60,986 bases of DNA from Acidimicrobiales bacterium (GTDB lineage: Bacteria; Actinomycetota; Acidimicrobiia; Acidimicrobiales; SHLQ01). The notes beneath the pieces were generated by a model, which did not search any database, was not told the origin of the DNA, and worked only from the letters and a program-made list of their open reading frames with translations. Location: the NCBI GenBank assembly GCA_020628865.1, contig JAHDEJ010000014.1:61659-122644 (forward strand), written 5' to 3'. Of this stretch, positions 1-60,986 are shown in pieces (the first letter of the stretch is position 1; each line of letters starts with the position of its first letter). The position numbers and the translations under genes are program-made.

Positions 1-532
1 CCGACACGAGATAGCCGCCGTCGACCGGCACGGCCTTGGTCGAGAATCCCTCGGTGGCTCCGGCACTGACCCCCTCGGAGAATGGCTGGCTGTGGATGAC
101 CTGGCGTTGGGTCACGCCCTCCCGAAGGATGGACCGATGGGCATGGAGCGTGGCCGTGTCCTCCGCGGAGAGGTCGAGGTCGTCCGCAACCTGCCCGGTC
201 AGCAGCGTCGTCGCGACGTGCATGTTGAACGTGAGTGCGGTCGCCCCGCAGTAGCGACCGAGCTCCTCGGAGGCGAGGGCATAGCCGACGAAATCGCCGC
301 CGAGGCCGCCGTCCTCCTTCGGAATGCAGATGCCGAGCAGACCGGCGTCGGCGAAGTCCGCCCAGTTGGCGTGGGGAAACTCAGCGGCGAGGTCGTGGGC
401 GGCAGCGCGGCCGGCGATGGCCGGACCGAGCGCCCGCACGCGGTCGACGAGGTCGAGGCGCTCGGGGGTGAGGATCGGGTCGTCGGCTTCCGTGTGGCGG
501 GCGGCGACGGCGGGAGTTTCGATGGTGGTCAT
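1..532 (-). CDS. acyl-CoA dehydrogenase, N-terminal part (runs off window)
   Basis: Partial gene; only the first 177 codons are inside the window, starting with ATG at 532. The translation begins MTTIETPAVAARH and shows the helical N-terminal domain of acyl-CoA dehydrogenases, including a segment LLGICIPKEDGGLGGDF that matches the family's G-x-x-G-x-x-x-P-x-x-x-G-G-x-G motif. The FAD middle domain and catalytic C-terminus lie beyond the left edge, so substrate class and active-site base cannot be judged. Its ATG overlaps the stop of the upstream alpha/beta hydrolase in an ATGA, so the two are translationally coupled and probably act on the same acyl-CoA route under the PaaX-type regulator. 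Confidence 0.85.
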   Translation of the reverse strand, partial: MTTIETPAVAARHTEADDPILTPERLDLVDRVRALGPAIAGRAAAHDLAAEFPHANWADFADAGLLGICIPKEDGGLGGDFVGYALASEELGRYCGATALTFNMHVATTLLTGQVADDLDLSAEDTATLHAHRSILREGVTQRQVIHSQPFSEGVSAGATEGFSTKAVPVDGGYLVS

Positions 533-1335
533 TGCACGTCCTCGGGTGATCGGAGAAAGGAGCGGATGTATTCGTTGACGACGTCCGGATCTTCGGACGG
601 GGAGAGGTGGCCGACCCCGGGCAGGATCTGCAGTTCGGCGTTCGGAAGCCCGTCCGCCAGCACCCGGGCGTACTCGACGGGCGTTTCCTCATCGAGTTCA
701 CCGACCAATACGAGCGACCGATGCGCAATGCGAGGCAGGTCGGCTCGAAGATCGTTGTGGGGAAGACACTGCACGGCGGCTCGAAACCCATCCGCGGTGA
801 TGTCGCCGAATGCGTCGATGAGCTCGGCCCGAACCTGCGGGGCGAGCGGTCGTCCGACGATTGCGTCGAGGACCATCGGGGCGATGTCGGCGGGCGTCAT
901 GCCCGCGTCGATGGGATCGAGCCGGGCGGCGATCCAGTCCTCGGCCAGCGTGCCGTTCATGCCGAACGCCGGGCTGGTGTCGAGCAACACCATTCGCCGC
1001 ACCCGTTCCGGGTGCCGCAACGCCGTATGCAGTGCGTGCATCCCGCCGAAGGAGAGGCCGACGAGGTCGACGCGGTCCAGCTGCAGCTCGTCGAGGAGCT
1101 GAACGATGCGGTTGGCGATCGTGCCGTAGGTCAGGGTCGGCTCGCCGTGCGATGCCCCGTAGCCCGGCATGTCCCAGGCGATGCAGCGGAACTCGGCGGA
1201 GAGGGAGCGAAGCTGTGGCCCCCACGCCTTGCGGGTGCCGCCGAGGCCGTGGAGGAACAGGATGGCGGGAGCATCGGAGTTTCCGGTTTCGCGCCAGGCC
1301 GTTGGTCCGTCGAGGTGGTCCGTGAACTCGTTCAT
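529..1335 (-). CDS. alpha/beta hydrolase
   Basis: 268-aa cytoplasmic alpha/beta hydrolase. An oxyanion-loop motif FLHGLGGTRKAW sits near residue 29, the nucleophile elbow GLSFGG places Ser95, and a late GVGHLS gives the catalytic His near 243. An Asp in the GELDEETP loop (about 215) is the likely acid. The start is ATG 1335; it overlaps the stop of the PaaX-like regulator by 4 nt, and its own stop overlaps the next acyl-CoA dehydrogenase. The fold resembles 3-oxoadipate enol-lactonase and related C-C or ester hydrolases, but the substrate cannot be told. A clear paralogue lies at 10505-11293 (shared DTS-AFG segment, same GVGHLS end). Confidence 0.85.
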   Translation of the reverse strand: MNEFTDHLDGPTAWRETGNSDAPAILFLHGLGGTRKAWGPQLRSLSAEFRCIAWDMPGYGASHGEPTLTYGTIANRIVQLLDELQLDRVDLVGLSFGGMHALHTALRHPERVRRMVLLDTSPAFGMNGTLAEDWIAARLDPIDAGMTPADIAPMVLDAIVGRPLAPQVRAELIDAFGDITADGFRAAVQCLPHNDLRADLPRIAHRSLVLVGELDEETPVEYARVLADGLPNAELQILPGVGHLSPSEDPDVVNEYIRSFLRSPEDVQ

Positions 1336-2138
1336 GCGACGCTCCGTTTGAAGGTCGGGGCGGTGGCTTCGAGATGGGCGATGGACCGGGGATACAACTC
1401 GGCGTCGCGCCCGGAGAAGGCCGATCGTGCGAACGGTTCGGGCCATGTGGGACCGAGCACCTGATGGGGAAGGCCGGGATCGGCGTAGCGGGCGGCGCGC
1501 CAGGCATCGATCGCAAGGACGTGCTGACGGAACGCCTCGGCATCGGACTGCGGTTCGGCCGTGCCCTCGCCGACCATTCGTTCGACGTGGTCGTAGCGCT
1601 CGCGGATCTGGTCGAGGTCCCACGACTCGGAGACGACATCGGCGAGCCGTCCGAGTGGGCCATGTTCGGCGACCCACAACCGGGTTCGGGCGTCGAGGTT
1701 TTCTCGGGTCAGGCGCCGGGCAGCTTCGTCGAGTCGGCCGGCGGGTGCGATGAGCAGGCCGTTCGCCAGTTGGCCGAAGCCGAGGTCGAGCAACGATGCG
1801 CGGATGCGGTAGCGGAGATTTCGTTCGGCCTCCGGCACGCTGAACGTGGCCAGCACCCATCTGATCTCGCCGACTTCAGGTTGTTGAAAGATGCGCAGGT
1901 CGCCGTCGGCGAAGAATGCTTCCCCGGCAGGCGTGAGGGCGTAGCCGGCGAGGCCGCTGCGTTCGTCGGCGCTGATCAATCCGTCGCGTTTGAGCCGCGA
2001 GACCGCGGTGCGGGTCGACGCCGGTTCGATCCCCAACGGTTCGAGGAGCTGCACGAGGTGAGAAATGGCGATCCAGCTGCCGCGCTCACGAAGAAAGCGG
2101 CCGAACAACGTCAGCGTCAGATCACGCGCACTGGACAC
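1332..2138 (-). CDS. PaaX-family transcriptional regulator
   Basis: 268-aa regulator of the PaaX type. The N-terminus is a winged helix (LTLFGRFLRERGSWIAISHL, then RTAVSRLKRDGLISADERSG), followed by a central domain and a C-terminal region with the WPEPFAR segment seen in the family. PaaX of Escherichia coli represses phenylacetate catabolism and responds to phenylacetyl-CoA; here the ligand is probably also an acyl-CoA. The start is GTG 2138. It is first in a coupled run regulator - hydrolase - acyl-CoA dehydrogenase, each joined by a 4-nt overlap, so it likely controls its own operon. No paa catabolic genes are visible, so I give no gene symbol. Confidence 0.85.
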   Translation of the reverse strand: MSSARDLTLTLFGRFLRERGSWIAISHLVQLLEPLGIEPASTRTAVSRLKRDGLISADERSGLAGYALTPAGEAFFADGDLRIFQQPEVGEIRWVLATFSVPEAERNLRYRIRASLLDLGFGQLANGLLIAPAGRLDEAARRLTRENLDARTRLWVAEHGPLGRLADVVSESWDLDQIRERYDHVERMVGEGTAEPQSDAEAFRQHVLAIDAWRAARYADPGLPHQVLGPTWPEPFARSAFSGRDAELYPRSIAHLEATAPTFKRSVA

Positions 2139-2321
2139 CCCACCGGTCTAACACATTCGTGACGTTCGCAAAATATTCGCCACACTGCCGCCACACCCCA
2201 ACCCGAAAAGCGCGCAATCTCACCACCGTTCAACCACCTACCGCGCGCACCCCCTCACATCGGTACCAGGTACCGATGTGAGGAGTTGGTGACGGAGGGT
2301 GTTGGCTGGCGGTGCCGCTGG
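2139..2321. promoter_or_regulatory. intergenic region with PaaX-operon promoter
   Basis: 183-bp gap between the PaaX-like gene (start 2138) and the stop of the MBL/rhodanese gene (2322), both on the minus strand. It must hold the promoter of the regulator-hydrolase-dehydrogenase run. It contains one striking element, a perfect palindrome at 2253-2283 listed separately; the rest shows nothing I can name. Confidence 0.5.
2253..2283. terminator. perfect 31-bp palindrome, terminator or operator
   Basis: Two 15-bp arms (CCTCACATCGGTACC and its exact reverse complement) flank a single A at 2268. The element begins 38 bp past the stop of the MBL/rhodanese gene and lies about 115 bp upstream of the PaaX-like start. 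Position after a stop favours a transcription terminator, but there is no T-run and the centre has no proper loop. A twofold-symmetric operator for the PaaX-like protein is the alternative. Confidence 0.5.
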
Positions 2322-3701
2322 TCAGGCGGGGGCGTGGGCGGCGGTCCAGGCGCCCCAGCCGCCGAGGAGGTCGGTCACGTCGTCGAAACCGTGCAGCTTC
2401 ATCAGGCTCGCGGCGATGCTCGAACGGAAGCCGCCCGCGCAGTAGACGGCGACCGGACGGTCCCGATCCAGCGAATCCATGTCGGCCCGCAGCCTCGTGA
2501 GCGGAATCAACACCGCACCCTCGACCACACCGCCTTCCGTCTCGCCGGGCTGGCGAACGTCGAGCACCTGCAGCCCCTCGACCGAGGCCATCGCGTCCAC
2601 CATTGCGGCAACATCGAATCGCGAGCTCTGACCCACGTGATCCGGCGAACCGGCAAGTGAGCGATCCGGGTCGACCAGATGCCCGACGACACGGTCGAAT
2701 CCGATCCGGGCGAGGCGCACCTTGGCCTCCAGCTCGGTGCCGGACTCGCCAACGAGGACGATGTCCGTGTCGGGCAGCAACACACCGCCCGCGAATTCCG
2801 CATACCGGCCACCCAGACCGATGTTCACCGAACCGATGAGGTGACCGGTGGCGAAGACCTCGGGGCCACGAGTGTCCAACACGACCGCACCTGCGGCCTG
2901 CAACCGAACCACCTCGTCCAGTTCAAGCGGAGCCGGGGCCTGGTGCTCGTCGAGAATCGGCCGAATCTCGCGGTTCAGGACCGCGTCGAAGCCGAAGTAC
3001 GCGGGCGGCGCCGTCTGGCCTGTGGTGACGACCTCGATGAACTCGTCCTTCGACATGTCGGCGACGGCGTAGTTGGTCTCCCGCTGCACCCCGATCGTGC
3101 ACGACGTGTTCGTGGAGAGGTTCTTGCCGCAGGAGGACCCGGCGCCGTGCCCGGGGTAGAGCCGGGTGGCGTCCGGAAGGCTCATGAGCTTCGTGTGGAG
3201 CGAGTCGTACAGGTCTGCAGCAAGCTCCTCGCTGGTCACGCCCTTCGACGAGAGCAGGTCCGGCCGGCCGACGTCGCCGATGAACAGCGTGTCCCCGGTG
3301 AGGACACCCCACGGCTCGTCGCCTTCGTCCCGGTCGGTGACGACGATCGAGATGGACTCCGGCGTGTGTCCGGGGGTGTGGCGAATCTCGAGCTCCACCT
3401 GCCCGAGCGAGATGCGTTCGCCGTCTTCGAGCTTGCGGGATTCGAACTCGGTCTCGGCGATGCTGCCATACGCAATCTGTGCGCCGGTGGCCTCCGCCAG
3501 CTCGAGGTGGCCGCTGAGGAAGTCCGCATGGAAGTGCGTTTCGATGACGAGCTCGATGGTCAGGCCGTGCTCGGCCGCCGTTTCGAGGTAGGGCGAGACG
3601 TCACGTCGGGGATCGACCACGACGGCCCGCTTCGTGCCTTCATCGGCGATCAGATACGACGCCTGCGACAGGCAATCGAGATAGTGCTGCTCGAAAATCA
3701 T
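2322..3701 (-). CDS. MBL-fold persulfide-dioxygenase-like / double rhodanese protein
   Basis: 459-aa fusion. Residues 1-250 are a metallo-beta-lactamase domain of the ETHE1/persulfide dioxygenase group: THFHADFLSGH metal motif, HTPGHTPES, TGDTLFIGDVGRPDL and YPGHGAGSSCG. Two rhodanese domains follow. The first (about 265-355) has VGESGTE where the active Cys would be, so it is probably structural; the second (about 370-459) keeps a Cys in VYCAGGFRS. ETHE1-type enzymes oxidise glutathione or related persulfide to sulfite, and rhodanese moves the sulfane sulfur. The start is ATG 3701 with GGAG 7 nt upstream. It has its own upstream palindrome (3744-3759), suggesting sulfur- or stress-responsive control. 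Confidence 0.88.
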   Translation of the reverse strand: MIFEQHYLDCLSQASYLIADEGTKRAVVVDPRRDVSPYLETAAEHGLTIELVIETHFHADFLSGHLELAEATGAQIAYGSIAETEFESRKLEDGERISLGQVELEIRHTPGHTPESISIVVTDRDEGDEPWGVLTGDTLFIGDVGRPDLLSSKGVTSEELAADLYDSLHTKLMSLPDATRLYPGHGAGSSCGKNLSTNTSCTIGVQRETNYAVADMSKDEFIEVVTTGQTAPPAYFGFDAVLNREIRPILDEHQAPAPLELDEVVRLQAAGAVVLDTRGPEVFATGHLIGSVNIGLGGRYAEFAGGVLLPDTDIVLVGESGTELEAKVRLARIGFDRVVGHLVDPDRSLAGSPDHVGQSSRFDVAAMVDAMASVEGLQVLDVRQPGETEGGVVEGAVLIPLTRLRADMDSLDRDRPVAVYCAGGFRSSIAASLMKLHGFDDVTDLLGGWGAWTAAHAPA

Positions 3702-3743
3702 GGCCCGGCTCCACTTCTCCCCCGCCGTTCGGGGGATTCGTCC

Positions 3744-3759
3744 AAATGTACGTACATTT
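3744..3759. promoter_or_regulatory. 16-bp palindromic operator candidate
   Basis: Perfect palindrome AAATGTACGTACATTT, 43-58 nt upstream of the MBL/rhodanese ATG, in an A+T-rich patch of otherwise GC-rich sequence. Length and symmetry fit a TetR- or ArsR-type dimer site overlapping the promoter. No TetR or ArsR gene is in the window, so the binder would be encoded elsewhere. Confidence 0.6.
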
Positions 3760-3815
3760 AACCACCACGGTAGCGCAGATCATTCCGGCGTGCTCGTGAG
3801 TGCGAAAATCGCCGG

Positions 3816-5042
3816 TCAGTTCGAGCGGGCCGAGCTCCGCAGACCGAGCATGCTGAACGTCACCGCCGCCAACCCGTACACGGCAAACCCGAGCGCAAAG
3901 GACCAGACGGTCCCGTCGATCCCATCGTTGATCAGCCACGCGAGCACGGCACTTCCCGCAGTTCGGATCGACCCGATCACGGCCGCCGCCATGCCCGCCC
4001 GCTCCCCCATCGGCACCAACGCAAGGCTGGTGGCCGAGGGAAACAGTGCGACGAAGAAGGCATTGATCACGAGCAGGATCGCCATGAAGACCCACACGTT
4101 CGGCAACCAGCCCGACGCCCACGACACGACGAACAGCACCAGGGATGAGAACGAGAACCCGACGGCGGCAGCACGAACCACGGCCGAAGCCCCCACCCGG
4201 GTCACGATGCGAGTGACCGTGAGCGCGCCGCCGGCCTGCGCGAACGCGCTCGCGACGAACAGCGGCACGAACCACTCGGGCCGCTCGAAAACGGACTCCA
4301 TGATCAGTTCGATGCTGCCCAGGAACGACACGAAGGCACCACCGGCGAACATCATTCCGAGCGCATAGAAGACGGTCAGCCGGGTACGCAGCACGATGCC
4401 GGCGCTTTCGGCGATCGCCTGCGGCTGGAACGGGGTGCGCCGCTCCTCGGTGAGCGTTTCGACCATACGGCCGCCCCACACGATGACCACGACCGCCATG
4501 ACGGCCATGTACGCCATCAGCACGCGCCAACTGGCGACGAGCAGGATGCCCGACCCGAGCAGCGGCGACAGGATCGGCCCGGCGAAGAACACGGTCTGCA
4601 CCAACGACATGACCCTCGCCATCTCGTCGCCCTGGTACCGATCTCGAATCACCGCCTGCGCCACGATGCGGGGCCCGGCGGCAGAGATCCCCCAGATGAC
4701 CCGACTCACGTACAGGGTCATGAGGTTTGGCGCGAGCGCCGCCATCAGCGCCGCCGCGATGTACAACGCAAGACTCAGGTTGAGGGTCCGCTTTCGACCG
4801 ACCGAGTCCGTGAGCGGACCGTACACCGGCATCCCGAGCGCGTTGCCAAGAAGAAACAACGAGATCGTCCGTCCGAGCAGCGGGCTGTCTGGCTCGAGCC
4901 CGAATGAGATGCGCATCTCGGCGAAGCCGGGCAGGAACGCGTCGATCGCAAACGCGTTCATCATGGTGACGAGCGCGAGGAATCCGACCAACTCCTTGCG
5001 CCCCATCCGGAGCTGCACGCCTGCCGCATTCGCTCCGGTCAC
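3816..5042 (-). CDS. MFS transporter, Bcr/CflA-like exporter
   Basis: 408-aa integral membrane protein with about 12 hydrophobic segments. The loop after TM2 carries YGPLTDSVGRKRTLN, the major facilitator G-x-x-x-D-x-x-G-R-K/R motif, and the TM4 to TM5 region fits drug:H+ antiporter-1 (Bcr/CflA) proteins. GTG 5042 is the longest start; ATG 5006 (MGRKELVG) is a shorter alternative close to TM1. It lies 20 bp downstream of the CaiB-type CoA-transferase and is probably the last gene of the P450-TPR-dehydrogenase-CoA-transferase operon, exporting a product or toxic intermediate. The substrate is unknown. Confidence 0.85.
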   Translation of the reverse strand: MTGANAAGVQLRMGRKELVGFLALVTMMNAFAIDAFLPGFAEMRISFGLEPDSPLLGRTISLFLLGNALGMPVYGPLTDSVGRKRTLNLSLALYIAAALMAALAPNLMTLYVSRVIWGISAAGPRIVAQAVIRDRYQGDEMARVMSLVQTVFFAGPILSPLLGSGILLVASWRVLMAYMAVMAVVVIVWGGRMVETLTEERRTPFQPQAIAESAGIVLRTRLTVFYALGMMFAGGAFVSFLGSIELIMESVFERPEWFVPLFVASAFAQAGGALTVTRIVTRVGASAVVRAAAVGFSFSSLVLFVVSWASGWLPNVWVFMAILLVINAFFVALFPSATSLALVPMGERAGMAAAVIGSIRTAGSAVLAWLINDGIDGTVWSFALGFAVYGLAAVTFSMLGLRSSARSN

Positions 5043-5062
5043 GGGGTCAGGCTATTGCCCAG

Positions 5063-6220
5063 TCAACCGGATGCTCTTCCTCGTTCGATCAGTCGGGCTG
5101 CCAGCCCGGTCGTGTCTTCGCCGAGCGCCGGAACGACGGGCGTTGGCGGACCCACCTCGCTGATGTTGAAGGGTGGTCGGTACACCTCAGCCGAGCCGGT
5201 CGGCGTGGTCACGTCCATGAATCGTTCGCGGGCCCGGAGCTGGTCGTGTTGCCAGAGTGCGAGCGGGTCGTTGACCTGGCTGTGGGTCACGCCGCCGTCG
5301 CGCAATCGCTGGAGGATCTCGTCGGCCGACTCAGCAGCGAAGACGGCGTTGATGACGGTTTCGAGCTGGTCGATGTTGCCGATGCGATCCGTGTTGTCCC
5401 GAAACCGTGGGTCGTCGACGAGGGCGGGGTCGAGCAGGACATGCTCGGCAAACGCAGCCCAGTCGCGGTTGCTCTGCACGCCGATGAGCACGTCGGTCCC
5501 GTCGGCCAGGCCGTACAGGCCGTAGGGGGCGATGAGCGTGTGACGATGCCCGGATCGGGGCGGAACGACGTCTCGGCCCACGGCGTTGTAGGTCGGCGCG
5601 GCCGTCCACTCGGCGAGGCTTTCGAGCATCGAGACTTCGACCGACGCGCCATCCCCCGTCACCTGCTTTCGGTACAGGGCCGCCAGGATCGACGAGAAGG
5701 CGTACATGGCGGAGGCGATGTCGGCGATCGAGAACCCGACCTTGCTCGCCTGCTCCGGTGTGCCGGTCAGTGCGATCGCACCACCCTCCGCCTGGATGGC
5801 GAGGTCGTATGCCTTGTCGTCGGTTCGGGGCCCGCCGAGTCCGTAGCCGGAGATGTCGCAGGCAATCAGGCCGGGATTCGATTCGCGCAACTGGTCGGCC
5901 AACACACCCATTCGTCCGGCAGCCGACGGCGACAGATTCTGGATGAACACGTCTGCGCCGGCGATGAGCTGGTCGAACGTTGCCCGATCATCGGGATCTT
6001 TCAGATCGAGTTCGATGCTCTGCTTGCCCCGGTTCGCCCACACGAAGAACGCCGAGCTTCCCCCCATCGCGCTGTCGTAGTCCCGGGCGAAGTCGCCCTC
6101 ACCCTTGCGCTCGACCTTCAGCACCTCGGCGCCGAGATCGGCCAGCTGCCGCGTGGCGAACGGCGCCGCCACGGCCTGCTCGAGAGCCACGACGAGAACG
6201 CCGTCGAGGGGTCGTGCCAC
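5063..6220 (-). CDS. CaiB/BaiF family CoA-transferase (family III)
   Basis: 385 aa, normal length for family III CoA-transferases, which move CoA between carboxylic acids through a mixed-anhydride/thioester cycle on an Asp. The start LDGVLVVALEQAVAAPFAT is the usual N-terminus, FIQNLSP and ACDISGYGLGGP are family motifs, and the nucleophile is most likely Asp139 in KAYDLAIQAEGG. I start it at GTG 6220, 2 bp after the stop of the upstream acyl-CoA dehydrogenase; the longer open frame continues into that gene and is not real. Context (P450, dehydrogenase, exporter) suggests it activates an acid for oxidation. Confidence 0.88.
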   Translation of the reverse strand: MARPLDGVLVVALEQAVAAPFATRQLADLGAEVLKVERKGEGDFARDYDSAMGGSSAFFVWANRGKQSIELDLKDPDDRATFDQLIAGADVFIQNLSPSAAGRMGVLADQLRESNPGLIACDISGYGLGGPRTDDKAYDLAIQAEGGAIALTGTPEQASKVGFSIADIASAMYAFSSILAALYRKQVTGDGASVEVSMLESLAEWTAAPTYNAVGRDVVPPRSGHRHTLIAPYGLYGLADGTDVLIGVQSNRDWAAFAEHVLLDPALVDDPRFRDNTDRIGNIDQLETVINAVFAAESADEILQRLRDGGVTHSQVNDPLALWQHDQLRARERFMDVTTPTGSAEVYRPPFNISEVGPPTPVVPALGEDTTGLAARLIERGRASG

Positions 6221-6222
6221 GG

Positions 6223-7434
6223 TCAGCTCCGTTCGTCGCGGGGCAGGAAGCCGCCCCGCCCCTGGGGTAGTTTCATGTCGAGGATGCGCGAGGCCACAAC
6301 CGTGCGCAGGATTTGTGCGGTGCCTCCACCGATCGTGAACATGCGCACGTCCCGGTACATCCGCTCGAGCGGGTTCCGACGGCTGTAGCCGGCTGCGCCG
6401 AAGACTTGCAGGGCGTCGTTGACGACACGGATGGATGCTTCCGCCGTGAAGATCTTCGCCTGCGCGGCCATCGCTGCGTCGGGAAACGGCGACCCGTTGG
6501 CTCCCCGGGATTCTGCGGCTCGGTAGGTGAGGCTGCGGGCGGCCTCGAGCTGCACCGACATGTCGGCCAGCATCCATTGGAGGCCCTGGAACTCGGCGAT
6601 CGGCCGATCAAACTGCTCACGCTCCTTGGCGAACGCAAGGGCGAGCTCGTAGGCACCCGTGGCGATGCCCAGCCCGACGGTTCCGGCGCCCACCCGTTGG
6701 CTGTTGTAGGCATTCATCAGGTCGCCAAAGCCTTTTCGGAACCCGGAGGGCGGCATGACCATCATGTCGGCATCGATGACCATGTCGTCGAAGATGACCT
6801 CCATCTCCGGAATGGCCCGAAGGCCCATCGTCGGCTCCCGTTCGCCGAAGGTCAGCCCCGGCGTCTCGTCGCGGATCGCGAGGAAACCGCCGATGCCGAG
6901 TTCCTCGCCTTCCTCGTCGAAGACGCGGGCAAAGATGAGGTGGAGTTTGGACACGGTGCCGCCGGTGATCCAGTGCTTCATGCCGTTGAGCACGAACTTG
7001 TCGCCCTGGCGGTCTGCTCGCGTGGTCATCTGCGATGCGGCACTTCCGGCGCCGGGCTCAGTGATGCAAATCGCCGGCTTGTCGCCGGCGAGCACGAGTT
7101 CGGCTGCGAGCGCCTTTTGCGTCTCGGTGCCGTACGCCATGACGGCGCTGATCGCGCCCATGTTGGCCTCGACCGCGATGCGTCCGGTGACGCCGCACAC
7201 CTTGGCCATCTGCTCGACCACGAGCACGGCGTCGAGGAACGAGTGCCCGGGCCCGCCGTACTCGGCCGGCACGGTCATCCCGGTGAACCCGGCATCGCGC
7301 AGGGCGTGGACGTTGTCCCACGGATATTCCTGCGCTTCGTCCACCTCCGCTGCCTTCGGCGCGATCACTTCGGTCGCCAATGCCTTGGCCTTTGCCTGCA
7401 GAGCGAGTTGGTCGTCGGTGAGCTGCCAGGTCAT
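6223..7434 (-). CDS. acyl-CoA dehydrogenase family protein
   Basis: 403 aa with full acyl-CoA dehydrogenase layout: N-terminal helical domain with GFTGMTVPAEYGGPG, FAD middle domain with ITEPGAGSAAS and KHWITGG, and C-terminal helical domain ending in RMYRDVRMFTIGGGTAQI. The loop position that carries the catalytic Glu in many members (Y-E-G-T) reads I-G-G-G-T. The alternative base position in helix G (E-R in isovaleryl-CoA dehydrogenase) reads Q-R in YNSQRVGAG. The usual Glu therefore seems missing at both places. ATG 7434 overlaps the stop of the TPR gene by 4 nt. It may be a true dehydrogenase with another base, or a reductase-like variant. Confidence 0.87.
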   Translation of the reverse strand: MTWQLTDDQLALQAKAKALATEVIAPKAAEVDEAQEYPWDNVHALRDAGFTGMTVPAEYGGPGHSFLDAVLVVEQMAKVCGVTGRIAVEANMGAISAVMAYGTETQKALAAELVLAGDKPAICITEPGAGSAASQMTTRADRQGDKFVLNGMKHWITGGTVSKLHLIFARVFDEEGEELGIGGFLAIRDETPGLTFGEREPTMGLRAIPEMEVIFDDMVIDADMMVMPPSGFRKGFGDLMNAYNSQRVGAGTVGLGIATGAYELALAFAKEREQFDRPIAEFQGLQWMLADMSVQLEAARSLTYRAAESRGANGSPFPDAAMAAQAKIFTAEASIRVVNDALQVFGAAGYSRRNPLERMYRDVRMFTIGGGTAQILRTVVASRILDMKLPQGRGGFLPRDERS

Positions 7435-8693
7435 GTCGCCTCCAGGGCGTCGGTATCGGGAATGCGCTGTTCGTAGTGGGTGCGGGTGAGGTCGAGGATG
7501 TCGCGTTGGGCGATGCTGCCGCCGATTCGGTGTGCCCGGCTGGCCAGCTCATCGAGAAGCGCAATTGCGCGGGCCGGTTCGGTCGAGCCGACGCGGATGG
7601 CGGCAACGAGCGGTTCCACGGTGCCGGTGAAGATGTGATCATTCTCGGCCGCACCGTCGCTTCGATCCTCCGCGAGGCCAGAGAAGAACCGGTCGGCGGC
7701 GCCGTGGTCGGGGCGACGCGTGTAGATGAACGCACCGTGCAGGTCGAGAAAGCCCGAGGTGTGCCACTCGGGGCGACCGGCGAAGCGATCGGCAAGCGCG
7801 TCCCACCGGTTTCCGACGTCCACGCCCTCGAGTTCGAGCCGCCAGAGCAGCGAGGCGAGGTCGGACAGGCGGAAGGGCGTGGTCGCCGCCGGCTGCTGCG
7901 CGTCGTGGACGGCGAGCGCCTCGTCGTGGCGGCCTGCGGCGATGAGTCGGAGGGCGAGGTGCCACCAGATGTGAACGGCGAGACCGTCCTGCGCGGACCA
8001 GATGTCCTGATCATCGACGAGGAGTGCGAACGCCTTGTCGCTGTCGTCGAGTGTTTCGTAGAGATGTGCGAGCGCGTGCCTGGCCCACAGGTCCAGCGGG
8101 TCGTCGGCAAGCGCGGCGCGTCCGTGCACCTCGGCTTCGTCGTACAGCCCGACCTCTTCGAGCGCAAAGGAGAGCTGCCCGGCGATCAGGCCCCAGCCGG
8201 GTTCTGCCGGCGCCCAGGAGTCGAAGGCTCGCTGGCTGGACTGGAGTCGCCGGGCCTCATCGCCAACGTGAAGGTAGACGTCGTGGGCGAAGCGGACGGC
8301 GGCGAAGTCGGGCTGCGTCGCTGCGATTCGATCCCAGGTCCGACCGGCGAGCGTGAAATTTCCCTCGACCAGATGTCGAAGTGCTTCGACGTGGCCGCGT
8401 GCGTGGGCACTGGATGCGCGTCGGTGGGCGCGCTCCAGATCCTGCTGGAGTGCGGGGTCGTCGGGGCGGGCGCCTCCGAGCACGCGGTAGGTGCCACAGA
8501 AGATCGAGCCGAGCGCGAACGCCTCGTCGGCTTCGTTCGCAGCTGCGAGTGTCGCGAAGGGGTCGTCGACGAAATGCATCGCCTGCTTCCACGCGAGGTT
8601 CCACGCCTCGACCGACTGCGGGTCGGCTGCTTCCACGGTGGCCCCGAACCGGTCTCGCGTGGTGCCGTCGGCAGCTGGGGACCCGAGCGTCAC
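7431..8693 (-). CDS. TTC38-like tetratricopeptide repeat protein
   Basis: 420-aa helical repeat protein without signal peptide or membrane segments. Three signatures recall the eukaryotic and bacterial TTC38 family: WARHALAHLYETLDD, HIWWHLALRLIAAGRHDEA and SLLWRLELEGVDVGNRWDAL. The family has no well-defined biochemical role that I know. I start it at GTG 8693, where it overlaps the P450 stop in a GTGA; a longer open frame upstream lies inside the P450 gene. Its fixed place between P450 and acyl-CoA dehydrogenase suggests a structural or scaffolding part in that catabolic route. Confidence 0.78.
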   Translation of the reverse strand: MTLGSPAADGTTRDRFGATVEAADPQSVEAWNLAWKQAMHFVDDPFATLAAANEADEAFALGSIFCGTYRVLGGARPDDPALQQDLERAHRRASSAHARGHVEALRHLVEGNFTLAGRTWDRIAATQPDFAAVRFAHDVYLHVGDEARRLQSSQRAFDSWAPAEPGWGLIAGQLSFALEEVGLYDEAEVHGRAALADDPLDLWARHALAHLYETLDDSDKAFALLVDDQDIWSAQDGLAVHIWWHLALRLIAAGRHDEALAVHDAQQPAATTPFRLSDLASLLWRLELEGVDVGNRWDALADRFAGRPEWHTSGFLDLHGAFIYTRRPDHGAADRFFSGLAEDRSDGAAENDHIFTGTVEPLVAAIRVGSTEPARAIALLDELASRAHRIGGSIAQRDILDLTRTHYEQRIPDTDALEAT

Positions 8694-9928
8694 AGAGCCA
8701 CCTCGAGATGCTCGATGCCGTTGACGAAGTTGCTTTCGACGAACTCGGGTTCCCCGACCGTCTCGAGGACGAGGTTGCGATCGAGGATCTCGGCGATCAG
8801 TTCTGAGATCTCGAGGCGGGCCAGCGAGGCGCCGAGGCAGAAGTGGGCACCGCCACCGCCGAATGCGACGTGCGGGGACGTGGGCGGCCGGTCGACCCGG
8901 AAGGCGTACGGGTCCGGGTATTCGTTCTCGTCGAAGTTTGCGGCGCTGTACCACATGACGACCTTGTCACCGACGGCGAGCTCGGTTCCGGACAGGACGG
9001 TGGGCGCCATCACCGTGCGCCGGAAGTACAGAATCGCCGAGGAGTAGCGGATGACCTCGTCGGTCAGGGCGCTGAGCAGCGAGCGATCGGCTCGCACGGC
9101 GTCGAACGCCTCGGGAAATCGCTGCATGTGCAGGGCGAGGTGCGCCATCGAGGATCGGGTGGTTTCGTTCCCGGCGAAGATCATGAGCCGGAAGAAGTTG
9201 GCGAACTCCTCGGTGGTGAGGCGTTCGCCGTCGATCTCGGCCTCGATGAGCTTGGTGATCAGGTCGTCGGCTGGCGTTGCCCGCCGGACGTCGGCAAGTC
9301 GGGCGGCGTACTCACTCATCGCAAAGGCGGCCGGACTGTTGAACGGCAAGAGCCGGAGATCGATCGTGTTGCCGTAGGCGGTCGGCTCCAACGGTTCGGC
9401 GCCCGTGCCGGCCACCAGATGGTCGGTCAGACCGATCAGATGGTTGTGGTCCTCTTCGGGGACCCCCATCAGGTCGCAGATGACGCCGATCGGAATCGGC
9501 TTGGCCACGATGTCGACCCAGTTGCCACCGCCCCGCTGCTGCAGCTCGTCGAGGCATGCCCGCACCCGAACCTGGATGGCCGCCCGGTAGTCCTGGACGT
9601 GGCGGGGCGTGAAGGCCGAACTGATAAGCCGACGCAGTCGGGTGTGCACGGGCGGGTCCATGTCGATCATCGACGCACGGGCTTCGAGCGCATCCTCGTC
9701 GATGTCGTAGATCTGGATGTGCCCCTCCCCCGAGGAGTACGTTGCGGTGTCTCGCGACACCGTGACGAGATCGTCGTGGCGCGTGACCGACCAGAAGCCG
9801 CGGGTGCCGTCGTCGTCGGGGGACCAGGTCAGCCCCGGGGTATTTCGCATTTGCGCGAACGCCTCGTGCGGAATCCCATGCTGAAACACCGCCGGGTCGT
9901 GGAGGTTGATCGATGCAATTGCCGTCAC
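8690..9928 (-). CDS. cytochrome P450 (CYP125/CYP142-like group)
   Basis: 412-aa soluble bacterial P450. It shows I-helix FAGNETTR, K-helix E-x-x-R in EVIRYSS, and the heme loop FGGGGAHFCLGASLAR with the Cys ligand near residue 364. P450s of this kind in actinobacteria hydroxylate sterols, terpenes or alkyl chains with ferredoxin-supplied electrons. GTG 9937 is a possible start, but the purine-rich AGAAAGG overlaps it and is well spaced from GTG 9928, so I choose 9928. It is the first gene of a minus-strand operon and diverges from the MarR regulator. It shares an unusual LRLLPFNSPA segment and overall layout with the second P450 at 18100-19356. Confidence 0.9.
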   Translation of the reverse strand: MTAIASINLHDPAVFQHGIPHEAFAQMRNTPGLTWSPDDDGTRGFWSVTRHDDLVTVSRDTATYSSGEGHIQIYDIDEDALEARASMIDMDPPVHTRLRRLISSAFTPRHVQDYRAAIQVRVRACLDELQQRGGGNWVDIVAKPIPIGVICDLMGVPEEDHNHLIGLTDHLVAGTGAEPLEPTAYGNTIDLRLLPFNSPAAFAMSEYAARLADVRRATPADDLITKLIEAEIDGERLTTEEFANFFRLMIFAGNETTRSSMAHLALHMQRFPEAFDAVRADRSLLSALTDEVIRYSSAILYFRRTVMAPTVLSGTELAVGDKVVMWYSAANFDENEYPDPYAFRVDRPPTSPHVAFGGGGAHFCLGASLARLEISELIAEILDRNLVLETVGEPEFVESNFVNGIEHLEVAL

Positions 9929-9957
9929 GCGCTTCACCTTTCTCTGTTCGCGATCAA

Positions 9958-9979
9958 ATTACTTTGGACCCAAAGTAAT
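9958..9979. promoter_or_regulatory. inverted repeat between P450 and MarR genes
   Basis: Exact inverted repeat, arms ATTACTTTGG and CCAAAGTAAT around a 2-nt AC centre. It lies in the 92-bp space between the divergent P450 operon (start 9928) and the MarR gene (start 10021). Length, spacing and place fit a MarR operator that controls both directions. Confidence 0.7.
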
Positions 9980-10020
9980 GTCAACGCAGGACGGAACGCG
10001 GGACAAGGTACGGTTTCGTC

Positions 10021-10542
10021 GTGCCCTACGAGTACGACCCCGACGCCCTCCACGAGGCGGAGGCCGACATTCGCAACCGGCTGTCCGGCAGTCCCGTCGA
10101 CCTCGAGGTCCAACGGACGATCTCAAATCTCTACCGGGCAGCGAGTGTCGTGAGCCGCCGGGCGGAGCGCGAGATCCTCTCCGACATCGGACTCTCCTGG
10201 AGCGCGTTCGTCTCGCTGTGGGTCCTGTGGGTCTGGGGCGAGATGGACGCCACCCGCCTCGCCAACGAGGTCGGGCTGACCCCGGGCACCGTCACCGGCG
10301 TTCGCAAGGGTCTCGAAAAGCAGGGACTGGTCGAGAACCGCCGGGGCAAGGACGATGGACGAATGGTCTTCGTGCGCCTCACCGCCCAAGGCGACCGCGT
10401 CTTCAGCGACCTCTATCCGAGGTTCAACGCCTGGTCGACCGAGCTGTTTGGCGGGCTGTCGGCCGAACAGACATCCCAACTGGCCGATCTACTCCAGGGC
10501 GTCGTCATCGCGCCGCAAGGAACGACCGAACCAGATCGGTGA
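10021..10542 (+). CDS. MarR family transcriptional regulator
   Basis: 173 aa with a MarR winged helix: ATRLANEVGLTPGTVTGVRKGLEKQGLVENR is the helix-turn-helix region (given here by its first and last residues around 80-110), followed by the wing with the conserved D-x-R (KDDGRMVFVRLT). MarR proteins are small-molecule-responsive dimeric repressors. The start is GTG 10021. It is divergent from the P450 operon across an inverted repeat, so it most likely represses that operon and itself. Its last 38 bp overlap the 3' end of the convergent hydrolase gene. Confidence 0.88.
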   Translation: MPYEYDPDALHEAEADIRNRLSGSPVDLEVQRTISNLYRAASVVSRRAEREILSDIGLSWSAFVSLWVLWVWGEMDATRLANEVGLTPGTVTGVRKGLEKQGLVENRRGKDDGRMVFVRLTAQGDRVFSDLYPRFNAWSTELFGGLSAEQTSQLADLLQGVVIAPQGTTEPDR

Positions 10543-11293
10543 CCTCCTCCGGCGCCTCGATCGAGCTCAGGTGCCCAACGCCGGCCATCTCCACGAACGC
10601 TGCTCTTGGCACGCCGTCGGCGATCTCCCGCGCATATTCGGGCGGCGTCTCACCATCGAGCGCACCGACGACCACCAACACGTCGTTCGCAATCGACGCG
10701 AGCCGGTCCCGCACGTCGTGTCCGGCGATGTATCGGGACGCGACCGCGAAGGACGCGTCGGGAACGTCATCGAAGGACTGCACGATCCGACGTCGCAGAT
10801 CCGCATCGGGCGGCCGGGCCGTGATCGCTCCGATCGACGCATCCACCACGGCCGTCAGCGGCGTGCCGGAACGCAGGTCGGCCAGCCAGCCGTCCAGCCA
10901 CTCGTCCGGATCGATGCCGAAGGCCGCGCTCGTGTCGGCGAGCACCACCTTGTCGAAGCGATCCGGATGCTCGCCGATCGCATGCAGCGCGAACATCGCG
11001 CCAAGCGACAACCCAACGAGATGGGCACGGCCGATTCCGGCGACGTTGAGGAAGTCGACGAGTGATGCTGTCACCGAGTTCGCCAGCGGTGGCTCCGCCG
11101 GCGTCGTACCCCGGTACCCGGGAGCGTCCCAGGCGACGCATCGCCAGCCGTCGGCAAGCACCTGCATTTGCGGTTCCCAGTAGATGCTCGTGCCGACGAT
11201 CGGGTGCAGGAACACGATCGTCTCGTCGCCCTCCCCAGCTTCGAGCCACGAGTGCCCCTCACGCTGGTGCCGGATCGGATCACGCGCTGTCAC
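10505..11293 (-). CDS. alpha/beta hydrolase
   Basis: 262-aa alpha/beta hydrolase, a paralogue of the one at 529-1335. The nucleophile elbow GLSLGAM gives Ser96, the late GVGHLSS gives His near 241, and GALDGETPPEY is the acid loop. The start is ATG 11293, 3 bp after the HelD stop, so it may be cotranscribed with HelD. The 3' end overlaps the convergent MarR gene by 38 bp. Both paralogues sit beside a regulator and P450 or acyl-CoA genes, so a role in degrading a ring-cleavage or ester product is plausible; the substrate is unknown. Confidence 0.85.
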   Translation of the reverse strand: MTARDPIRHQREGHSWLEAGEGDETIVFLHPIVGTSIYWEPQMQVLADGWRCVAWDAPGYRGTTPAEPPLANSVTASLVDFLNVAGIGRAHLVGLSLGAMFALHAIGEHPDRFDKVVLADTSAAFGIDPDEWLDGWLADLRSGTPLTAVVDASIGAITARPPDADLRRRIVQSFDDVPDASFAVASRYIAGHDVRDRLASIANDVLVVVGALDGETPPEYAREIADGVPRAAFVEMAGVGHLSSIEAPEEVTDLVRSFLAAR

Positions 11294-11296
11294 TGG

Positions 11297-13369
11297 TCAG
11301 GTCACCTTCAATGGTTCGGGAAATGGGGCACTGTGCACGATGGTCAGCCGTTGGACCGCTCGGGTCAGCGCCACGTACAGGAGGCGCAAACCGACGAGCG
11401 GATCTGCATGCAAGCCGGGAAAGTCCCCCGGCTCGACGACGATCACCGCATCGAACTCGAGACCCTTCACGACGGACGCGTCGACGACGGACAGCGCGGC
11501 GCCGAGCGTCTGTGACCGTGAGGTGTCCACCGGATCGAGCCCAGCCGTCTCCAGTGCGGCGAAGACCGCAGCGAAATGGTGGGTCGGGACGATCACGCCG
11601 GTGGTCTGGAAGTCGGAGGAAAGCTCCTCGACGGAACCCACGACAGCGGCTGCGATCTCGTCCCCTTCGACGCGCACCACGACCGGCCCCGGACCGCCAT
11701 GTCGAACCGAGGTGGACGGGGTGATGTCGGGCGCGGTGACGGGAAGAAGCTGGTTCGCAACATCGAGCAGCGGACCGGGAACGCGATAGCCAACCGTCAG
11801 TTCGCGTTGCTCGACCGACGTTTGCTCCCGATCCACCCCGAGTGCATGGACGACGTCGTCCCAACTGGACTGTGACGCCGGAGCGGTTGCCTGCGCAATG
11901 TCCCCGAGAATCGTGATCGAACCCTTCCGAGCCCGGCGGCCGACGACCCGCAGGGCCATGGCGCTCAGGTCCTGTGCCTCGTCCACCACGACGTGGCCGT
12001 ACTCGAGCGACACGCCGACGCACAGGGCATTCGCCTCGTCGAGAAGCGCCAGATCGGCGATCGTCCACGCCGGGTCATCACCCTTCTTGGGGGCCTTGCG
12101 ATGCAGGGTCTGGCGTTCCACGTCCGTGAGCAGGTCTGCGCTCACTCGGGTCAGTAGGGAAGCGTTGGACAACACCGACTGCACCAGTGTGGTGGCGCCC
12201 AGGTTCGGCCAGCAGCGGGCGACGAGCTTCTTCAGTTCGTCGCCTCGACGGAGTGCGTCGACGCCGGCGTCGATCGCGGGCTCGTCCAGCCCCATGTCGC
12301 TGAGCAACGTCTTGGCCTCGCGCAACAACACCTGCGTGAAGATCGATCGCGCACTGTTGAGCGGCACCTTGCGGGCAAGCGCGGCCGTTTGTGCACGGCG
12401 CACATGTTCGGGTTCGAACACCACCGATCGGGCGCCCACCGGCAGACGGGTCGGTTCATCCGGCAACCGGAGCTTGTCGAGGGCTGCGGCCTCGATGACT
12501 GCCGCCATGCGGAGGTCACCCTTGAGTACGTGTGCCTCCGGCGTGTCCTCGCCACGTACCCGGTACTTGACGTCGAGCAACGACTGCACGGTCGCCTGGC
12601 TCACCGCCGTCTCCCCCAGCGATGGCAACACGTTGCCCACGTATCGCAGGAACATTCGGTTCGGCCCGACGACCAGAACACGGTCGGTGCTCAACTCCTC
12701 CCGATGTTCGAAGAGCAGGAAGGCGGCTCGATGCAGGCCCACGGCCGTCTTCCCCGTGCCCGGGCCTCCCTGCACGATCAGGCACTCCGCCAGAGGCGCT
12801 CGAATGATCTCGTCCTGCTCGGCGGCGATGGTCGCAACGATGTCGCTCATTTCGCCCGTTCGGGACTTCTCGACCTCGGCAAGCAGCGGATCCGGCAGGC
12901 CGGCTCCGATCACCGAGTCCGGGTCGTCGAGGTGCTCGTCGAAGAGGGCAACCAGCTCGTCACCCGACAGCGTGAAGCGCCGCCGCAGCGCAAGTCCCTG
13001 GGGATCGGCGGCGGTCGCCCGGTAGAAGGGGATGGCCACCGGGACGCGCCAGTCGACAACGATCGGTTCCGTGTCCTCGTTCTCGATGTGGCGACGGCCC
13101 ACGTACCACGTGTCGCCGTCGGCCAGGAGCGGATCTTCGTCGATGCGGCCGAACGCAAGGGTCGCTTCGCCGAGCTGGAGAGAATCGGTGCGGTCACGAA
13201 GGTGGGCGCGTGCGATCCGAGCTTCGACGGTGTTCTCCTCCTCCACGGCTCGTTCACCGAACTCGAGCACTGCAGCGGCACGCTCCTGCATGCCATCGAG
13301 CGCCTCGCGGGCCAAGAGGATGTAGGCCTGTTCGGCCTCATGGTCGGGATGCGGGGGCGAATCAGACAC
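11297..13369 (-). CDS. helD: HelD-like RNA polymerase-associated helicase/ATPase
   Basis: 690-aa superfamily 1 ATPase. The N-terminus begins with a long charged coiled-coil (AEQAYILLAREALDGM onward), then a HelD-specific region WYVGRRHIENEDTEPIVVDW and AIPFYRATAADPQGL. The Walker A motif is QGGPGTGKTAV, Walker B is VVVDEAQDLSAM, and the C-terminus has KGLEFDAVIVVEP and YVALTRAVQRL of UvrD-type motifs V and VI. HelD pushes apart stalled RNA polymerase and, in some actinobacteria (HelR), removes rifamycin. I start it at GTG 13369. The open frame continues upstream into the neighbouring LLM gene because of a frameshift there; this is not a fusion protein. Confidence 0.88.
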   Translation of the reverse strand: MSDSPPHPDHEAEQAYILLAREALDGMQERAAAVLEFGERAVEEENTVEARIARAHLRDRTDSLQLGEATLAFGRIDEDPLLADGDTWYVGRRHIENEDTEPIVVDWRVPVAIPFYRATAADPQGLALRRRFTLSGDELVALFDEHLDDPDSVIGAGLPDPLLAEVEKSRTGEMSDIVATIAAEQDEIIRAPLAECLIVQGGPGTGKTAVGLHRAAFLLFEHREELSTDRVLVVGPNRMFLRYVGNVLPSLGETAVSQATVQSLLDVKYRVRGEDTPEAHVLKGDLRMAAVIEAAALDKLRLPDEPTRLPVGARSVVFEPEHVRRAQTAALARKVPLNSARSIFTQVLLREAKTLLSDMGLDEPAIDAGVDALRRGDELKKLVARCWPNLGATTLVQSVLSNASLLTRVSADLLTDVERQTLHRKAPKKGDDPAWTIADLALLDEANALCVGVSLEYGHVVVDEAQDLSAMALRVVGRRARKGSITILGDIAQATAPASQSSWDDVVHALGVDREQTSVEQRELTVGYRVPGPLLDVANQLLPVTAPDITPSTSVRHGGPGPVVVRVEGDEIAAAVVGSVEELSSDFQTTGVIVPTHHFAAVFAALETAGLDPVDTSRSQTLGAALSVVDASVVKGLEFDAVIVVEPGDFPGLHADPLVGLRLLYVALTRAVQRLTIVHSAPFPEPLKVT

Positions 13370-13422
13370 GAAGATCAAACCTACCGGCGACCGGTTGAGA
13401 GCGCGTCGGGATTCGTGACAAC

Positions 13423-14353
13423 TCAGAGCGAATTGAGGTGATCGACCATCCGACGGCAGATCTCGGGGACTTCCGCAACGTCGTCGGTGTGCTGACTCGG
13501 CTTCATGCAGAAGGTCGTGTAGCCGGCGGCGAACTGTGCGGCGATCGGGGCCAGCGCCGCATCGAGGTCGGCGACGCTGTCCGGACCGTCGAACGTGGCC
13601 CGGGTCCCACCGATCATCTCCAGATCGTCGAGGGATTCGCCCGCCCGCCTCGAGTCCGGCCCGAAGCTTCGCCAGGTCGTCGGCGGACGGTGAGCCGAAC
13701 GGGTGGAAGCCGTCGGCGTAGCGGACGATGCGCCGAAGCAGCGGGTCGTGCATCGACTGCCCTCCGAGCCACATCGTGGGCCGGCCGTTCCGGAACGGCT
13801 TCGGCTCGCTGTATACGTCCTCGAACCGGTACCGCTCCCCCGCGTGGCTGGCGGGCGACTCCGCCCACAACGCCATCATCGCCTCGAGCACCTCGTCGAG
13901 GATGCGGCCGCGGCGTTCGAAGGGAATCCCGACGGCGTCGTATTCGTCGCGGTGCCAGGAGACGGTCGGCTGGAACACCAGCCGACCCTGCGACAGCTGG
14001 TCGAGGGTGGCCAGCTCTTTGGCAAGGATCACCGGATGCCGGAGCGGGGCGATCAGCGCGCCGAGGACGATGCGGATCTGCGTGGTGACCGACGCGATCG
14101 CCGAAGCCATCAGGAGGGAGCTTGGCCACAACATGTGCGGGTCCTGGTTGCCGGGTGCGGCGTACTCTCTCGGGTTCTCCGGTACTCCGAACTCGTTGGC
14201 CGACGGACCGAGCGCAACATGTTCGCTGAGCATGACGGCACCGAAGCCTGCCTCCTCGGCGACGACGGCGAGGTCCACGATGCCCCGCAGGTCGTCGCGC
14301 GGCACGAGCGTCTCGAGCTCGGTCAGGATCATCAATGCGTTGGCGTTGGCCAT
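13423..14353 (-). pseudogene. LLM class F420-dependent oxidoreductase, frameshifted
   Basis: A luciferase-like oxidoreductase broken by one frameshift. The N-terminal 240 or so codons from ATG 14353 carry GFGAVMLSEHVALGPSANEF, LGALIAPLRHPVILAKE and a GRPTMWLGGQ segment. Near 13634-13648 the frame changes: the expected continuation (SLDDLEMIGGTRATFDG to the stop at 13423) is in the +1-shifted frame. The span is 931 nt, that is 310 codons plus one base, as expected for a single extra base. Family length is about 300 aa, so nothing else is missing. It may be a true pseudogene or an assembly or sequencing error. It overlaps the SDR stop by 1 nt (TGATG) and ends the amine operon. Confidence 0.8.
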
Positions 14354-15120
14354 CAGGCCTCCTCATTGAATGTGCTGAAGGGGCCGAGACTCAGCGCCCC
14401 ACCATCGATCTCGAACGACCGGCCGGTGGCGAATCGGCCGACCGGAGCGACGAGATAGTGGACCTGCGCTGCGATCTCGTCGCCGGATCCCGGGCGAGCC
14501 ACGATGTTGAAGCGAGCCCGCTGGGTCGCTAGGCCGGCGATGGCATCGGCGGCCATCGGCGTGTCGATCAGACCGGGGTTCACCTGATTGATGCGCACGC
14601 CGGAGTCCGCCCATTCGCGCGCAAGAGCGACGGTGATGCCCATGAGACCTGCCTTCGTTGCCCCGTAGACGGCTGCGCCGCCGGACGGTCGGATCGCATC
14701 GATCGAGCCGATCATCACCACGGCTCCGTCGCCCGACTCTTGCAGGTGCGGGTGGGCGAGTTGGCAGAGCCGGAGCGGAGCCCAGAGGTTCAAGCCGACC
14801 ATCGCGTCAAAGTGGGCCCGGTCGATGTCGTCGAGCGCAACGAAATCCGCCATACCGGCGTTGTTGATCAGGATGTCGAGACCGCCGAGCACGGCGACGC
14901 CGTCGGCAATCACACGCTCGAGATCGGCCTCGGCCGAAAGGTCGGCCGCCACTCCCAGGATGCGCTGGGCTCCGGGCGGAGCGGAGCCCGAGCGGGAGAC
15001 GGCCACCACGTGCGCGCCGGCGTTCGCCAACCTCGTCGCAATCGCTGCCCCGATGCCGGCGGACGCGCCTGTGACGATCGCACGCCGGCCCGTCAGATCG
15101 AAACCGGCATCGACCTGCAT
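14353..15120 (-). CDS. SDR family NAD(P)-dependent oxidoreductase
   Basis: 255-aa classical short-chain dehydrogenase/reductase. Cofactor motif TGASAGIG near residue 17, NNAG near 86, and catalytic Ser139, Tyr152, Lys156 (YGATK) are all present. NPGLIDTPM is the usual substrate-loop start. The start is ATG 15120, 7 bp after the aldehyde dehydrogenase stop. It may oxidise an alcohol or reduce a carbonyl in the amine route. Substrate unknown. Confidence 0.88.
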   Translation of the reverse strand: MQVDAGFDLTGRRAIVTGASAGIGAAIATRLANAGAHVVAVSRSGSAPPGAQRILGVAADLSAEADLERVIADGVAVLGGLDILINNAGMADFVALDDIDRAHFDAMVGLNLWAPLRLCQLAHPHLQESGDGAVVMIGSIDAIRPSGGAAVYGATKAGLMGITVALAREWADSGVRINQVNPGLIDTPMAADAIAGLATQRARFNIVARPGSGDEIAAQVHYLVAPVGRFATGRSFEIDGGALSLGPFSTFNEEA

Positions 15121-15127
15121 ACGAAAA

Positions 15128-16600
15128 TCAGCCGATCACGAACGGGTCGCGGGTTGCGCCCTCGAGCTCCACCCAGACCGTTTTGGTCTGCAGGAAACCG
15201 TCCATGGCCTCCAGGCCGTTGTCTTTGCCATACCCGCTCTGCTTGAACCCACCGAAGGGCGCCATGTAGCTCACGTTGCGGTAGGTGTTGATCCACACGG
15301 TTCCGACATGCAGCTTCCGAGCCATGCGGTGGCCCCGACGAATGTCGGTCGTCCAGACCCCCGCGGCGAGTCCGTAGTCCGAATCGTTCGCCAGCTTCAC
15401 GACCTCGTCTTCGTCGCGGAAGGTCATGATGGTGAGCACCGGTCCGAAGACCTCTTCACGCACGATCGAGGTGAGGTTGTCCACGTCGGTGATGATCGTG
15501 GGCCGCACGAAGCGGCCACCGAGGTCGGGGTCGACGACGCCACCGGCGGCGATGGTCGCGCCTTCGGCGCGAGCCTGCTCGATCATGGCGAGAATCCGAT
15601 CCCGCTGTGCGTCAGACGCGGCAGGGCCCATCTCGGTGGCCACGTCGCTCGGATCGCCCATCACCAGCTGACCGGCCCGATCGACGAGCCGGCCGATGAT
15701 GTCCTCGGCAATGTCCTCGTGGATGTAGGCACGGCTGCCGGCCACGCACGTCTGTCCGCTGGCCGCGAAGATGCCGGCGAGCAGCCCGTTCGTCGCTGCC
15801 TCAGGATCCGCATCGGCGAAGAGAATCTGCGGCGACTTTCCACCCAACTCCAGAACCGTCGGGGTGAGGTTGTCCGCCGCGGCGCGGGCCACGTGGCGGG
15901 CGGTGGCTCCACCACCGGTGAAGGTGATCTTGTCGATTCCCGGATGCGACGAGATGGCAGCGCCAACCTCGGCGCCGCCGGTCACGACGTTGATCACACC
16001 AGGCGGGATGCTGGCCTCGGCTGCACGCTCGGCCAACAGCAATGCCGTGACCGGAGTGATGTCGGAGGGTTTCACCACTGCGGTGCAACCGGAGGCCAGA
16101 AGGGGTCCGAGCTTCCACGTGAGGAGAGCCAGCGGAGAGTTCCACGGAATGATCGCGCCGACGACGCCCTTGGGCACCCGCTCGGTGTAGACGAGGAAGT
16201 TCGGCGAAGGGCTTGGGATCTGTTGTCCGACGATCTTGTCGGTCATGCCCGCGAAGTAGTCGAGGTAGCTCTCGAGGCTCTTGGCCTGCGCCGTCGTCTC
16301 ACGGATGATCTTGCCGTTGTCCCGCGTTTCGATCTTGGCCAGATCTTCGGCGTCGCGGGTGAGCAGCTCGCCGAGCTTGCGCATGAGGCCCGCCCGCTCT
16401 CGGGCCGGCATGGTTGCCCACGGGCCGTCCTCGAACGCACGGCGGGCAGCGGCGACCGCAACGTCGACGGCAGCCGGATCATCGGCGACCTCTGCCCACG
16501 CGTCCCCCGTGTAGGGATTGGTGGTGACCATGCGTGCGCCACCTTCGGGAGCGACGAACGATCCGTCGATCCAGTTGTCGAAGACCTGCAACTCACCCAC
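15128..16600 (-). CDS. aldehyde dehydrogenase
   Basis: 490-aa NAD(P)-dependent aldehyde dehydrogenase. The catalytic Cys is Cys285 in GQTCVAGSR and the general base is Glu251 in ELGGKSP; IPWNSP and FTGG are the cofactor and oxyanion motifs. It starts at GTG 16600 and overlaps the ferredoxin stop by 8 nt. In the gamma-glutamylated putrescine route this step (PuuC) oxidises gamma-glutamyl-aminobutyraldehyde. Beside a GS-like ligase, aminotransferase and PuuD, that or an analogous amino-aldehyde is the best guess; the exact substrate cannot be read from sequence. Confidence 0.9.
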   Translation of the reverse strand: MGELQVFDNWIDGSFVAPEGGARMVTTNPYTGDAWAEVADDPAAVDVAVAAARRAFEDGPWATMPARERAGLMRKLGELLTRDAEDLAKIETRDNGKIIRETTAQAKSLESYLDYFAGMTDKIVGQQIPSPSPNFLVYTERVPKGVVGAIIPWNSPLALLTWKLGPLLASGCTAVVKPSDITPVTALLLAERAAEASIPPGVINVVTGGAEVGAAISSHPGIDKITFTGGGATARHVARAAADNLTPTVLELGGKSPQILFADADPEAATNGLLAGIFAASGQTCVAGSRAYIHEDIAEDIIGRLVDRAGQLVMGDPSDVATEMGPAASDAQRDRILAMIEQARAEGATIAAGGVVDPDLGGRFVRPTIITDVDNLTSIVREEVFGPVLTIMTFRDEDEVVKLANDSDYGLAAGVWTTDIRRGHRMARKLHVGTVWINTYRNVSYMAPFGGFKQSGYGKDNGLEAMDGFLQTKTVWVELEGATRDPFVIG

Positions 16601-16811
16601 GGTTGTCCTCCGAAACGATCGAGATTGCTTGGGCGGGACACGTGTCGACGCAGCGTTGCGCTCGATCCAACGGCAGTTGGCCGTCGCCGGTGATCTCGGC
16701 GATCACGGTGTCTTCGTTCACGTAGAACGTCTCCTCTTCGAGCATCTCGCACTGGCCGGAACCGATGCAGACCTCGGCATTCACCGCAACGGTGACGAGT
16801 TCCTCGCTCAT
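16593..16811 (-). CDS. small P450-type ferredoxin
   Basis: 72-aa ferredoxin from ATG 16811. The cluster motif is C-x5-C (CIGSGQC) followed by CP near the end (CVDTCPAQAI), as in the 3Fe-4S or altered 4Fe-4S ferredoxins that feed actinobacterial P450s; Ser or Gly occupies the place of the usual middle Cys. An additional Cys lies four residues before the last one. It is coupled by overlaps to the aminotransferase before it and the aldehyde dehydrogenase after it, and is almost surely the redox partner of the P450 at 18100-19356. No dedicated ferredoxin reductase is in the operon. Confidence 0.88.
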   Translation of the reverse strand: MSEELVTVAVNAEVCIGSGQCEMLEEETFYVNEDTVIAEITGDGQLPLDRAQRCVDTCPAQAISIVSEDNRG

Positions 16812-18103
16812 GCGCTCACGTCCGTCAGGCACTGCTCGAGGATGGCCATTCCCTCTTCGATGTCGGCCTCGGTGGCGACCAGCGGGACGAGCACGCGGAT
16901 CACGTTCGAGTCCACGCCGGCACCCATGAGGATCAGCCCCTTGTCGAACGCTGCGGCGACGACGGCGGCGGTCGACGCAGCGTCGGGACGGCCGTCGGCG
17001 TCGACGAGTTCGATGCCAAGCATCGGGCCGAGCCCGCGAACCTCGCCGATCGCATCGGTCCGCTCGGCGAGGCCGTCGAGGCGAGCCCGCATGCGAGCGC
17101 CGAGCGCCTTGGCCGAGTCCTGGAAGTTGGGGTCGAGCACCTGGTTGATGGCGACCTTTGCTGCAGCACAGGACAGCGGATTTCCGCCGTACGTCCCGCC
17201 GATGCCGCCCTTGTGGACACAATCCATGATGTCGGCCCGCCCGGACACGCCGGAGATCGGAAGGCCGCCACCCATCGACTTGGCCCAGGTCATCAGATCC
17301 GGAGAAACGCCATAGTGCTCGACGGCGGCCGGTGTTCCGGTACGGCCCATGCCAGACTGGACCTCATCGGCGATGATGAGGATGCCGTGTTCCGCAGCGA
17401 TCTCCTGCAGTCGCATCGGGTAGTCGTCGGGCATCGGGAGGAAGCCGCCTTCGCCCTGGACCGGCTCGTAGATGATGGCGGCGACGTTGCTGGGGTCGAC
17501 CTGGTTCTTGAACAGCCGGTGCAGGCCATCGATTGCATCGTCGGACGAGATGCCCCGGAACGGGTACGGGCCGGTGGTGCGGTACACCTCGGGGGCGAAC
17601 GGGCCCATCCCGAACTTGTAGGGCTTCACCTTCGCCGTGAGCGTCATCGTCATGAGGGTGCGGCCGTGGAATGCGTTGTCGAGGCAGATGATGCCGTCGC
17701 GTTTGGTGAAATAGCGAGCGATCTTGATCGCGTTCTCGACCGCCTCGGCGCCCGAGTTCGCGAGGAACGCCTTCTTGTCGAAGTCGCCGGGATGGCACTC
17801 GCACAGCAGGCGGCACACCTCGATGTACGGCTCGTAGCTGTGCAGCGAGAAACACTGGTGGAGGTAGCTGTCCAGCTGTTCCTTGATGGCGGCGACAACC
17901 TCGGGATTGCTGTGACCATGGTTGGCGGTGCCGATACCGCCGACGAAGTCGAGGAACTCGCGGCCATCGACGTCCCAGATGCGGGCGCCTTCGGCTCGTT
18001 CCACGAAGAAGGGGCGGCCGATCACGCTCGATGCGACCCACTCGTCGCGCTCGGCGGCGAGCCGGTCCGTGTTGGGGGTCGGGTGGGTGGTCATGTCGGT
18101 CAT
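16808..18103 (-). CDS. class III aminotransferase (GABA/putrescine aminotransferase-like)
   Basis: 431-aa PLP enzyme of the acetylornithine/GABA aminotransferase group. Asp246 in IIADEVQSGMGRTG holds the PLP ring nitrogen and Lys275 in TWAKSMGGGLP is the Schiff-base lysine; NSGAEAVENAIKIAR is the cofactor phosphate region. It would transfer an omega-amino group (for example from GABA) to 2-oxoglutarate. The start ATG 18103 overlaps the P450 stop by 4 nt; the longer open frame upstream is within the P450 gene. The neighbours match PuuE/GabT's role in amine catabolism. Confidence 0.9.
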   Translation of the reverse strand: MTDMTTHPTPNTDRLAAERDEWVASSVIGRPFFVERAEGARIWDVDGREFLDFVGGIGTANHGHSNPEVVAAIKEQLDSYLHQCFSLHSYEPYIEVCRLLCECHPGDFDKKAFLANSGAEAVENAIKIARYFTKRDGIICLDNAFHGRTLMTMTLTAKVKPYKFGMGPFAPEVYRTTGPYPFRGISSDDAIDGLHRLFKNQVDPSNVAAIIYEPVQGEGGFLPMPDDYPMRLQEIAAEHGILIIADEVQSGMGRTGTPAAVEHYGVSPDLMTWAKSMGGGLPISGVSGRADIMDCVHKGGIGGTYGGNPLSCAAAKVAINQVLDPNFQDSAKALGARMRARLDGLAERTDAIGEVRGLGPMLGIELVDADGRPDAASTAAVVAAAFDKGLILMGAGVDSNVIRVLVPLVATEADIEEGMAILEQCLTDVSA

Positions 18104-19356
18104 GTGTTGGCCTCCACTGCCATGTCCACGGACAGGACGCCGTGGACGAAGTTCGATGGTGCCCGAACGGGTTCGCCGAGCCTGGTGAGATGGATGTTCC
18201 GTTTCGCCATCTCCTCGAGGAGGACGACGATTTCGAGTCGGGCCAGGAACGCGCCCAGACACAGGTGTGCGCCGCCGCCTCCGAAGGAGAAGTGCGGGTT
18301 GTTGGCCCGGCCCACATCGAAGGTGAACGGCTGGTCGAACACGGTGTCGTCGCGGTTGGCCGAGCCGTACCACATGACGACCTTCTCCCCCGCGTCGAGT
18401 TGGGTTCCGGAGATCTCGACGGGCTGTGTGGTCGTTCGTCGCATGTGCAGCACAGGCGTCGACCAGCGAAGGATCTCCTCGGTGGCCGAATCGATGATCG
18501 ACGGGTCGTCGATCACTCGCTGCCACTGATCCGGATGATCGGCGAGAGCCATGGCGCCATGCGAGAGTGCAGTACGGGTGGTCTCGTTGCCGGCGAAGAC
18601 GAGCAGGTGGAACAGGTTCCGGTACTCGCTGCCGCTGAGCCGGTCGCCGTCCTCCGCTTCGGCCTGCACCAGCGAGGTGACGAGGTCGTCCTGCGGATGC
18701 TCGCGACGAAGCTGGCCGATCTTCTCGCCGTACTCGAAGAGCGCGTGGCTGGCTGGGCTGTTGAACGGCAGCAGCCGTAGCTCCGTCGTGTTGCCGAAGG
18801 CATCCGGCGGAATCGACTGTGTTTCGCCGGTTCCTTCCACCAGGAAGTTCGACAGCTCCACCAGGTAGCCGGCGTCCTCGACCGGCACGCCGAGCATGGT
18901 CAGGATCACACGAATCGGCAGCGGCGCCGCGACCTCATCGACCCAGTTGCCCTCGCCCTTCTCGACGAACGCGTCCAACAACTCTCCCGTGATGCTGCGC
19001 ACCGTGTCTTCCCACCGGCGAATGTTCTTCGGCGTGAAGGCGCGGGCCACGAGCCGGCGAAGCCGGGTGTGGTCGGGGGCATCGGTGTCGATCAGCGATC
19101 GCCGGGCTTCCAACGCATCGGCTTCGAGGTCCCACAGGTTGGTGTGCCCGACAGCCGAGGAGAAGACCTCGCCGTTCTTCGAAACCGTCTTCACGTCGGC
19201 GTGTCGCGTGACCGCCCAGAACCCGCCGTCGTGGTAGTCGTGCCACACCAGGCCGGGTGTTGCGCGCATCTCGGCGAACCGGTCGTGCGGGATGCCGTTC
19301 AGATACAGCGAGGCGTCGGTGACGTTGGGAGCGGCCGGAGCGGCGGACGCAGCCAT
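18100..19356 (-). CDS. cytochrome P450 of the amine operon
   Basis: 418-aa soluble P450 with I-helix FAGNETTR, K-helix E-x-x-R in EEILRWS, and heme loop FGGGGAHLCLGAFLAR with Cys366. It resembles the P450 at 8690-9928 along its whole length, including LRLLPFNSPA, so the two are paralogues in the CYP125/CYP142-like group. It lies 2 bp after the GS-like ligase stop and overlaps the aminotransferase start. With the ferredoxin two genes on, it is well placed to hydroxylate next to nitrogen and so release an aldehyde from an amine or gamma-glutamylamine. That reaction is inference. Confidence 0.9.
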   Translation of the reverse strand: MAASAAPAAPNVTDASLYLNGIPHDRFAEMRATPGLVWHDYHDGGFWAVTRHADVKTVSKNGEVFSSAVGHTNLWDLEADALEARRSLIDTDAPDHTRLRRLVARAFTPKNIRRWEDTVRSITGELLDAFVEKGEGNWVDEVAAPLPIRVILTMLGVPVEDAGYLVELSNFLVEGTGETQSIPPDAFGNTTELRLLPFNSPASHALFEYGEKIGQLRREHPQDDLVTSLVQAEAEDGDRLSGSEYRNLFHLLVFAGNETTRTALSHGAMALADHPDQWQRVIDDPSIIDSATEEILRWSTPVLHMRRTTTQPVEISGTQLDAGEKVVMWYGSANRDDTVFDQPFTFDVGRANNPHFSFGGGGAHLCLGAFLARLEIVVLLEEMAKRNIHLTRLGEPVRAPSNFVHGVLSVDMAVEANT

Positions 19357-19358
19357 GA

Positions 19359-20708
19359 TCAGCTGTGCTCCATGAAGCGCTCGCGCTCCCAGTCGTTGAC
19401 GTCGTCGGGGTCCGGGTTGTTCTCTGCGGCGAGCGCGACCTCGGCTTCGGCGATGCTGACGAAGCTGCGGCTGAAGATGTCACCCAGCTGGGCGGCGAGT
19501 GGGCTGCCGGCGTAGGCAGCGATCGCCCCGGCGAGGTCGGTCGGCAGCGGCGTGTGGTCGCCGGGGTTGCCGTACATGTCGCCTTCGCAGAGCATGCCGG
19601 GATCGCGTTTCTGCTCGATGCCGTCGATGCCGGCAGCGAGGATCGCAGCGATGATCAGGTACGGGTTGGCGTCGGCACCGGCCGAGCGGAACTCGACGCG
19701 GTTCGCACCCGAACCGCTTTCGGCGATGCAACGGGCGAGGACGGTGCGGTTGTCGAGGCCCCAGGTCACGTGGGTTGGAGCGAAGGTGTAGGGACGGATT
19801 CGCCGAGGCCCGTTGCTCGTCGGGGCGCCGATGAGTGTCATCGATTCTGCGTGTTCGAGCAGGCCGCCCATCCAGTTGCGCATGAGTTCGTTCGGCTCTC
19901 CGTCGTTGCAGGGAGCAAACGCGTTTGAACCGTCGGCCAGCAGACTCGTGTGCACGTGCATGCCGGAGCCTCCTTGCTCCGCCCAAGGCTTCGGCATGAA
20001 GGTCGCCCGGAGCCCGTGCTGCACGGCCACCTGCTTCACGATGGATTTGAAGAGCACCGTGTTGTCGGCGGTCGTCAAGGCGTCGGCGGGACCGGTGTTG
20101 ATCTCGATCTGCCCGGGGCCGTATTCGGCGTTCGAGCCTTCGACCTCGATACCGGCACCGAGCAGAGCCTGCCGCATGTCGAGCAGCACGTCCTCGAGTT
20201 CCAAGGCGTCGGTGAGCGAGCTGTATTGGATGTGCTCCTGGACCGGAACCCAGTCCGGCGTGCACAGGTAGAACTCGAGCTCGGTGGCGACCATCGGGTC
20301 GAGGCCTGCGGCCTGGCAGCGTTCGATCTGCGTTCGAAGCACACCCCGGGGAGAGAGCGGATGCCGGTTCCCATGCTCGTCGAGCGCATCGGCGAACACG
20401 AACCCGTAGCCCGGACGGTGGGTGAGAACGCGACCGGTGCTGTTGTCCGGCACCAGGTGACAGTCGAGATAGCCGGTGTCCATGTTGACGAACTCGTTGT
20501 CCGGCAGATCGTTCTGCATGTCGAACACGAACATTGCGTCGGCGATGTTGGCGCCGGCCGAATGCGTGGTCTCGAGGAACCGTTTGGCCGGTACTCGTTT
20601 GCCGCGCAAGTGACCCTGCGTATCTGGCGCAGCAAGCTCAACCGTGTGCAGGTCTGCCTCTGCAGCGGCGGCACGGAAGTCGTCGATGGATCCTGAGATT
20701 CCGGTCAT
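19359..20708 (-). CDS. glutamine-synthetase-like gamma-glutamylamine ligase
   Basis: 449-aa protein of the glutamine synthetase fold. Metal and substrate motifs are visible in order: ATELEFYL, NAEYGPGQIEIN, MPKPWAEQGGSGMHVHTSL, and VEFRSAGADANPYL. It is not ordinary GlnA: the length and the ARAA-type motifs fit the PuuA/GlnA3-type ligases that join glutamate to an amine at ATP cost. The context (aminotransferase, aldehyde dehydrogenase, PuuD and a second amidotransferase) supports this. The start is ATG 20708, with AGGGGGAA 9 nt upstream, a motif shared with three other gene starts here. The amine may be putrescine, a monoamine or an amino alcohol. Confidence 0.87.
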   Translation of the reverse strand: MTGISGSIDDFRAAAAEADLHTVELAAPDTQGHLRGKRVPAKRFLETTHSAGANIADAMFVFDMQNDLPDNEFVNMDTGYLDCHLVPDNSTGRVLTHRPGYGFVFADALDEHGNRHPLSPRGVLRTQIERCQAAGLDPMVATELEFYLCTPDWVPVQEHIQYSSLTDALELEDVLLDMRQALLGAGIEVEGSNAEYGPGQIEINTGPADALTTADNTVLFKSIVKQVAVQHGLRATFMPKPWAEQGGSGMHVHTSLLADGSNAFAPCNDGEPNELMRNWMGGLLEHAESMTLIGAPTSNGPRRIRPYTFAPTHVTWGLDNRTVLARCIAESGSGANRVEFRSAGADANPYLIIAAILAAGIDGIEQKRDPGMLCEGDMYGNPGDHTPLPTDLAGAIAAYAGSPLAAQLGDIFSRSFVSIAEAEVALAAENNPDPDDVNDWERERFMEHS

Positions 20709-20753
20709 GGTTGGTGGTTCCCCCTGGGTGTCGAGTGTGCGTGTGGTGAGTGG

Positions 20754-21731
20754 TCAGATCCGGTGGCCGGCGATGTCGAGGACGACGCGTCCTCGGATGT
20801 CGCCCGACCGGAGTCGTTGATGGGCCTTGTCGGCGTCGGCGAGCGCCATGATTTCGACCGGTGCGACGAGGTCGGGTTCGCGTCGGGCGAGGTCGAGGAG
20901 TTCGTCCATTTGTGCTCGGCTCCCCCAAACGCTGGCCACGAACGAGGCTTCGAGCGGCACTGCGCCGAATCCGAACGGAATCGTTCCTCCCGCCAAACCG
21001 ACAACGCTGACGACGCCGAGCTTTGCGATCGCGTTGCCTGCGATCTGCAGGGTGCTCGCAGCGCCGATGAAGTCGATGACGAGATCGAACTTCTCGCCGT
21101 CTTCCAGCACGCCGGCTGCGGCGTGCGCACCGATCTCGATGGCCGTTGTCTGCTTGGCTTCGGACAGATCGAGGGCGGTGACGTGTGCATCGGTGAGCAG
21201 ACGGAGGTAGCGAATGGCGTACTGGCCGAGCCCGCCGGCCCCGATCACGAGCGCTCGCGCCGAGTCACCCTTCGCCCGCATACGGTCGAGTCCCTGCAAC
21301 ACGGCGCGGTAGGCGGTGAGCCCACCACATGCCAGTGGGGCAGCGTCGTAGGGGTCGAGGCCGTCGAGGGCGGCGAGGTAACGGAGGTCGGGAACTCGCA
21401 TGCGTTCGGCATACCCGCCATCGGTGAAGAGACCGGCCTCGGTCGAATCGCCGCAGATCATCTCGTTGCCTTCGGCGCACTCGGCGCAGCTGCGACAACC
21501 CCACGGCGCGTAGAGCATGACGGGACCGAGATCCGGATGCACCCCGGTGACCTCGTGCCCGAGGATGATCGGCGGTTCCTTGCCGAAGTCGCCGTCGGCG
21601 ACGTGGATGTCCGAGTGGCAGACGCCGCACGCGGTCACATCGAGGACGAGTCCACCATCGGCATCCGGTTCGGGATGATCATCGACCAGCACCAGCGGGG
21701 TGTTGGCGGCGTTCAGCAGTACGGCACGCAT
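20754..21731 (-). CDS. zinc-dependent alcohol dehydrogenase
   Basis: 325-aa MDR-family dehydrogenase. Catalytic zinc ligands are in CGVCHSD and GHE, the structural zinc site is the Cys cluster CRSCAECAEGNEMIC, and the Rossmann motif is GAGGLGQYA. It starts at ATG 21731 (MRAVLLNAA); the longer open frame upstream is inside the acyl-CoA dehydrogenase. It follows that gene by 8 bp and precedes the GS-like ligase by 45 bp. It may interconvert the alcohol and aldehyde of the amine route; substrate not known. Confidence 0.9.
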   Translation of the reverse strand: MRAVLLNAANTPLVLVDDHPEPDADGGLVLDVTACGVCHSDIHVADGDFGKEPPIILGHEVTGVHPDLGPVMLYAPWGCRSCAECAEGNEMICGDSTEAGLFTDGGYAERMRVPDLRYLAALDGLDPYDAAPLACGGLTAYRAVLQGLDRMRAKGDSARALVIGAGGLGQYAIRYLRLLTDAHVTALDLSEAKQTTAIEIGAHAAAGVLEDGEKFDLVIDFIGAASTLQIAGNAIAKLGVVSVVGLAGGTIPFGFGAVPLEASFVASVWGSRAQMDELLDLARREPDLVAPVEIMALADADKAHQRLRSGDIRGRVVLDIAGHRI

Positions 21732-21739
21732 GTGGACTC

Positions 21740-22912
21740 CTAGTAACTCTTCGGGAGGTCGAGGCACTTCTGCCCGACGAACGCGAGGATCAGGTTGTTG
21801 TTGATCGGGGCGACTTGGTACAGCCGGGTCTCGCGGAGCTTGCGTTCGATGTCGTATTCGGCAGCGAAACCGAACCCGCCGTGTGTGTCCATGGCGGCGT
21901 TGCCGGCAGCCCAGGAGGCTTCGCTGGCCAGGAGTTTCGCCATGTTGGCCTCTACACCGTGCGGCTCTCCGAGGTCGTAGAGGTCCGCGGCCTTCCATCG
22001 CATCAGGTTCGCGGCTTCGACCTGGATGTGCGCCTTGGCCAGCGGGAACTGTACGCCCTGGTTCTGCCCGATCGGTCGGCCGAACACCTCCCGCTCGCGG
22101 GCGTAGTCGCTGCCCCGCTCGAGGAAGAACCGGCCGTCGCCGATGCACTCCGAGGCGATGAGGATGCGTTCCGCGTTCATGCCGCCGAGGATGTGGCGGA
22201 AGCCTTGCCCCTCGGTGCCGATCAGCGAGGAAGCCGGAATCTCGACGTTGTCGAAGAACACCTCGGTGGTGTTGTGGTTCATCATCGTGTCGATGGGATT
22301 GATGGTGAGACCGTCGACGAGTGATCCGTCGTCGTTGCGCATCTCGATCAGGAACACGGAGAGGCCGTCGAGCCGGTTCTTCACTTCGTTGGCCGGTGTG
22401 GTGCGTGCCAGCAGCACCATGAGATCGGAGTACTCGGCTCGGCTGGTCCAGATCTTCTGGCCGTTGACCCGGTAGATGTCGCCGTCGCGCTCGGCCCGGG
22501 TTCGGATGGCGGTGGTGTTCGAACCAGCGGCCGGCTCGGTGACGCCGAAGGCCTGGAGGCGCTTTCGGCCGTCGGCGACCATCGGCAGGTAGTGCTGCTT
22601 CTGCTCGTCGCTGCCGTGGCGCAACACCGTGCCCATCACATACATCTGCGCATGGCAGGCACTGGGATTGCCGCCGCTCGCCGAGATCTCCTCGAGGATG
22701 ACCGACGCACCGCCGAGACTCAGCCCGCCGCCGCCGTACGCTTCGGGGATCAACGAGCCGAGCCACCCCTGAGCGGTGAGATCGGCGACGAACTCTTCCG
22801 GGTAGCGATTCGGTTCCAGGCTGCGCCAGTACTCGTTGCCGTACTTGTCGCAGAGCCGGCGCACTTCCGCCCGGATCACGTCGTGCTGTTCATCGCTGCG
22901 ATCGATCATCAT
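21740..22912 (-). CDS. acyl-CoA dehydrogenase
   Basis: 390 aa. LIPEAYGGGGLSLG, VTEPAAGSNTT, KIWTS and GGFGFAAEYDIERKLRE give the usual order of domains. Unlike the dehydrogenase at 6223-7434 it keeps an E-R pair in helix G (NAERILIASE), the base position used by isovaleryl-CoA dehydrogenase. The start ATG 22912 overlaps the GntR stop by 4 nt. Its presence shows the carbon skeleton of the imported compound is probably handled as a CoA thioester at some stage. Confidence 0.9.
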   Translation of the reverse strand: MMIDRSDEQHDVIRAEVRRLCDKYGNEYWRSLEPNRYPEEFVADLTAQGWLGSLIPEAYGGGGLSLGGASVILEEISASGGNPSACHAQMYVMGTVLRHGSDEQKQHYLPMVADGRKRLQAFGVTEPAAGSNTTAIRTRAERDGDIYRVNGQKIWTSRAEYSDLMVLLARTTPANEVKNRLDGLSVFLIEMRNDDGSLVDGLTINPIDTMMNHNTTEVFFDNVEIPASSLIGTEGQGFRHILGGMNAERILIASECIGDGRFFLERGSDYAREREVFGRPIGQNQGVQFPLAKAHIQVEAANLMRWKAADLYDLGEPHGVEANMAKLLASEASWAAGNAAMDTHGGFGFAAEYDIERKLRETRLYQVAPINNNLILAFVGQKCLDLPKSY

Positions 22913-23559
22913 GCGTCCTCCCAGAATCCTCGCTCGGCCAAAGCATCCGCCGCGGCGACACCGGCTGCGTGGAGATGCTCTTCCATGGCACGGCGGGCGC
23001 CGTCGGCGTCACGACGCGTGATGGCCTCGATGATCTCGTCGTGGCCGGTGTGGGCCTGTTCGGTCCAACCGGGTGTGAAGGCGTAGAAGCCGGCGGGGAT
23101 GGAGCGTTCGAGGTGGCGCAGCAACCAGCGTGTGCGCCGCGATGCCGCCGTGTTGATGAGCCGATGGAACTCGTTGTTCAGCTTCGAATGGTCTTCGCCC
23201 GTGGCCGCTTCGAACCGCTCGTGGATCAGACGCATCTCGGAGATCTCCGAATCGCTGAGTCGCTCGGCGGCCAGAGCCGCCACCCGACCGGAGACCAGGC
23301 CGAAGAGTTCGTAGTGATCGATCACATCTTCCCGCGTGATGGACGCCACGAAGGCACCGCGACGAGGGGTCACGTCGAGCAGACCTTCCTGCCCGAGGAT
23401 CACGAGCGCTTCGCGGATGGGCGAACGGCTCACGTCGAGGGCCTCAGCGATCGCGTCCTGGTCGACCTTCTCCCCCGGTTTCATGTCGCCGGCAAGGATG
23501 CGGCCGCGCACGTAGGCAACGATCTCATCCGCCAGGCCACCACGACGACCGGCGCTCAT
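22909..23559 (-). CDS. GntR family regulator, FCD (FadR-like) subfamily
   Basis: 216 aa. The N-terminal winged helix includes DQDAIAEALDVSRSPIREAL and RRGAFVASI; the C-terminal all-helical FCD domain (about 85-205) has the Asp/His pattern of a metal-binding ligand pocket. These proteins typically release DNA on binding a small acid and often recognise T-G-T-n-n-n-A-C-A type palindromes. It is embedded in the operon between the ABC genes and the dehydrogenases with 4-nt overlaps both sides. A matching palindrome, TTGTATACAA, lies in the operon promoter at 28335-28344. Confidence 0.9.
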   Translation of the reverse strand: MSAGRRGGLADEIVAYVRGRILAGDMKPGEKVDQDAIAEALDVSRSPIREALVILGQEGLLDVTPRRGAFVASITREDVIDHYELFGLVSGRVAALAAERLSDSEISEMRLIHERFEAATGEDHSKLNNEFHRLINTAASRRTRWLLRHLERSIPAGFYAFTPGWTEQAHTGHDEIIEAITRRDADGARRAMEEHLHAAGVAAADALAERGFWEDA

Positions 23560-25415
23560 CGGTCGGCCGCCGATCCGAGGTAGGCCGCCTGAACACGGGC
23601 ATTGGCCTGCACCTCGTCGGGCGTTCCCTCGGCGATGACCTGCCCCTGGTCGAGCACATAGATCCGATCGGAGATGCCGGTGATGAAACCGAGATCGTGG
23701 TCGATGACGATCACGCCGGCGCCGACCGTGGCCGCCATGTGGCGGACCTGTTCGATCATCGTGAGGGACTCGCTGTCGCTCATGCCGCTCGTCGGCTCAT
23801 CCAGCAACATGAACGACGGCGCCATCGCTGCGGCGCGGGCCAGTTCGAGGCGGCGTGAATTTCCGTAGTCGAGCTCGCGTGCTCGCCGATCGCGGTGCTC
23901 CCACAAGCCGGCTTCAGCCAACAGCGAATCGACATCGCGGAGCGTTCGTTCCGTCCGATGTTCCTTCGCGACGAGGGCGGCGATCTCGACATTTTCGCGA
24001 ACGGTCAGCGCGCCGAAGAGCCTCAGGTTCTGGAACGTGCGCACCAGACCGCTGCGGGACAGTTCGTGGGAGGCGCTCCCCGTGAGGTCGACGCCGTCGA
24101 TGGAGAACGCACCATCGGTCGGCTCCACCATCCCGGTGATCACGTTGACGAACGTGGTCTTGCCGGCACCGTTCGGGCCGATGATGCCGACGACCTCGCC
24201 GCTTTCGGCGGTCATGCCGGCGTTGGTGAGGGCCTTGAAGCCGCCGAAGGCCACGCTCACGCCAGACGCCTCGAAGGTTGCCGCCGGAACGTCGTCGAGT
24301 TCGGCGAGTCGGCCGGGTTCGGTTTGGGTTCCGCGTCCGAATCGGCGATACAACCACTGGTCGAATTCCCAGTCCTCGAGAATGCCGGTGGGCCGCCAGA
24401 TCATGAAGCCGACCATGGCGAGACCGAGTACGACGCTGTTCAGGTTCTCCCGGAAGACCCAGTCGAGCGGTGCCTCGTCGAGCCCGAGGCCGAAGACCTC
24501 GAAGCCGTCCTGGCCGAGCCGTCGGGCGAGCTCTCGGGCGCCAGTCATCACGGCAACGCCGAGCACTGCGCCCGTGACGCTGTTGCGTCCGCCGACGATG
24601 AGCATGACGAGGGTGAGCATCGCATAGTCGAAGAAGAAGCGGTCGGGCAGAATCGATCCGATCTGCCAGACCCGAAGCGAGGAACCGACGGACACGATGA
24701 CGACGGACAACAGCAGCGCCGCCATCTGCTGCACGAGCGGGTTCACGCCCATGGCCCGGGCCGCGAGGCTGTCTTCGCGGGCGGCGATGGCGAGACGGCC
24801 GCTTCTCGACTGTCCGTAGAGCCGAGCGATCAACATCGAGGCGAACAGGACGACGAGGATGAGCGCCCGCCCTTCGAGCGATTCGCCGATTGCGAAGGAG
24901 ATGCCACCGCGGTTGCCGCCGGTGAGTTCCGGCCAGCTCTTGGCGACCTCGTGGGTCACGAACAGCAGTGCAAGCGTGATGACGGTTGCGGCGACCGAGC
25001 CGGACTGTGCACCGGATCGGGCGAGTCCGATGCCCACGATGACGGCGAACACCAGCGTGACCACCACCGCGATCAGGATGGCGAGACCAGGACTCACTTG
25101 TGTGTCGGTGAGCCCAAACGGCGCGGTGGGAATCCGCTTGAGCTTCTCCTCCGGCGAGATCGCGTATACCGCGAACACGTAGCCGGCGATGGCCCCGAAA
25201 CCGATGTGGCCGAACGACAGAATCCCCGTGTTGCCGATGTAGATCTGGATTCCGATGACGATGATCGCGTCGATGAGCATCGTGGTGACGAGTCGCTCGG
25301 CCGACCCGTTGCTGAGGATCGTCTGGTAGATCAGCCCGCCGCCGAACAGCGCGAGGAAGAGCACGAAGGAGCCGATCACGGGGAAGCCGACGTCACGTTT
25401 GAGGTTCGGGAACAT
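23556..25415 (-). CDS. ABC transporter permease-ATPase fusion (LivM-LivG)
   Basis: 619 aa joining two components usually separate. Residues 1-350 are a LivM-type permease with about 8-10 membrane segments and the family marker GNTGILSFGHIGFGAIAGY. After a charged linker (about 350-390) comes a LivG-type ATPase: Walker A GPNGAGKTT, signature region DYGNSRRLELARA, Walker B MLLDEPTSGM, and H-loop VIDHD. The signature lacks the Ser-Gly-Gly of standard ABC proteins, as is common in LivG. I start it at ATG 25415, overlapping the LivH stop by 1 nt. It forms part of a hydrophobic amino acid/amide importer whose substrate is probably the amine or its precursor. Confidence 0.9.
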   Translation of the reverse strand: MFPNLKRDVGFPVIGSFVLFLALFGGGLIYQTILSNGSAERLVTTMLIDAIIVIGIQIYIGNTGILSFGHIGFGAIAGYVFAVYAISPEEKLKRIPTAPFGLTDTQVSPGLAILIAVVVTLVFAVIVGIGLARSGAQSGSVAATVITLALLFVTHEVAKSWPELTGGNRGGISFAIGESLEGRALILVVLFASMLIARLYGQSRSGRLAIAAREDSLAARAMGVNPLVQQMAALLLSVVIVSVGSSLRVWQIGSILPDRFFFDYAMLTLVMLIVGGRNSVTGAVLGVAVMTGARELARRLGQDGFEVFGLGLDEAPLDWVFRENLNSVVLGLAMVGFMIWRPTGILEDWEFDQWLYRRFGRGTQTEPGRLAELDDVPAATFEASGVSVAFGGFKALTNAGMTAESGEVVGIIGPNGAGKTTFVNVITGMVEPTDGAFSIDGVDLTGSASHELSRSGLVRTFQNLRLFGALTVRENVEIAALVAKEHRTERTLRDVDSLLAEAGLWEHRDRRARELDYGNSRRLELARAAAMAPSFMLLDEPTSGMSDSESLTMIEQVRHMAATVGAGVIVIDHDLGFITGISDRIYVLDQGQVIAEGTPDEVQANARVQAAYLGSAADR

Positions 25416-26302
25416 CAGACGCGCTCCACCTGCGGAACGGAGAGGAGGCCACCGGGCCGGAAGATGAACAGTAGGGCGATCATGACGAAGACGAATCCGG
25501 TGGTGAGGTTCTGAATGCCGACCGGCAACCACGACCGCAGCAGCACCTCGGCCAGGCCGAGCACCAGTCCACCAAGCACCGCTCCGCGAAGACTGCCGAG
25601 TCCGCCGATGAGCGCAGCAAGTACGCCCTGGAGCATCGGGTTGATGCCGGCGGTGGGGGTGACCTGACCCTCACGCATGATCCAGAAGACGCCGGCGATC
25701 CCGGCGAGGAAACCGGAGAGGGCGAAAGCGCCGCGGATGACCGAGTCGGACTTCACGCCCATCAGGCGGGCGGTGTCGAAGTCGGACGCTGCGGCCCGAA
25801 GCGCGAGTCCGAACATGGTCCGTTGCAACAGCCAGGTCGTCCCGGCCAGCACGATGATCGTGACGACGATGACCGCGAGGTCGAAGATTTCGATGTTGAG
25901 CGATCCGACGGCGATCGTGTCGGCGAACCAACCCGGGCGCGGATACGGCTTCACGGACGCAGACACGTACAACAGGAACCCGGCCGCCACGATGAAGTGC
26001 ACGCCGAACGACGTGAGCAGAAGCGTGAAGTCCGATGCACCGCGAACGCGGCTGAACGCAACCCGTTCGATCAGGAGAGAACTGAGAACCGCCGAGACGA
26101 TGATCAACGGGACAACCGTCCACCAGTTCCAACCCTGGTTGAAGGCCCAGTAGGTGAGGTAGCCGGGGATGGTGATGAGTTCGCCGTGGGCGAAGTTCAG
26201 CAGGTGCATGATGCCGAACACGACGGCGACGCCGAGCGCCAGCAGTGCGTAGATGCTGCCGCGGCCAAGCCCGTCGATGAGGTTCTGGAGCAGTTCGGTC
26301 AC
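25415..26302 (-). CDS. branched-chain amino acid-type ABC permease (LivH)
   Basis: 295-aa permease with about 8 membrane segments and the LivH hallmark AVVFGIMHLLNFAHGELITIPGY; the coupling region RAAASDFDTARLMGV and GGLGSLRGAVLGGLVLGL are also typical. I start it at GTG 26302, one base after the LivF stop (26304); the longer open frame extends into LivF. It pairs with the LivM half of the downstream fusion. Confidence 0.9.
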   Translation of the reverse strand: MTELLQNLIDGLGRGSIYALLALGVAVVFGIMHLLNFAHGELITIPGYLTYWAFNQGWNWWTVVPLIIVSAVLSSLLIERVAFSRVRGASDFTLLLTSFGVHFIVAAGFLLYVSASVKPYPRPGWFADTIAVGSLNIEIFDLAVIVVTIIVLAGTTWLLQRTMFGLALRAAASDFDTARLMGVKSDSVIRGAFALSGFLAGIAGVFWIMREGQVTPTAGINPMLQGVLAALIGGLGSLRGAVLGGLVLGLAEVLLRSWLPVGIQNLTTGFVFVMIALLFIFRPGGLLSVPQVERV

Positions 26303-26303
26303 G

Positions 26304-27005
26304 TCAGCCTCCCACGAAGGTGTCGAAGAGGTCGGAGCGGTCGAGGAGCTCGGCTCCCGTGCCGGTGGCGACGACTTCGCCGCTCCGAAGGACGTAGGCA
26401 CGGTCGGCGGCCCGGAGCATTCGGGTGGCATTCTGCTCGACGACGAGGATGGTTCGCCCCTGCGCCCGAAGCGTGTCGATGAGTTCGAACACCAGGTCGA
26501 CGAGGATCGGCGCGAGGCCGAGCGATGGCTCATCCATCATGATGAGCTTCGGTTTGGACATGAGCGCCCGGGCGATGGCCAGCTGCTGCGCCTCGCCGCC
26601 GGACATGTAGCCGGCTGGCGTGTCCCACTTGTCTCGCAGGACGGGGAAGAGTTCCGCCATCTCGTCGAGGAGTTCGGCCCGTTCGGCGCCGCTACGGGTG
26701 ACGCCACCGATCTTCAGGTTCTCCTCCACGGTCATGTCCGCGAAGATCCGCCGGTGCTCGGGGACCAGCGAGAGGCCGGCCCGCAGGATCTTCTCTGGTG
26801 CGCCGGAGGTGATGTCGTTGCCGTCGAAACGGATCGTGCCCGAATCGATCGGCAGCAGCCCGGCGATGGAGCCGAGCAGCGTGGTCTTCCCTGCCCCGTT
26901 GGGGCCGATGAGGCCAACGACCTCACCAGCCCCGACGGTCAGGGATGCATCTCGAAGTGCGGAGATCGCACCGTATTTTGTTGTGAGCCCCGTGACTTCG
27001 AGCAT
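26304..27005 (-). CDS. ABC transporter ATP-binding protein (LivF)
   Basis: 233-aa ATPase: Walker A GPNGAGKTT, Q-loop region PEHRRIFADMTVEENL, signature MSGGEAQQLAIARAL, Walker B IMMDEPSLGLAP, H-loop VEQN. The Glu in the H-loop-like VVEQN is the LivF form. ATG 27005 lies 10 bp after the stop of the binding-protein gene. It dimerises with the LivG domain of the fusion to power import. Confidence 0.9.
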   Translation of the reverse strand: MLEVTGLTTKYGAISALRDASLTVGAGEVVGLIGPNGAGKTTLLGSIAGLLPIDSGTIRFDGNDITSGAPEKILRAGLSLVPEHRRIFADMTVEENLKIGGVTRSGAERAELLDEMAELFPVLRDKWDTPAGYMSGGEAQQLAIARALMSKPKLIMMDEPSLGLAPILVDLVFELIDTLRAQGRTILVVEQNATRMLRAADRAYVLRSGEVVATGTGAELLDRSDLFDTFVGG

Positions 27006-27015
27006 TGCGGTATCG

Positions 27016-28293
27016 CTAGCCGATCGTGTCGAGGAGGACGTTGGCGCCGTTCTCGACGACCACGATCGGGACAGCCTTCGGCGGGATGCCGTTGGTGCCG
27101 GCGTAGGTGATGTCACCGGAGACACCCGGGAAGCTCGAGATCTCCTTCACGGCGTCGGCGATGCCAGCCGGGTCATCACAACCGCAATCGAGGATGCCCT
27201 GGATGCCGAGGAACATCGAGTCGATGTAGAGCGGCATGAAGCTCGGAGCGTCGCTGGCAAGCGTGCCGGAGGCGTCGAGCACGTCGTAGAGGGCGGTGCC
27301 TTCGACGAGCAGGGTGTGCGGCGTGTGGACCATGCCTTCGCCGCCCGGATCGGCGATGATGCCGGTGGCGTCGAGGGCGTCCGTGCCCATGTAGTTCACG
27401 GTCTCGAGGCCCTGGCCCTCCATCTGCGCACGAAGCGCGGTCACCTGGAAGGCGGCAGCGGCCGAGAAGAAGACCTCGGTGCCGTCGGCAACGCCGGCGA
27501 TCTCGTTGACCTGTGCGGAGAAGTCGGTGTCGACGAACCATGCATAGGTCTGTTCGCTGACGATCTCGCCGCCACCTGCGGTGAAGGCAGCCTTGAATGC
27601 ATCCGGGTTGACACCGGAGTAGGGCACGCCTTCGCCCTCGGTGAAGACGATGGCCCGGGTGAAGCCCTGGGCGAGCGCGAACTCGGCTGCGGCCGAAGAC
27701 TGCCCGTTGTCGTCGAAGGTCACCAGGAACGTGTTGTTGGCGGCATCGGCGAGCGTGGGCTCGGTCGAGGCTGCGGCGAAGATGGCGTACTCGCCGCCAC
27801 CGGTCTGCTGCATCGGGAGGGTTGCGTCAGCGAACGGTGGGCCGATGAAGAACTGGGCACCCCAGTCGATCAGATCCTGGGTGGCCAATGCCGGGTCGGC
27901 GCCCGACTCGCGGACCTCGACCTCGACGGGGCGACCGTTGATACCGCCGGCGCAGTTGGCGAGGCTCGCCACGTAGGGAACGACCTCGCTGCCGGGCACG
28001 TCGACGAAGCCGGCGGCTTCGCTGAAGTCCATGACCATGCCGACCTTGATCGGATCGCCGGTGGGTGCCTCGGCACAGTTGCTGAGGTCGGCGGCGAGCA
28101 CCGCATCGATGTCGAGCGAGTGGCTTTCCTCAGCCATCGCATCGTCTTCCATGGCGTCGTCTTCCATGGCGTCGCCTTCGTCCGACTCGGCTGGAGCATC
28201 GTCGGTGGCGGTGTCGCTGTCACCGTCGCTGCCGCAGGCCGCGGCCAGCATCGCGAGGATGGCGAGCAACGCCATCAGCTTCCTGATCGTCAT
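27016..28293 (-). CDS. ABC transporter substrate-binding lipoprotein (LIV type)
   Basis: 425-aa periplasmic-binding-fold lipoprotein. The signal peptide ends with lipobox LAAACGS, Cys20 being the lipid site, and a very acidic linker follows (residues about 25-58). The mature part has IKVGMVMDFSEAAGF and a two-lobe Peripla_BP_6 layout. The start is ATG 28293, 12 nt after GGAGGG. It is the first gene of the long operon and decides what the importer takes up; the binding residues do not show me the ligand. Confidence 0.88.
   Translation of the reverse strand: MTIRKLMALLAILAMLAAACGSDGDSDTATDDAPAESDEGDAMEDDAMEDDAMAEESHSLDIDAVLAADLSNCAEAPTGDPIKVGMVMDFSEAAGFVDVPGSEVVPYVASLANCAGGINGRPVEVEVRESGADPALATQDLIDWGAQFFIGPPFADATLPMQQTGGGEYAIFAAASTEPTLADAANNTFLVTFDDNGQSSAAAEFALAQGFTRAIVFTEGEGVPYSGVNPDAFKAAFTAGGGEIVSEQTYAWFVDTDFSAQVNEIAGVADGTEVFFSAAAAFQVTALRAQMEGQGLETVNYMGTDALDATGIIADPGGEGMVHTPHTLLVEGTALYDVLDASGTLASDAPSFMPLYIDSMFLGIQGILDCGCDDPAGIADAVKEISSFPGVSGDITYAGTNGIPPKAVPIVVVENGANVLLDTIG
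28138..28191 (-). repeat. 15-bp tandem repeat coding acidic linker
   Basis: Within the binding lipoprotein a 15-nt unit (about CATGGCGTCGTCTTC on the plus strand) is repeated nearly three times, coding for repeated A-M-E-D-D. It forms an acidic tether between lipid anchor and ligand-binding domain. Confidence 0.7.
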
Positions 28294-28334
28294 GTCTGTT
28301 TCCCTCCGTCGACCGAAATCGGCCGTTTTGAATT

Positions 28335-28344
28335 TTGTATACAA
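28335..28344. promoter_or_regulatory. TTGTATACAA palindrome, GntR operator candidate
   Basis: Perfect 10-bp palindrome inside an A+T-rich island (about 28327-28354) of the divergent promoter between the ABC/amine operon (start 28293) and the amidotransferase gene (start 28453). The form matches operators of FCD-type GntR regulators, and such a regulator is encoded in the operon at 22909-23559. Confidence 0.6.
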
Positions 28345-28452
28345 TATGTAATTCTGCAGGAAAGGCAAGTTCACATGCCGAACCGCAGGGTTGCGGCTAA
28401 CGTAGTCGGAAAATCGTTCGGTAGCGAACTAATTTCATCAGGGGGAAACGAA

Positions 28453-29202
28453 GTGCCCGAGCAACCTGCCCAAACCGCACAGAAATCCGCCCTCATCGTC
28501 GCCCATGAACCCGACGGTCCGGGCGGCCAGGTCGCCGTGCGTCTCATCGAGCGCGGCTTTGCCGTGACCACACACGTCATCACCCACGACTACGACCAAC
28601 CGGACGTCGCCACCGGCATCCCGGACTTCGCCGACTTCGACCTCGTGGCCATCATGGGGTCGATCCGATCACTCACGCGCAAGGGCGAGATCCGGAGCTG
28701 GGTCCACGAGGAACTCGACCAGATCCGTGCAGCCCACGAGCGCGAGCAACCGATGCTCGGCGTGTGCTTCGGCGGTCAGCTGCTCGCGGAAGCGCTGGGC
28801 GGAACCGTCGAACTCGCGCCGGAGACGGAGATCGGGTGGTTCGTGCTCGACGACGGGCCGGACGGCACCAACCCCGCCGGCCCCGGGCCGTGGATGGAAT
28901 GGCACCACGACCGCTTCACTCCCCCGCCGGAGGCCGACGTGCTCGCGACGACAGAACGGGCCGTGCAGCTGTTTGCGCTCGGGCGCAGTGTCGGCACCCA
29001 GTTCCATCCAGAAGTGGACCTCGCCCACATCACCGGCTGGCTCGAGACCGCCGACGATGCGTACCTGGCCGAGTACGGCCAGCATCGGGATGCGATCATG
29101 GCAGACATCATGGATCACGACGCTCGCAACGCCCGCCAGTGCCACGACTTCGTCGACTGGTTCCTCGACACCATCGCATTCCCCCAGGAGGACGCCGCAT
29201 GA
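28453..29202 (+). CDS. class I glutamine amidotransferase-like hydrolase
   Basis: 249-aa protein with the full class I amidotransferase triad: Cys105 in GVCFGGQLL, His185 and Glu187 in TQFHPEVD. No synthetase domain follows, so it acts alone or hydrolyses a gamma-glutamyl amide. I choose GTG 28453, preceded by AGGGGGAA; ATG 28375 is in frame and has AGGAAAGG upstream, but would add 26 residues without family similarity. It is divergent from the amine operon and coupled to puuD by ATGA. Comparable unlinked domains occur in gamma-glutamyl routes for aromatic amines. Confidence 0.82.
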   Translation: MPEQPAQTAQKSALIVAHEPDGPGGQVAVRLIERGFAVTTHVITHDYDQPDVATGIPDFADFDLVAIMGSIRSLTRKGEIRSWVHEELDQIRAAHEREQPMLGVCFGGQLLAEALGGTVELAPETEIGWFVLDDGPDGTNPAGPGPWMEWHHDRFTPPPEADVLATTERAVQLFALGRSVGTQFHPEVDLAHITGWLETADDAYLAEYGQHRDAIMADIMDHDARNARQCHDFVDWFLDTIAFPQEDAA

Positions 29203-29909
29203 GCCGACGCCCATTGATCGGCCTCACGGGCCGCCGCAAGACCGCTGGCGAAATCGCCGGGACCCCCGAATCGCTCCACCACCTCGAAGGCGACTGGTAC
29301 TACGCCGACTACGCCCGCGGCGTCCTGCAGGCCGGCGGCCTGCCCGTCAACCTTCCGCTCGATGCCGCACCCGAGATGTTCATCGACCACCTGGACGGCA
29401 TCCTCCTCTCCGGCGGAGCCGACATCGGGCCCGACAGGTACGACGCCGCACCCGAAACCGAAGACTTCCCGCCGGAACCGGCTCGGGACCAGTTCGAACT
29501 CGACCTGCTGACCGGAGCGCTCGACCGCGAACTGCCGGTGCTCGGAATCTGCCGAGGACTGCAGATGATCAACGTGCACGCCGGTGGAACCCTGCACCAG
29601 CACGTGCCGGAGCATGCAAAGTTCCACGAGAACCCGACGCTGCACACCCACGAGATCACCATCGAGCCCGGCTCGGTCGTCGCGGAGTTGTACGGCGAAT
29701 CGCGCGGCGTGAACTCACTCCATCATCAGACCGTCGACCGTCTCGGCGACGGGCTCAAGGTCACCGCGAGCCACGATGGCTCGGTCGAGGCGATCGAACA
29801 CGAACAGTTGCCGATCGTGGCCGTGCAGTGGCATCCCGAAATGCTCGACACTCGAGACACGGACCCCATCTTCGGCTGGCTCGTCAACCAGGCAGCCGCC
29901 CGGACCTGA
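29199..29909 (+). CDS. puuD: gamma-glutamyl-gamma-aminobutyrate hydrolase family (PuuD-like)
   Basis: 236-aa class I amidotransferase-fold hydrolase of peptidase family C26. Cys118 in GICRGLQ is the nucleophile, with His212 and Glu214 in QWHPEM; LSGGADIGPDRY and NSLHHQ are PuuD markers. PuuD frees GABA from gamma-glutamyl-GABA. The start ATG 29199 overlaps the previous stop by 4 nt and has CAGGAGG upstream. Two gamma-glutamyl hydrolase candidates side by side suggest one may act at the amine stage and the other at the acid stage. Confidence 0.88.
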   Translation: MSRRPLIGLTGRRKTAGEIAGTPESLHHLEGDWYYADYARGVLQAGGLPVNLPLDAAPEMFIDHLDGILLSGGADIGPDRYDAAPETEDFPPEPARDQFELDLLTGALDRELPVLGICRGLQMINVHAGGTLHQHVPEHAKFHENPTLHTHEITIEPGSVVAELYGESRGVNSLHHQTVDRLGDGLKVTASHDGSVEAIEHEQLPIVAVQWHPEMLDTRDTDPIFGWLVNQAAART

Positions 29910-29959
29910 CACGCCGCTGCGCCGCCAACTGCGCTGGGGCGCGGTGGGTGAAAACGCGA

Positions 29960-29993
29960 CGAAGCGCGGCGCCCGCTCGGGCACCGCGCTTCG
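29960..29993. terminator. strong hairpin between convergent genes
   Basis: A 15-bp stem (29960-29974 with 29979-29993, one C-A mismatch) and a 4-nt loop GCTC, placed between the PuuD stop (29909) and the stop of the minus-strand surface protein (30009). It can serve as terminator in both directions. No long T-run follows. Confidence 0.7.
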
Positions 29994-30008
29994 ACTACAT
30001 CATTCGAC

Positions 30009-30560
30009 TCAGGCGATGTCCATGCGGCGAGCGCCGCGGAGGCTGAGCGCACCAACGGCGAGCAGAGCCACACCGAACAGGGCGATCATCCAGGACTCTG
30101 CGCCGGTCACGGCCAGTTCGGCTGCGGCCGGATCCACGATCGGGACCCACACGGCACCGGCCTGCGAGCCATCGAGGGCGCCGCCGCTGAAGAAGAAGTT
30201 GTCGCCAACTTCACCCGTCCACTCAGCGGAGAAGTTTCCGTCGCCGTCGACTTCGATGTTGAGCGCAGTGGCGAGGTCACAGTCCACGAGGGCATCGATG
30301 GCCAGGGCGGCCTCGGTGATCTCTTCCACGCTCGACACGCCCGGAACGAGGGTGTCGGCCGGCGACGTGCATGCGCCGAGCAGGATGGTCGTGTCCGGGA
30401 TGAAGCCCGAACCGTTTGCGGTGAGTGTGTGCTCGCCGGCCGCAGGCACGGTGGCCGGATCGGCTTCGACGGTGCCGGTCACAGTGTCCTGTGCGCCGGC
30501 GGGAGCCGTAAAGGCCGCAACCATCACAATGGCGGCGAGCATGGTCAGCAGTTTCTTCAT
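30009..30560 (-). CDS. small secreted protein with LAVTG sorting-type tail
   Basis: 183 aa. An N-terminal signal peptide (about 1-23, ending APAGAQ) is followed by a beta-rich domain (about 25-140) with two Cys pairs possible. At the end LAVTGAESWMIALFGVALL is a sorting-like motif, membrane segment and R-G-A-R-R tail. The L-A-x-T-G form is that of class E sortase substrates of high-GC actinobacteria. No sortase gene is in the window. The start is ATG 30560, with AGGGGGAA 6 nt upstream. Confidence 0.8.
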   Translation of the reverse strand: MKKLLTMLAAIVMVAAFTAPAGAQDTVTGTVEADPATVPAAGEHTLTANGSGFIPDTTILLGACTSPADTLVPGVSSVEEITEAALAIDALVDCDLATALNIEVDGDGNFSAEWTGEVGDNFFFSGGALDGSQAGAVWVPIVDPAAAELAVTGAESWMIALFGVALLAVGALSLRGARRMDIA

Positions 30561-30653
30561 GTGTGTTTCCCCCTGGGAGGTCCAACGCCCGACCGGTGGA
30601 ATCGAGCGGTTACCCGACGGTAGCTCACTGATTCCTGCAAGGACCCATTCGGG

Positions 30654-31772
30654 TCAGGCCCGGGGTTCGCGCGGCAGACCGAGCACGCGCTCGCCGAGAA
30701 TGTTGCGCATGACCTCGGACGTGCCGCCGGCGAGCTTGTAGCTCGGGCTGTAACAGATCTCCAGACTCCACTGATTGTCGAGCGTCGCTTCGAGGCCGAG
30801 CACGCGCGAGGCGAAGTCCGCCACGCGCACCTGATGCTCGGTACAGAAGACCTTGGTTGCCGCGCTGAAGCCCTTCGGCGCCTGACGCAGCACCTCCCGG
30901 TACACGAGGAGTCGACCGACGTGATAGCCGGCCTCGAGTTGGGCAATTTCCTGCCGGACACGCGGGTCGTCGGTGTCGGCCTTCGAAACCGCGAGGTCGT
31001 ACAACGGCCGGTTGGACACGAGGCGGTCGATGCCGCCACGTTCGTGCTCGAGTTGCACCATCGTCTGTTTGAATGCGCCGCCCTCGACCCCGACGAGGTT
31101 CTCCACCGGCACACGAACGTCGGTGAAGAAGATCTCGCAGAAGTGGGTGTTGTTCACCATGTCCCGGATCGTCCGGACCTCGATTCCGGGGAGGTCCATC
31201 GGCACGATCAGCTCGGAGACGCCTTCGTGCGGGCGGCCGGTCGCGTCCGTCCGGCAGATGAGGTAGACGAAGTCGGCGAGCGCACCGCCGCTCGTCCAGA
31301 TCTTCTGCCCGTTGACGATGAACACGTCGCCGTCGCGCTCGGCTGCCGTCTTCAGGCTGGCGAGGTCCGACCCACTGTCGGGTTCGCTCATGCCGATGCC
31401 CCAGGTGGTGGCACCCGAGAGCATGTCGGGGAGGTACTCGGCCTGCTGGTCCGGCGTGCCGTACGTGTAGAGCGAGGGCCCGAACTGTCGATCGGCGAAC
31501 CAGCTCGCAGCGATCGGCGCGCCGGCCCCGATCATCTCCTCGGCCATGATGACGCGCTCGATGTTGGGCCGACCGCCACCGCCGAATTCGGTCGGCCAGG
31601 TCATGCCGACCCAGCCATGTTCGGCAATCGTGCGGGAGAACTCCTTCGAGAAGCCGTTGATCCACGAGTCGTTGTGGACACCGTGGTCGGCAACGCCTTG
31701 TTGGGCAACGGCTCGGGCGTGCTCGCGCAGCGCTTCGAGCTCGGGCGAAAGCTTGAAATCGAAGCCTGACAC
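30654..31772 (-). CDS. acyl-CoA dehydrogenase
   Basis: 372 aa with GWVGMTWPTEFGGGG, SEPDSGSDLASLKT and KIWTSGG. The C-terminal half has LEHERGGIDRL and GGTSEVMRNILGERVLGLP, typical of the large actinobacterial FadE-type group. It begins one base after the enoyl-CoA hydratase stop, so the two probably form a beta-oxidation pair. The substrate may be a steroid- or branched-chain-type acyl-CoA; it cannot be told. Confidence 0.9.
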   Translation of the reverse strand: MSGFDFKLSPELEALREHARAVAQQGVADHGVHNDSWINGFSKEFSRTIAEHGWVGMTWPTEFGGGGRPNIERVIMAEEMIGAGAPIAASWFADRQFGPSLYTYGTPDQQAEYLPDMLSGATTWGIGMSEPDSGSDLASLKTAAERDGDVFIVNGQKIWTSGGALADFVYLICRTDATGRPHEGVSELIVPMDLPGIEVRTIRDMVNNTHFCEIFFTDVRVPVENLVGVEGGAFKQTMVQLEHERGGIDRLVSNRPLYDLAVSKADTDDPRVRQEIAQLEAGYHVGRLLVYREVLRQAPKGFSAATKVFCTEHQVRVADFASRVLGLEATLDNQWSLEICYSPSYKLAGGTSEVMRNILGERVLGLPREPRA

Positions 31773-31773
31773 C

Positions 31774-32532
31774 TCAGCCCTTTCCGCTGATCCGGCTCTT
31801 CAGCGACGACACCATGTCGACGAAGGCGGGCTCCCCCATGGACCAGACCTGTGTGTCTAACTCGTTGTCGATCGCAGCGTCGCTCTCGGTGATGGACGAC
31901 GTGCGGTGGATCGTGTCCTTGGTTCGCATGAGCAGTTCGCGCGGTGCGTTCGCTGCCTTGGCGGCCAACGCTTCCGCTGCGGCAAGCAGTTCGTCGTTCG
32001 GCACGCACCGCCAGGCGAGGCCGACCTCGGCGGCGCGAGCACCGTCGAGGACCTCGCCGAAGAGGACCATGGCCTTGACCGTTTGCAGGTCGGTGATGTT
32101 CCGCAGCCGCCACGTGTGGCCACCGCCCGGCCCGAGGCCGATCTGCAGGAAGCGGGAGTCGAACTTGGCGGACTCCGCCGCAACCACGAGGTCACACACC
32201 AGCAGGGCGTTCATCCCGGCGCCGACCGCAGCACCGTTGACCGCGGCGATCGTGGCGAGTCGGCTGTTGGCGATGCGTACGAACCCGGCGTAGATCCGCC
32301 GAAGCCCATCGTGGCCGGGGTTGTCGAGCAGTTCATCGAGGTGTCCACCGGAGCAGAAGCCCTTGCCGGCACCCGTCAGGATCACGGCGTTCATCGACGG
32401 GTCGGCTTCGAGGTCGTCGAAGATGTCCTGCACCAGAGCGCTCATCTCCAACGTGAAGACGTTGCGCCGATCCGGGTCGTTCAGGGTGACGATGGCGTAG
32501 CCATCCTTCTTCTCCACCAGCACCGTGTCCAT
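31774..32532 (-). CDS. enoyl-CoA hydratase/isomerase
   Basis: 252-aa crotonase-fold protein. ILTGAGKGFCSGGHLDEL forms the CoA oxyanion loop and VNGAAVGAGMNALLVCD the second. At the usual catalytic positions of hydratases I see GLGPGGGHTWRL, so it lacks one of the two classic Glu residues and may be an isomerase or hydrolase-type member. The start is ATG 32532. It leads an operon with the acyl-CoA dehydrogenase at 30654-31772. Confidence 0.87.
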   Translation of the reverse strand: MDTVLVEKKDGYAIVTLNDPDRRNVFTLEMSALVQDIFDDLEADPSMNAVILTGAGKGFCSGGHLDELLDNPGHDGLRRIYAGFVRIANSRLATIAAVNGAAVGAGMNALLVCDLVVAAESAKFDSRFLQIGLGPGGGHTWRLRNITDLQTVKAMVLFGEVLDGARAAEVGLAWRCVPNDELLAAAEALAAKAANAPRELLMRTKDTIHRTSSITESDAAIDNELDTQVWSMGEPAFVDMVSSLKSRISGKG

Positions 32533-32611
32533 GCAGGTCCTCTCGTTGTGTCTCGATGTCGCTGGCCCGATCGTAACCACCGCGGTCGACCGTCCGGGAC
32601 TCGAGCCGCCC

Positions 32612-33262
32612 TCAGCGAGCGAGAATCGAGCGCACGACCGCAGCGACCTCGACCGGCCGCTTCGCGTGCACCATGTGGCCGGCGTCAGCGATCCGGTGGG
32701 TCGTCGTGTTCGGCATCTTCTCGCTGAACACCGAGACGGCGGCGTGGAAACCGGTGTCGCGTTCGCCGACCACGATGGCCGTCGGCACGTCGATCGAGGG
32801 AAGCGAGTCGATCACGAGGCTGTCGTGTTGCAGACAGATCCGTTCCTGGTGCGGTGGAGCATCCGGATCGGCGTTGTCCTGCACCCACTGATTCCACGCT
32901 GCCCGCGGGCCTTCGCTCCGATAGCCCGGTCCGGTGGCCACGAGCACGAGTCCTCGAACCGACCCAGGGCGCGTCGCTGCGTACGAGAGCGACAGGAACC
33001 CGCCGAGCGAATGTCCGACGAGCACTGGCGGTTCGGCGCAGTCGTTCACGACGGTCTCGAGCGATGCGAGCACGGCGTCACGCTCGTACTCGGCTGGATC
33101 ATCCACGATCGAGTGTCCGTGCCCGGGCAGGTCGACGGCGATGCAGGCAACCTCGTCGTCGAGCTCGGTCACGATCGGCGCCCACACGGAGGTGTCGTTC
33201 TGCCAGCCGTGGATGAAGAGGACCGGCGTGCCGGACCCTGAACGTTCCGTGTGCAGTTGCAT
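32612..33262 (-). CDS. alpha/beta hydrolase
   Basis: 216-aa hydrolase, shorter than the other two in the window and not closely related to them. FIHGWQNDTSVW is the oxyanion loop, GHSLGG gives Ser85, and DAGHMVH gives His near 196; Asp is probably in VVGERDTGF. The start is ATG 33262 (MQLHTERSG), 64 bp from the divergent CoxG-like gene. Substrate unknown. Confidence 0.83.
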   Translation of the reverse strand: MQLHTERSGSGTPVLFIHGWQNDTSVWAPIVTELDDEVACIAVDLPGHGHSIVDDPAEYERDAVLASLETVVNDCAEPPVLVGHSLGGFLSLSYAATRPGSVRGLVLVATGPGYRSEGPRAAWNQWVQDNADPDAPPHQERICLQHDSLVIDSLPSIDVPTAIVVGERDTGFHAAVSVFSEKMPNTTTHRIADAGHMVHAKRPVEVAAVVRSILAR

Positions 33263-33326
33263 TCGCAGAGTCTCGCACCGGAGGATCTGGCATGCTGGGT
33301 CCGTCCCCCGCCGCACTGGAGCCCCC

Positions 33327-34016
33327 ATGGAAATTGCGAACGAATTCACCGTCGATGCCCCGATCGATGTTGCGTGGACCACGCTCACCGACATCCCGTT
33401 CATCGCCCCGTGCATGCCGGGCGCAACGCTCGAGGGTGAAGAGGACGGCGTCTACTCCGGCAACGTGAAGATCAAGGTCGGGCCGGTCACGGCGCAGTAC
33501 AAGGGCACCGCAACCTTCGTCGAGAAGGACGATGCGGCCAAGCGGGCCGTGATCGACGGGAAGGGCCGCGATTCCCGCGGCACCGGCAACGCAAACGCGC
33601 TGATCACTGCGCAGATGCACGACGAGGGCGAGCGGACCCGCGTCGAAATCGTCACGGATCTCAAGGTCAGCGGCAAGGTCGCCCAGTTCGGTCGCGGCGT
33701 GATGCAGGACGTGAGCGAGAAGCTGCTCGGCCAGTTCGCCGACTGCCTCGAAGGAAAGATGGCCGCCTTGCAGGAAGCGCCTGCGGAGACTCCGCAGGAC
33801 GCTCCGCCACCAGTGCCGGAGAACGCCGGAGCCGCTGCCGAGACTTCTACAGCAGAAGCCCCTCCCGCGGAGCCGGAGAAGACCGAGGCGGAGCCGATCG
33901 ACCTTCTGGATGTGGCCGGCGGTGCCGCCACCTGGCAGCGGATGGTTCCGGTCGCCGCAGGCCTCGCCGCGCTCTTCGGCGTCATCCGTCTGCTTCGTCG
34001 CCGCTCTCGCAGCTGA
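33327..34016 (+). CDS. CoxG-like SRPBCC protein with C-terminal membrane anchor
   Basis: 229 aa. Residues 1-145 are a CoxG/SRPBCC domain (MEIANEFTVDAPIDVAW, PCMPGATLEG, KIKVGPVTAQYKG). A Pro/Ala/Glu-rich linker (about 150-195) leads to a membrane segment near 207-222 and an R-R-R-S-R-S tail. CoxG of carbon-monoxide dehydrogenase operons recruits the enzyme to the membrane in a similar way. Here no CoxLMS genes are nearby, so it may anchor another molybdenum hydroxylase or carry a hydrophobic ligand. Confidence 0.85.
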   Translation: MEIANEFTVDAPIDVAWTTLTDIPFIAPCMPGATLEGEEDGVYSGNVKIKVGPVTAQYKGTATFVEKDDAAKRAVIDGKGRDSRGTGNANALITAQMHDEGERTRVEIVTDLKVSGKVAQFGRGVMQDVSEKLLGQFADCLEGKMAALQEAPAETPQDAPPPVPENAGAAAETSTAEAPPAEPEKTEAEPIDLLDVAGGAATWQRMVPVAAGLAALFGVIRLLRRRSRS

Positions 34017-34019
34017 CCG

Positions 34020-35561
34020 TCAGGCCGCTTCAGACGGCGATGCGCTGATCGACCGGAATCTCGTGACACCCTTGCCGGCTGCCTTTGCGGCGTAGAGGGC
34101 CTCGTCGGCCGCGTTCACGAGCGTGCTCGAGTCCACATCGCTGATGGCCGTCCATCCGATCCCGACGGAGAGACGGGCGCGGTACGTGAGTCCGTCCTCG
34201 TTGAGGTCGAGGTCGGTCTCGAAGCGTGTGAGGATCCGCGCGGCAAGCCGTTCCGCCTCGTCGGGATGGTCGAATCGGCGGGGCACGATGAGGAACTCGT
34301 CCCCACCCCAGCGACCCACGACGTCGCCGCCGCGTACGACGGAGTTCAATCCGTTGGCGACACCGATCAACAACATGTCGCCGACGTCGTGTCCGAGTCG
34401 ATCGTTGACACCTTTGAAGTCGTCGATGTCCACGAACAGCACCGACGTCGGGTGGCCCCCGTCGCGGCAGGCCGTGAGCATGTCCGACAGGCAGCGCTCG
34501 AGGTTCCGACGATTCGGGAGTTGGGTGAGTGGGTCGTGCAGCGCCTGGTGTCGAAACGCTTCTCGTTCCTTGCGCACCTCTGCTTCGAGCTCGCGACGGC
34601 GCCAGAGGTCGCCGATGAGGTTGCCGAGCACGGTGGTCATCTCGACGCTCGCTCGCGTCATCGCATTCGGATCTTCGAAGTTGTCGAGGCTGAGAAACGC
34701 GACGGGCGCACCGCCCACCAGTACGGGGGCAGACACGTTGACGACGATCTCGTCGAGGCGCCCGAACGTGTGCAGCCACTCCTTCGTTTCCTCCCCCCGC
34801 TCGCTGTTCGCGAGGTCGCGCACGATGTGGGCAGCCGGATCTGAGGTGTTCCGGAAGAACTCGGTGCGATCGAGGGTGTTCTGCTGGAGGCCTTCGAGGT
34901 CGTAGCCCACGGCTGCGGCGAACCGATAGCGGGTGGTGCCCGGCATGTGCAGCTGCACGCTGCCGCCCTGCGCACCGGGGACCACATCCACCGCCCGCTC
35001 GATGAGCCGTTGGCAGAACTCGTCGTCGTCGGTGGTCTCGTGGGCAAGACGACTGAGTTCGAGCAGGGCACTACGGAATCGCTGCTGTTCCTCCAGTGCA
35101 TGGACCATCGACCGCGAACCATCGAGGGACACGAATTGGGCGATGACACAGTCGGCGTCGAGTGCGCGGAGCTTCAGTTCGTAGGACTCGACATCATCCT
35201 CGGCCCCGAGGTCCGAGGCTGCCGGCCGAACGACGACGCTGAGGGTTGCGCCGGCGGCGCCCTCGACGACATGGGTGAATCGCTCGGCGACCGGCGAGAC
35301 GGATGCGTCGTCGATGAGATCGAACAGCGTCGAGTCAGCTGCATCGCTCAGGCGAGGATGCAGCGCTCTCGCCGCCTCGTTGGCGTGCAGAACCGTCGCC
35401 TGCGAAGCCACTGCGTTCGATGCGGCGTACAGGAGGACGGACGCGACCGGGCTGCGCTCCACGACCTCGAACCAATCCGGTTCGCTGTCGGAGCCGAATG
35501 CAGCTGCGTTCGCCTCACGCTCCTGTGACCGCCTCACGGCCGTTCCAATCGACCGGAACAA
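34020..35561 (-). CDS. diguanylate cyclase with PAS-like and GAF domains
   Basis: 513-aa soluble protein. A PAS-like domain (about 25-145), a GAF domain (about 160-325) and a GGDEF domain (about 345-505) follow each other. The active site is GRWGGDEF with GGDEF at 419-423, and R-G-G-D lies five residues before it, an intact inhibitory I-site, so product feedback is likely. LVNAADEALYAAKAAGKG is the usual end. The longest start is TTG 35561, for which I see no strong ribosome site. It is the last gene of a co-directional run starting with the HD-GYP giant protein, 21 bp after the nucleotidase. Confidence 0.88.
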   Translation of the reverse strand: MFRSIGTAVRRSQEREANAAAFGSDSEPDWFEVVERSPVASVLLYAASNAVASQATVLHANEAARALHPRLSDAADSTLFDLIDDASVSPVAERFTHVVEGAAGATLSVVVRPAASDLGAEDDVESYELKLRALDADCVIAQFVSLDGSRSMVHALEEQQRFRSALLELSRLAHETTDDDEFCQRLIERAVDVVPGAQGGSVQLHMPGTTRYRFAAAVGYDLEGLQQNTLDRTEFFRNTSDPAAHIVRDLANSERGEETKEWLHTFGRLDEIVVNVSAPVLVGGAPVAFLSLDNFEDPNAMTRASVEMTTVLGNLIGDLWRRRELEAEVRKEREAFRHQALHDPLTQLPNRRNLERCLSDMLTACRDGGHPTSVLFVDIDDFKGVNDRLGHDVGDMLLIGVANGLNSVVRGGDVVGRWGGDEFLIVPRRFDHPDEAERLAARILTRFETDLDLNEDGLTYRARLSVGIGWTAISDVDSSTLVNAADEALYAAKAAGKGVTRFRSISASPSEAA

Positions 35562-35582
35562 CGCGTTCTTGAATGTGCAGGC

Positions 35583-36989
35583 TCAGTCGTGCGGCAACGA
35601 TCCTCGCGCTGCCCGCAGGTAGGCGTAGGGCGTTTCGGGCCGGAAGTTCGACACCCTCGAGGTGTAGACGTCGGCATACCGTTCGACCTGCCGGGCGAAG
35701 AGGCTCTTGTCGTTTCCTGCCCGCATCAGCGGACCCCACGTCGGGTTGCCGAGTTCGCCCGCCGCCCGGGCAAGCGGCGCGATGCGCTCGTCGAGTGCCG
35801 TCGCCTCCGCCGTGGCCTTCTGGAGGGCCTCCTGGACCGCGGCCCCGCGCTGGGTGCGTCGGGCGAGCCGAAGCTGAGCCTGACGGCGGTCGACTGCCGT
35901 CTTCTCCACCATGAGCGATTCGAGACTCGCCTGGTCGTCTGCGAATGCCACCGCATCGCTCACCTCTCGTTCGAGCTCGCGTGCGATGAGGGCGGTCCGC
36001 CAGCGGAGTTCGTCCTTCGTCACGTGGACATCGCCGAAGAGGTGGTCGCCGACGTAGAGCGCCTGCCCGCCTTCGAGGTCGAACGTCTCTTCCACGAGAC
36101 GGGCGTTGCCGCCGAAGTAGACGTGGCCGGGCTCGAGTGGGCCGTAGTGCGGCAGGAGCAGCGACTCGTCTTCGTCCACGACCCGATAGATGGGATCCCG
36201 ACCGGTGAAGAACCGTGGCTTGTTCGCAGACACGATCACGAGGTCGAAGAGGCTGCGCCACGTGTCGCCCTCGGGCATGAATCGGTCGAAACACCAGGGC
36301 ATCATTTCCCGGGTGTAGGCCCAGTCCGAGTTCGTGATGAGCGCAAGCTTCTTCCCGGCGAGACGCTGTTCCTGCAGCGTCGGCACCATGTCCGGATCGG
36401 GGACGACGAATCGTTCCTTGTCGGCGACGATGGCCGCTTTGAGCTGGCCACCGAGGTGGGCGACCGACAGCGCTTCGTCGACGACGCGGTAGACGTCGGC
36501 GTAGCTGCGGATTCCACGCAGCGGACGCTGGTCGTATTCAGCGACGAGCTGGCTGAACAGGCTGGCCCGAGACAGCTCGAACAGCGTGTTCATGAAGACG
36601 AATCGATCGGAGGACAGTTCGACGATCGTGCCGCGGTAGTCGTCGCGCATCTGGTCGAACGTGAGCAGCTCTCGCCCGTGTCGGGCGCGCACGACGTAGC
36701 CGAACCGCGTGGCCTTCAGCACGTTGCCGCGTTCGAGATCGAAGACGAGCCCGACGGTGAACTCATCGGGGTCGAAGACGAGATCGGCCACGGGAAGGCC
36801 CCGCTCGATCAATGCATCGCGTGCATGCTCGAAGACCGCGCCCTCCCACTCCGCCTCGTGGTAGTGGATCAGGGTGTAGTCCATGTCGTAGCCGACGACC
36901 GGCACCGTGCGCAGATTCAACGTCCGATTGGCAAAGACACCCCGCTCGGGTGGCACGTCGTGCTGGTCCAAGGAGACCGGTTCGGTCAT
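35583..36989 (-). CDS. HAD-IG family 5'-nucleotidase
   Basis: 468-aa haloacid dehalogenase-type phosphatase of the cytosolic purine 5'-nucleotidase-like (HAD-IG) group. GYDMDYTLIHY holds the nucleophile Asp35 and acid Asp37; LITNSDW is motif II and YVGDHLFGDV is motif IV. The family dephosphorylates nucleoside monophosphates. The start ATG 36989 overlaps the amidase stop by 4 nt; the longer frame upstream is not coding. A role in breaking down c-di-GMP products is tempting from context but unproven. Confidence 0.88.
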   Translation of the reverse strand: MTEPVSLDQHDVPPERGVFANRTLNLRTVPVVGYDMDYTLIHYHEAEWEGAVFEHARDALIERGLPVADLVFDPDEFTVGLVFDLERGNVLKATRFGYVVRARHGRELLTFDQMRDDYRGTIVELSSDRFVFMNTLFELSRASLFSQLVAEYDQRPLRGIRSYADVYRVVDEALSVAHLGGQLKAAIVADKERFVVPDPDMVPTLQEQRLAGKKLALITNSDWAYTREMMPWCFDRFMPEGDTWRSLFDLVIVSANKPRFFTGRDPIYRVVDEDESLLLPHYGPLEPGHVYFGGNARLVEETFDLEGGQALYVGDHLFGDVHVTKDELRWRTALIARELEREVSDAVAFADDQASLESLMVEKTAVDRRQAQLRLARRTQRGAAVQEALQKATAEATALDERIAPLARAAGELGNPTWGPLMRAGNDKSLFARQVERYADVYTSRVSNFRPETPYAYLRAARGSLPHD

Positions 36990-38458
36990 GCGCGAACCAT
37001 CGGTGGAGGGGTGAAGCGAACGCCGAGAACGCTGGCGATCTCCTCGCCCATGCTGCAGAGCTTGTGGTCGCTCCAGATCGGACCGATGAGCTGCACGCCG
37101 ATCGGCAGCCCATCGTCGCTCATGCCGAGCGGAATCGTGAGCGACGGCAGGTGCGGCATGGTGGCGAGTCCAGCCCAGAACAGCAGGTTCGGATACGGCT
37201 GTTCTTCTCCATTGATGATGAGCGTGCGGTGGCCGTAGCTCGCCTCCGTGTTGTGCGGAAATGCGGGCACCGGCTGCACCGGAGCGATCATCACGTCGAT
37301 GTCGTGGAAGATCTGTTCCCATTCGAGCTGCACGCGCACACGATGCTCGTGGGAGCGCATCCATTCACGATGCGGCAAGCGCACACCCCGGGCGAAGTTG
37401 GTTTCGTGGTCGTCGGCCGGCCCCCACCCTTCGCCCGCAGCCTCGGCGAACTGTTCGATCGCCGTGGCGGACACGCCACCGGACATCGCCGAGTTCAGGA
37501 GACGCAGGTAGATGTGGTGCATCTCCTCCGAGCTGGTCTCCGGGCGCACGTCGTTGCGGACGGTCGCTCCCGCGCTCTCGAGTTCCACGCCGGCAGCCTC
37601 GACGACGTTTCGGACCTGCTGATCGACCGGCGACACCGCATCGTCGGACCAGATTCCGATGCGCATGTCGGCGATATCGGGCTGACGATCGAACTTCTGG
37701 AGGCGAGCGCCGGGAACGCCACGAAAGGCGGTGGTCGAACGGGTCAGGACCTCCAGCAGGAGCTTGAGGTCGCCACAGCTTCGGGCGATCGGCCCGTGCA
37801 CGACGAGGTCGCCCTCGGACACCGTGCCGGGCGGACCCGGGATGTGGCCGCGGCCGCCGACGAGGCCGTGGGTGGTCTTCAGTCCGAAGACACCATTGAG
37901 TGCGGCGGGCTGACGGATCGAGCCGCCGATGTCGCTGCCGACCTCTGCGGTCGTGAACCCGCAGGCGACCGACACGGCCGACCCACCCGATGATCCTCCT
38001 GCGGTGCGGTCGAGGTTCCACGGGTTGTTGGTACGGCCGTAGACGTCGTTGTAGGTCTGGTGGTCGCCGGCGAACAGCGGAACGTTGGTCTTCGCCCAGA
38101 CGACGGCTCCAGCCCGGCGCAGCAACCGAACGACGGTGGCGTCCTTCTCCGGCAGGTGATCGGCGTACTTCGGCGAACCGGCGGCCGTGACCAGGTCCAG
38201 CGTGGCGTACGTGTCCTTGATGGTCATGGGAAGGCCGTGCAACCCGCCGATGAACTCGTCGGTTCCTCGCAGATCGTCGGCCGCCGTCGCCTCCACCCGC
38301 GCCCGCTCGAGGTCCTGAGCGACAACGGCATTGACGTCCGGGTTGAACCGTTCGATGTTTGCGATCATCGCGTCGAGGAGTTCGACGCTGCTGATCTCGC
38401 GAGCCCCAAGCGCGTGCATGGTCTGGAGAGTGGTTGCGGTGGCCAGATCAAACGACAT
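36986..38458 (-). CDS. amidase (amidase-signature family)
   Basis: 490 aa. The Ser-cisSer-Lys triad is complete: Lys81 in MTIKDTY, Ser156 in GGSSGGSA and Ser180 in SDIGGSIR, with the 75- and 24-residue spacing of GatA and FAAH. No GatB or GatC is near, so it is likely a catabolic amidase hydrolysing a carboxamide. The start is ATG 38458, 33 bp after the stop of the HD-GYP giant protein gene. Confidence 0.9.
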   Translation of the reverse strand: MSFDLATATTLQTMHALGAREISSVELLDAMIANIERFNPDVNAVVAQDLERARVEATAADDLRGTDEFIGGLHGLPMTIKDTYATLDLVTAAGSPKYADHLPEKDATVVRLLRRAGAVVWAKTNVPLFAGDHQTYNDVYGRTNNPWNLDRTAGGSSGGSAVSVACGFTTAEVGSDIGGSIRQPAALNGVFGLKTTHGLVGGRGHIPGPPGTVSEGDLVVHGPIARSCGDLKLLLEVLTRSTTAFRGVPGARLQKFDRQPDIADMRIGIWSDDAVSPVDQQVRNVVEAAGVELESAGATVRNDVRPETSSEEMHHIYLRLLNSAMSGGVSATAIEQFAEAAGEGWGPADDHETNFARGVRLPHREWMRSHEHRVRVQLEWEQIFHDIDVMIAPVQPVPAFPHNTEASYGHRTLIINGEEQPYPNLLFWAGLATMPHLPSLTIPLGMSDDGLPIGVQLIGPIWSDHKLCSMGEEIASVLGVRFTPPPMVRA

Positions 38459-38491
38459 GATCAGACGCTATCGAACGGCGACCGCACGCGG

Positions 38492-39515
38492 TCAGTTGAT
38501 CCCACCGATGTAGAAGCGAGTCTTGTTTCCGTTGCGGGTCGAGACGATGTCAAGCGCACCGTCGCCGGTGAAGTCGGCGAGCACGACCGCCTCCGTGTCG
38601 CCGGCAACGCTCACGCTCTGACCTGAGTCCGTGAAGTTCTCCGAGCCGTCGTTGAGCCAGACGGAGTTGGCGGCGCTGTGGTCGCCGTACACGATGTCGA
38701 TGTCGCCATCGCCGTCGACGTCGCCGGTGGTCAGCGACCGGGTATGCCCATTGCCGAGCGACTGACCGGTGTCGACGAAGGTGCCGTTCCCGCTGTTCAT
38801 CCAGAGCGTGTCGGGATCGTTGTCGGCTGCCGCAGCCAGGTCGGCAACACCATCGCGGTTGAAGTCGACAAGGACGATGTCCCACGTCTTCGCCGATCCG
38901 AGCGCCTGCCCCGAACTGGTGAAGGTGCCCGTGCCGTCATTGATCCAGACGGTGTTGGCCTGGCCTTCGTTGCCGATCACGATGTCGAGGTCGAAGTCGC
39001 CGTCGATGTCGTCGATCGCCACCGCTCGACTCTTTGCGCTGTCAGCGCCGAACACCTGCGTGAGCGTGAAGTTGCCGGCTCCATCGTTCAACCGGATCGC
39101 GTTGTGATCCTGGTAGTTGGCGGACACGACGTCGATGTGGCCATCACCGTCGAGGTCGCCCAACGCCACGTCGTAGCTGTCGAACGCACCGAGCGTCTGG
39201 TCCAGCGAGAACGTTCCGTCGCCGGCGTTGATCCAGGTTTCGTTGCCTCCACCGACCTGGGCCGTGACGAAGTCGAGGTGACCGTCGCCATTCAGGTCGG
39301 CGCTCGCAATTCCTTGGACCTGGTCGTCACTGTCGTAGTGGTCCGGGTCGCCGAACGCCAGGCCAGCTCCGGTGTTGAGCCAGACGAACGTGCCATTGTC
39401 CTCGGTCGAGATTGCCAGGTCGAGGCGCCCATCTCCGTCGAAGTCTGCTGCGACACCGTCCGTGCCCTTCAGATCCTCGCTGCTCTCGATCGTCGAGTAG
39501 GTGAAGACGCCAGTG
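38492..39515 (-). repeat. seven VCBS/FG-GAP repeats
   Basis: C-terminal part of the giant protein. Seven D-x-D/N-G-D-G-x-x-D-type calcium loops are seen, for example DFDGDGRLDLAIS, DLNGDGHLDFVTA and DVDGDGDIDIVYG, each followed by a W-L/I-N-D-G segment. They predict a seven-bladed beta-propeller. Confidence 0.85.
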
Positions 39516-42500
39516 GATCCGGGAGCGGTCGGCGACAGGTCGGCAACATCACCGATCCCGTCGCCATCCGTGTCGATCTGTCGAGGGTTGAAGAGGCCGG
39601 GCGCATTGTCCACGGCCTGGTCGACACCGTCGAAGTCTTCGGGCGAGATCAGGATGTCGACGACCACCGCGGCCGACGTATCCACCCCGCCATTGCCGGT
39701 TCCACCGTCGTCGACCGCGCTGATGGTGAGCGTGGTTTCGCCGCTCACGCCGTCAGCCACGGTCATGCTCAGCCGGCCGGCGCTGTTGACGGCGGGCTGC
39801 ACGTCGAAGAACTCTGGGTTCGGCGTGTTGACAGTGAACGTGACCGTCTGGACCGACTCGTTCGCCGGTCCAGCCTGGATGTCGGTCGCCCAGTTCGGAA
39901 TCGCGATCGCCCCGATGCCTTCGATCATCGTGAGATTCGGGCCGCGTGTGAACGATGGTGCATCGTTCACGGGAGCGATGCTCAGCGTGACTGTGGCAGG
40001 ATCGGAAAGCAGCCCCCCGGAGTCCGCGACCCGATAGGTGAAGGAATCCGCTCCGTTCGAATCAGGATCCGGCTCGTAGTCGAAGGTGCCGTCGCCGTTG
40101 TTCGTCAACGTTCCTGAGGTGGGATCGTCCACCACAACGACGGTTGTCGAGTCGACCGTGGTGTCTTCCGGATCGGTGTCGTTCGCCGTGACATCGCCGG
40201 TGGTGAGGGTGGCGCCTTCGACGCCCTCGAATCCGATGCCGCTGTCGTCGTTGGCAACAGGCTTGTCGTTGACCGCAGTGATCGTGATGGTCACGGCAAC
40301 CGGATCAGACGTGGCGCCATCCGCATCGGTGATCGTGTACGAGAATCCGTCCGTGCCGTTGAAGAATGCGTCCGGCTGATAGTCGAACGTTCCATCACCA
40401 TTGTTCGTGAGGGATCCGTTGTTCGGGGTCGTGGTGTTCACCGCCGACGACGGAACGATCGGGCTGTCGATGTCGGTGTCGTTGTCGGTGACATCGATGG
40501 TCGTCAGGAGCTGTCCTTCGGAGGTGGTGAAGCCGACCCCGGAGTCCGGGTTGGCGACAGGCCGATCGTTCTGCGCGTCGACGAAAATGCGAAGGATCGC
40601 CCGTTCCGACCTGGCCCCTGCCGGATCCTGAATCGTGTACTGGATGTCCTCCTGGCCGACGAAGTCCGGGTCCGGCGTGTAGTTGAACGTGCCATCGCCG
40701 TTGTAGACGAGACTGCCGTTGGCTGCCCCGACCGACACGCCGAGCGATGTCGGATCCACGACGTCGTCCACGTCGTAGTCGTTGGCGAGCACATTCGGGG
40801 TGGTGAATGGCGTGTCTTCGTTGGTTCGGATCGAACCATCTGTTCCATCGTTCAACGCAACGGGGGCATCGTTCTCGCCGGTCACCACGAGGTTCACGGT
40901 GACGGTGTTCGACGTGAGACCTCCATCGTCGTCGACTGTGTACGTGAATGCGTCAGCGCCGGCAAAGTCGAGGTTTGGTTCGTAGTAGAACGTGCCATCA
41001 CCGTTGTTCGTGAGCACGCCACCGACGGCGTCTGCCACGACGACAACGGTCGTCGGATCCACCGTGCCGTCGATGTCCGTGTCGTTGGTCGTCACATCCG
41101 GCGTCGTGAACGGCATCTCCTCGGTCGTGGTCCAGGCCGCACCAAAGTCGGCGAGGGCAACCGGGGGATCGTTCTCACCGGCGACGTCGATCGTCACGGT
41201 GACGGTGGCGGACGGGGCCCCGTCGCCGTCGACAACCTGATACGTGAACGTGGTCGTGCCAGCGAAGTCGGCCGGGGGCACGTAGTCGAAGGTGCCATCG
41301 CCGTTGTTGGTCAGGGTTCCCGAAGCAACGGCGTCGATCACCGTCACATCGACACCGGCGAGCGTGTCTTCCACGTCGCTGTCGTTGTCGAGCACCGATG
41401 CGGTTGTGAACGAGGTGTCTTCGGTGGTGCCGAAACCGGCGCCGTTGTCGTCGTTGGCGACAGGCGTGTCGTTGACCGGTGCGACCTCGATCGTGACCGC
41501 CACCGTCTCGGTCGACGCGCCGTCCGCGTCTGTCACGCGGTACTCGAACCCGTCTGTTCCGTTGAAGTGCAGATCGGGGACGTAGTCGAAGGTGCCGTCG
41601 CCGTTGGTCGTGAGTGTGCCGTGCTGGGCACTCTGCACAAGGACGAGGCCGGCGGGGTCCAGAGCGCCCTCCTCGTCGAGATCGTTCGCGAGGACGTCGC
41701 CGGTGGTGAACGCCGTGTCCTCGAGCGTGTTGAAGAGCGCGCCGTTGTCCGGAGCAGCGACCGGAATGCCGTTGACCGAGGCGACCGTCAGAACGAAGCT
41801 CATCGTGGTTCGGTCAATGCCTCCGATCTCCGTCCCACCGTCGTCCACGAGCGTCACCGTCACCGTTGCGTTTCCGAACGCATTCGGGGCAGGGGTGAAG
41901 GTGAGTGTCCCCGTATCGTCGATTGCCGGAGCACTGCTGAACAGCGCAGGATTGTCATCGGTGACATCGAACCGAATCGCCTGCGCTCGTTCGCTCGGCG
42001 GGCCGGCGAGCACGTCCGCAGCGAAGCCGCTGATCGACTGCGCTCCGGCATCCTCGTCGACGACGACGTCGCCATCGAGCGAGAAGGTCGGCGCGTCATT
42101 GACTTCGATCAGCTCGATGGTGCGGGCGCCAAGGAACATCGATCCACCAGCACTGTCGGTTGCGGTGACACTGACGGTGGCGACACCGACAGCATCGGCC
42201 GCAGGGGTGAACGTGAGGGCTCCTCCATCGGAAATCGCCGGAGCGGCAGAGAACAGCCTCGGCCGATCTGTGGCAACGGTGAAACTGACCGTTTGATCCG
42301 ATTCGTTCGCCGGGCCGGCCACGACGTCGGTGATCCACGAGTCACGGGTCTGCGTGCCACGATCCTCCTGCAGCGAAATGTTCACGCCGAGCGAGGCGGT
42401 TGGCAGATCGTTGACCGAGCGGATCGTGATCGTCGCCGTACCGGTCCGGCTGTCCTGTCCACCTCGCTCGACCCCGCCACCGTCGCTCGCGGTCACCGAG

Positions 42501-44665
42501 ATCGTCGTCGAACCGAAGCGATCGGGTGCTGGGGTGAAGGTCAGCGTTCCTGTGGCGTCGACGGCGGGCTGAACGGAGAAGAGCGTGGAATCCAGAGCAC
42601 TTACGTCGAAGACCAGCGCTTGGGCTGCTTCATCGTTCGGTCCGGGTGAACGATCTGCGGCAAAATTGGGAAGGACGACCCCGGCGCTGTCTTCGTCGGC
42701 GATGACCCCGGACACCAGCGAGAACGTCGGGGGGTCGTTGACCGGTTCGACCGTGACGACGACGGAGGCAAGATCGCACTGCCCATCGATGTCGCAGACG
42801 CGATACGAGAAGCCGACAGCTCCGTTGAAGTCCGGCGCAGGAATCCACTCGATCGTTCCGTCGATCACGCGAGCGACACCTGACGGGGCGGGAGCAACAA
42901 GTGCCACCGTGTCGGGATCGAGGGCGACGTCGCCAGGCACGTCGTTGGTGGTCGGAGCGAAGCGGGCGACCGAGTCTTCGTCGATGGTGATCGCATCGTC
43001 GACTGCCGTCGGACCGACCGGGTCCCGAACGACCGTGATTGTGAGGATCTCTTCGGTGACGACACCGGACTGATCGGCAGCCGCGTACGTGATGGCCACC
43101 GTGTCGCTGGAGTCCGCAGCCGTGAATTCGATTCGGTTGTCGACGATACGGACGGATCCCGAGGAGGGCTGACTCACCGATATCAGCTCGAGGGGTTCGC
43201 CGTCCGGGTCGAGGTCGTTGGAGAGCACGTCCACGGCGATCGTCTCACCGGCGGCGACCCGGACAGCGTCGCCCACGCCGGTCGGAGCGTCGTTCACCGC
43301 TTCGAAATCGATCACGACGGTTCCGCCATCACAACGGGTGTCGAGACACGCCTGATACGGCACGGTGAGCTCGCCGTTCCAGTTCGGGTCGGGCTGTACG
43401 GTGAGCACGCCCTCGGGATCGACTTCGATCGTCGCTCCGGCCACACCGCCGGGTAGCACGAACGTCACGCCCTGGTCAGCCACAGCGGATCGCAGGTCGA
43501 AAAGGAACACCTCGTCCTCGATGCCGGCGAGCGAGATGTCGGGGGCATCGATGTCGACGAGGGCGACTGCGGCTGGTGGTTCCTCGGGCGGCGGTGTCGG
43601 GTCGACGAGGCCGGACACCGCGGTGACCGCAATGGTGGCAGCGGCGGAAGCGCCCGTTGCCGCCGCCGAACCGGCACCTGCGGTGGCCGCCGTGGGCAGC
43701 GGCAATTGCGCCAAGCCAGCGAGCGGACCGGCGACGAGACGCAGGTGACCGAGCGCAATGTTGAGAAAGGCGCGGACGACTTCGGGATCGAACTGGGTGC
43801 CCGAGTTCTTCGCCAACTCCTCGCGTGCGGCCTCGGCCGACATGGGCTTCTTGTAGGAGCGGGTCGACGTCATCACGTCGTAGGCGTCCGCCACGGCCAC
43901 GATTCGGCCGGCGAGCGTGATCTCCTCGCCGGCGAGCCCAAGCGGATAGCCCGTGCCGTCGAACTTCTCGTGGTGCTGCGTCGCCGACTCGGCGAAGTCG
44001 CCGAGGAAGTCGCGCAACGGCTCGATCAGCTCACCGCCGTGGCGCGGGTGTTGCTTGAGTACCTCCCACTCCTCATCGTCTGGACGACCGGGCTTGTTCA
44101 GGATCTCGGTGGGCACATGGAGCTTGCCCACGTCGTGGATGAGGCCGGACCAGTTGAGCAGCTCGACCTCGTGATCGTCGAGCCCCATCTCTTCGCCGAT
44201 CATCACGGAGTACGCCCGGACACGTTCGGTGTGCCCCCGGGTCAGGCGGTCGTGGGCGTTCAGCGCGGCCGCGATGCCGATCAGCTGTTCCGCGGCCTCC
44301 TGCGGTGTCGACGCTTCGAGCTCTCCGGCGGCCATCTTTCGCTTGAGCTGCTTGACCGTGCCGACGCGGAGAGCCGTGCTGAATCGGGATGGGGCGCTGT
44401 CCGGGAAGACCAGCGAAATCTTGAAGAGCGCAGCGATCGGCAGCAGTCGCCGGAAGAGCCGGTCGACCATCGCCAGGAGCAGCGTTGCGAACACCGAGAT
44501 GGCGATCCACCACCCGATGGCCTGCATCAGATCATCGGGCCGGGGGAAGCCTCGAGAAACGATCGTGACCAGAACGATGGTGATCAGAATCGGCGCGACG
44601 ACGATGCCGATCCGCAGCGCCCGGGCAATGCCCGGACGACTGTGCCACGCACGCGTTTCTTCCAT
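38492..44665 (-). CDS. giant HD-GYP / Ig-cadherin repeat / beta-propeller membrane protein
   Basis: About 2057 aa. Two N-terminal membrane segments (about 14-37, 47-74) precede a cytoplasmic HD-GYP domain (about 130-304) with H-D in LIHDVGK at 177-178 and HHEKFDGTGYP ending near 241, all key residues of a c-di-GMP phosphodiesterase. A Gly/Ala-rich hydrophobic stretch (about 325-354) then leads through P-T-P-P-P-E-E-P-P to an outside region: Ig/cadherin-like repeats, a Ca-binding-like D-x-D-G-D-G-I-G-D segment, and seven VCBS-type repeats that should form a propeller. ATG 44665 is used; TTG 44683 is a longer option. It may sense c-di-GMP inside while presenting an adhesin outside. Confidence 0.88.
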   Translation of the reverse strand: MEETRAWHSRPGIARALRIGIVVAPILITIVLVTIVSRGFPRPDDLMQAIGWWIAISVFATLLLAMVDRLFRRLLPIAALFKISLVFPDSAPSRFSTALRVGTVKQLKRKMAAGELEASTPQEAAEQLIGIAAALNAHDRLTRGHTERVRAYSVMIGEEMGLDDHEVELLNWSGLIHDVGKLHVPTEILNKPGRPDDEEWEVLKQHPRHGGELIEPLRDFLGDFAESATQHHEKFDGTGYPLGLAGEEITLAGRIVAVADAYDVMTSTRSYKKPMSAEAAREELAKNSGTQFDPEVVRAFLNIALGHLRLVAGPLAGLAQLPLPTAATAGAGSAAATGASAAATIAVTAVSGLVDPTPPPEEPPAAVALVDIDAPDISLAGIEDEVFLFDLRSAVADQGVTFVLPGGVAGATIEVDPEGVLTVQPDPNWNGELTVPYQACLDTRCDGGTVVIDFEAVNDAPTGVGDAVRVAAGETIAVDVLSNDLDPDGEPLELISVSQPSSGSVRIVDNRIEFTAADSSDTVAITYAAADQSGVVTEEILTITVVRDPVGPTAVDDAITIDEDSVARFAPTTNDVPGDVALDPDTVALVAPAPSGVARVIDGTIEWIPAPDFNGAVGFSYRVCDIDGQCDLASVVVTVEPVNDPPTFSLVSGVIADEDSAGVVLPNFAADRSPGPNDEAAQALVFDVSALDSTLFSVQPAVDATGTLTFTPAPDRFGSTTISVTASDGGGVERGGQDSRTGTATITIRSVNDLPTASLGVNISLQEDRGTQTRDSWITDVVAGPANESDQTVSFTVATDRPRLFSAAPAISDGGALTFTPAADAVGVATVSVTATDSAGGSMFLGARTIELIEVNDAPTFSLDGDVVVDEDAGAQSISGFAADVLAGPPSERAQAIRFDVTDDNPALFSSAPAIDDTGTLTFTPAPNAFGNATVTVTLVDDGGTEIGGIDRTTMSFVLTVASVNGIPVAAPDNGALFNTLEDTAFTTGDVLANDLDEEGALDPAGLVLVQSAQHGTLTTNGDGTFDYVPDLHFNGTDGFEYRVTDADGASTETVAVTIEVAPVNDTPVANDDNGAGFGTTEDTSFTTASVLDNDSDVEDTLAGVDVTVIDAVASGTLTNNGDGTFDYVPPADFAGTTTFTYQVVDGDGAPSATVTVTIDVAGENDPPVALADFGAAWTTTEEMPFTTPDVTTNDTDIDGTVDPTTVVVVADAVGGVLTNNGDGTFYYEPNLDFAGADAFTYTVDDDGGLTSNTVTVNLVVTGENDAPVALNDGTDGSIRTNEDTPFTTPNVLANDYDVDDVVDPTSLGVSVGAANGSLVYNGDGTFNYTPDPDFVGQEDIQYTIQDPAGARSERAILRIFVDAQNDRPVANPDSGVGFTTSEGQLLTTIDVTDNDTDIDSPIVPSSAVNTTTPNNGSLTNNGDGTFDYQPDAFFNGTDGFSYTITDADGATSDPVAVTITITAVNDKPVANDDSGIGFEGVEGATLTTGDVTANDTDPEDTTVDSTTVVVVDDPTSGTLTNNGDGTFDYEPDPDSNGADSFTYRVADSGGLLSDPATVTLSIAPVNDAPSFTRGPNLTMIEGIGAIAIPNWATDIQAGPANESVQTVTFTVNTPNPEFFDVQPAVNSAGRLSMTVADGVSGETTLTISAVDDGGTGNGGVDTSAAVVVDILISPEDFDGVDQAVDNAPGLFNPRQIDTDGDGIGDVADLSPTAPGSTGVFTYSTIESSEDLKGTDGVAADFDGDGRLDLAISTEDNGTFVWLNTGAGLAFGDPDHYDSDDQVQGIASADLNGDGHLDFVTAQVGGGNETWINAGDGTFSLDQTLGAFDSYDVALGDLDGDGHIDVVSANYQDHNAIRLNDGAGNFTLTQVFGADSAKSRAVAIDDIDGDFDLDIVIGNEGQANTVWINDGTGTFTSSGQALGSAKTWDIVLVDFNRDGVADLAAAADNDPDTLWMNSGNGTFVDTGQSLGNGHTRSLTTGDVDGDGDIDIVYGDHSAANSVWLNDGSENFTDSGQSVSVAGDTEAVVLADFTGDGALDIVSTRNGNKTRFYIGGIN
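39960..41770 (-). repeat. six 300-bp Ig/cadherin-like modules
   Basis: A conserved T-N-N-G-D-G-T-F-D-Y motif recurs at about 40089, 40389, 40689, 40991, 41291 and 41591, that is every 300 (once 302) nt. Each module is about 100 residues and ends in N-D-x-P-V-A. This is the tandem-95 type of bacterial Ig-like repeat. Confidence 0.85.
41770..42760 (-). repeat. second class of cadherin-like modules
   Basis: Three modules with a different consensus (L-F-S-x-x-P-A-I-x-D-x-G-x-L-T-F-T-P-A) are centred near 41900, 42220 and 42560; a fourth copy, FFDVQPAVNSAGRLSMT, lies apart near 39800. They belong to the same fold group but are clearly a separate lineage within the protein. Confidence 0.7.
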
Positions 44666-44901
44666 CCGTGAGAACGTCGGCAAACAATGGGATTTTCTGT
44701 GTGGGTCGGTCGGCCCTGCCGAACGTCCACGCGGTCATCTTTCGCGACGGGTGACCGCTGGTCCGAACGGCCCGATTTGTCATGCCATTCGACCCATTTC
44801 GAACCCGGCGGACGCACGCTTCGCAGATGGAGAAGACCTCGTCGGCTCAGAAATCACGACGCACGAGGACTAGCGTTCGGACGTCGACAGTCCGGAGAGG
44901 A
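44666..44901. promoter_or_regulatory. divergent promoter region
   Basis: 236-bp space between the HD-GYP giant gene (minus) and the LLM oxidoreductase (plus). It should hold both promoters. I see no convincing operator; only a weak hairpin C-G-G-A-C / G-T-C-C-G near 44880-44896 just before the LLM ribosome site. Confidence 0.5.
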
Positions 44902-45888
44902 ATGAACGTGGCCTTTGTGCTCATGCGATTGAACTTCGTACACCCGGATCCGACCGACGCAGCACACATGAGCGACCGTTATCGGGCCGGTGTCGAGCTG
45001 GCCGAATACGGCGATGCTCGGGGACTCGCCATGGTCACGACCGAGGAGCACCAGGCGACACCGATGGGCTGGAGCCCCACCCCGCTGCTGACCGCATCGG
45101 CGATCCTGAACCGAACGCAGAACCTGTCCGTCGCAATCAGTGCGCTGCTCGTGCCGTTGCATGATCCGGTGCGGTTGGCGCAACAGATCGCGGTGATCGA
45201 CCTCATGTCGCGCGGCCGCTTGTCGGTGTGCACCGGCCTCGGATACCGCCCGGCGGAGTACGCCGTGCTCGGTAAGGACTGGACGAGGCGCGGCCGCCTG
45301 CTCGACGAATCGCTCGACATCATGCTCGCGATCTGGCGCGGCGAGGAAGTCGAGGTCAACGGTGAGCAGATCAGCGTTGGCCCACTGCCGTGGAGCCGAC
45401 CCCACCCTCCGCTGCTGATCGGCGGCTCATCGCCGGCGGCCGCCCGCCGGGCCGCCCGCCTCGGGTTGCCGTTGCAGCTTCCCGGCCCCAACCCGGAGAT
45501 CCAGGAGCTGTACGAAGCGTTGAGTCGAGAGCATGGGCATCACCCCTTCTGCATCGCCCCCACCGACGTTGCCATGGTGCAGGTCGTCGAGGACCCGGAT
45601 CGGGCATGGGCGGAGCTCGGGCAGCACTTCCTCTTCGAAGCATCGACCTATCACTCGTGGCAGCCTCCGGGCCAGGACTCGGCCGTCCACAGCAGCGCGG
45701 CCACGATCGACGAGCTCCGGGCAGAAGGCATCTACCAGTTTCTGACGCCGGACGAAGCCGTCGAGCGGGTCCGCTCCCACGGCATGCTCGCACTGCACCC
45801 GCTGTGCGGTGGGATGCCGATCGATGCGGCCTGGGCGTCCATGGAACTGGTGTGCGACCGGGTGATCCCCGCGGCGACGGCGGACTGA
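44902..45888 (+). CDS. LLM class flavin-dependent oxidoreductase
   Basis: 328-aa luciferase-like monooxygenase fold. MNVAFVLMRLNFVHPDP opens the barrel, ISALLVPLHDPVRLAQQ and DLMSRGRLSVCTGLGY are family motifs, and RPHPPLLIGGSSPAAARRAARLG is the flavin-phosphate region. I start at ATG 44902, with GGAGAGG just upstream; longer frames lack a site. Whether it uses FMN or F420 cannot be decided. It is followed one base later by a methyltransferase gene. Confidence 0.88.
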   Translation: MNVAFVLMRLNFVHPDPTDAAHMSDRYRAGVELAEYGDARGLAMVTTEEHQATPMGWSPTPLLTASAILNRTQNLSVAISALLVPLHDPVRLAQQIAVIDLMSRGRLSVCTGLGYRPAEYAVLGKDWTRRGRLLDESLDIMLAIWRGEEVEVNGEQISVGPLPWSRPHPPLLIGGSSPAAARRAARLGLPLQLPGPNPEIQELYEALSREHGHHPFCIAPTDVAMVQVVEDPDRAWAELGQHFLFEASTYHSWQPPGQDSAVHSSAATIDELRAEGIYQFLTPDEAVERVRSHGMLALHPLCGGMPIDAAWASMELVCDRVIPAATAD

Positions 45889-45889
45889 C

Positions 45890-46516
45890 ATGAGCGAACA
45901 CGACGAACTGTCGACCGTGAGTGCGTTCGGCCCCGACGACCGGGCCGAGGACGTCTACGACCGCTGGGCCGGCTCCTACGACCACGACCTGGTGCACAAC
46001 TACGGATACAACTCCCCGGAGCTCGTCGCCGGCGCCCTGGCCGAAATGACCGAGGATGCGAGTGCGGCAATCGTCGACCATGCCTGCGGCACCGGGTTGA
46101 GCGGGGTTGCACTTCGGGCGGCCGGGTTCTCCACGATCGACGGTGTCGACGTCTCGGCCGGAATGCTCGAAGGGGCTGCGGCCAAGGGCGTCTACCGCCA
46201 TCTGGTGCAGGCCGACCTCACGTCGGCCGACGTGACGCTCCCCGAAGCGCCCTACGCCGCGATGACGTTGGTCGGTGCGCTTGCCCCGGGCCATCTCGAG
46301 CCCGAGGATCTGCCCGCGCTGATGCAGTCGGTCTCTCTTGGTGCGCCGGTGGTCGTCTCTTTCAATGCCGCCTACGACGTCGACAACGACTATCTGGGTC
46401 GGGTGCAAACGCTCGAACGCGACGGCCATTGGACGGTCGAACGTCGAGAGCGCACGAACTACATGGACGCGCTCGAGCGACCCGGCTGGCTCATCGCCGC
46501 TCGCCGCCGACGGTAG
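45890..46516 (+). CDS. class I SAM-dependent methyltransferase
   Basis: 208-aa soluble methyltransferase. DHACGTGLSGVAL is motif I (residues about 63-75) and GVDVSAGMLEGAA is motif II with the acidic ribose-binding residue. The N-terminal VYDRWAGSYDHDL matches the Williams-Beuren-type group. It begins one base after the LLM stop and so is in the same operon. Substrate unknown. Confidence 0.87.
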   Translation: MSEHDELSTVSAFGPDDRAEDVYDRWAGSYDHDLVHNYGYNSPELVAGALAEMTEDASAAIVDHACGTGLSGVALRAAGFSTIDGVDVSAGMLEGAAAKGVYRHLVQADLTSADVTLPEAPYAAMTLVGALAPGHLEPEDLPALMQSVSLGAPVVVSFNAAYDVDNDYLGRVQTLERDGHWTVERRERTNYMDALERPGWLIAARRRR

Positions 46517-46576
46517 GTGGTGTTGTCCACGCCGAATATTCGGGAACCGGACGGCTCGCCGCGCCGTAGAAGAAGC

Positions 46577-47155
46577 ATGAGACTTCGCATCGCATCCCCG
46601 CTGTTCGCCGTGTTGACCGTGATTGCCGCGGCATGCGGCTCCGACGCCACCGTGGTCGACACGGGTACGGGTGGAGGCTCGAGCAGCCCAACGACCGAGG
46701 CCCCGGCAACGGCGACGCTTCCGGGCGGTCCGGCGATCGTGTCGGCGTCGGATCTCACGGTGGATCATGGCTGCGGACATGGGTTCGCAAAGGGCTCGGA
46801 AGACCAGACGATCAGCCTCGTCGTTTTCCACACGGGCGAGTGGACCGAGGCGGGCCCGTCGTTGGACGAGCCGGTCGAACTCGGACCGGGTTCGGAGTGG
46901 TCGGCGCGCATCTCGATTGGCGCCGACCTCTTCTCCAACTGGTGCGACGACGTCATCGAGGAGCACGAGCCGACACCACGGATCGACAGGAACTACACGA
47001 TCACGCAGGGCACGCTTGTCGGCGAGGTCGATGGCATGTTTGCGCTGGGCCGGCTCGACAATGTCGTCGCCATCCCCGACGACGGCGTCGGCGAGGTCAT
47101 CGAACTTCCCTCGATCCAGCTGACCAACGACGGCTGGGGGTTCTTCGCCGGCTGA
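46577..47155 (+). CDS. putative lipoprotein
   Basis: 192 aa. A signal peptide with lipobox VIAAACGS (lipid Cys near 20) leads to a Gly/Ser/Thr linker and a beta-rich domain of about 140 residues (ASDLTVDHGCGHGFAKGS onward) with several Cys. I do not recognise the domain. ATG 46577 is chosen because it begins the signal peptide; the frame opens 60 nt earlier. It lies 60 bp after the methyltransferase stop. Confidence 0.75.
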   Translation: MRLRIASPLFAVLTVIAAACGSDATVVDTGTGGGSSSPTTEAPATATLPGGPAIVSASDLTVDHGCGHGFAKGSEDQTISLVVFHTGEWTEAGPSLDEPVELGPGSEWSARISIGADLFSNWCDDVIEEHEPTPRIDRNYTITQGTLVGEVDGMFALGRLDNVVAIPDDGVGEVIELPSIQLTNDGWGFFAG

Positions 47156-47242
47156 GCCTGGATCCACCGATGTCCGGAATCGACCATTCGTTGTCCGCTC
47201 GCTACCTCGCCCCTCCCGTGGCCGAACCGTAGGTTCGACCAC

Positions 47243-48328
47243 ATGGCAGTTCTCGAAACCATTTCCCTCCGCCTCAAAGCCGGTGCCTCCGCCGACGATT
47301 TCACGTTGGCGAACGCCAAGGTCGAGCACGAGTACCTCCCCCAACAGCCGGGGTTCAACGTCGGCTCCCGCGTCACCTCCCTCGATGACGACGGCACGTG
47401 GCGAATCACACTCCGCTGGGACAGCGCTGCCGACGCGGAGGCGTCGATGGCGTCGTTCATGGACGCCCCCGCCACCCAGGACTATCTCTCGCTCATCGAC
47501 ATGAACGCCATGTCGATGGGCCGGGTCACCGACATCCCGTCGCCGTCCGCCCGCCGACTGGAGAACGCGAAGCGGTTGTACCTCGAAGGTATCCGTGACG
47601 GCGACGCCCGCCGGGCAGTCGAGGCCTACACCGGCGACCGCTACACCCAACACTCCACCGGCGTGCGAGATGGCGTCGAAGGATTCGTGGAGTTCTTCGA
47701 ACCCTTCATCGAACGCAACCAGGACCGAGACATCGAGATCGTCCGATCGATCGTCGACGGCCGTTTCGTGTTCCTGCAGGCGGCCCAATCCCTCAACAAC
47801 GGGGAGAGCAGGTGGGTGACCACGGACCTTTTCGACACCGACGGCAACGAGAAGATCATCGAGCACTGGGACGTCATCCACGAGCTCGGCGGCGAGAACC
47901 CCGGCGGCCACACCCAGGTGGATGGCGCAACAGAGATCACGGACCTCGACAAGACCGAGGAGAACAAGGAGGTCGTCCGGCGCCTCCTGATCGAGGCCTT
48001 CGCACTTGAGCCGACGGCGCCCTTCACCGACTTCATCTCCTCGGAGACGTACATCAACCACAACCCGGATGCCCCGGACGGTGTCGAGTCGCTGATCGAG
48101 ATGGATCGCAACGCACGCGAGAGCGGCCAGACTCTTTACTACAAGCAGGTGCACCAGATCGTCGGCCAGGGAAACTTCGTCGCTGCACTCGCCCACCAGG
48201 TCTGGAACAACATCGACTATGCGGCCTTCGACATCTTCCGCCTCGAGGACGGACTGATCGTCGAGCACTGGGACAACGTCGAGGTCCTCCCCGACGAGGC
48301 CGATTTGGTCAATTCCGGAAAGTTCTGA
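47243..48328 (+). CDS. ABM-like plus double SnoaL-like domain protein
   Basis: 361-aa soluble protein. Residues 1-95 resemble a ferredoxin-like/antibiotic-monooxygenase fold (ISLRLKAGASADDFTLAN). Two SnoaL-like alpha+beta barrels follow (about 105-220 and 240-355), both with the E-H-W-D marker (KIIEHWDVI, LIVEHWDNV). Such proteins are often hydrolases, isomerases or ligand carriers; the function is not known. It may be the last gene of the small plus-strand group, with a hairpin after it. Confidence 0.8.
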   Translation: MAVLETISLRLKAGASADDFTLANAKVEHEYLPQQPGFNVGSRVTSLDDDGTWRITLRWDSAADAEASMASFMDAPATQDYLSLIDMNAMSMGRVTDIPSPSARRLENAKRLYLEGIRDGDARRAVEAYTGDRYTQHSTGVRDGVEGFVEFFEPFIERNQDRDIEIVRSIVDGRFVFLQAAQSLNNGESRWVTTDLFDTDGNEKIIEHWDVIHELGGENPGGHTQVDGATEITDLDKTEENKEVVRRLLIEAFALEPTAPFTDFISSETYINHNPDAPDGVESLIEMDRNARESGQTLYYKQVHQIVGQGNFVAALAHQVWNNIDYAAFDIFRLEDGLIVEHWDNVEVLPDEADLVNSGKF

Positions 48329-48348
48329 GCTGTACGACCCAGTTCGAC

Positions 48349-48367
48349 GCCCTCGCAGGGCACTTTT
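48349..48367 (+). terminator. short hairpin with T-run
   Basis: GCCCT-CGC-AGGGC followed after two bases by TTTT, 21 bp past the SnoaL-like stop. It fits a weak intrinsic terminator separating that gene from the GGDEF operon. Confidence 0.6.
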
Positions 48368-48428
48368 GACCGGTTACGTCATGAAACCGTCACTCAATCG
48401 AATCTGACCGGACGTCGATCCCTCAACG

Positions 48429-50039
48429 GTGACAGCGAGGGCTCAGACACCCCAGGACGGGACCACCGGCGGCAGCGTCGCCGTCGGTGTCGCCGCCTTT
48501 GGCGCAGCCCGGCTTTTGCGCGGGCTGCTTGCGATCGCGGCCGTGCCCGTTGTGGCCGTCGACCGCGGCGACCTGGTCTCGGCCAACCTCATCGTGCTGC
48601 TTGCGATCGTCAGCCTGCTGAGCGTCGCACTTGGGGTGGTGAGTCCGGACACGCAGCGTCGCGAACTCGCCGTGGCCCAGTTGGTGCTCGACATCGTCCT
48701 CGCGCTGGCCGTCTCCTCCCTCGCCGACGCTCAGGCCATGCCGCTCGTCTGGTTGGCACTCCTCGTGCCGGCGATGACGGCGGGAGAGCACTTCGGGATT
48801 GGAACGGCGGTTGCGACGTGGACTGCGGTCAGCTTCGGCTTCGCCGGCCTGAGCTTCGGCTTCGGGCCCAACGACTACTCGAACTCTGACGTTCTTCGAC
48901 TGGTCCTCCAGCAGGTGGTGGCGTCCGTCGCCATCGTCGGTTCTGTGGTCTACGTTGCGCGCCGTAACTGGACCGCCTTCCAACAGGTTGCCGCCGATCG
49001 TCAGGTGGCGACCGAGCGGCTGCAGCATCTTCTTGCGATCGGCGACACCGCAATGCGCTTGGCCGAGGCCGACGAATCGGAAACCGTGTCACGGGAGACG
49101 GTCTCGGCGGCGCTGCAGAACGGCTTCGCTCGCGCCGAGCTCTGGAAGCGGGACACCGACGAGTGGAAGCTCCTGGGCTCTGGAGGCGGCCTGCCCATCA
49201 GCGACGACCTCGTCCGTCGTCTGCTCGACCGTCCACAAGTCCCGCGGCTGGCACAGCGAGAGACCGTCGATTCGCTCGATGGCGTTCAGTCCCGGTCGCT
49301 CTTCGCCGCCGGCTACACGAGTGTCGTGGTCCTGTCGGTGGTACCGCCCGGCACGGACGAGCTCCGGCTGATCGGATACGGCCAGGTGGAAGATCGGGGG
49401 CAGCAGCAGCTCGATTCGCTCGAGCTGATCGGCGGGCACGTCGCCACTGCGTGGAAGAAGTCCGAACGGATCAAAGAGCTTGATGACTGGTCCAGACGCC
49501 TTGCGCACGAAGCGACACACGATCAGCTCACCGGCCTGCCGAACCGGGCCGGCTTGTTCGAGTGCTTTCAGCGCACTCCGGCGACCAGCAACCACATGAT
49601 CCTCTTCTTCGACCTGAACGGATTCAAAGAGATCAACGACGCGTACGGACACGACGCCGGTGACGCGCTCCTGCGCGGAATCGCCGAACGCCTGCAGGAA
49701 GCGCTTGCTCCGGCCGGACACTACGTCGCTCGTCTTGGCGGCGATGAGTTCGTGGTGTGCGCTTCACTCGACTCGGCCACACCGGAACATCTGTGCGAGA
49801 CGCTCATCATTGCGGTCGAACACCCCGTCGTCTTCGACAGTCAATTGCTCTCCGTGGGAACCAGCATTGGCGTTGCGCTCTCCTCGGAGGACTCCACGAA
49901 CCAGGAACTTCTTCGCCTGGCCGACAAGGCGATGTACCGGGCGAAGGCCCGGAAGGAAACAGGCTCGGCTTGGGCGCTCGCAACCGACAGCCCTGACCTC
50001 CACCCAACAGCTCGACGAGGAGGGCTGTTCGGTGTCTGA
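48429..50039 (+). CDS. membrane-bound diguanylate cyclase
   Basis: 536 aa. Five or six membrane segments fill residues about 15-180, then a GAF-like domain (about 190-345) and GGDEF domain (about 360-520). The active site is ARLGGDEF with GGDEF at 437-441, and DLNGFKEINDAYGHDAGDALL is the metal-binding part, so it should make c-di-GMP. Unlike the cyclase at 34020 it lacks the R-x-x-D I-site, so product inhibition is not expected. The start is GTG 48429. It overlaps the next gene by 8 nt. Confidence 0.88.
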   Translation: MTARAQTPQDGTTGGSVAVGVAAFGAARLLRGLLAIAAVPVVAVDRGDLVSANLIVLLAIVSLLSVALGVVSPDTQRRELAVAQLVLDIVLALAVSSLADAQAMPLVWLALLVPAMTAGEHFGIGTAVATWTAVSFGFAGLSFGFGPNDYSNSDVLRLVLQQVVASVAIVGSVVYVARRNWTAFQQVAADRQVATERLQHLLAIGDTAMRLAEADESETVSRETVSAALQNGFARAELWKRDTDEWKLLGSGGGLPISDDLVRRLLDRPQVPRLAQRETVDSLDGVQSRSLFAAGYTSVVVLSVVPPGTDELRLIGYGQVEDRGQQQLDSLELIGGHVATAWKKSERIKELDDWSRRLAHEATHDQLTGLPNRAGLFECFQRTPATSNHMILFFDLNGFKEINDAYGHDAGDALLRGIAERLQEALAPAGHYVARLGGDEFVVCASLDSATPEHLCETLIIAVEHPVVFDSQLLSVGTSIGVALSSEDSTNQELLRLADKAMYRAKARKETGSAWALATDSPDLHPTARRGGLFGV

Positions 50040-51309
50040 TCAGCCCACATTCTCCATCCCGAACCAGAAGAGTTCGGCTGAGCGTCGCCGGCAAGCCCGC
50101 GCGGCTGCACTGTCGGCCGCCTCTGTCGCGTTGGCGCTCATCCTCGTCGTCGCCGGCGCCTACACGGCGGCACAGGAGTCCCGGGCGATCGCTGAAGCGG
50201 CGACCGACATCCAACGAATCGACGTTGTGCGACTCCGGGTTTCGGAACTCGAGGCGGCGCGGCTGCTTGCCCAGTCCGGCAACGCTTCGACCGAGGCGAC
50301 GGCGGAGCAGCTTCGATCCAACTCGATCGGGGACCTCACTGCGGCAAGCGAGTCCTCCGAAATTCCTCAGACGTTGGCGTCCGCGCTCGAGGCCTACTTG
50401 CGCACAGCCGACAACGATCTGGCGGACCCACAGGCCACGGCGCTGATCGTCGAGGCAATCGACGAGGCCCGTGAGTCGGTCGCCGATGAGCTGGACGAGT
50501 CCAGCGGCCTCCTTGATTCCCTGTCGATCCTTCTTGTGATCACGATCACCTACATCGTGCCAGCGCTCGGATTCGTCGTCTTCTGGCTTGCTGTCCGCCA
50601 GACCCGAAGCCTGCAGGAAGCGCGTGCGGAAGTCCGCCACGAACGGCAACGAAGCTCCCTACGAGATGCGTTGCTCCAGTCCCGCCTGAGCGCGATCGAA
50701 GCGGTTGCCACCAACGCGCACATGTCCAAGGTTGCGGCAGCGGTCGGCGCAAGCATCGACTCGACCCGAGCCATGATCGACGCGATCGATGAAACCACGG
50801 TGGCGGTGAACACCGACGTGTCAATTGCAGAGTTGCTCTCCGAGGTTCACGACGAGCACCGCACGGTTTCCGGAGCCGAGGTTCAGACAGCGTCGGGATT
50901 CGACGAAGTTCGCCGAGCGATCGTTCACGCCGACCGCCAGCTCGTTGGTCGCGCGCTCTCGTTGGTCGCGGCGAACGCTCGTCGACGCGGATGCAAGCGA
51001 CTGCATGTGCAGGGTCGACGGACCGAAACCGGGATCGCTCTCAGCTTCAGTCACGACGGTGCTCCGCTGACCGAGGCCGAGGTCCGCCTGGTCCTCGATC
51101 AGGTTCCGCTCAACGGCGAGGCGGCGTTGGAGCGTGGCTCCGAGCTCCTGCTGCTTGCGTACGCAGCCCGGCTGCTCGAGCACTGCCAGGCCGGACTCGA
51201 CATCGAACGAGCGGACGGACTCGAACGGGTCGTCGTGACCCTGACGGCTGCAGCACCATCACTCGCCTCGCCTCGATCGCAGGCCCCTGAGACCGCCACC
51301 GCAGCATGA
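50032..51309 (+). CDS. membrane protein with degenerate histidine-kinase-like C-terminus
   Basis: 425 aa from GTG 50032. TM1 (about 24-45), an outside helical region of about 110 residues, TM2 (about 158-182), then a coiled coil and a C-terminal domain (about 270-410) that looks like a worn GHKL ATPase: LVAANARRRG could be the N-box and SHDGAPLTEAE the G1 box, but the glycine-rich ATP lid is missing. I see no H-box with a clear phospho-His. It is thus probably a signalling pseudokinase or scaffold. It is locked between the cyclase and the giant surface protein by overlaps on both sides. Confidence 0.75.
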   Translation: MSDQPTFSIPNQKSSAERRRQARAAALSAASVALALILVVAGAYTAAQESRAIAEAATDIQRIDVVRLRVSELEAARLLAQSGNASTEATAEQLRSNSIGDLTAASESSEIPQTLASALEAYLRTADNDLADPQATALIVEAIDEARESVADELDESSGLLDSLSILLVITITYIVPALGFVVFWLAVRQTRSLQEARAEVRHERQRSSLRDALLQSRLSAIEAVATNAHMSKVAAAVGASIDSTRAMIDAIDETTVAVNTDVSIAELLSEVHDEHRTVSGAEVQTASGFDEVRRAIVHADRQLVGRALSLVAANARRRGCKRLHVQGRRTETGIALSFSHDGAPLTEAEVRLVLDQVPLNGEAALERGSELLLLAYAARLLEHCQAGLDIERADGLERVVVTLTAAAPSLASPRSQAPETATAA

Positions 51310-54300
51310 GCACCCATCTGCTGCGGCGGCAGGCGGTCGCGGTGGCTGGCCTGTTGGCGCTCCTCTCGTTGGTGGTCCTGAGCCTGCACCGCCCGGCGGT
51401 GGCCGGACCGACCGACGACTCCGACAGCGACGGCATCCAGAACCAGTTCGAGGACGCAAACCTCGACGCGGACAACGACGAAACGACGAACCCCGGGCCC
51501 GACAGCGACGGCGACGGAACGCCGGACTACCTGGATCCGGATGACGACGGCGACGGGACCCCGACTGCCGCAGAGTCGTCGGACCCGGATGGCGACGGCA
51601 ATCCGCGTGACGCGGTCGACGGGGACTTCGATGGCCAGCCGGACTATCTGGACCTGGCGACCATCGGTGCAGACCCCCAGGTGGCCAGCGAGGTCAAGAT
51701 CGGCAACGGGTCGGGTGGGCTTGGCGCCACCCTCGACAACGACGACACCTTCGGCTTCGACACGACGTCCATCGGCGATCTCGACGGTGACGGGACCATC
51801 GACCTCGCCGTCGGAGCCATCTGGGACGACGACGGCGGACCCGACCGCGGCGCGGTGTACATCCTCTTCATGAACCCCGACGGAACCGTTCAGCGGGAGC
51901 AGAAGATCAGCGATCTCGAGGGCGGCTTCGCCGCAGCACTGGAGGACCGCGACGAGTTCGGAGCCTCGGTTGCGCCGGTGGGCGATCTCGATGGTGACGG
52001 CACGACCGAACTCGCTGTCGGTGCGCGGGGTGACGACGATGGCGGACTCAACGGCGGAGCCGTCTACATCCTGTTCATGAACACCGACGGCACCGTCCAG
52101 TCGGAGCGCAAGATCAGCGCCACCGTGGGTGGGCTGGCTGGACCGAACATCGTGCGGTTCGGTCAACGATCCGCCGAGATCGGTGACCTCGACGGGGACG
52201 GCATCCCCGACCTTGCGGTCGGTGCCAGCTCGAGCCACGAAGTCCGCATTCTCTTCCTCAACGCCGACGGCACGGTTCGGACCGAACAGCGGATCGGCAC
52301 CGGTCTGGGCGGCCTTGCCGCGAACGTGACGGGCTCGTGGTTCGGCATCGACATCACGTCGCTTGGCGATCTCGACGGCGATGGCGTGGTCGACATCGCC
52401 GTCGGCGCATTCGGGGACAACGCCGGGGGTGGGGACGCCGGGGCGGTCCACGTCCTCTTCCTGAACTCCGACGGAACGGTCAAGGCCGAACAGAAGATCT
52501 CCTCGACCGAGGGCGGCCTCTCCCCCGGGCCTGGCCCCGGCGACAACTTCGGATCCTCGGTTGCTGCGTTGGGCGACGTGTACGGCGACGGGTCGCTGGT
52601 CCTTGCCGTCGGCGCGGCGTTTGCCGAAGCGGGCGGCACCGCACGGGGCGAGGTCTATCTCCTGTCGCTCGCGGCGAACGGCGTGGTCCAGTCCACGGAC
52701 AGGATCGGCGGAACCAGCGGCGGATTCTCCGGACCTCCCGGGGACTACTTCGAGTTCGGATCCTCGGTTGCCTCCGTGGGAGACCTCGACGGTGACGGGA
52801 CGATCGGGCTTGCGGTCGGCGCGTACGGCGACGATGACGGGGCCGGCTTCTACCAAGGCGCCGTTTACGTCTTCGACCTGAAGCCGTCGACGACGGCAAC
52901 GGTGAACTCGACCGGAGACGCCGGCGATTCGCTCCCCGGCGATGGCCGCTGCGATACGGGTGGCACAAACTCGCAGGGCGAGACGGAGTGCACGCTGCGC
53001 GCAGCGATCGAAGAGGCGAATGCGTTGGCGCTCGTCGACACCGTCGAGTTCCACATGCCGACCTCGGAAGCTGGGCCCGCCGCTGGTCTGTGGACGCTCA
53101 CCCCCACGAGTCCGTTTCCGACGATCACGTCGAGCGTCACGATCGACGGCAGCACACAGCCGGGACACGCCGAGAACACCATCCCGGCTCCCGGGGGTCT
53201 CGACGCCACCCACGCCGTTGTCCTCGACGGTGCTGCCGCGGGCGGCCCGCCGTTCACGATCGACGCAAATGGCACCACGCTCCACGGCCTCGTGATTCAC
53301 GGTTTCACCGCACCGCTCTACGTCCAGTCCAGCGCCACCATCACCGGATCCATCATCGGCGCCGACGCGACCGGGACCGTCGCCGTGCCGGGTGGCAACA
53401 ACGTCATCCACCATCGGGCCGACACGCTGCTCCAGCTGGGCGGCACATCTGCGGCGGACCGCAACCTGATCTCCGGTCATGGCGCGGCGATCTATCTGAA
53501 CGGCGATGGCGCAGTCGTGGAAGGCAATCTGATCGGAACCGAGATCACCGGCACCACCCCGCTTGGATCGCAGACCCGAAATCTGGTGGTCCGGGCATCC
53601 AACGTTCGAATCGGTGGGACGAGCCCGACATCTGGAAACGTGATCGCCGGCCCTGGTCCCGGCGTGTCCGTCGACGGCGGAACCGGCAACTCGATTCTGG
53701 GCAACGCAATCTTCAACAACGGCGACGTCGGTATCGACCTGTCGCCGACCAACGCACCGGACGGCCCGACGCCGAACGATGCCGGGGACGTGGACAGCGG
53801 CGCCAACGACTATCTGAACCATCCCGAGATCACCGACGCACGGTCGCTCGCGGGAACGGTGACCGTGGACTTTGACCTCGATGTTCCGGCCGGCACCTAC
53901 CGCGTGGAGGCGTTCACCAACCCGTCAGGGGGTGATCCGAGTGGCTACGGCGAGGGCGAACAGTTCGGTGCGGAAACGACCGTGACGCACCTCGGCACCG
54001 GTCGAGAGAGTTTCACACTCACGTTTGCCGGCGCATTGGGTGACGTCGTCAGCCTCACGGCCACGCAGGACGTTGGCGGGGGCGTGTTCGGTTCGACGTC
54101 GGAGTTCTCAGTCAACGCCGTCGTCGGGGACGGTCGACTGGCGACCGTCAATTCGACGGGAGACGCCAGCGATGCGCTGCTCGGCGACGCCATCTGTGAC
54201 ACCGGGGCGACGAACGCGCAAGGCCAGCCGGAATGCACGCTTCGGGCGGCGATCGAAGAGGCGACCGCGTCGCCCGGCACGTGGACGATCGAGTTCGACA

Positions 54301-57300
54301 TTCCGGCCAATGACCCGAATCACCTCTACCACCGCGATGACGGCAGTGCCGGCACGCTCTCCGCTCCGGTGGCGACCGCGCTGACCGACGACTCGATCCT
54401 CGACTTCGACCCGGACTATCCCGTCGGCCAGTTCTCCTGGTGGACCATTGCGGTGTCGGGCAACCTCCCCGACGTTCCGGGGAACACCACGATCGACGGA
54501 ACCACCCAACCGGGCTGGCAGCCGAACACCGCGACGGGTGGCGATGCTCGGGACGCGGTCCTGCCGATCGTCGTCACAAGCGACGGGTTCTACATCATGA
54601 ACCTCGACGGTTCCGGTTCGACCCTGCGCGGCGTGAACCTGTCGAGCGCCACCGGCACGATGCTTTACGTCAACGGCACCGGTGACCACGTGGTCGAGGG
54701 AAGCTGGTTCATGGTGGACCCGCTCGGCGTCGACAACGGCAACGGCGACGACGGCATCTGGGTCGTCACCTTGACGACTGACAACCGCATCGGTGGCCCC
54801 GATCCTGAGGATCACCTCCTGATCGGAAACGGGTACAGCAATTCCGGTCTGACCGTGATCTCCGACATGTCGACGGTGCAGAACGTGTGGATCGGCTCGA
54901 AGGTGACGGGCGACGAGCTCCTGCCCGGCTACAACGACATCCCGTTCGTCGTGTCGGGCAATGACAATGTGCTCGGTACCCCGGGTGCCGGCGTGGTCGT
55001 GAGCTCCTCGCTCAACGAGATCCTCATCCTCGATGGCGACCGCAACACGGTGCAGGCAAGCTCGTTCGGCTACCTCCCGAACGGCACCCCGGCCGTGGAA
55101 GCTGCGAGCAGGGTCTCCGGCGACGACAACACCCTCGGCGGCGTCAACGCCGGCGAGGGCAATCGCTTCCACGGCGGCGAGTTCGGGTACGTACTCTCCG
55201 TCAGCGGTGGCGTCGGCAACAGCGTCCTCGGTTCGTCCTACACCGGCACCACCGGACTCAACCTCGATGTCGGGCCAGCGGGCTACAACGCCAATGACGC
55301 GAACGACGCGGACATCGGCGACAACGACCTCCTCAATCACCCGACACTCACCAGCATCATTCCCGGGGCCGGCACGACGACGGCGACCTTCGACCTGGAC
55401 GTTCCCGCAGGCGAGTACTGGATCGAAATCCATGCCGACATGAACGAGGCTCCGAACCCCACGGGATATGGGGCCGGCGAAACGATCGTCGCCAGCACGT
55501 CGGTCACGCACACCGGTTCCGGGGTCGAGACCTTCCAGGCGGTGTTCCCAACGGTTGGGACGGCGTGGTTCAGTGCCACGGCGACGGAGGACCTTGGAGC
55601 CGGAGACTTCGGCTCCACGAGCGAGTTCGGTTCTGCGCTCTACGTGGCCGACCCCCGAGCCGTCGTGAACTCGACCGGCGACACCGGAGACGCGGCGGTG
55701 GGTGACGGCCGATGCGACACCGGCGCCACGAACTCGGAGGGAACTCCCGAGTGCACGTACCGGGCGGCCATCGAGGAGGCGAACGCTTCCGCCCTCAACC
55801 AGGTGTCGTTCTCCATGCCGACGACGGAACCCGGCCACTCCGGCGGGGTTTGGACGATCTCACCCGCATCGGCGTTTCCGCCGATCACCCAACCGATCAC
55901 CATCGATGGAACGACGCAGCCGGGCTACGTCGCCAACACGGCGGCCGCTCCGCTGGCCGTGGACAACCTGCCTGTCGTGCAGCTCGCCGGAGCGGACGCT
56001 GGCGACGGCATCCATGTCGCGGCCGGGGCCGACGGCTCGGTCCTGCGTGGGCTCACGATCAACGGGTTCAACGGCGTCGGCCTCTACGGCATCGACGTGA
56101 ACGCCGACGATGTGACGATTGCCGGGATGTTGATCGGGCTCGAAGCCGACGGCATCACGGACGACTTCAATGCGTACGGTGTGGTGATCAACGCGGACCG
56201 CACGGTGGTCGGGGGAACAGCGCCGGCGGACCGCAACGTCATCGCCGGCTCGCAGAATGCGCAAGTTCTCGTCGAGACCACCGGCAACGACATTCAGATC
56301 CTCGGCAACATTCTGGGCGCAGACGCGAGCACCACGCTCGTCCCGGGTGCCTGGGGCAGCGGCATTCAGGCGTGGAATGGCGACACCATCACCATCGGCT
56401 CCGCTGCTGCGCCCAACGTGATCGCCTCCTCGGCCTTCGAGTTCGGCATCGAGACCGGCGCCTCCAACGTCGTGATCGACAGCAACATCATCGGCACCGA
56501 TTCAACGTTCACCTTCGACCTCTCCTCGGGGTACGAGGCCATCGGGATCTTCGGGTCGACGGGATCGGTGACGAACAACGTGATCGGCCACTACAGCTAT
56601 GGCATTCGAGTCGACCAAGCCGACCACACGATCACCGGGAACGCCATCGGAACCGACCCGTCCGGAACGATCGACCTGGGCCTTGCGATCGATGGGATCC
56701 ACGTGACCAGTGGCGCGAGCGGAGTGGTCATCGGCGGCGTCGACCCGGCGGACGCCAACGTCATCGCCTTCAACGGCGGCAACGGCATCACGTTGCGCAA
56801 CCCGAGTGTGGATCCTGCAATTCTCGGCAACCGGATCGTGGGCAACGGGGGGCTCAGCATCGATCACGGCGATGACGGCGTCACCCCGAACGACAGCCCC
56901 GACGCCGACGGCGTACCCAATTTCCCGGTGCTGACCCAGGTGGAGACCGAAGGCGCCGATGTCCTCGTGACATTCCAGCTCGACACGACGCCGGGTGACC
57001 ACCGGATCGAGTTCTTCCTCAACCCGTCCGGCGCAGACCCGTCGGGCCATGGCGAAGCCGAGTCCTTGGTCCATGTGATCGTCGTCCAGCACGCGGGCGG
57101 CAGCGCCTCGTACACGACGTCGTTCGCGGGCCGGGCGGGCGAGCCTCTGGCGGCGACGTCCACCCGACTCACCGGCGGACTCAGCCATGAGCGGACCTCG
57201 GAAGTCGGATCGACCACAACGGTGGCGTGCGGCGACATCGACGGCGATGGTCTCTCCGATTGCGCGGAGGACGGGAATCCCGATGGCGACAACGACCCGA

Positions 57301-58049
57301 CAACGAACCCGGGGCCGGACACGGATGGCGACTCGATCCCCGACTACCTCGACCCGACCGACGACCCACCGCCTCCCGTCGATCCGCCCCTCCCGCCGGT
57401 GGATCCGCCCGCGCCTCCGGCAGAGACGACCACCACGACCGAGGCGCCATCGGTCGCCGCGCCCGTCCTCGTCCCAACCACGACGACGACCACGATTGCC
57501 CCACGGCCGGTCGAGGCCGAGCCACAACCGGCCGCTCCAGCCGGCACGATCGCACCGACGACGACCATCGCCGATCCGCCGGTTGCGCTCCCGCTGATCC
57601 AACCAGAGCCGACGCCCAACGATCCGATGGAGGCGATCGCTGCGTCGGAGTCGGCGTTGCGAGAGTTGTCCGGAGGTACCCAACTCGACCTGACCGATGA
57701 GACCGAACAGGTATCACTCGGCTCGTTCTTCGCTCCGATCCTCACCATCGGCCACCTTCGCCTTCCGCTCCACTGGCTCCTGCCCATGCTGGCCGTCGGA
57801 GCGCTCCTGGCACAGGTCCTGGCCATGTCACACCGAGGCCGGCAGATCGTTCGGGTGGCTGGAGTCAGCCGTCACGCCGTCCTGACCTCACAGCGCAGTC
57901 GGGGCAGAGTCGATCCCGTTCGCCTGTCGCCGTACGCCACCACGCTGCGGGCCCGCCGGCGCTGGCGTCGATCCCATCGGGAAGCCGTCGAACTCACCAC
58001 CCCGGTCGGCTCGGCCATCGTCCCGATGGACAACGTCACGCCGATGTAG
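51306..58049 (+). CDS. giant surface protein: FG-GAP propeller, CSLREA/beta-helix, C-terminal anchor
   Basis: 2247 aa. A signal peptide (about 1-33) is followed by a Ca-binding D-x-D-x-D-G region (about 37-115), six FG-GAP repeats (about 150-515, pattern GDLDGDGTIDLAVGA), then three CSLREA modules (CTLRAAIEEAN) each leading into parallel beta-helix sequence. Near 1975 comes another D-G-D-G region, then a Pro/Thr linker with T-T-T-T-T-T and one membrane segment (LPLHWLLPMLAVGALLAQVL, about 2157-2176) with a basic cytoplasmic tail of about 70 residues. It overlaps the upstream gene by ATGA. No sortase motif; it is membrane-anchored and can contact cytoplasmic partners. Confidence 0.9.
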   Translation: MSTHLLRRQAVAVAGLLALLSLVVLSLHRPAVAGPTDDSDSDGIQNQFEDANLDADNDETTNPGPDSDGDGTPDYLDPDDDGDGTPTAAESSDPDGDGNPRDAVDGDFDGQPDYLDLATIGADPQVASEVKIGNGSGGLGATLDNDDTFGFDTTSIGDLDGDGTIDLAVGAIWDDDGGPDRGAVYILFMNPDGTVQREQKISDLEGGFAAALEDRDEFGASVAPVGDLDGDGTTELAVGARGDDDGGLNGGAVYILFMNTDGTVQSERKISATVGGLAGPNIVRFGQRSAEIGDLDGDGIPDLAVGASSSHEVRILFLNADGTVRTEQRIGTGLGGLAANVTGSWFGIDITSLGDLDGDGVVDIAVGAFGDNAGGGDAGAVHVLFLNSDGTVKAEQKISSTEGGLSPGPGPGDNFGSSVAALGDVYGDGSLVLAVGAAFAEAGGTARGEVYLLSLAANGVVQSTDRIGGTSGGFSGPPGDYFEFGSSVASVGDLDGDGTIGLAVGAYGDDDGAGFYQGAVYVFDLKPSTTATVNSTGDAGDSLPGDGRCDTGGTNSQGETECTLRAAIEEANALALVDTVEFHMPTSEAGPAAGLWTLTPTSPFPTITSSVTIDGSTQPGHAENTIPAPGGLDATHAVVLDGAAAGGPPFTIDANGTTLHGLVIHGFTAPLYVQSSATITGSIIGADATGTVAVPGGNNVIHHRADTLLQLGGTSAADRNLISGHGAAIYLNGDGAVVEGNLIGTEITGTTPLGSQTRNLVVRASNVRIGGTSPTSGNVIAGPGPGVSVDGGTGNSILGNAIFNNGDVGIDLSPTNAPDGPTPNDAGDVDSGANDYLNHPEITDARSLAGTVTVDFDLDVPAGTYRVEAFTNPSGGDPSGYGEGEQFGAETTVTHLGTGRESFTLTFAGALGDVVSLTATQDVGGGVFGSTSEFSVNAVVGDGRLATVNSTGDASDALLGDAICDTGATNAQGQPECTLRAAIEEATASPGTWTIEFDIPANDPNHLYHRDDGSAGTLSAPVATALTDDSILDFDPDYPVGQFSWWTIAVSGNLPDVPGNTTIDGTTQPGWQPNTATGGDARDAVLPIVVTSDGFYIMNLDGSGSTLRGVNLSSATGTMLYVNGTGDHVVEGSWFMVDPLGVDNGNGDDGIWVVTLTTDNRIGGPDPEDHLLIGNGYSNSGLTVISDMSTVQNVWIGSKVTGDELLPGYNDIPFVVSGNDNVLGTPGAGVVVSSSLNEILILDGDRNTVQASSFGYLPNGTPAVEAASRVSGDDNTLGGVNAGEGNRFHGGEFGYVLSVSGGVGNSVLGSSYTGTTGLNLDVGPAGYNANDANDADIGDNDLLNHPTLTSIIPGAGTTTATFDLDVPAGEYWIEIHADMNEAPNPTGYGAGETIVASTSVTHTGSGVETFQAVFPTVGTAWFSATATEDLGAGDFGSTSEFGSALYVADPRAVVNSTGDTGDAAVGDGRCDTGATNSEGTPECTYRAAIEEANASALNQVSFSMPTTEPGHSGGVWTISPASAFPPITQPITIDGTTQPGYVANTAAAPLAVDNLPVVQLAGADAGDGIHVAAGADGSVLRGLTINGFNGVGLYGIDVNADDVTIAGMLIGLEADGITDDFNAYGVVINADRTVVGGTAPADRNVIAGSQNAQVLVETTGNDIQILGNILGADASTTLVPGAWGSGIQAWNGDTITIGSAAAPNVIASSAFEFGIETGASNVVIDSNIIGTDSTFTFDLSSGYEAIGIFGSTGSVTNNVIGHYSYGIRVDQADHTITGNAIGTDPSGTIDLGLAIDGIHVTSGASGVVIGGVDPADANVIAFNGGNGITLRNPSVDPAILGNRIVGNGGLSIDHGDDGVTPNDSPDADGVPNFPVLTQVETEGADVLVTFQLDTTPGDHRIEFFLNPSGADPSGHGEAESLVHVIVVQHAGGSASYTTSFAGRAGEPLAATSTRLTGGLSHERTSEVGSTTTVACGDIDGDGLSDCAEDGNPDGDNDPTTNPGPDTDGDSIPDYLDPTDDPPPPVDPPLPPVDPPAPPAETTTTTEAPSVAAPVLVPTTTTTTIAPRPVEAEPQPAAPAGTIAPTTTIADPPVALPLIQPEPTPNDPMEAIAASESALRELSGGTQLDLTDETEQVSLGSFFAPILTIGHLRLPLHWLLPMLAVGALLAQVLAMSHRGRQIVRVAGVSRHAVLTSQRSRGRVDPVRLSPYATTLRARRRWRRSHREAVELTTPVGSAIVPMDNVTPM
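52897..53024 (+). repeat. CSLREA module 1
   Basis: First copy of a module of about 43 residues: V-N-S-T-G-D-A-G-D-S-L, G-D-G-R-C-D-T-G, then CTLRAAIEEAN. The spaced Cys may pair. It precedes a beta-helix stretch. Confidence 0.85.
54143..54269 (+). repeat. CSLREA module 2
   Basis: Second copy (V-N-S-T-G-D-A-S-D-A, C-D-T-G-A-T-N-A-Q-G, CTLRAAIEEAT), about 1.25 kb after the first. Confidence 0.85.
55659..55788 (+). repeat. CSLREA module 3
   Basis: Third copy (V-N-S-T-G-D-T-G-D-A, C-D-T-G-A-T-N-S-E-G, CTYRAAIEEAN), about 1.5 kb after the second; followed by the longest beta-helix part. Confidence 0.85.
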
Positions 58050-58054
58050 CGGGC

Positions 58055-59110
58055 CTAGACGACCTCGCCGGTGAGTTGGTCGACGATGGCGAGGACGTTG
58101 TCGAACTCGAAGTAGGCGTCGCGGATGCATCGGGCGCCGCCGGCGCTGAACGCGGTGCGCCCGTGGAGCACACGGTGCGCGTGCGTGAGGTACGCGTCGC
58201 CGACCCCCAGCTTGAAGGTGGCGGCGCTGGCAGGATCGGTCAGGCGGCGGCTGAGCTCGGCGTAGGCGACGTGCCATTCGTCGAGCCGAGGTTCGTCGAG
58301 CGGCAGCGGTTGGATGGTCTGGTTGCTGAATCGGAAGCCGTTGACGTTGCCGGCGCCATCGAGGCGAACCAGTGGAGCTCGTGCGAAGGTCTCGCGGTCG
58401 ACCGAGAACAGTCGGTGCGAGACGACGACCTCGGCGAGCACATCGAACATGTCGGGATGGTCGTGGCGGAGTTGTTCGAGCACGTTCCACGAGTCGACGA
58501 CGAGTGAATCGCCGCCTTCGGTCTCGTTCTCGGTGAGGTGGAGGATCTGACCGCTCGGGGGCCATTGGTAGCCGGCCAGGTCGCTGTGCGGAGGCAGGGC
58601 CTCGGCCGTCTCGGCCACGTTGTAGGCGACGGCCTGCACTCGGGTGTCGACGACCCGACCCTCACCGAAGGGGCCCTCCCAGATGGGAATTCGGAGGGTG
58701 TCGAGCAGACCCTCGGTCGATGGCGGGGCGGTGGGCACCCCACGGATGACGAGCACGCCTTCGTCGCGGTAGGCCCGAAGTGCGTCGCGACGGCAGTCCG
58801 AGTCGGCCAGCAGATCGCTGTGTGCAACCTCGTGCACGGCATGACCGCCCGACCAGAGGCTGGGCTCCCAGCGGCGCCGATTGGCCTTCGCCTCCATCAG
58901 ATCCACGAAGTCGAGGGGGTACCTCGACTGGTGCCCGGACGCCCACGTCACGACAACGGCGTCGGGGTTCTCAGCGACCGTGTCCACCGACCAGTCGTCG
59001 GGGTGGGTGAGCAGCACACGCCGCTCCCCGATCTCGGGTAGCGAGCAGTCCTCGCACGGGCAATGCAGCCGCATCCAGGCGGCGGGAACGTCCCACTGGC
59101 CGAATTTCAT
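58055..59110 (-). CDS. gamma-butyrobetaine-hydroxylase-like Fe(II)/2-oxoglutarate dioxygenase
   Basis: 351 aa. The N-terminal zinc-type domain has LHCPCEDCSLPE (about 15-26) as in gamma-butyrobetaine and trimethyllysine hydroxylases. The catalytic TauD-like domain has H-x-D in ALPPHSDLAGYQ and the distal His in HRVLHGRTAFS. Family members hydroxylate trimethylammonium acids in carnitine metabolism. The stop is 5 bp from the convergent end of the giant surface protein. It could link to CaiB-like activation elsewhere in the window, but there is no operon link. Confidence 0.87.
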   Translation of the reverse strand: MKFGQWDVPAAWMRLHCPCEDCSLPEIGERRVLLTHPDDWSVDTVAENPDAVVVTWASGHQSRYPLDFVDLMEAKANRRRWEPSLWSGGHAVHEVAHSDLLADSDCRRDALRAYRDEGVLVIRGVPTAPPSTEGLLDTLRIPIWEGPFGEGRVVDTRVQAVAYNVAETAEALPPHSDLAGYQWPPSGQILHLTENETEGGDSLVVDSWNVLEQLRHDHPDMFDVLAEVVVSHRLFSVDRETFARAPLVRLDGAGNVNGFRFSNQTIQPLPLDEPRLDEWHVAYAELSRRLTDPASAATFKLGVGDAYLTHAHRVLHGRTAFSAGGARCIRDAYFEFDNVLAIVDQLTGEVV

Positions 59111-59197
59111 CGGGTCAGTGTGCCATGCCGCAAAGGCCTGGGAAAGGCCTGATTTTCGGCGCTTGCGTGTCGGGCGGGGAACGCGCTGAACAGTGAC

Positions 59198-59983
59198 TCA
59201 GTCGTCGAGGCGGTCGACGACCACGCCCTCACCGTCGAAGCTCCAGTAGCCGGCGACCCGAAGGGCTTCCTCGAGAGGTTCAGGGTAGCTCCAGGCCACG
59301 TCGGTCGTGCCGCTCGCCGCATGGGACCAATAGACGGAGTCACCCTTGTGCGGGCAGTGGGTCGTGGTGGTCGAACGGTCGAACCGGTCGGTGGCGACAT
59401 CGGCTGCGGGGATGTAGATCCTGTTGTCGAAGCCCGTCTCCGACACCACGAACGCCGCCGTCGTGTCGGCCACGGTCTCGTCGCCGATTCGGACGACGTA
59501 CCGGCGGCTGGTCGGTCGGGCATCGACGCGGTGGAACGGATCTCGGATGTGGCCGAAGATCTCGTCGTCCTCGTCGAACCATTGGTCCATGCGACCGCCC
59601 TCGAAGGCCACGTAGCCCTCGATGAACGCCGCGGACTCGATGGGAGCCTCGTACCCCCACACGGCGTTCTCCTCCGTACGGCCGCCGGCACTGACGGTCC
59701 AGTAGGAGGCGTCCCCCTTGTACGGACAGTGCGTGGACAGATCGGTCTTCGCGAGGTGCTGCATTGCGACGTCGCCGACGGGCACGTACACCTGCGGGAA
59801 GATGCCGCTCTCGTGGAGGAGCATGGCGGCCTCGGTGTCCAACACCTCCACGCCGCCGAGCCGAGCTCGCAGTCGCCGAGGGAACGGCGTGAAGAGCACA
59901 CGGTTCCTTGGGCCGTCGAACCGGTAGTTGGCCGTGGTCGGCGCCTGATGCGACAGCGGAGCGATTCCGAGTGTGAGTGTCAT
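59198..59983 (-). CDS. tandem DUF427 protein
   Basis: 261 aa with two DUF427 domains (about 22-115 and 130-250). Each has T-H-C-P-x-K-G-D-x-x-Y-W (HCPYKGDASYW and HCPHKGDSVYW), the conserved marker of the family. Function is not known; the motif looks catalytic or ligand-binding. I start at ATG 59983 (MTLTLGIAPLS); the longer frame upstream runs into non-coding sequence. Confidence 0.87.
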   Translation of the reverse strand: MTLTLGIAPLSHQAPTTANYRFDGPRNRVLFTPFPRRLRARLGGVEVLDTEAAMLLHESGIFPQVYVPVGDVAMQHLAKTDLSTHCPYKGDASYWTVSAGGRTEENAVWGYEAPIESAAFIEGYVAFEGGRMDQWFDEDDEIFGHIRDPFHRVDARPTSRRYVVRIGDETVADTTAAFVVSETGFDNRIYIPAADVATDRFDRSTTTTHCPHKGDSVYWSHAASGTTDVAWSYPEPLEEALRVAGYWSFDGEGVVVDRLDD

Positions 59984-60071
59984 GTCTCGATCTTTCCGTT
60001 CGGGCGGGGTTGGGCGCAACCGGTTGAGCACATGGCGCCTCCGGCACCCATGCGCCGCCGCAACGGGACCG

Positions 60072-60758
60072 CTACAGGTTGTCGTCGTCCGAGCCCACCA
60101 GTCCGACGAACGGGCCGCCGTGGTGCGCCTCGGGAGTGCGAAGGATGTCGCCGAGCGCCTTGACCGAAGCGAGTCGCTCCCGCAGGTCGGCGGCGATCTT
60201 GCCCGTGGCGCGGCGGAGGTAGTCGTCCGTCGTTGCAACCGTCGTGTCGATGCCGGCGCGCTGACAGAGCGCCGCACTTCGTTGCGCGAAGCGCGGCTGT
60301 GTCACGACGACGGCATCGTTCACCCCGAACTGCTCCGTCGCGCGAAGACAGGTGTCCCAGGTGTCGAAGCCGGCGTAGTCGAGGGTGATCGCCTCCTCGG
60401 GAAGCCCGAGCGACCGCAGGTAGCGCTGCATCGCGACCGGCTCGTTGTAGTGCTCCTCCCCGTTGTCACCAGAGACGAGGATGTGGCCGACCGCACCCGC
60501 TTCGTAGAGGAAGGCAGCAGCATCGAGCCGCTGCCGGAGAGCGAGGGTCGGCCGACCATCGGACCGCACCCGTGCCCCGGGCACGATCGCCACGTCGGCG
60601 GTGGGCTGTTCGTCAACGTCGACGATCTGCCCTCGGGCCAGCCACGCCAGCGACACCCACGCGCCGATCACGATCAGCCCGAGCGCAACCCCGGCAACGA
60701 AGGTGAGCCGACCGAACCGAGAGGCCGGGACCACACGCCGAAGTCGACCGAATCGCAT
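60072..60758 (-). CDS. SanA/YdcF-like DUF218 membrane protein
   Basis: 228 aa. One N-terminal membrane segment (about 19-42) then a DUF218 domain: DVAIVPGARVRSDGRPTL, LVSGDNGEEHYNEP and VVTQPRFAQRS are the family motifs. E. coli SanA affects envelope permeability to vancomycin. The active domain lies outside the membrane or in the cytoplasm; the N-terminal basic stretch favours outside. It is 88 bp upstream of the DUF427 gene. Confidence 0.87.
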   Translation of the reverse strand: MRFGRLRRVVPASRFGRLTFVAGVALGLIVIGAWVSLAWLARGQIVDVDEQPTADVAIVPGARVRSDGRPTLALRQRLDAAAFLYEAGAVGHILVSGDNGEEHYNEPVAMQRYLRSLGLPEEAITLDYAGFDTWDTCLRATEQFGVNDAVVVTQPRFAQRSAALCQRAGIDTTVATTDDYLRRATGKIAADLRERLASVKALGDILRTPEAHHGGPFVGLVGSDDDNL

Positions 60759-60858
60759 GCGACCAATTCTGCAGCAGGACCGTCGCCCTGTGACCGCGGG
60801 TGAAGGGGTCGCGTCTCACGTTCACCCAAATCGCCGTCGACTCGACGCGCGTCGGGAG

Positions 60859-60986
60859 TCAGGCGCCGTCGGCGAAGACGTCGGCCGGTGGGCTGGCGGC
60901 GATGTCGAAGATCGCCATGTCGCCCGGCGCCGTGCCCATGATTGCCCAACTGACGCCGAGGTCTTCCAGCAGTTGGTAGGGCAGCT
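60859..60986 (-). CDS. C-terminal end of unknown protein (partial)
   Basis: An open frame enters from the right edge and stops at 60859 (TGA). The last 41 residues read LPYQLLEDLGVSWAIMGTA and then a segment ending PPADVFADGA. I do not recognise it. Codon use is like its neighbours, and no other frame is as good. Confidence 0.5.
   Translation of the reverse strand, partial: LPYQLLEDLGVSWAIMGTAPGDMAIFDIAASPPADVFADGA

Follow-up and report, generated by a model that had tools for sequence, protein, structure and literature searches.

Signalling from contact or matrix engagement to c-di-GMP is known mostly from proteobacterial pili and flagella, and to our knowledge the routes from surface contact to c-di-GMP are poorly described in the Actinomycetota. 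DivL and RetS are atypical histidine kinases, and in the proteobacterial dedicated sortase system (TIGR03785) a histidine kinase is dedicated to a surface-protein module. In Lap-type control, represented by LapD-LapG-LapA of Pseudomonas and Dvh of Desulfovibrio, a large adhesin has a genetic link to c-di-GMP proteins of the membrane (PMC3032545, PMC13090378). In surface sensing by PilY1 and the type IV pilus of P. aeruginosa, input from a surface protein is linked to c-di-GMP (PMC8806160, PMC9210963).

This work describes a three-gene locus within a 60,986-nt stretch of DNA from an Acidimicrobiales bacterium (contig JAHDEJ010000014.1; hereafter the window), encoding a membrane diguanylate cyclase (DGC), a kinase-like membrane protein (MID) and a giant surface protein. 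We found no description of such a cassette in the literature searched, subscription papers and preprints being outside the scope, and this cassette, carried by some uncultured actinobacteria, appears to be previously undescribed. We lean, with some reserve, towards reading it as a three-gene transmembrane signalling cassette that works outside-in, with the tail of the giant protein docking on MID and MID gating the DGC.

Architecture of the locus

The DGC gene (48429-50039; all features lie on the forward strand) encodes 536 aa, divided into a cassette-specific N-terminus (GGN, residues 1-357; 48429-49499) and a GGDEF domain (residues 362-509; 49512-49955). GGN, defined by a 21-sequence alignment and a specific search, consists of membrane helices and a GAF-like region and carries the invariant pattern D..PLxWLxLLxP..W..QQ; its residues 264-357 weakly match the GAF sensor 3o5y. 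The GGN domain was also found in a signal-peptidase-GGDEF-EAL fusion. The GGDEF domain is matched by Pfam (7e-34), and its signature and metal/substrate residues (DxLTGLPNR, DLNGFKEIND and GGDEF) are intact. The window DGC meets the criteria for a diguanylate cyclase and is apparently active, catalytic activity being inferred from these residues. The I-site was looked for as RxxD five residues ahead of GGDEF. PAGH replaces it in the window copy, as expected from an earlier reading of the sequence alone that had proposed a cyclase without I-site, and RxxD was found in none of 22 DGCs (20 copies with the GGDEF motif and two reading GGDEM). In a domain search, none of the three proteins showed a c-di-GMP receptor domain; together with the missing I-sites, this fits c-di-GMP as output and not as input.

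The DGC gene overlaps the MID gene (50032-51309, 425 aa) by 8 nt (50032-50039), and a Shine-Dalgarno-like run, GAGGAGGG, lies within the DGC gene ahead of the MID start (50017-50024). MID is composed of a first transmembrane segment, a helical ectodomain of ~120 aa, a second transmembrane segment, a long helix and a HATPase-like domain (residues 259-408; 50806-51255). Structural comparison of the MID model with catalytic domains of histidine kinases gave matches at Z 16-18, the best being ThkA (Z 18.4, 138 residues, rmsd 1.8); as modelled, the cytoplasmic domain meets the HATPase (CA) fold of histidine kinases. A Pfam search of the window copy gave no match, and HATPase_c was detected in 10 of 22 MID members. 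The N-, G1- and G2-box ATP motifs are lost in the window copy and recognisable in about 7 of 23 MIDs. Kinase fold and lost boxes bear out the degenerate ATPase domain that the sequence-only reading had assigned to this membrane protein. No phosphoacceptor His is conserved among the MIDs, the best cytoplasmic His column reaching 8/23, and no response regulator adjoins, which rules out a plain two-component system. A decaying pseudogene is likewise ruled out, as the HATPase-like domain is strongly constrained (dN/dS 0.054). Two MIDs of one genome share no BLAST similarity, their relation being visible only via profiles and synteny, and the paralogue P0004 weakly matches TIGR03785 (E 0.009).

A 4-nt ATGA overlap (51306-51309) leads into the gene of the giant protein (51306-58049, 2247 aa); both overlaps, of 8 and 4 nt, were confirmed from the open reading frames and their coordinates. 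The giant protein has a predicted signal or transmembrane segment at residues 10-28, followed by predicted FG-GAP (integrin-type propeller; residues ~130-525, 51693-52880) and CSLREA / right-handed beta-helix modules (52899-57227; paired cysteines 549/562, 964/977 and 1470/1483). A second predicted transmembrane segment (residues 2157-2175, 57774-57830) precedes a tail predicted to be cytoplasmic (residues 2176-2247, 57831-58046) with 15 K+R against 4 D+E, matching the basic cytoplasmic tail proposed earlier. With export signal, extracellular repeats and membrane anchor, the protein is predicted to meet a surface-adhesin layout; binding of a ligand or surface has not been shown. The genes upstream of the trio in the window encode luciferase-like, methyltransferase, SnoaL-like and unknown proteins, and no c-di-GMP riboswitch or any other Rfam RNA was found in the window.

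A common SH3b-like tail on variable ectodomains

Across cassettes, the ectodomains of the giant proteins differ in size (about 630-4880 aa) and in domains, and a tail of ~70 residues is conserved despite these differences. The modelled tail is all-beta with an SH3b-like barrel (pLDDT 84). Nearly all of its top structural matches are SH3b or SH3 domains, among them a phage endolysin chain (Z 8.4, 68 residues, rmsd 2.7); Foldseek E-values are weak, at 0.16 and up. At the sequence level, the tail has no Pfam match above cut-off and no match among PDB sequences, and a reverse search weakly reaches Pfam SH3_3 proteins (1e-6). The tail models as a conserved SH3b-like domain, a more specific assignment than a basic tail. 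The tail profile did not reach the strongly divergent tails of three loci (L072, L074 and L106), which could only be aligned with the rest.

Conservation and co-inheritance of the cassette

A single-protein search of genome contigs returned nothing but one near copy, from a MAG of an uncultured member of the Acidimicrobiales; a first match in another genome (G051) was judged unrelated from its gene context. In total, 26 MID loci were collected from actinobacterial genomes of several families, one of which lies outside the order of the window. A DGC with the same GGN N-terminus adjoins MID in 25/26 loci. Of the 23 loci that could be assessed, 22 have, next after MID, the gene of a large exported protein with a C-terminal anchor; in many genomes the contigs are broken at the repeats. 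This synteny supports the signalling-display module suggested by the sequence-only reading. Among 397 genomes of the order, 16 carry MID and exactly these 16 carry GGN-DGC; strong tails were found in 14 of the 397, all inside this set of 16. Synteny and co-occurrence rule out a chance adjacency of the three genes. On this comparative evidence, the trio is a conserved cassette and not a local accident. Comparison of two genomes (G000 and G008) yielded dN/dS values of 0.08-0.10 for all three genes, indicating purifying selection and therefore more than frames that are open by chance.

The trees of MID and DGC are mirrored (r=0.90, a value reached in 0/5000 permutations) with 14 of 20 splits in common, and paralogues of the same genome track as units. 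Inheritance together does not require contact: the locus could be an island for niche adaptation whose three products, DGC, MID and giant protein, act in separate steps, an idea left standing by the lack of interaction data and by the varying orientation of the DGC gene. We consider it very improbable, given the same-set co-occurrence across the 397 genomes, the mirrored trees, the paralogous cassettes within one genome and the confinement of the tail to MID genomes.

MID and giant genes overlap by 4 nt in most loci, whereas 13 of the 24 loci measured have the DGC gene in divergent orientation; the earlier inference that the three proteins are made together holds for MID and the giant protein nearly everywhere and fails for the DGC in those 13. 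The tight MID-giant coupling would also suit a role of MID, with or without the DGC, as an assembly or quality-control partner that senses the tail during export, c-di-GMP reporting export status or envelope stress. Ectodomains with long repeats are likely difficult to export, and the signal-peptidase fusion of GGN points the same way. However, no chaperone or secretion domain was found in MID, which has a histidine-kinase fold, so we regard this role as rather improbable.

Some loci depart from the full set. One genome (G123) has a MID-giant pair (L071, L108) without an adjoining GGN-type DGC, such a DGC being encoded elsewhere in the genome. At another locus (L060, genome G006), MID and DGC lack a giant protein and a YkuD gene lies directly after MID; it resembles the one flanking the giant gene at L058, and its position suggests loss of the giant gene or an assembly collapse. 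Furthermore, at least five intact tail-bearing giants are orphans (L152-L155 and L157). Surface proteins regularly found without their partners would have spoken against the module, and the orphans partly fulfil this condition; yet every genome with an orphan also has a MID-DGC pair, a pattern suggesting that several giants share one pair.

The orphans could be co-regulated targets of inside-out control, in which DGC and MID set the production, export, anchoring or retention of the giant protein and c-di-GMP acts via an unlinked receptor in a Lap-like manner. Control of large adhesins by c-di-GMP is well known (PMC3032545, PMC6890996), and the DGC carries its own membrane sensor domain. Nevertheless, EAL, PilZ, protease and I-site receptor are all absent from the cassette, and inside-out control alone leaves unexplained the common short cytoplasmic tail that is confined to MID genomes. 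We therefore hold it to be unlikely, though it deserves to be kept in view.

Proposed mechanism

In the outside-in reading that we favour, the giant protein would be exported and held by its single C-terminal transmembrane segment, displaying an interchangeable ectodomain outside. Its SH3b-like tail would dock on MID, a relay that may be a non-canonical kinase or a pseudokinase, and MID would in turn gate the membrane DGC, whose c-di-GMP synthesis would be free of product inhibition through an I-site. If the giant protein bound a ligand or came under tension, this could in turn become a c-di-GMP signal. Our data demonstrate the architecture of the cassette, its conservation and co-inheritance, the tail common to cassettes and the selection on its genes; contact between tail, MID and DGC, the activity of the DGC and the outside-in direction are inferred in the absence of interaction, activity or expression data. 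Only tentatively do we extend this to integrin-like plug-in receptors, in which ectodomains of any size on a common transmembrane segment and SH3b-like tail signal through a pseudokinase to a dedicated cyclase, one relay serving several giants per cell.

If this reading is true, the cassette links one giant surface protein to c-di-GMP by a route that is compact and genetically defined, and it suggests a general way of turning outside contact into an internal signal. Tail, relay and cyclase are testable parts, and about 26 natural variants together with the natural orphans are available for questions of specificity.

Comparison with known systems

The DGC is not a LapD (it scores 44 bits with the NCBIfam LapD model, whose cut-off is 1020, and has no EAL), and no LapG periplasmic cysteine protease was found in the trio or the near upstream genes. 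With EAL and protease missing from the trio, a Lap system encoded at this locus is ruled out. The cassette resembles Lap in pairing a large surface protein with a membrane c-di-GMP protein, but in Lap, c-di-GMP is bound by the receptor LapD and the adhesin is cut by a protease in the periplasm, whereas the cassette combines an apparently active GGDEF domain with a kinase-fold partner and an SH3b-like tail on the cytoplasmic side. With PilY1 it shares the proposed logic of a surface protein acting on c-di-GMP; in place of pilus parts there is one giant protein, anchored in the membrane and equipped with a tail of its own and with dedicated partners.

At the level of the components, MID has the catalytic fold of histidine kinases and their layout of a helical ectodomain between two transmembrane segments, but differs by lacking a conserved phosphoacceptor His and an adjoining response regulator and, in most copies, the ATP motifs. 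The tail resembles cell-wall SH3b domains (Pfam SH3_3) in fold and distant profile similarity, although it remains below Pfam thresholds and is predicted to be cytoplasmic, behind a transmembrane segment. Finally, in contrast to the TIGR03785 system, no sortase was seen in the cassette, and a DGC takes the place of the response regulator.

Anatomy of the window trio

The window corresponds to C75:61659-122644 of a 5.36 Mb source genome in 113 contigs. The three overlapping frames named in the sequence-only reading are present as described, all on the forward strand: a membrane diguanylate cyclase (DGC) at 48429-50039 (GTG start), a kinase-like membrane protein (MID) at 50032-51309 (GTG start, with GAGGAGGG ahead of it) and a giant surface protein at 51306-58049, which overlaps MID by ATGA. 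An uncultured Acidimicrobiales MAG (G008; loci L024 and L118) holds a near copy.

The DGC comprises some five membrane helices at its N-terminus, a GAF-like region whose profile (residues 264-357) weakly matches the GAF-type sensor 3o5y, and an intact GGDEF domain; the I-site is missing, in line with the earlier claim of a c-di-GMP enzyme lacking this inhibition site. Only two of the 46 GGDEF matches in the window genome are of this type. MID is composed of two transmembrane segments (TMs) flanking a helical ectodomain, a long helix and a C-terminal domain modelled as a histidine-kinase catalytic domain (pLDDT 75; Z 18.4 to ThkA). Its ATP-binding boxes, kept in about 7 of 23 homologues, are gone in the window copy, which agrees with the degenerate ATPase domain proposed before. 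No conserved cytoplasmic histidine was found among the 23 homologues compared.

The giant consists of a signal, Asp-rich repeats, FG-GAP repeats, CSLREA/β-helix modules with paired cysteines, a Pro-rich linker, a TM (residues 2157-2175) and a basic tail of 72 residues. The cytoplasmic location claimed for this tail remains a prediction, based on the N-terminal signal, the single C-terminal TM and the Arg-rich residues behind it.

Conservation and gene order

When 397 genomes of the order were searched with a MID profile, full-length homologues could be told apart from ordinary histidine kinases. These, together with near relative G008, G016:C6 and finds from a different family within the phylum (G583, G680 and G681), gave 26 inspected loci. 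Synteny across related genomes is supported: a DGC with the cassette N-terminus adjoins MID in 25 loci, the sole exception being G123:C85 (MID with a 4638-aa tail-bearing giant), and in 22/23 assessable loci the gene after MID encodes a large exported protein. Contigs end too early in the remaining three (G001, G007:C197 and G681), and some giants are truncated by contig ends or broken by a frameshift (G009, G680). In the giant-less G006 locus a YkuD L,D-transpeptidase gene follows MID; since a gene of this type borders the giant in a related G009 locus (L058, compared with L060 without giant), the G006 giant was either lost or collapsed in assembly.

Conversely, a search of the order with the DGC N-terminus gave 21 strong matches (E < 1e-57), all of which adjoin MID; weaker ones are mostly other proteins, often GGDEF-EAL. 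The proposal that the three genes are made together holds only in part: most loci show a 4-nt overlap between MID and giant, but the DGC is divergent from MID in 13/24 and codirectional, mostly with a 4-nt overlap, in 11/24.

Searching with the giant's modules revealed a complete second trio on contig C47 of the window genome (L019; DGC 16205-14619, MID 14622-13342, giant 13294-3956). The DGCs share 30% identity, N-terminus included. BLAST similarity between the MIDs is absent, yet a profile from both still recovers a coherent family, and the L019 MID has an intact HATPase_c (5e-11).

Co-inheritance and selection

MID and the cassette DGC type occur in an identical set of 16/397 genomes. Strong tail matches (E < 1e-18) are confined to 14 of these; in G010 and G376, which make up the 16, the giant is truncated at a contig end. 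Since scoring was limited to the few best candidates in each genome, rare misses are possible. The DGC tree mirrors that of MID (r=0.898; 0/5000 permutations as high; 14/20 splits in common) and paralogous cassettes of one genome sit in different, matching clades, from which we infer that the cassette genes are passed on together. Kinship of the genomes inflates these figures, yet the paralogues speak against an effect of the species tree alone.

Between the window genome and G008, dN/dS is 0.08 for DGC, 0.08 for MID and 0.10 for the giant (0.22 for its tail). The degenerate ATPase-like part of MID, at 0.054, is maintained rather than decaying, as judged by substitution rates.

Tail and orphan giants

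Complete giants range from 626 to 4883 aa, with FG-GAP, LamG, β-helix, cadherin, Ig and PKD domains, and the tail recurs across these unlike ectodomains. The L026 tail model (14 homologues) is an all-β domain (pLDDT 84), whose top structural matches (Foldseek, VIA-align) are almost only SH3b/SH3 (best Z 8.4; weak E-values). The putative SH3b-like fold rests on the consistency of matches, not on one strong match. The two readable weak tail-profile matches carry Pfam SH3_3 and look exported.

At least five intact giants with this tail have no adjoining MID or DGC (L152, L153, L154, L155 and L157; genomes G009 and G006). Regular occurrence without partners was to refute the module; such orphans do exist, yet all lie in genomes holding a MID-DGC pair.

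Other c-di-GMP proteins

At 38492-44683 (-) the window encodes an HD-GYP phosphodiesterase with intact-looking motifs, followed by a further hydrophobic segment and, in the same chain, a ~1700-aa Big_9/cadherin/FG-GAP region, apparently c-di-GMP breakdown fused to giant surface domains. Many related genomes hold several relatives each, and some of these lie in open frames of as much as 2530 aa. At L112:6114-9209 (+), and in similar settings at L111 and L115, the DGC N-terminal domain lies within GGDEF-EAL proteins of ~1000 aa. Flanking these are secreted-looking proteins of ~200 aa that carry an N-terminal TM; the L112 GGDEF-EAL protein has a signal peptidase S26 domain fused in front.

Proposed mechanism and known systems

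Cassette composition, linkage, co-inheritance, the common tail and constraint are observed; the relay is inferred. The tail would contact MID, MID would gate the DGC, and the signal would run from outside to inside. Inside-out control through an unlinked c-di-GMP receptor remains open, as does a role in export quality control. Three points lead us to prefer the outside-in direction: the trio produces c-di-GMP but contains no known receptor for it (neither EAL nor I-site); what stays constant while the ectodomains change is a cytoplasmic adaptor-like domain; and tail-bearing orphans were found only in genomes with the pair.

The literature searched yielded no described system matching the cassette, consistent with the earlier statement. 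The folds of its parts are known ones; no name appears to exist so far for the cassette itself or for its tail, relay and DGC N-terminus. The defining features of a two-component system that were tested, a conserved acceptor His and an adjacent regulator, are absent. The theme is shared with Lap adhesin control (PMC3032545, PMC13090378), but the defining EAL receptor and linked protease, also tested, are absent from the cassette. The cassette would work somewhat like PilY1 surface sensing (PMC8806160).
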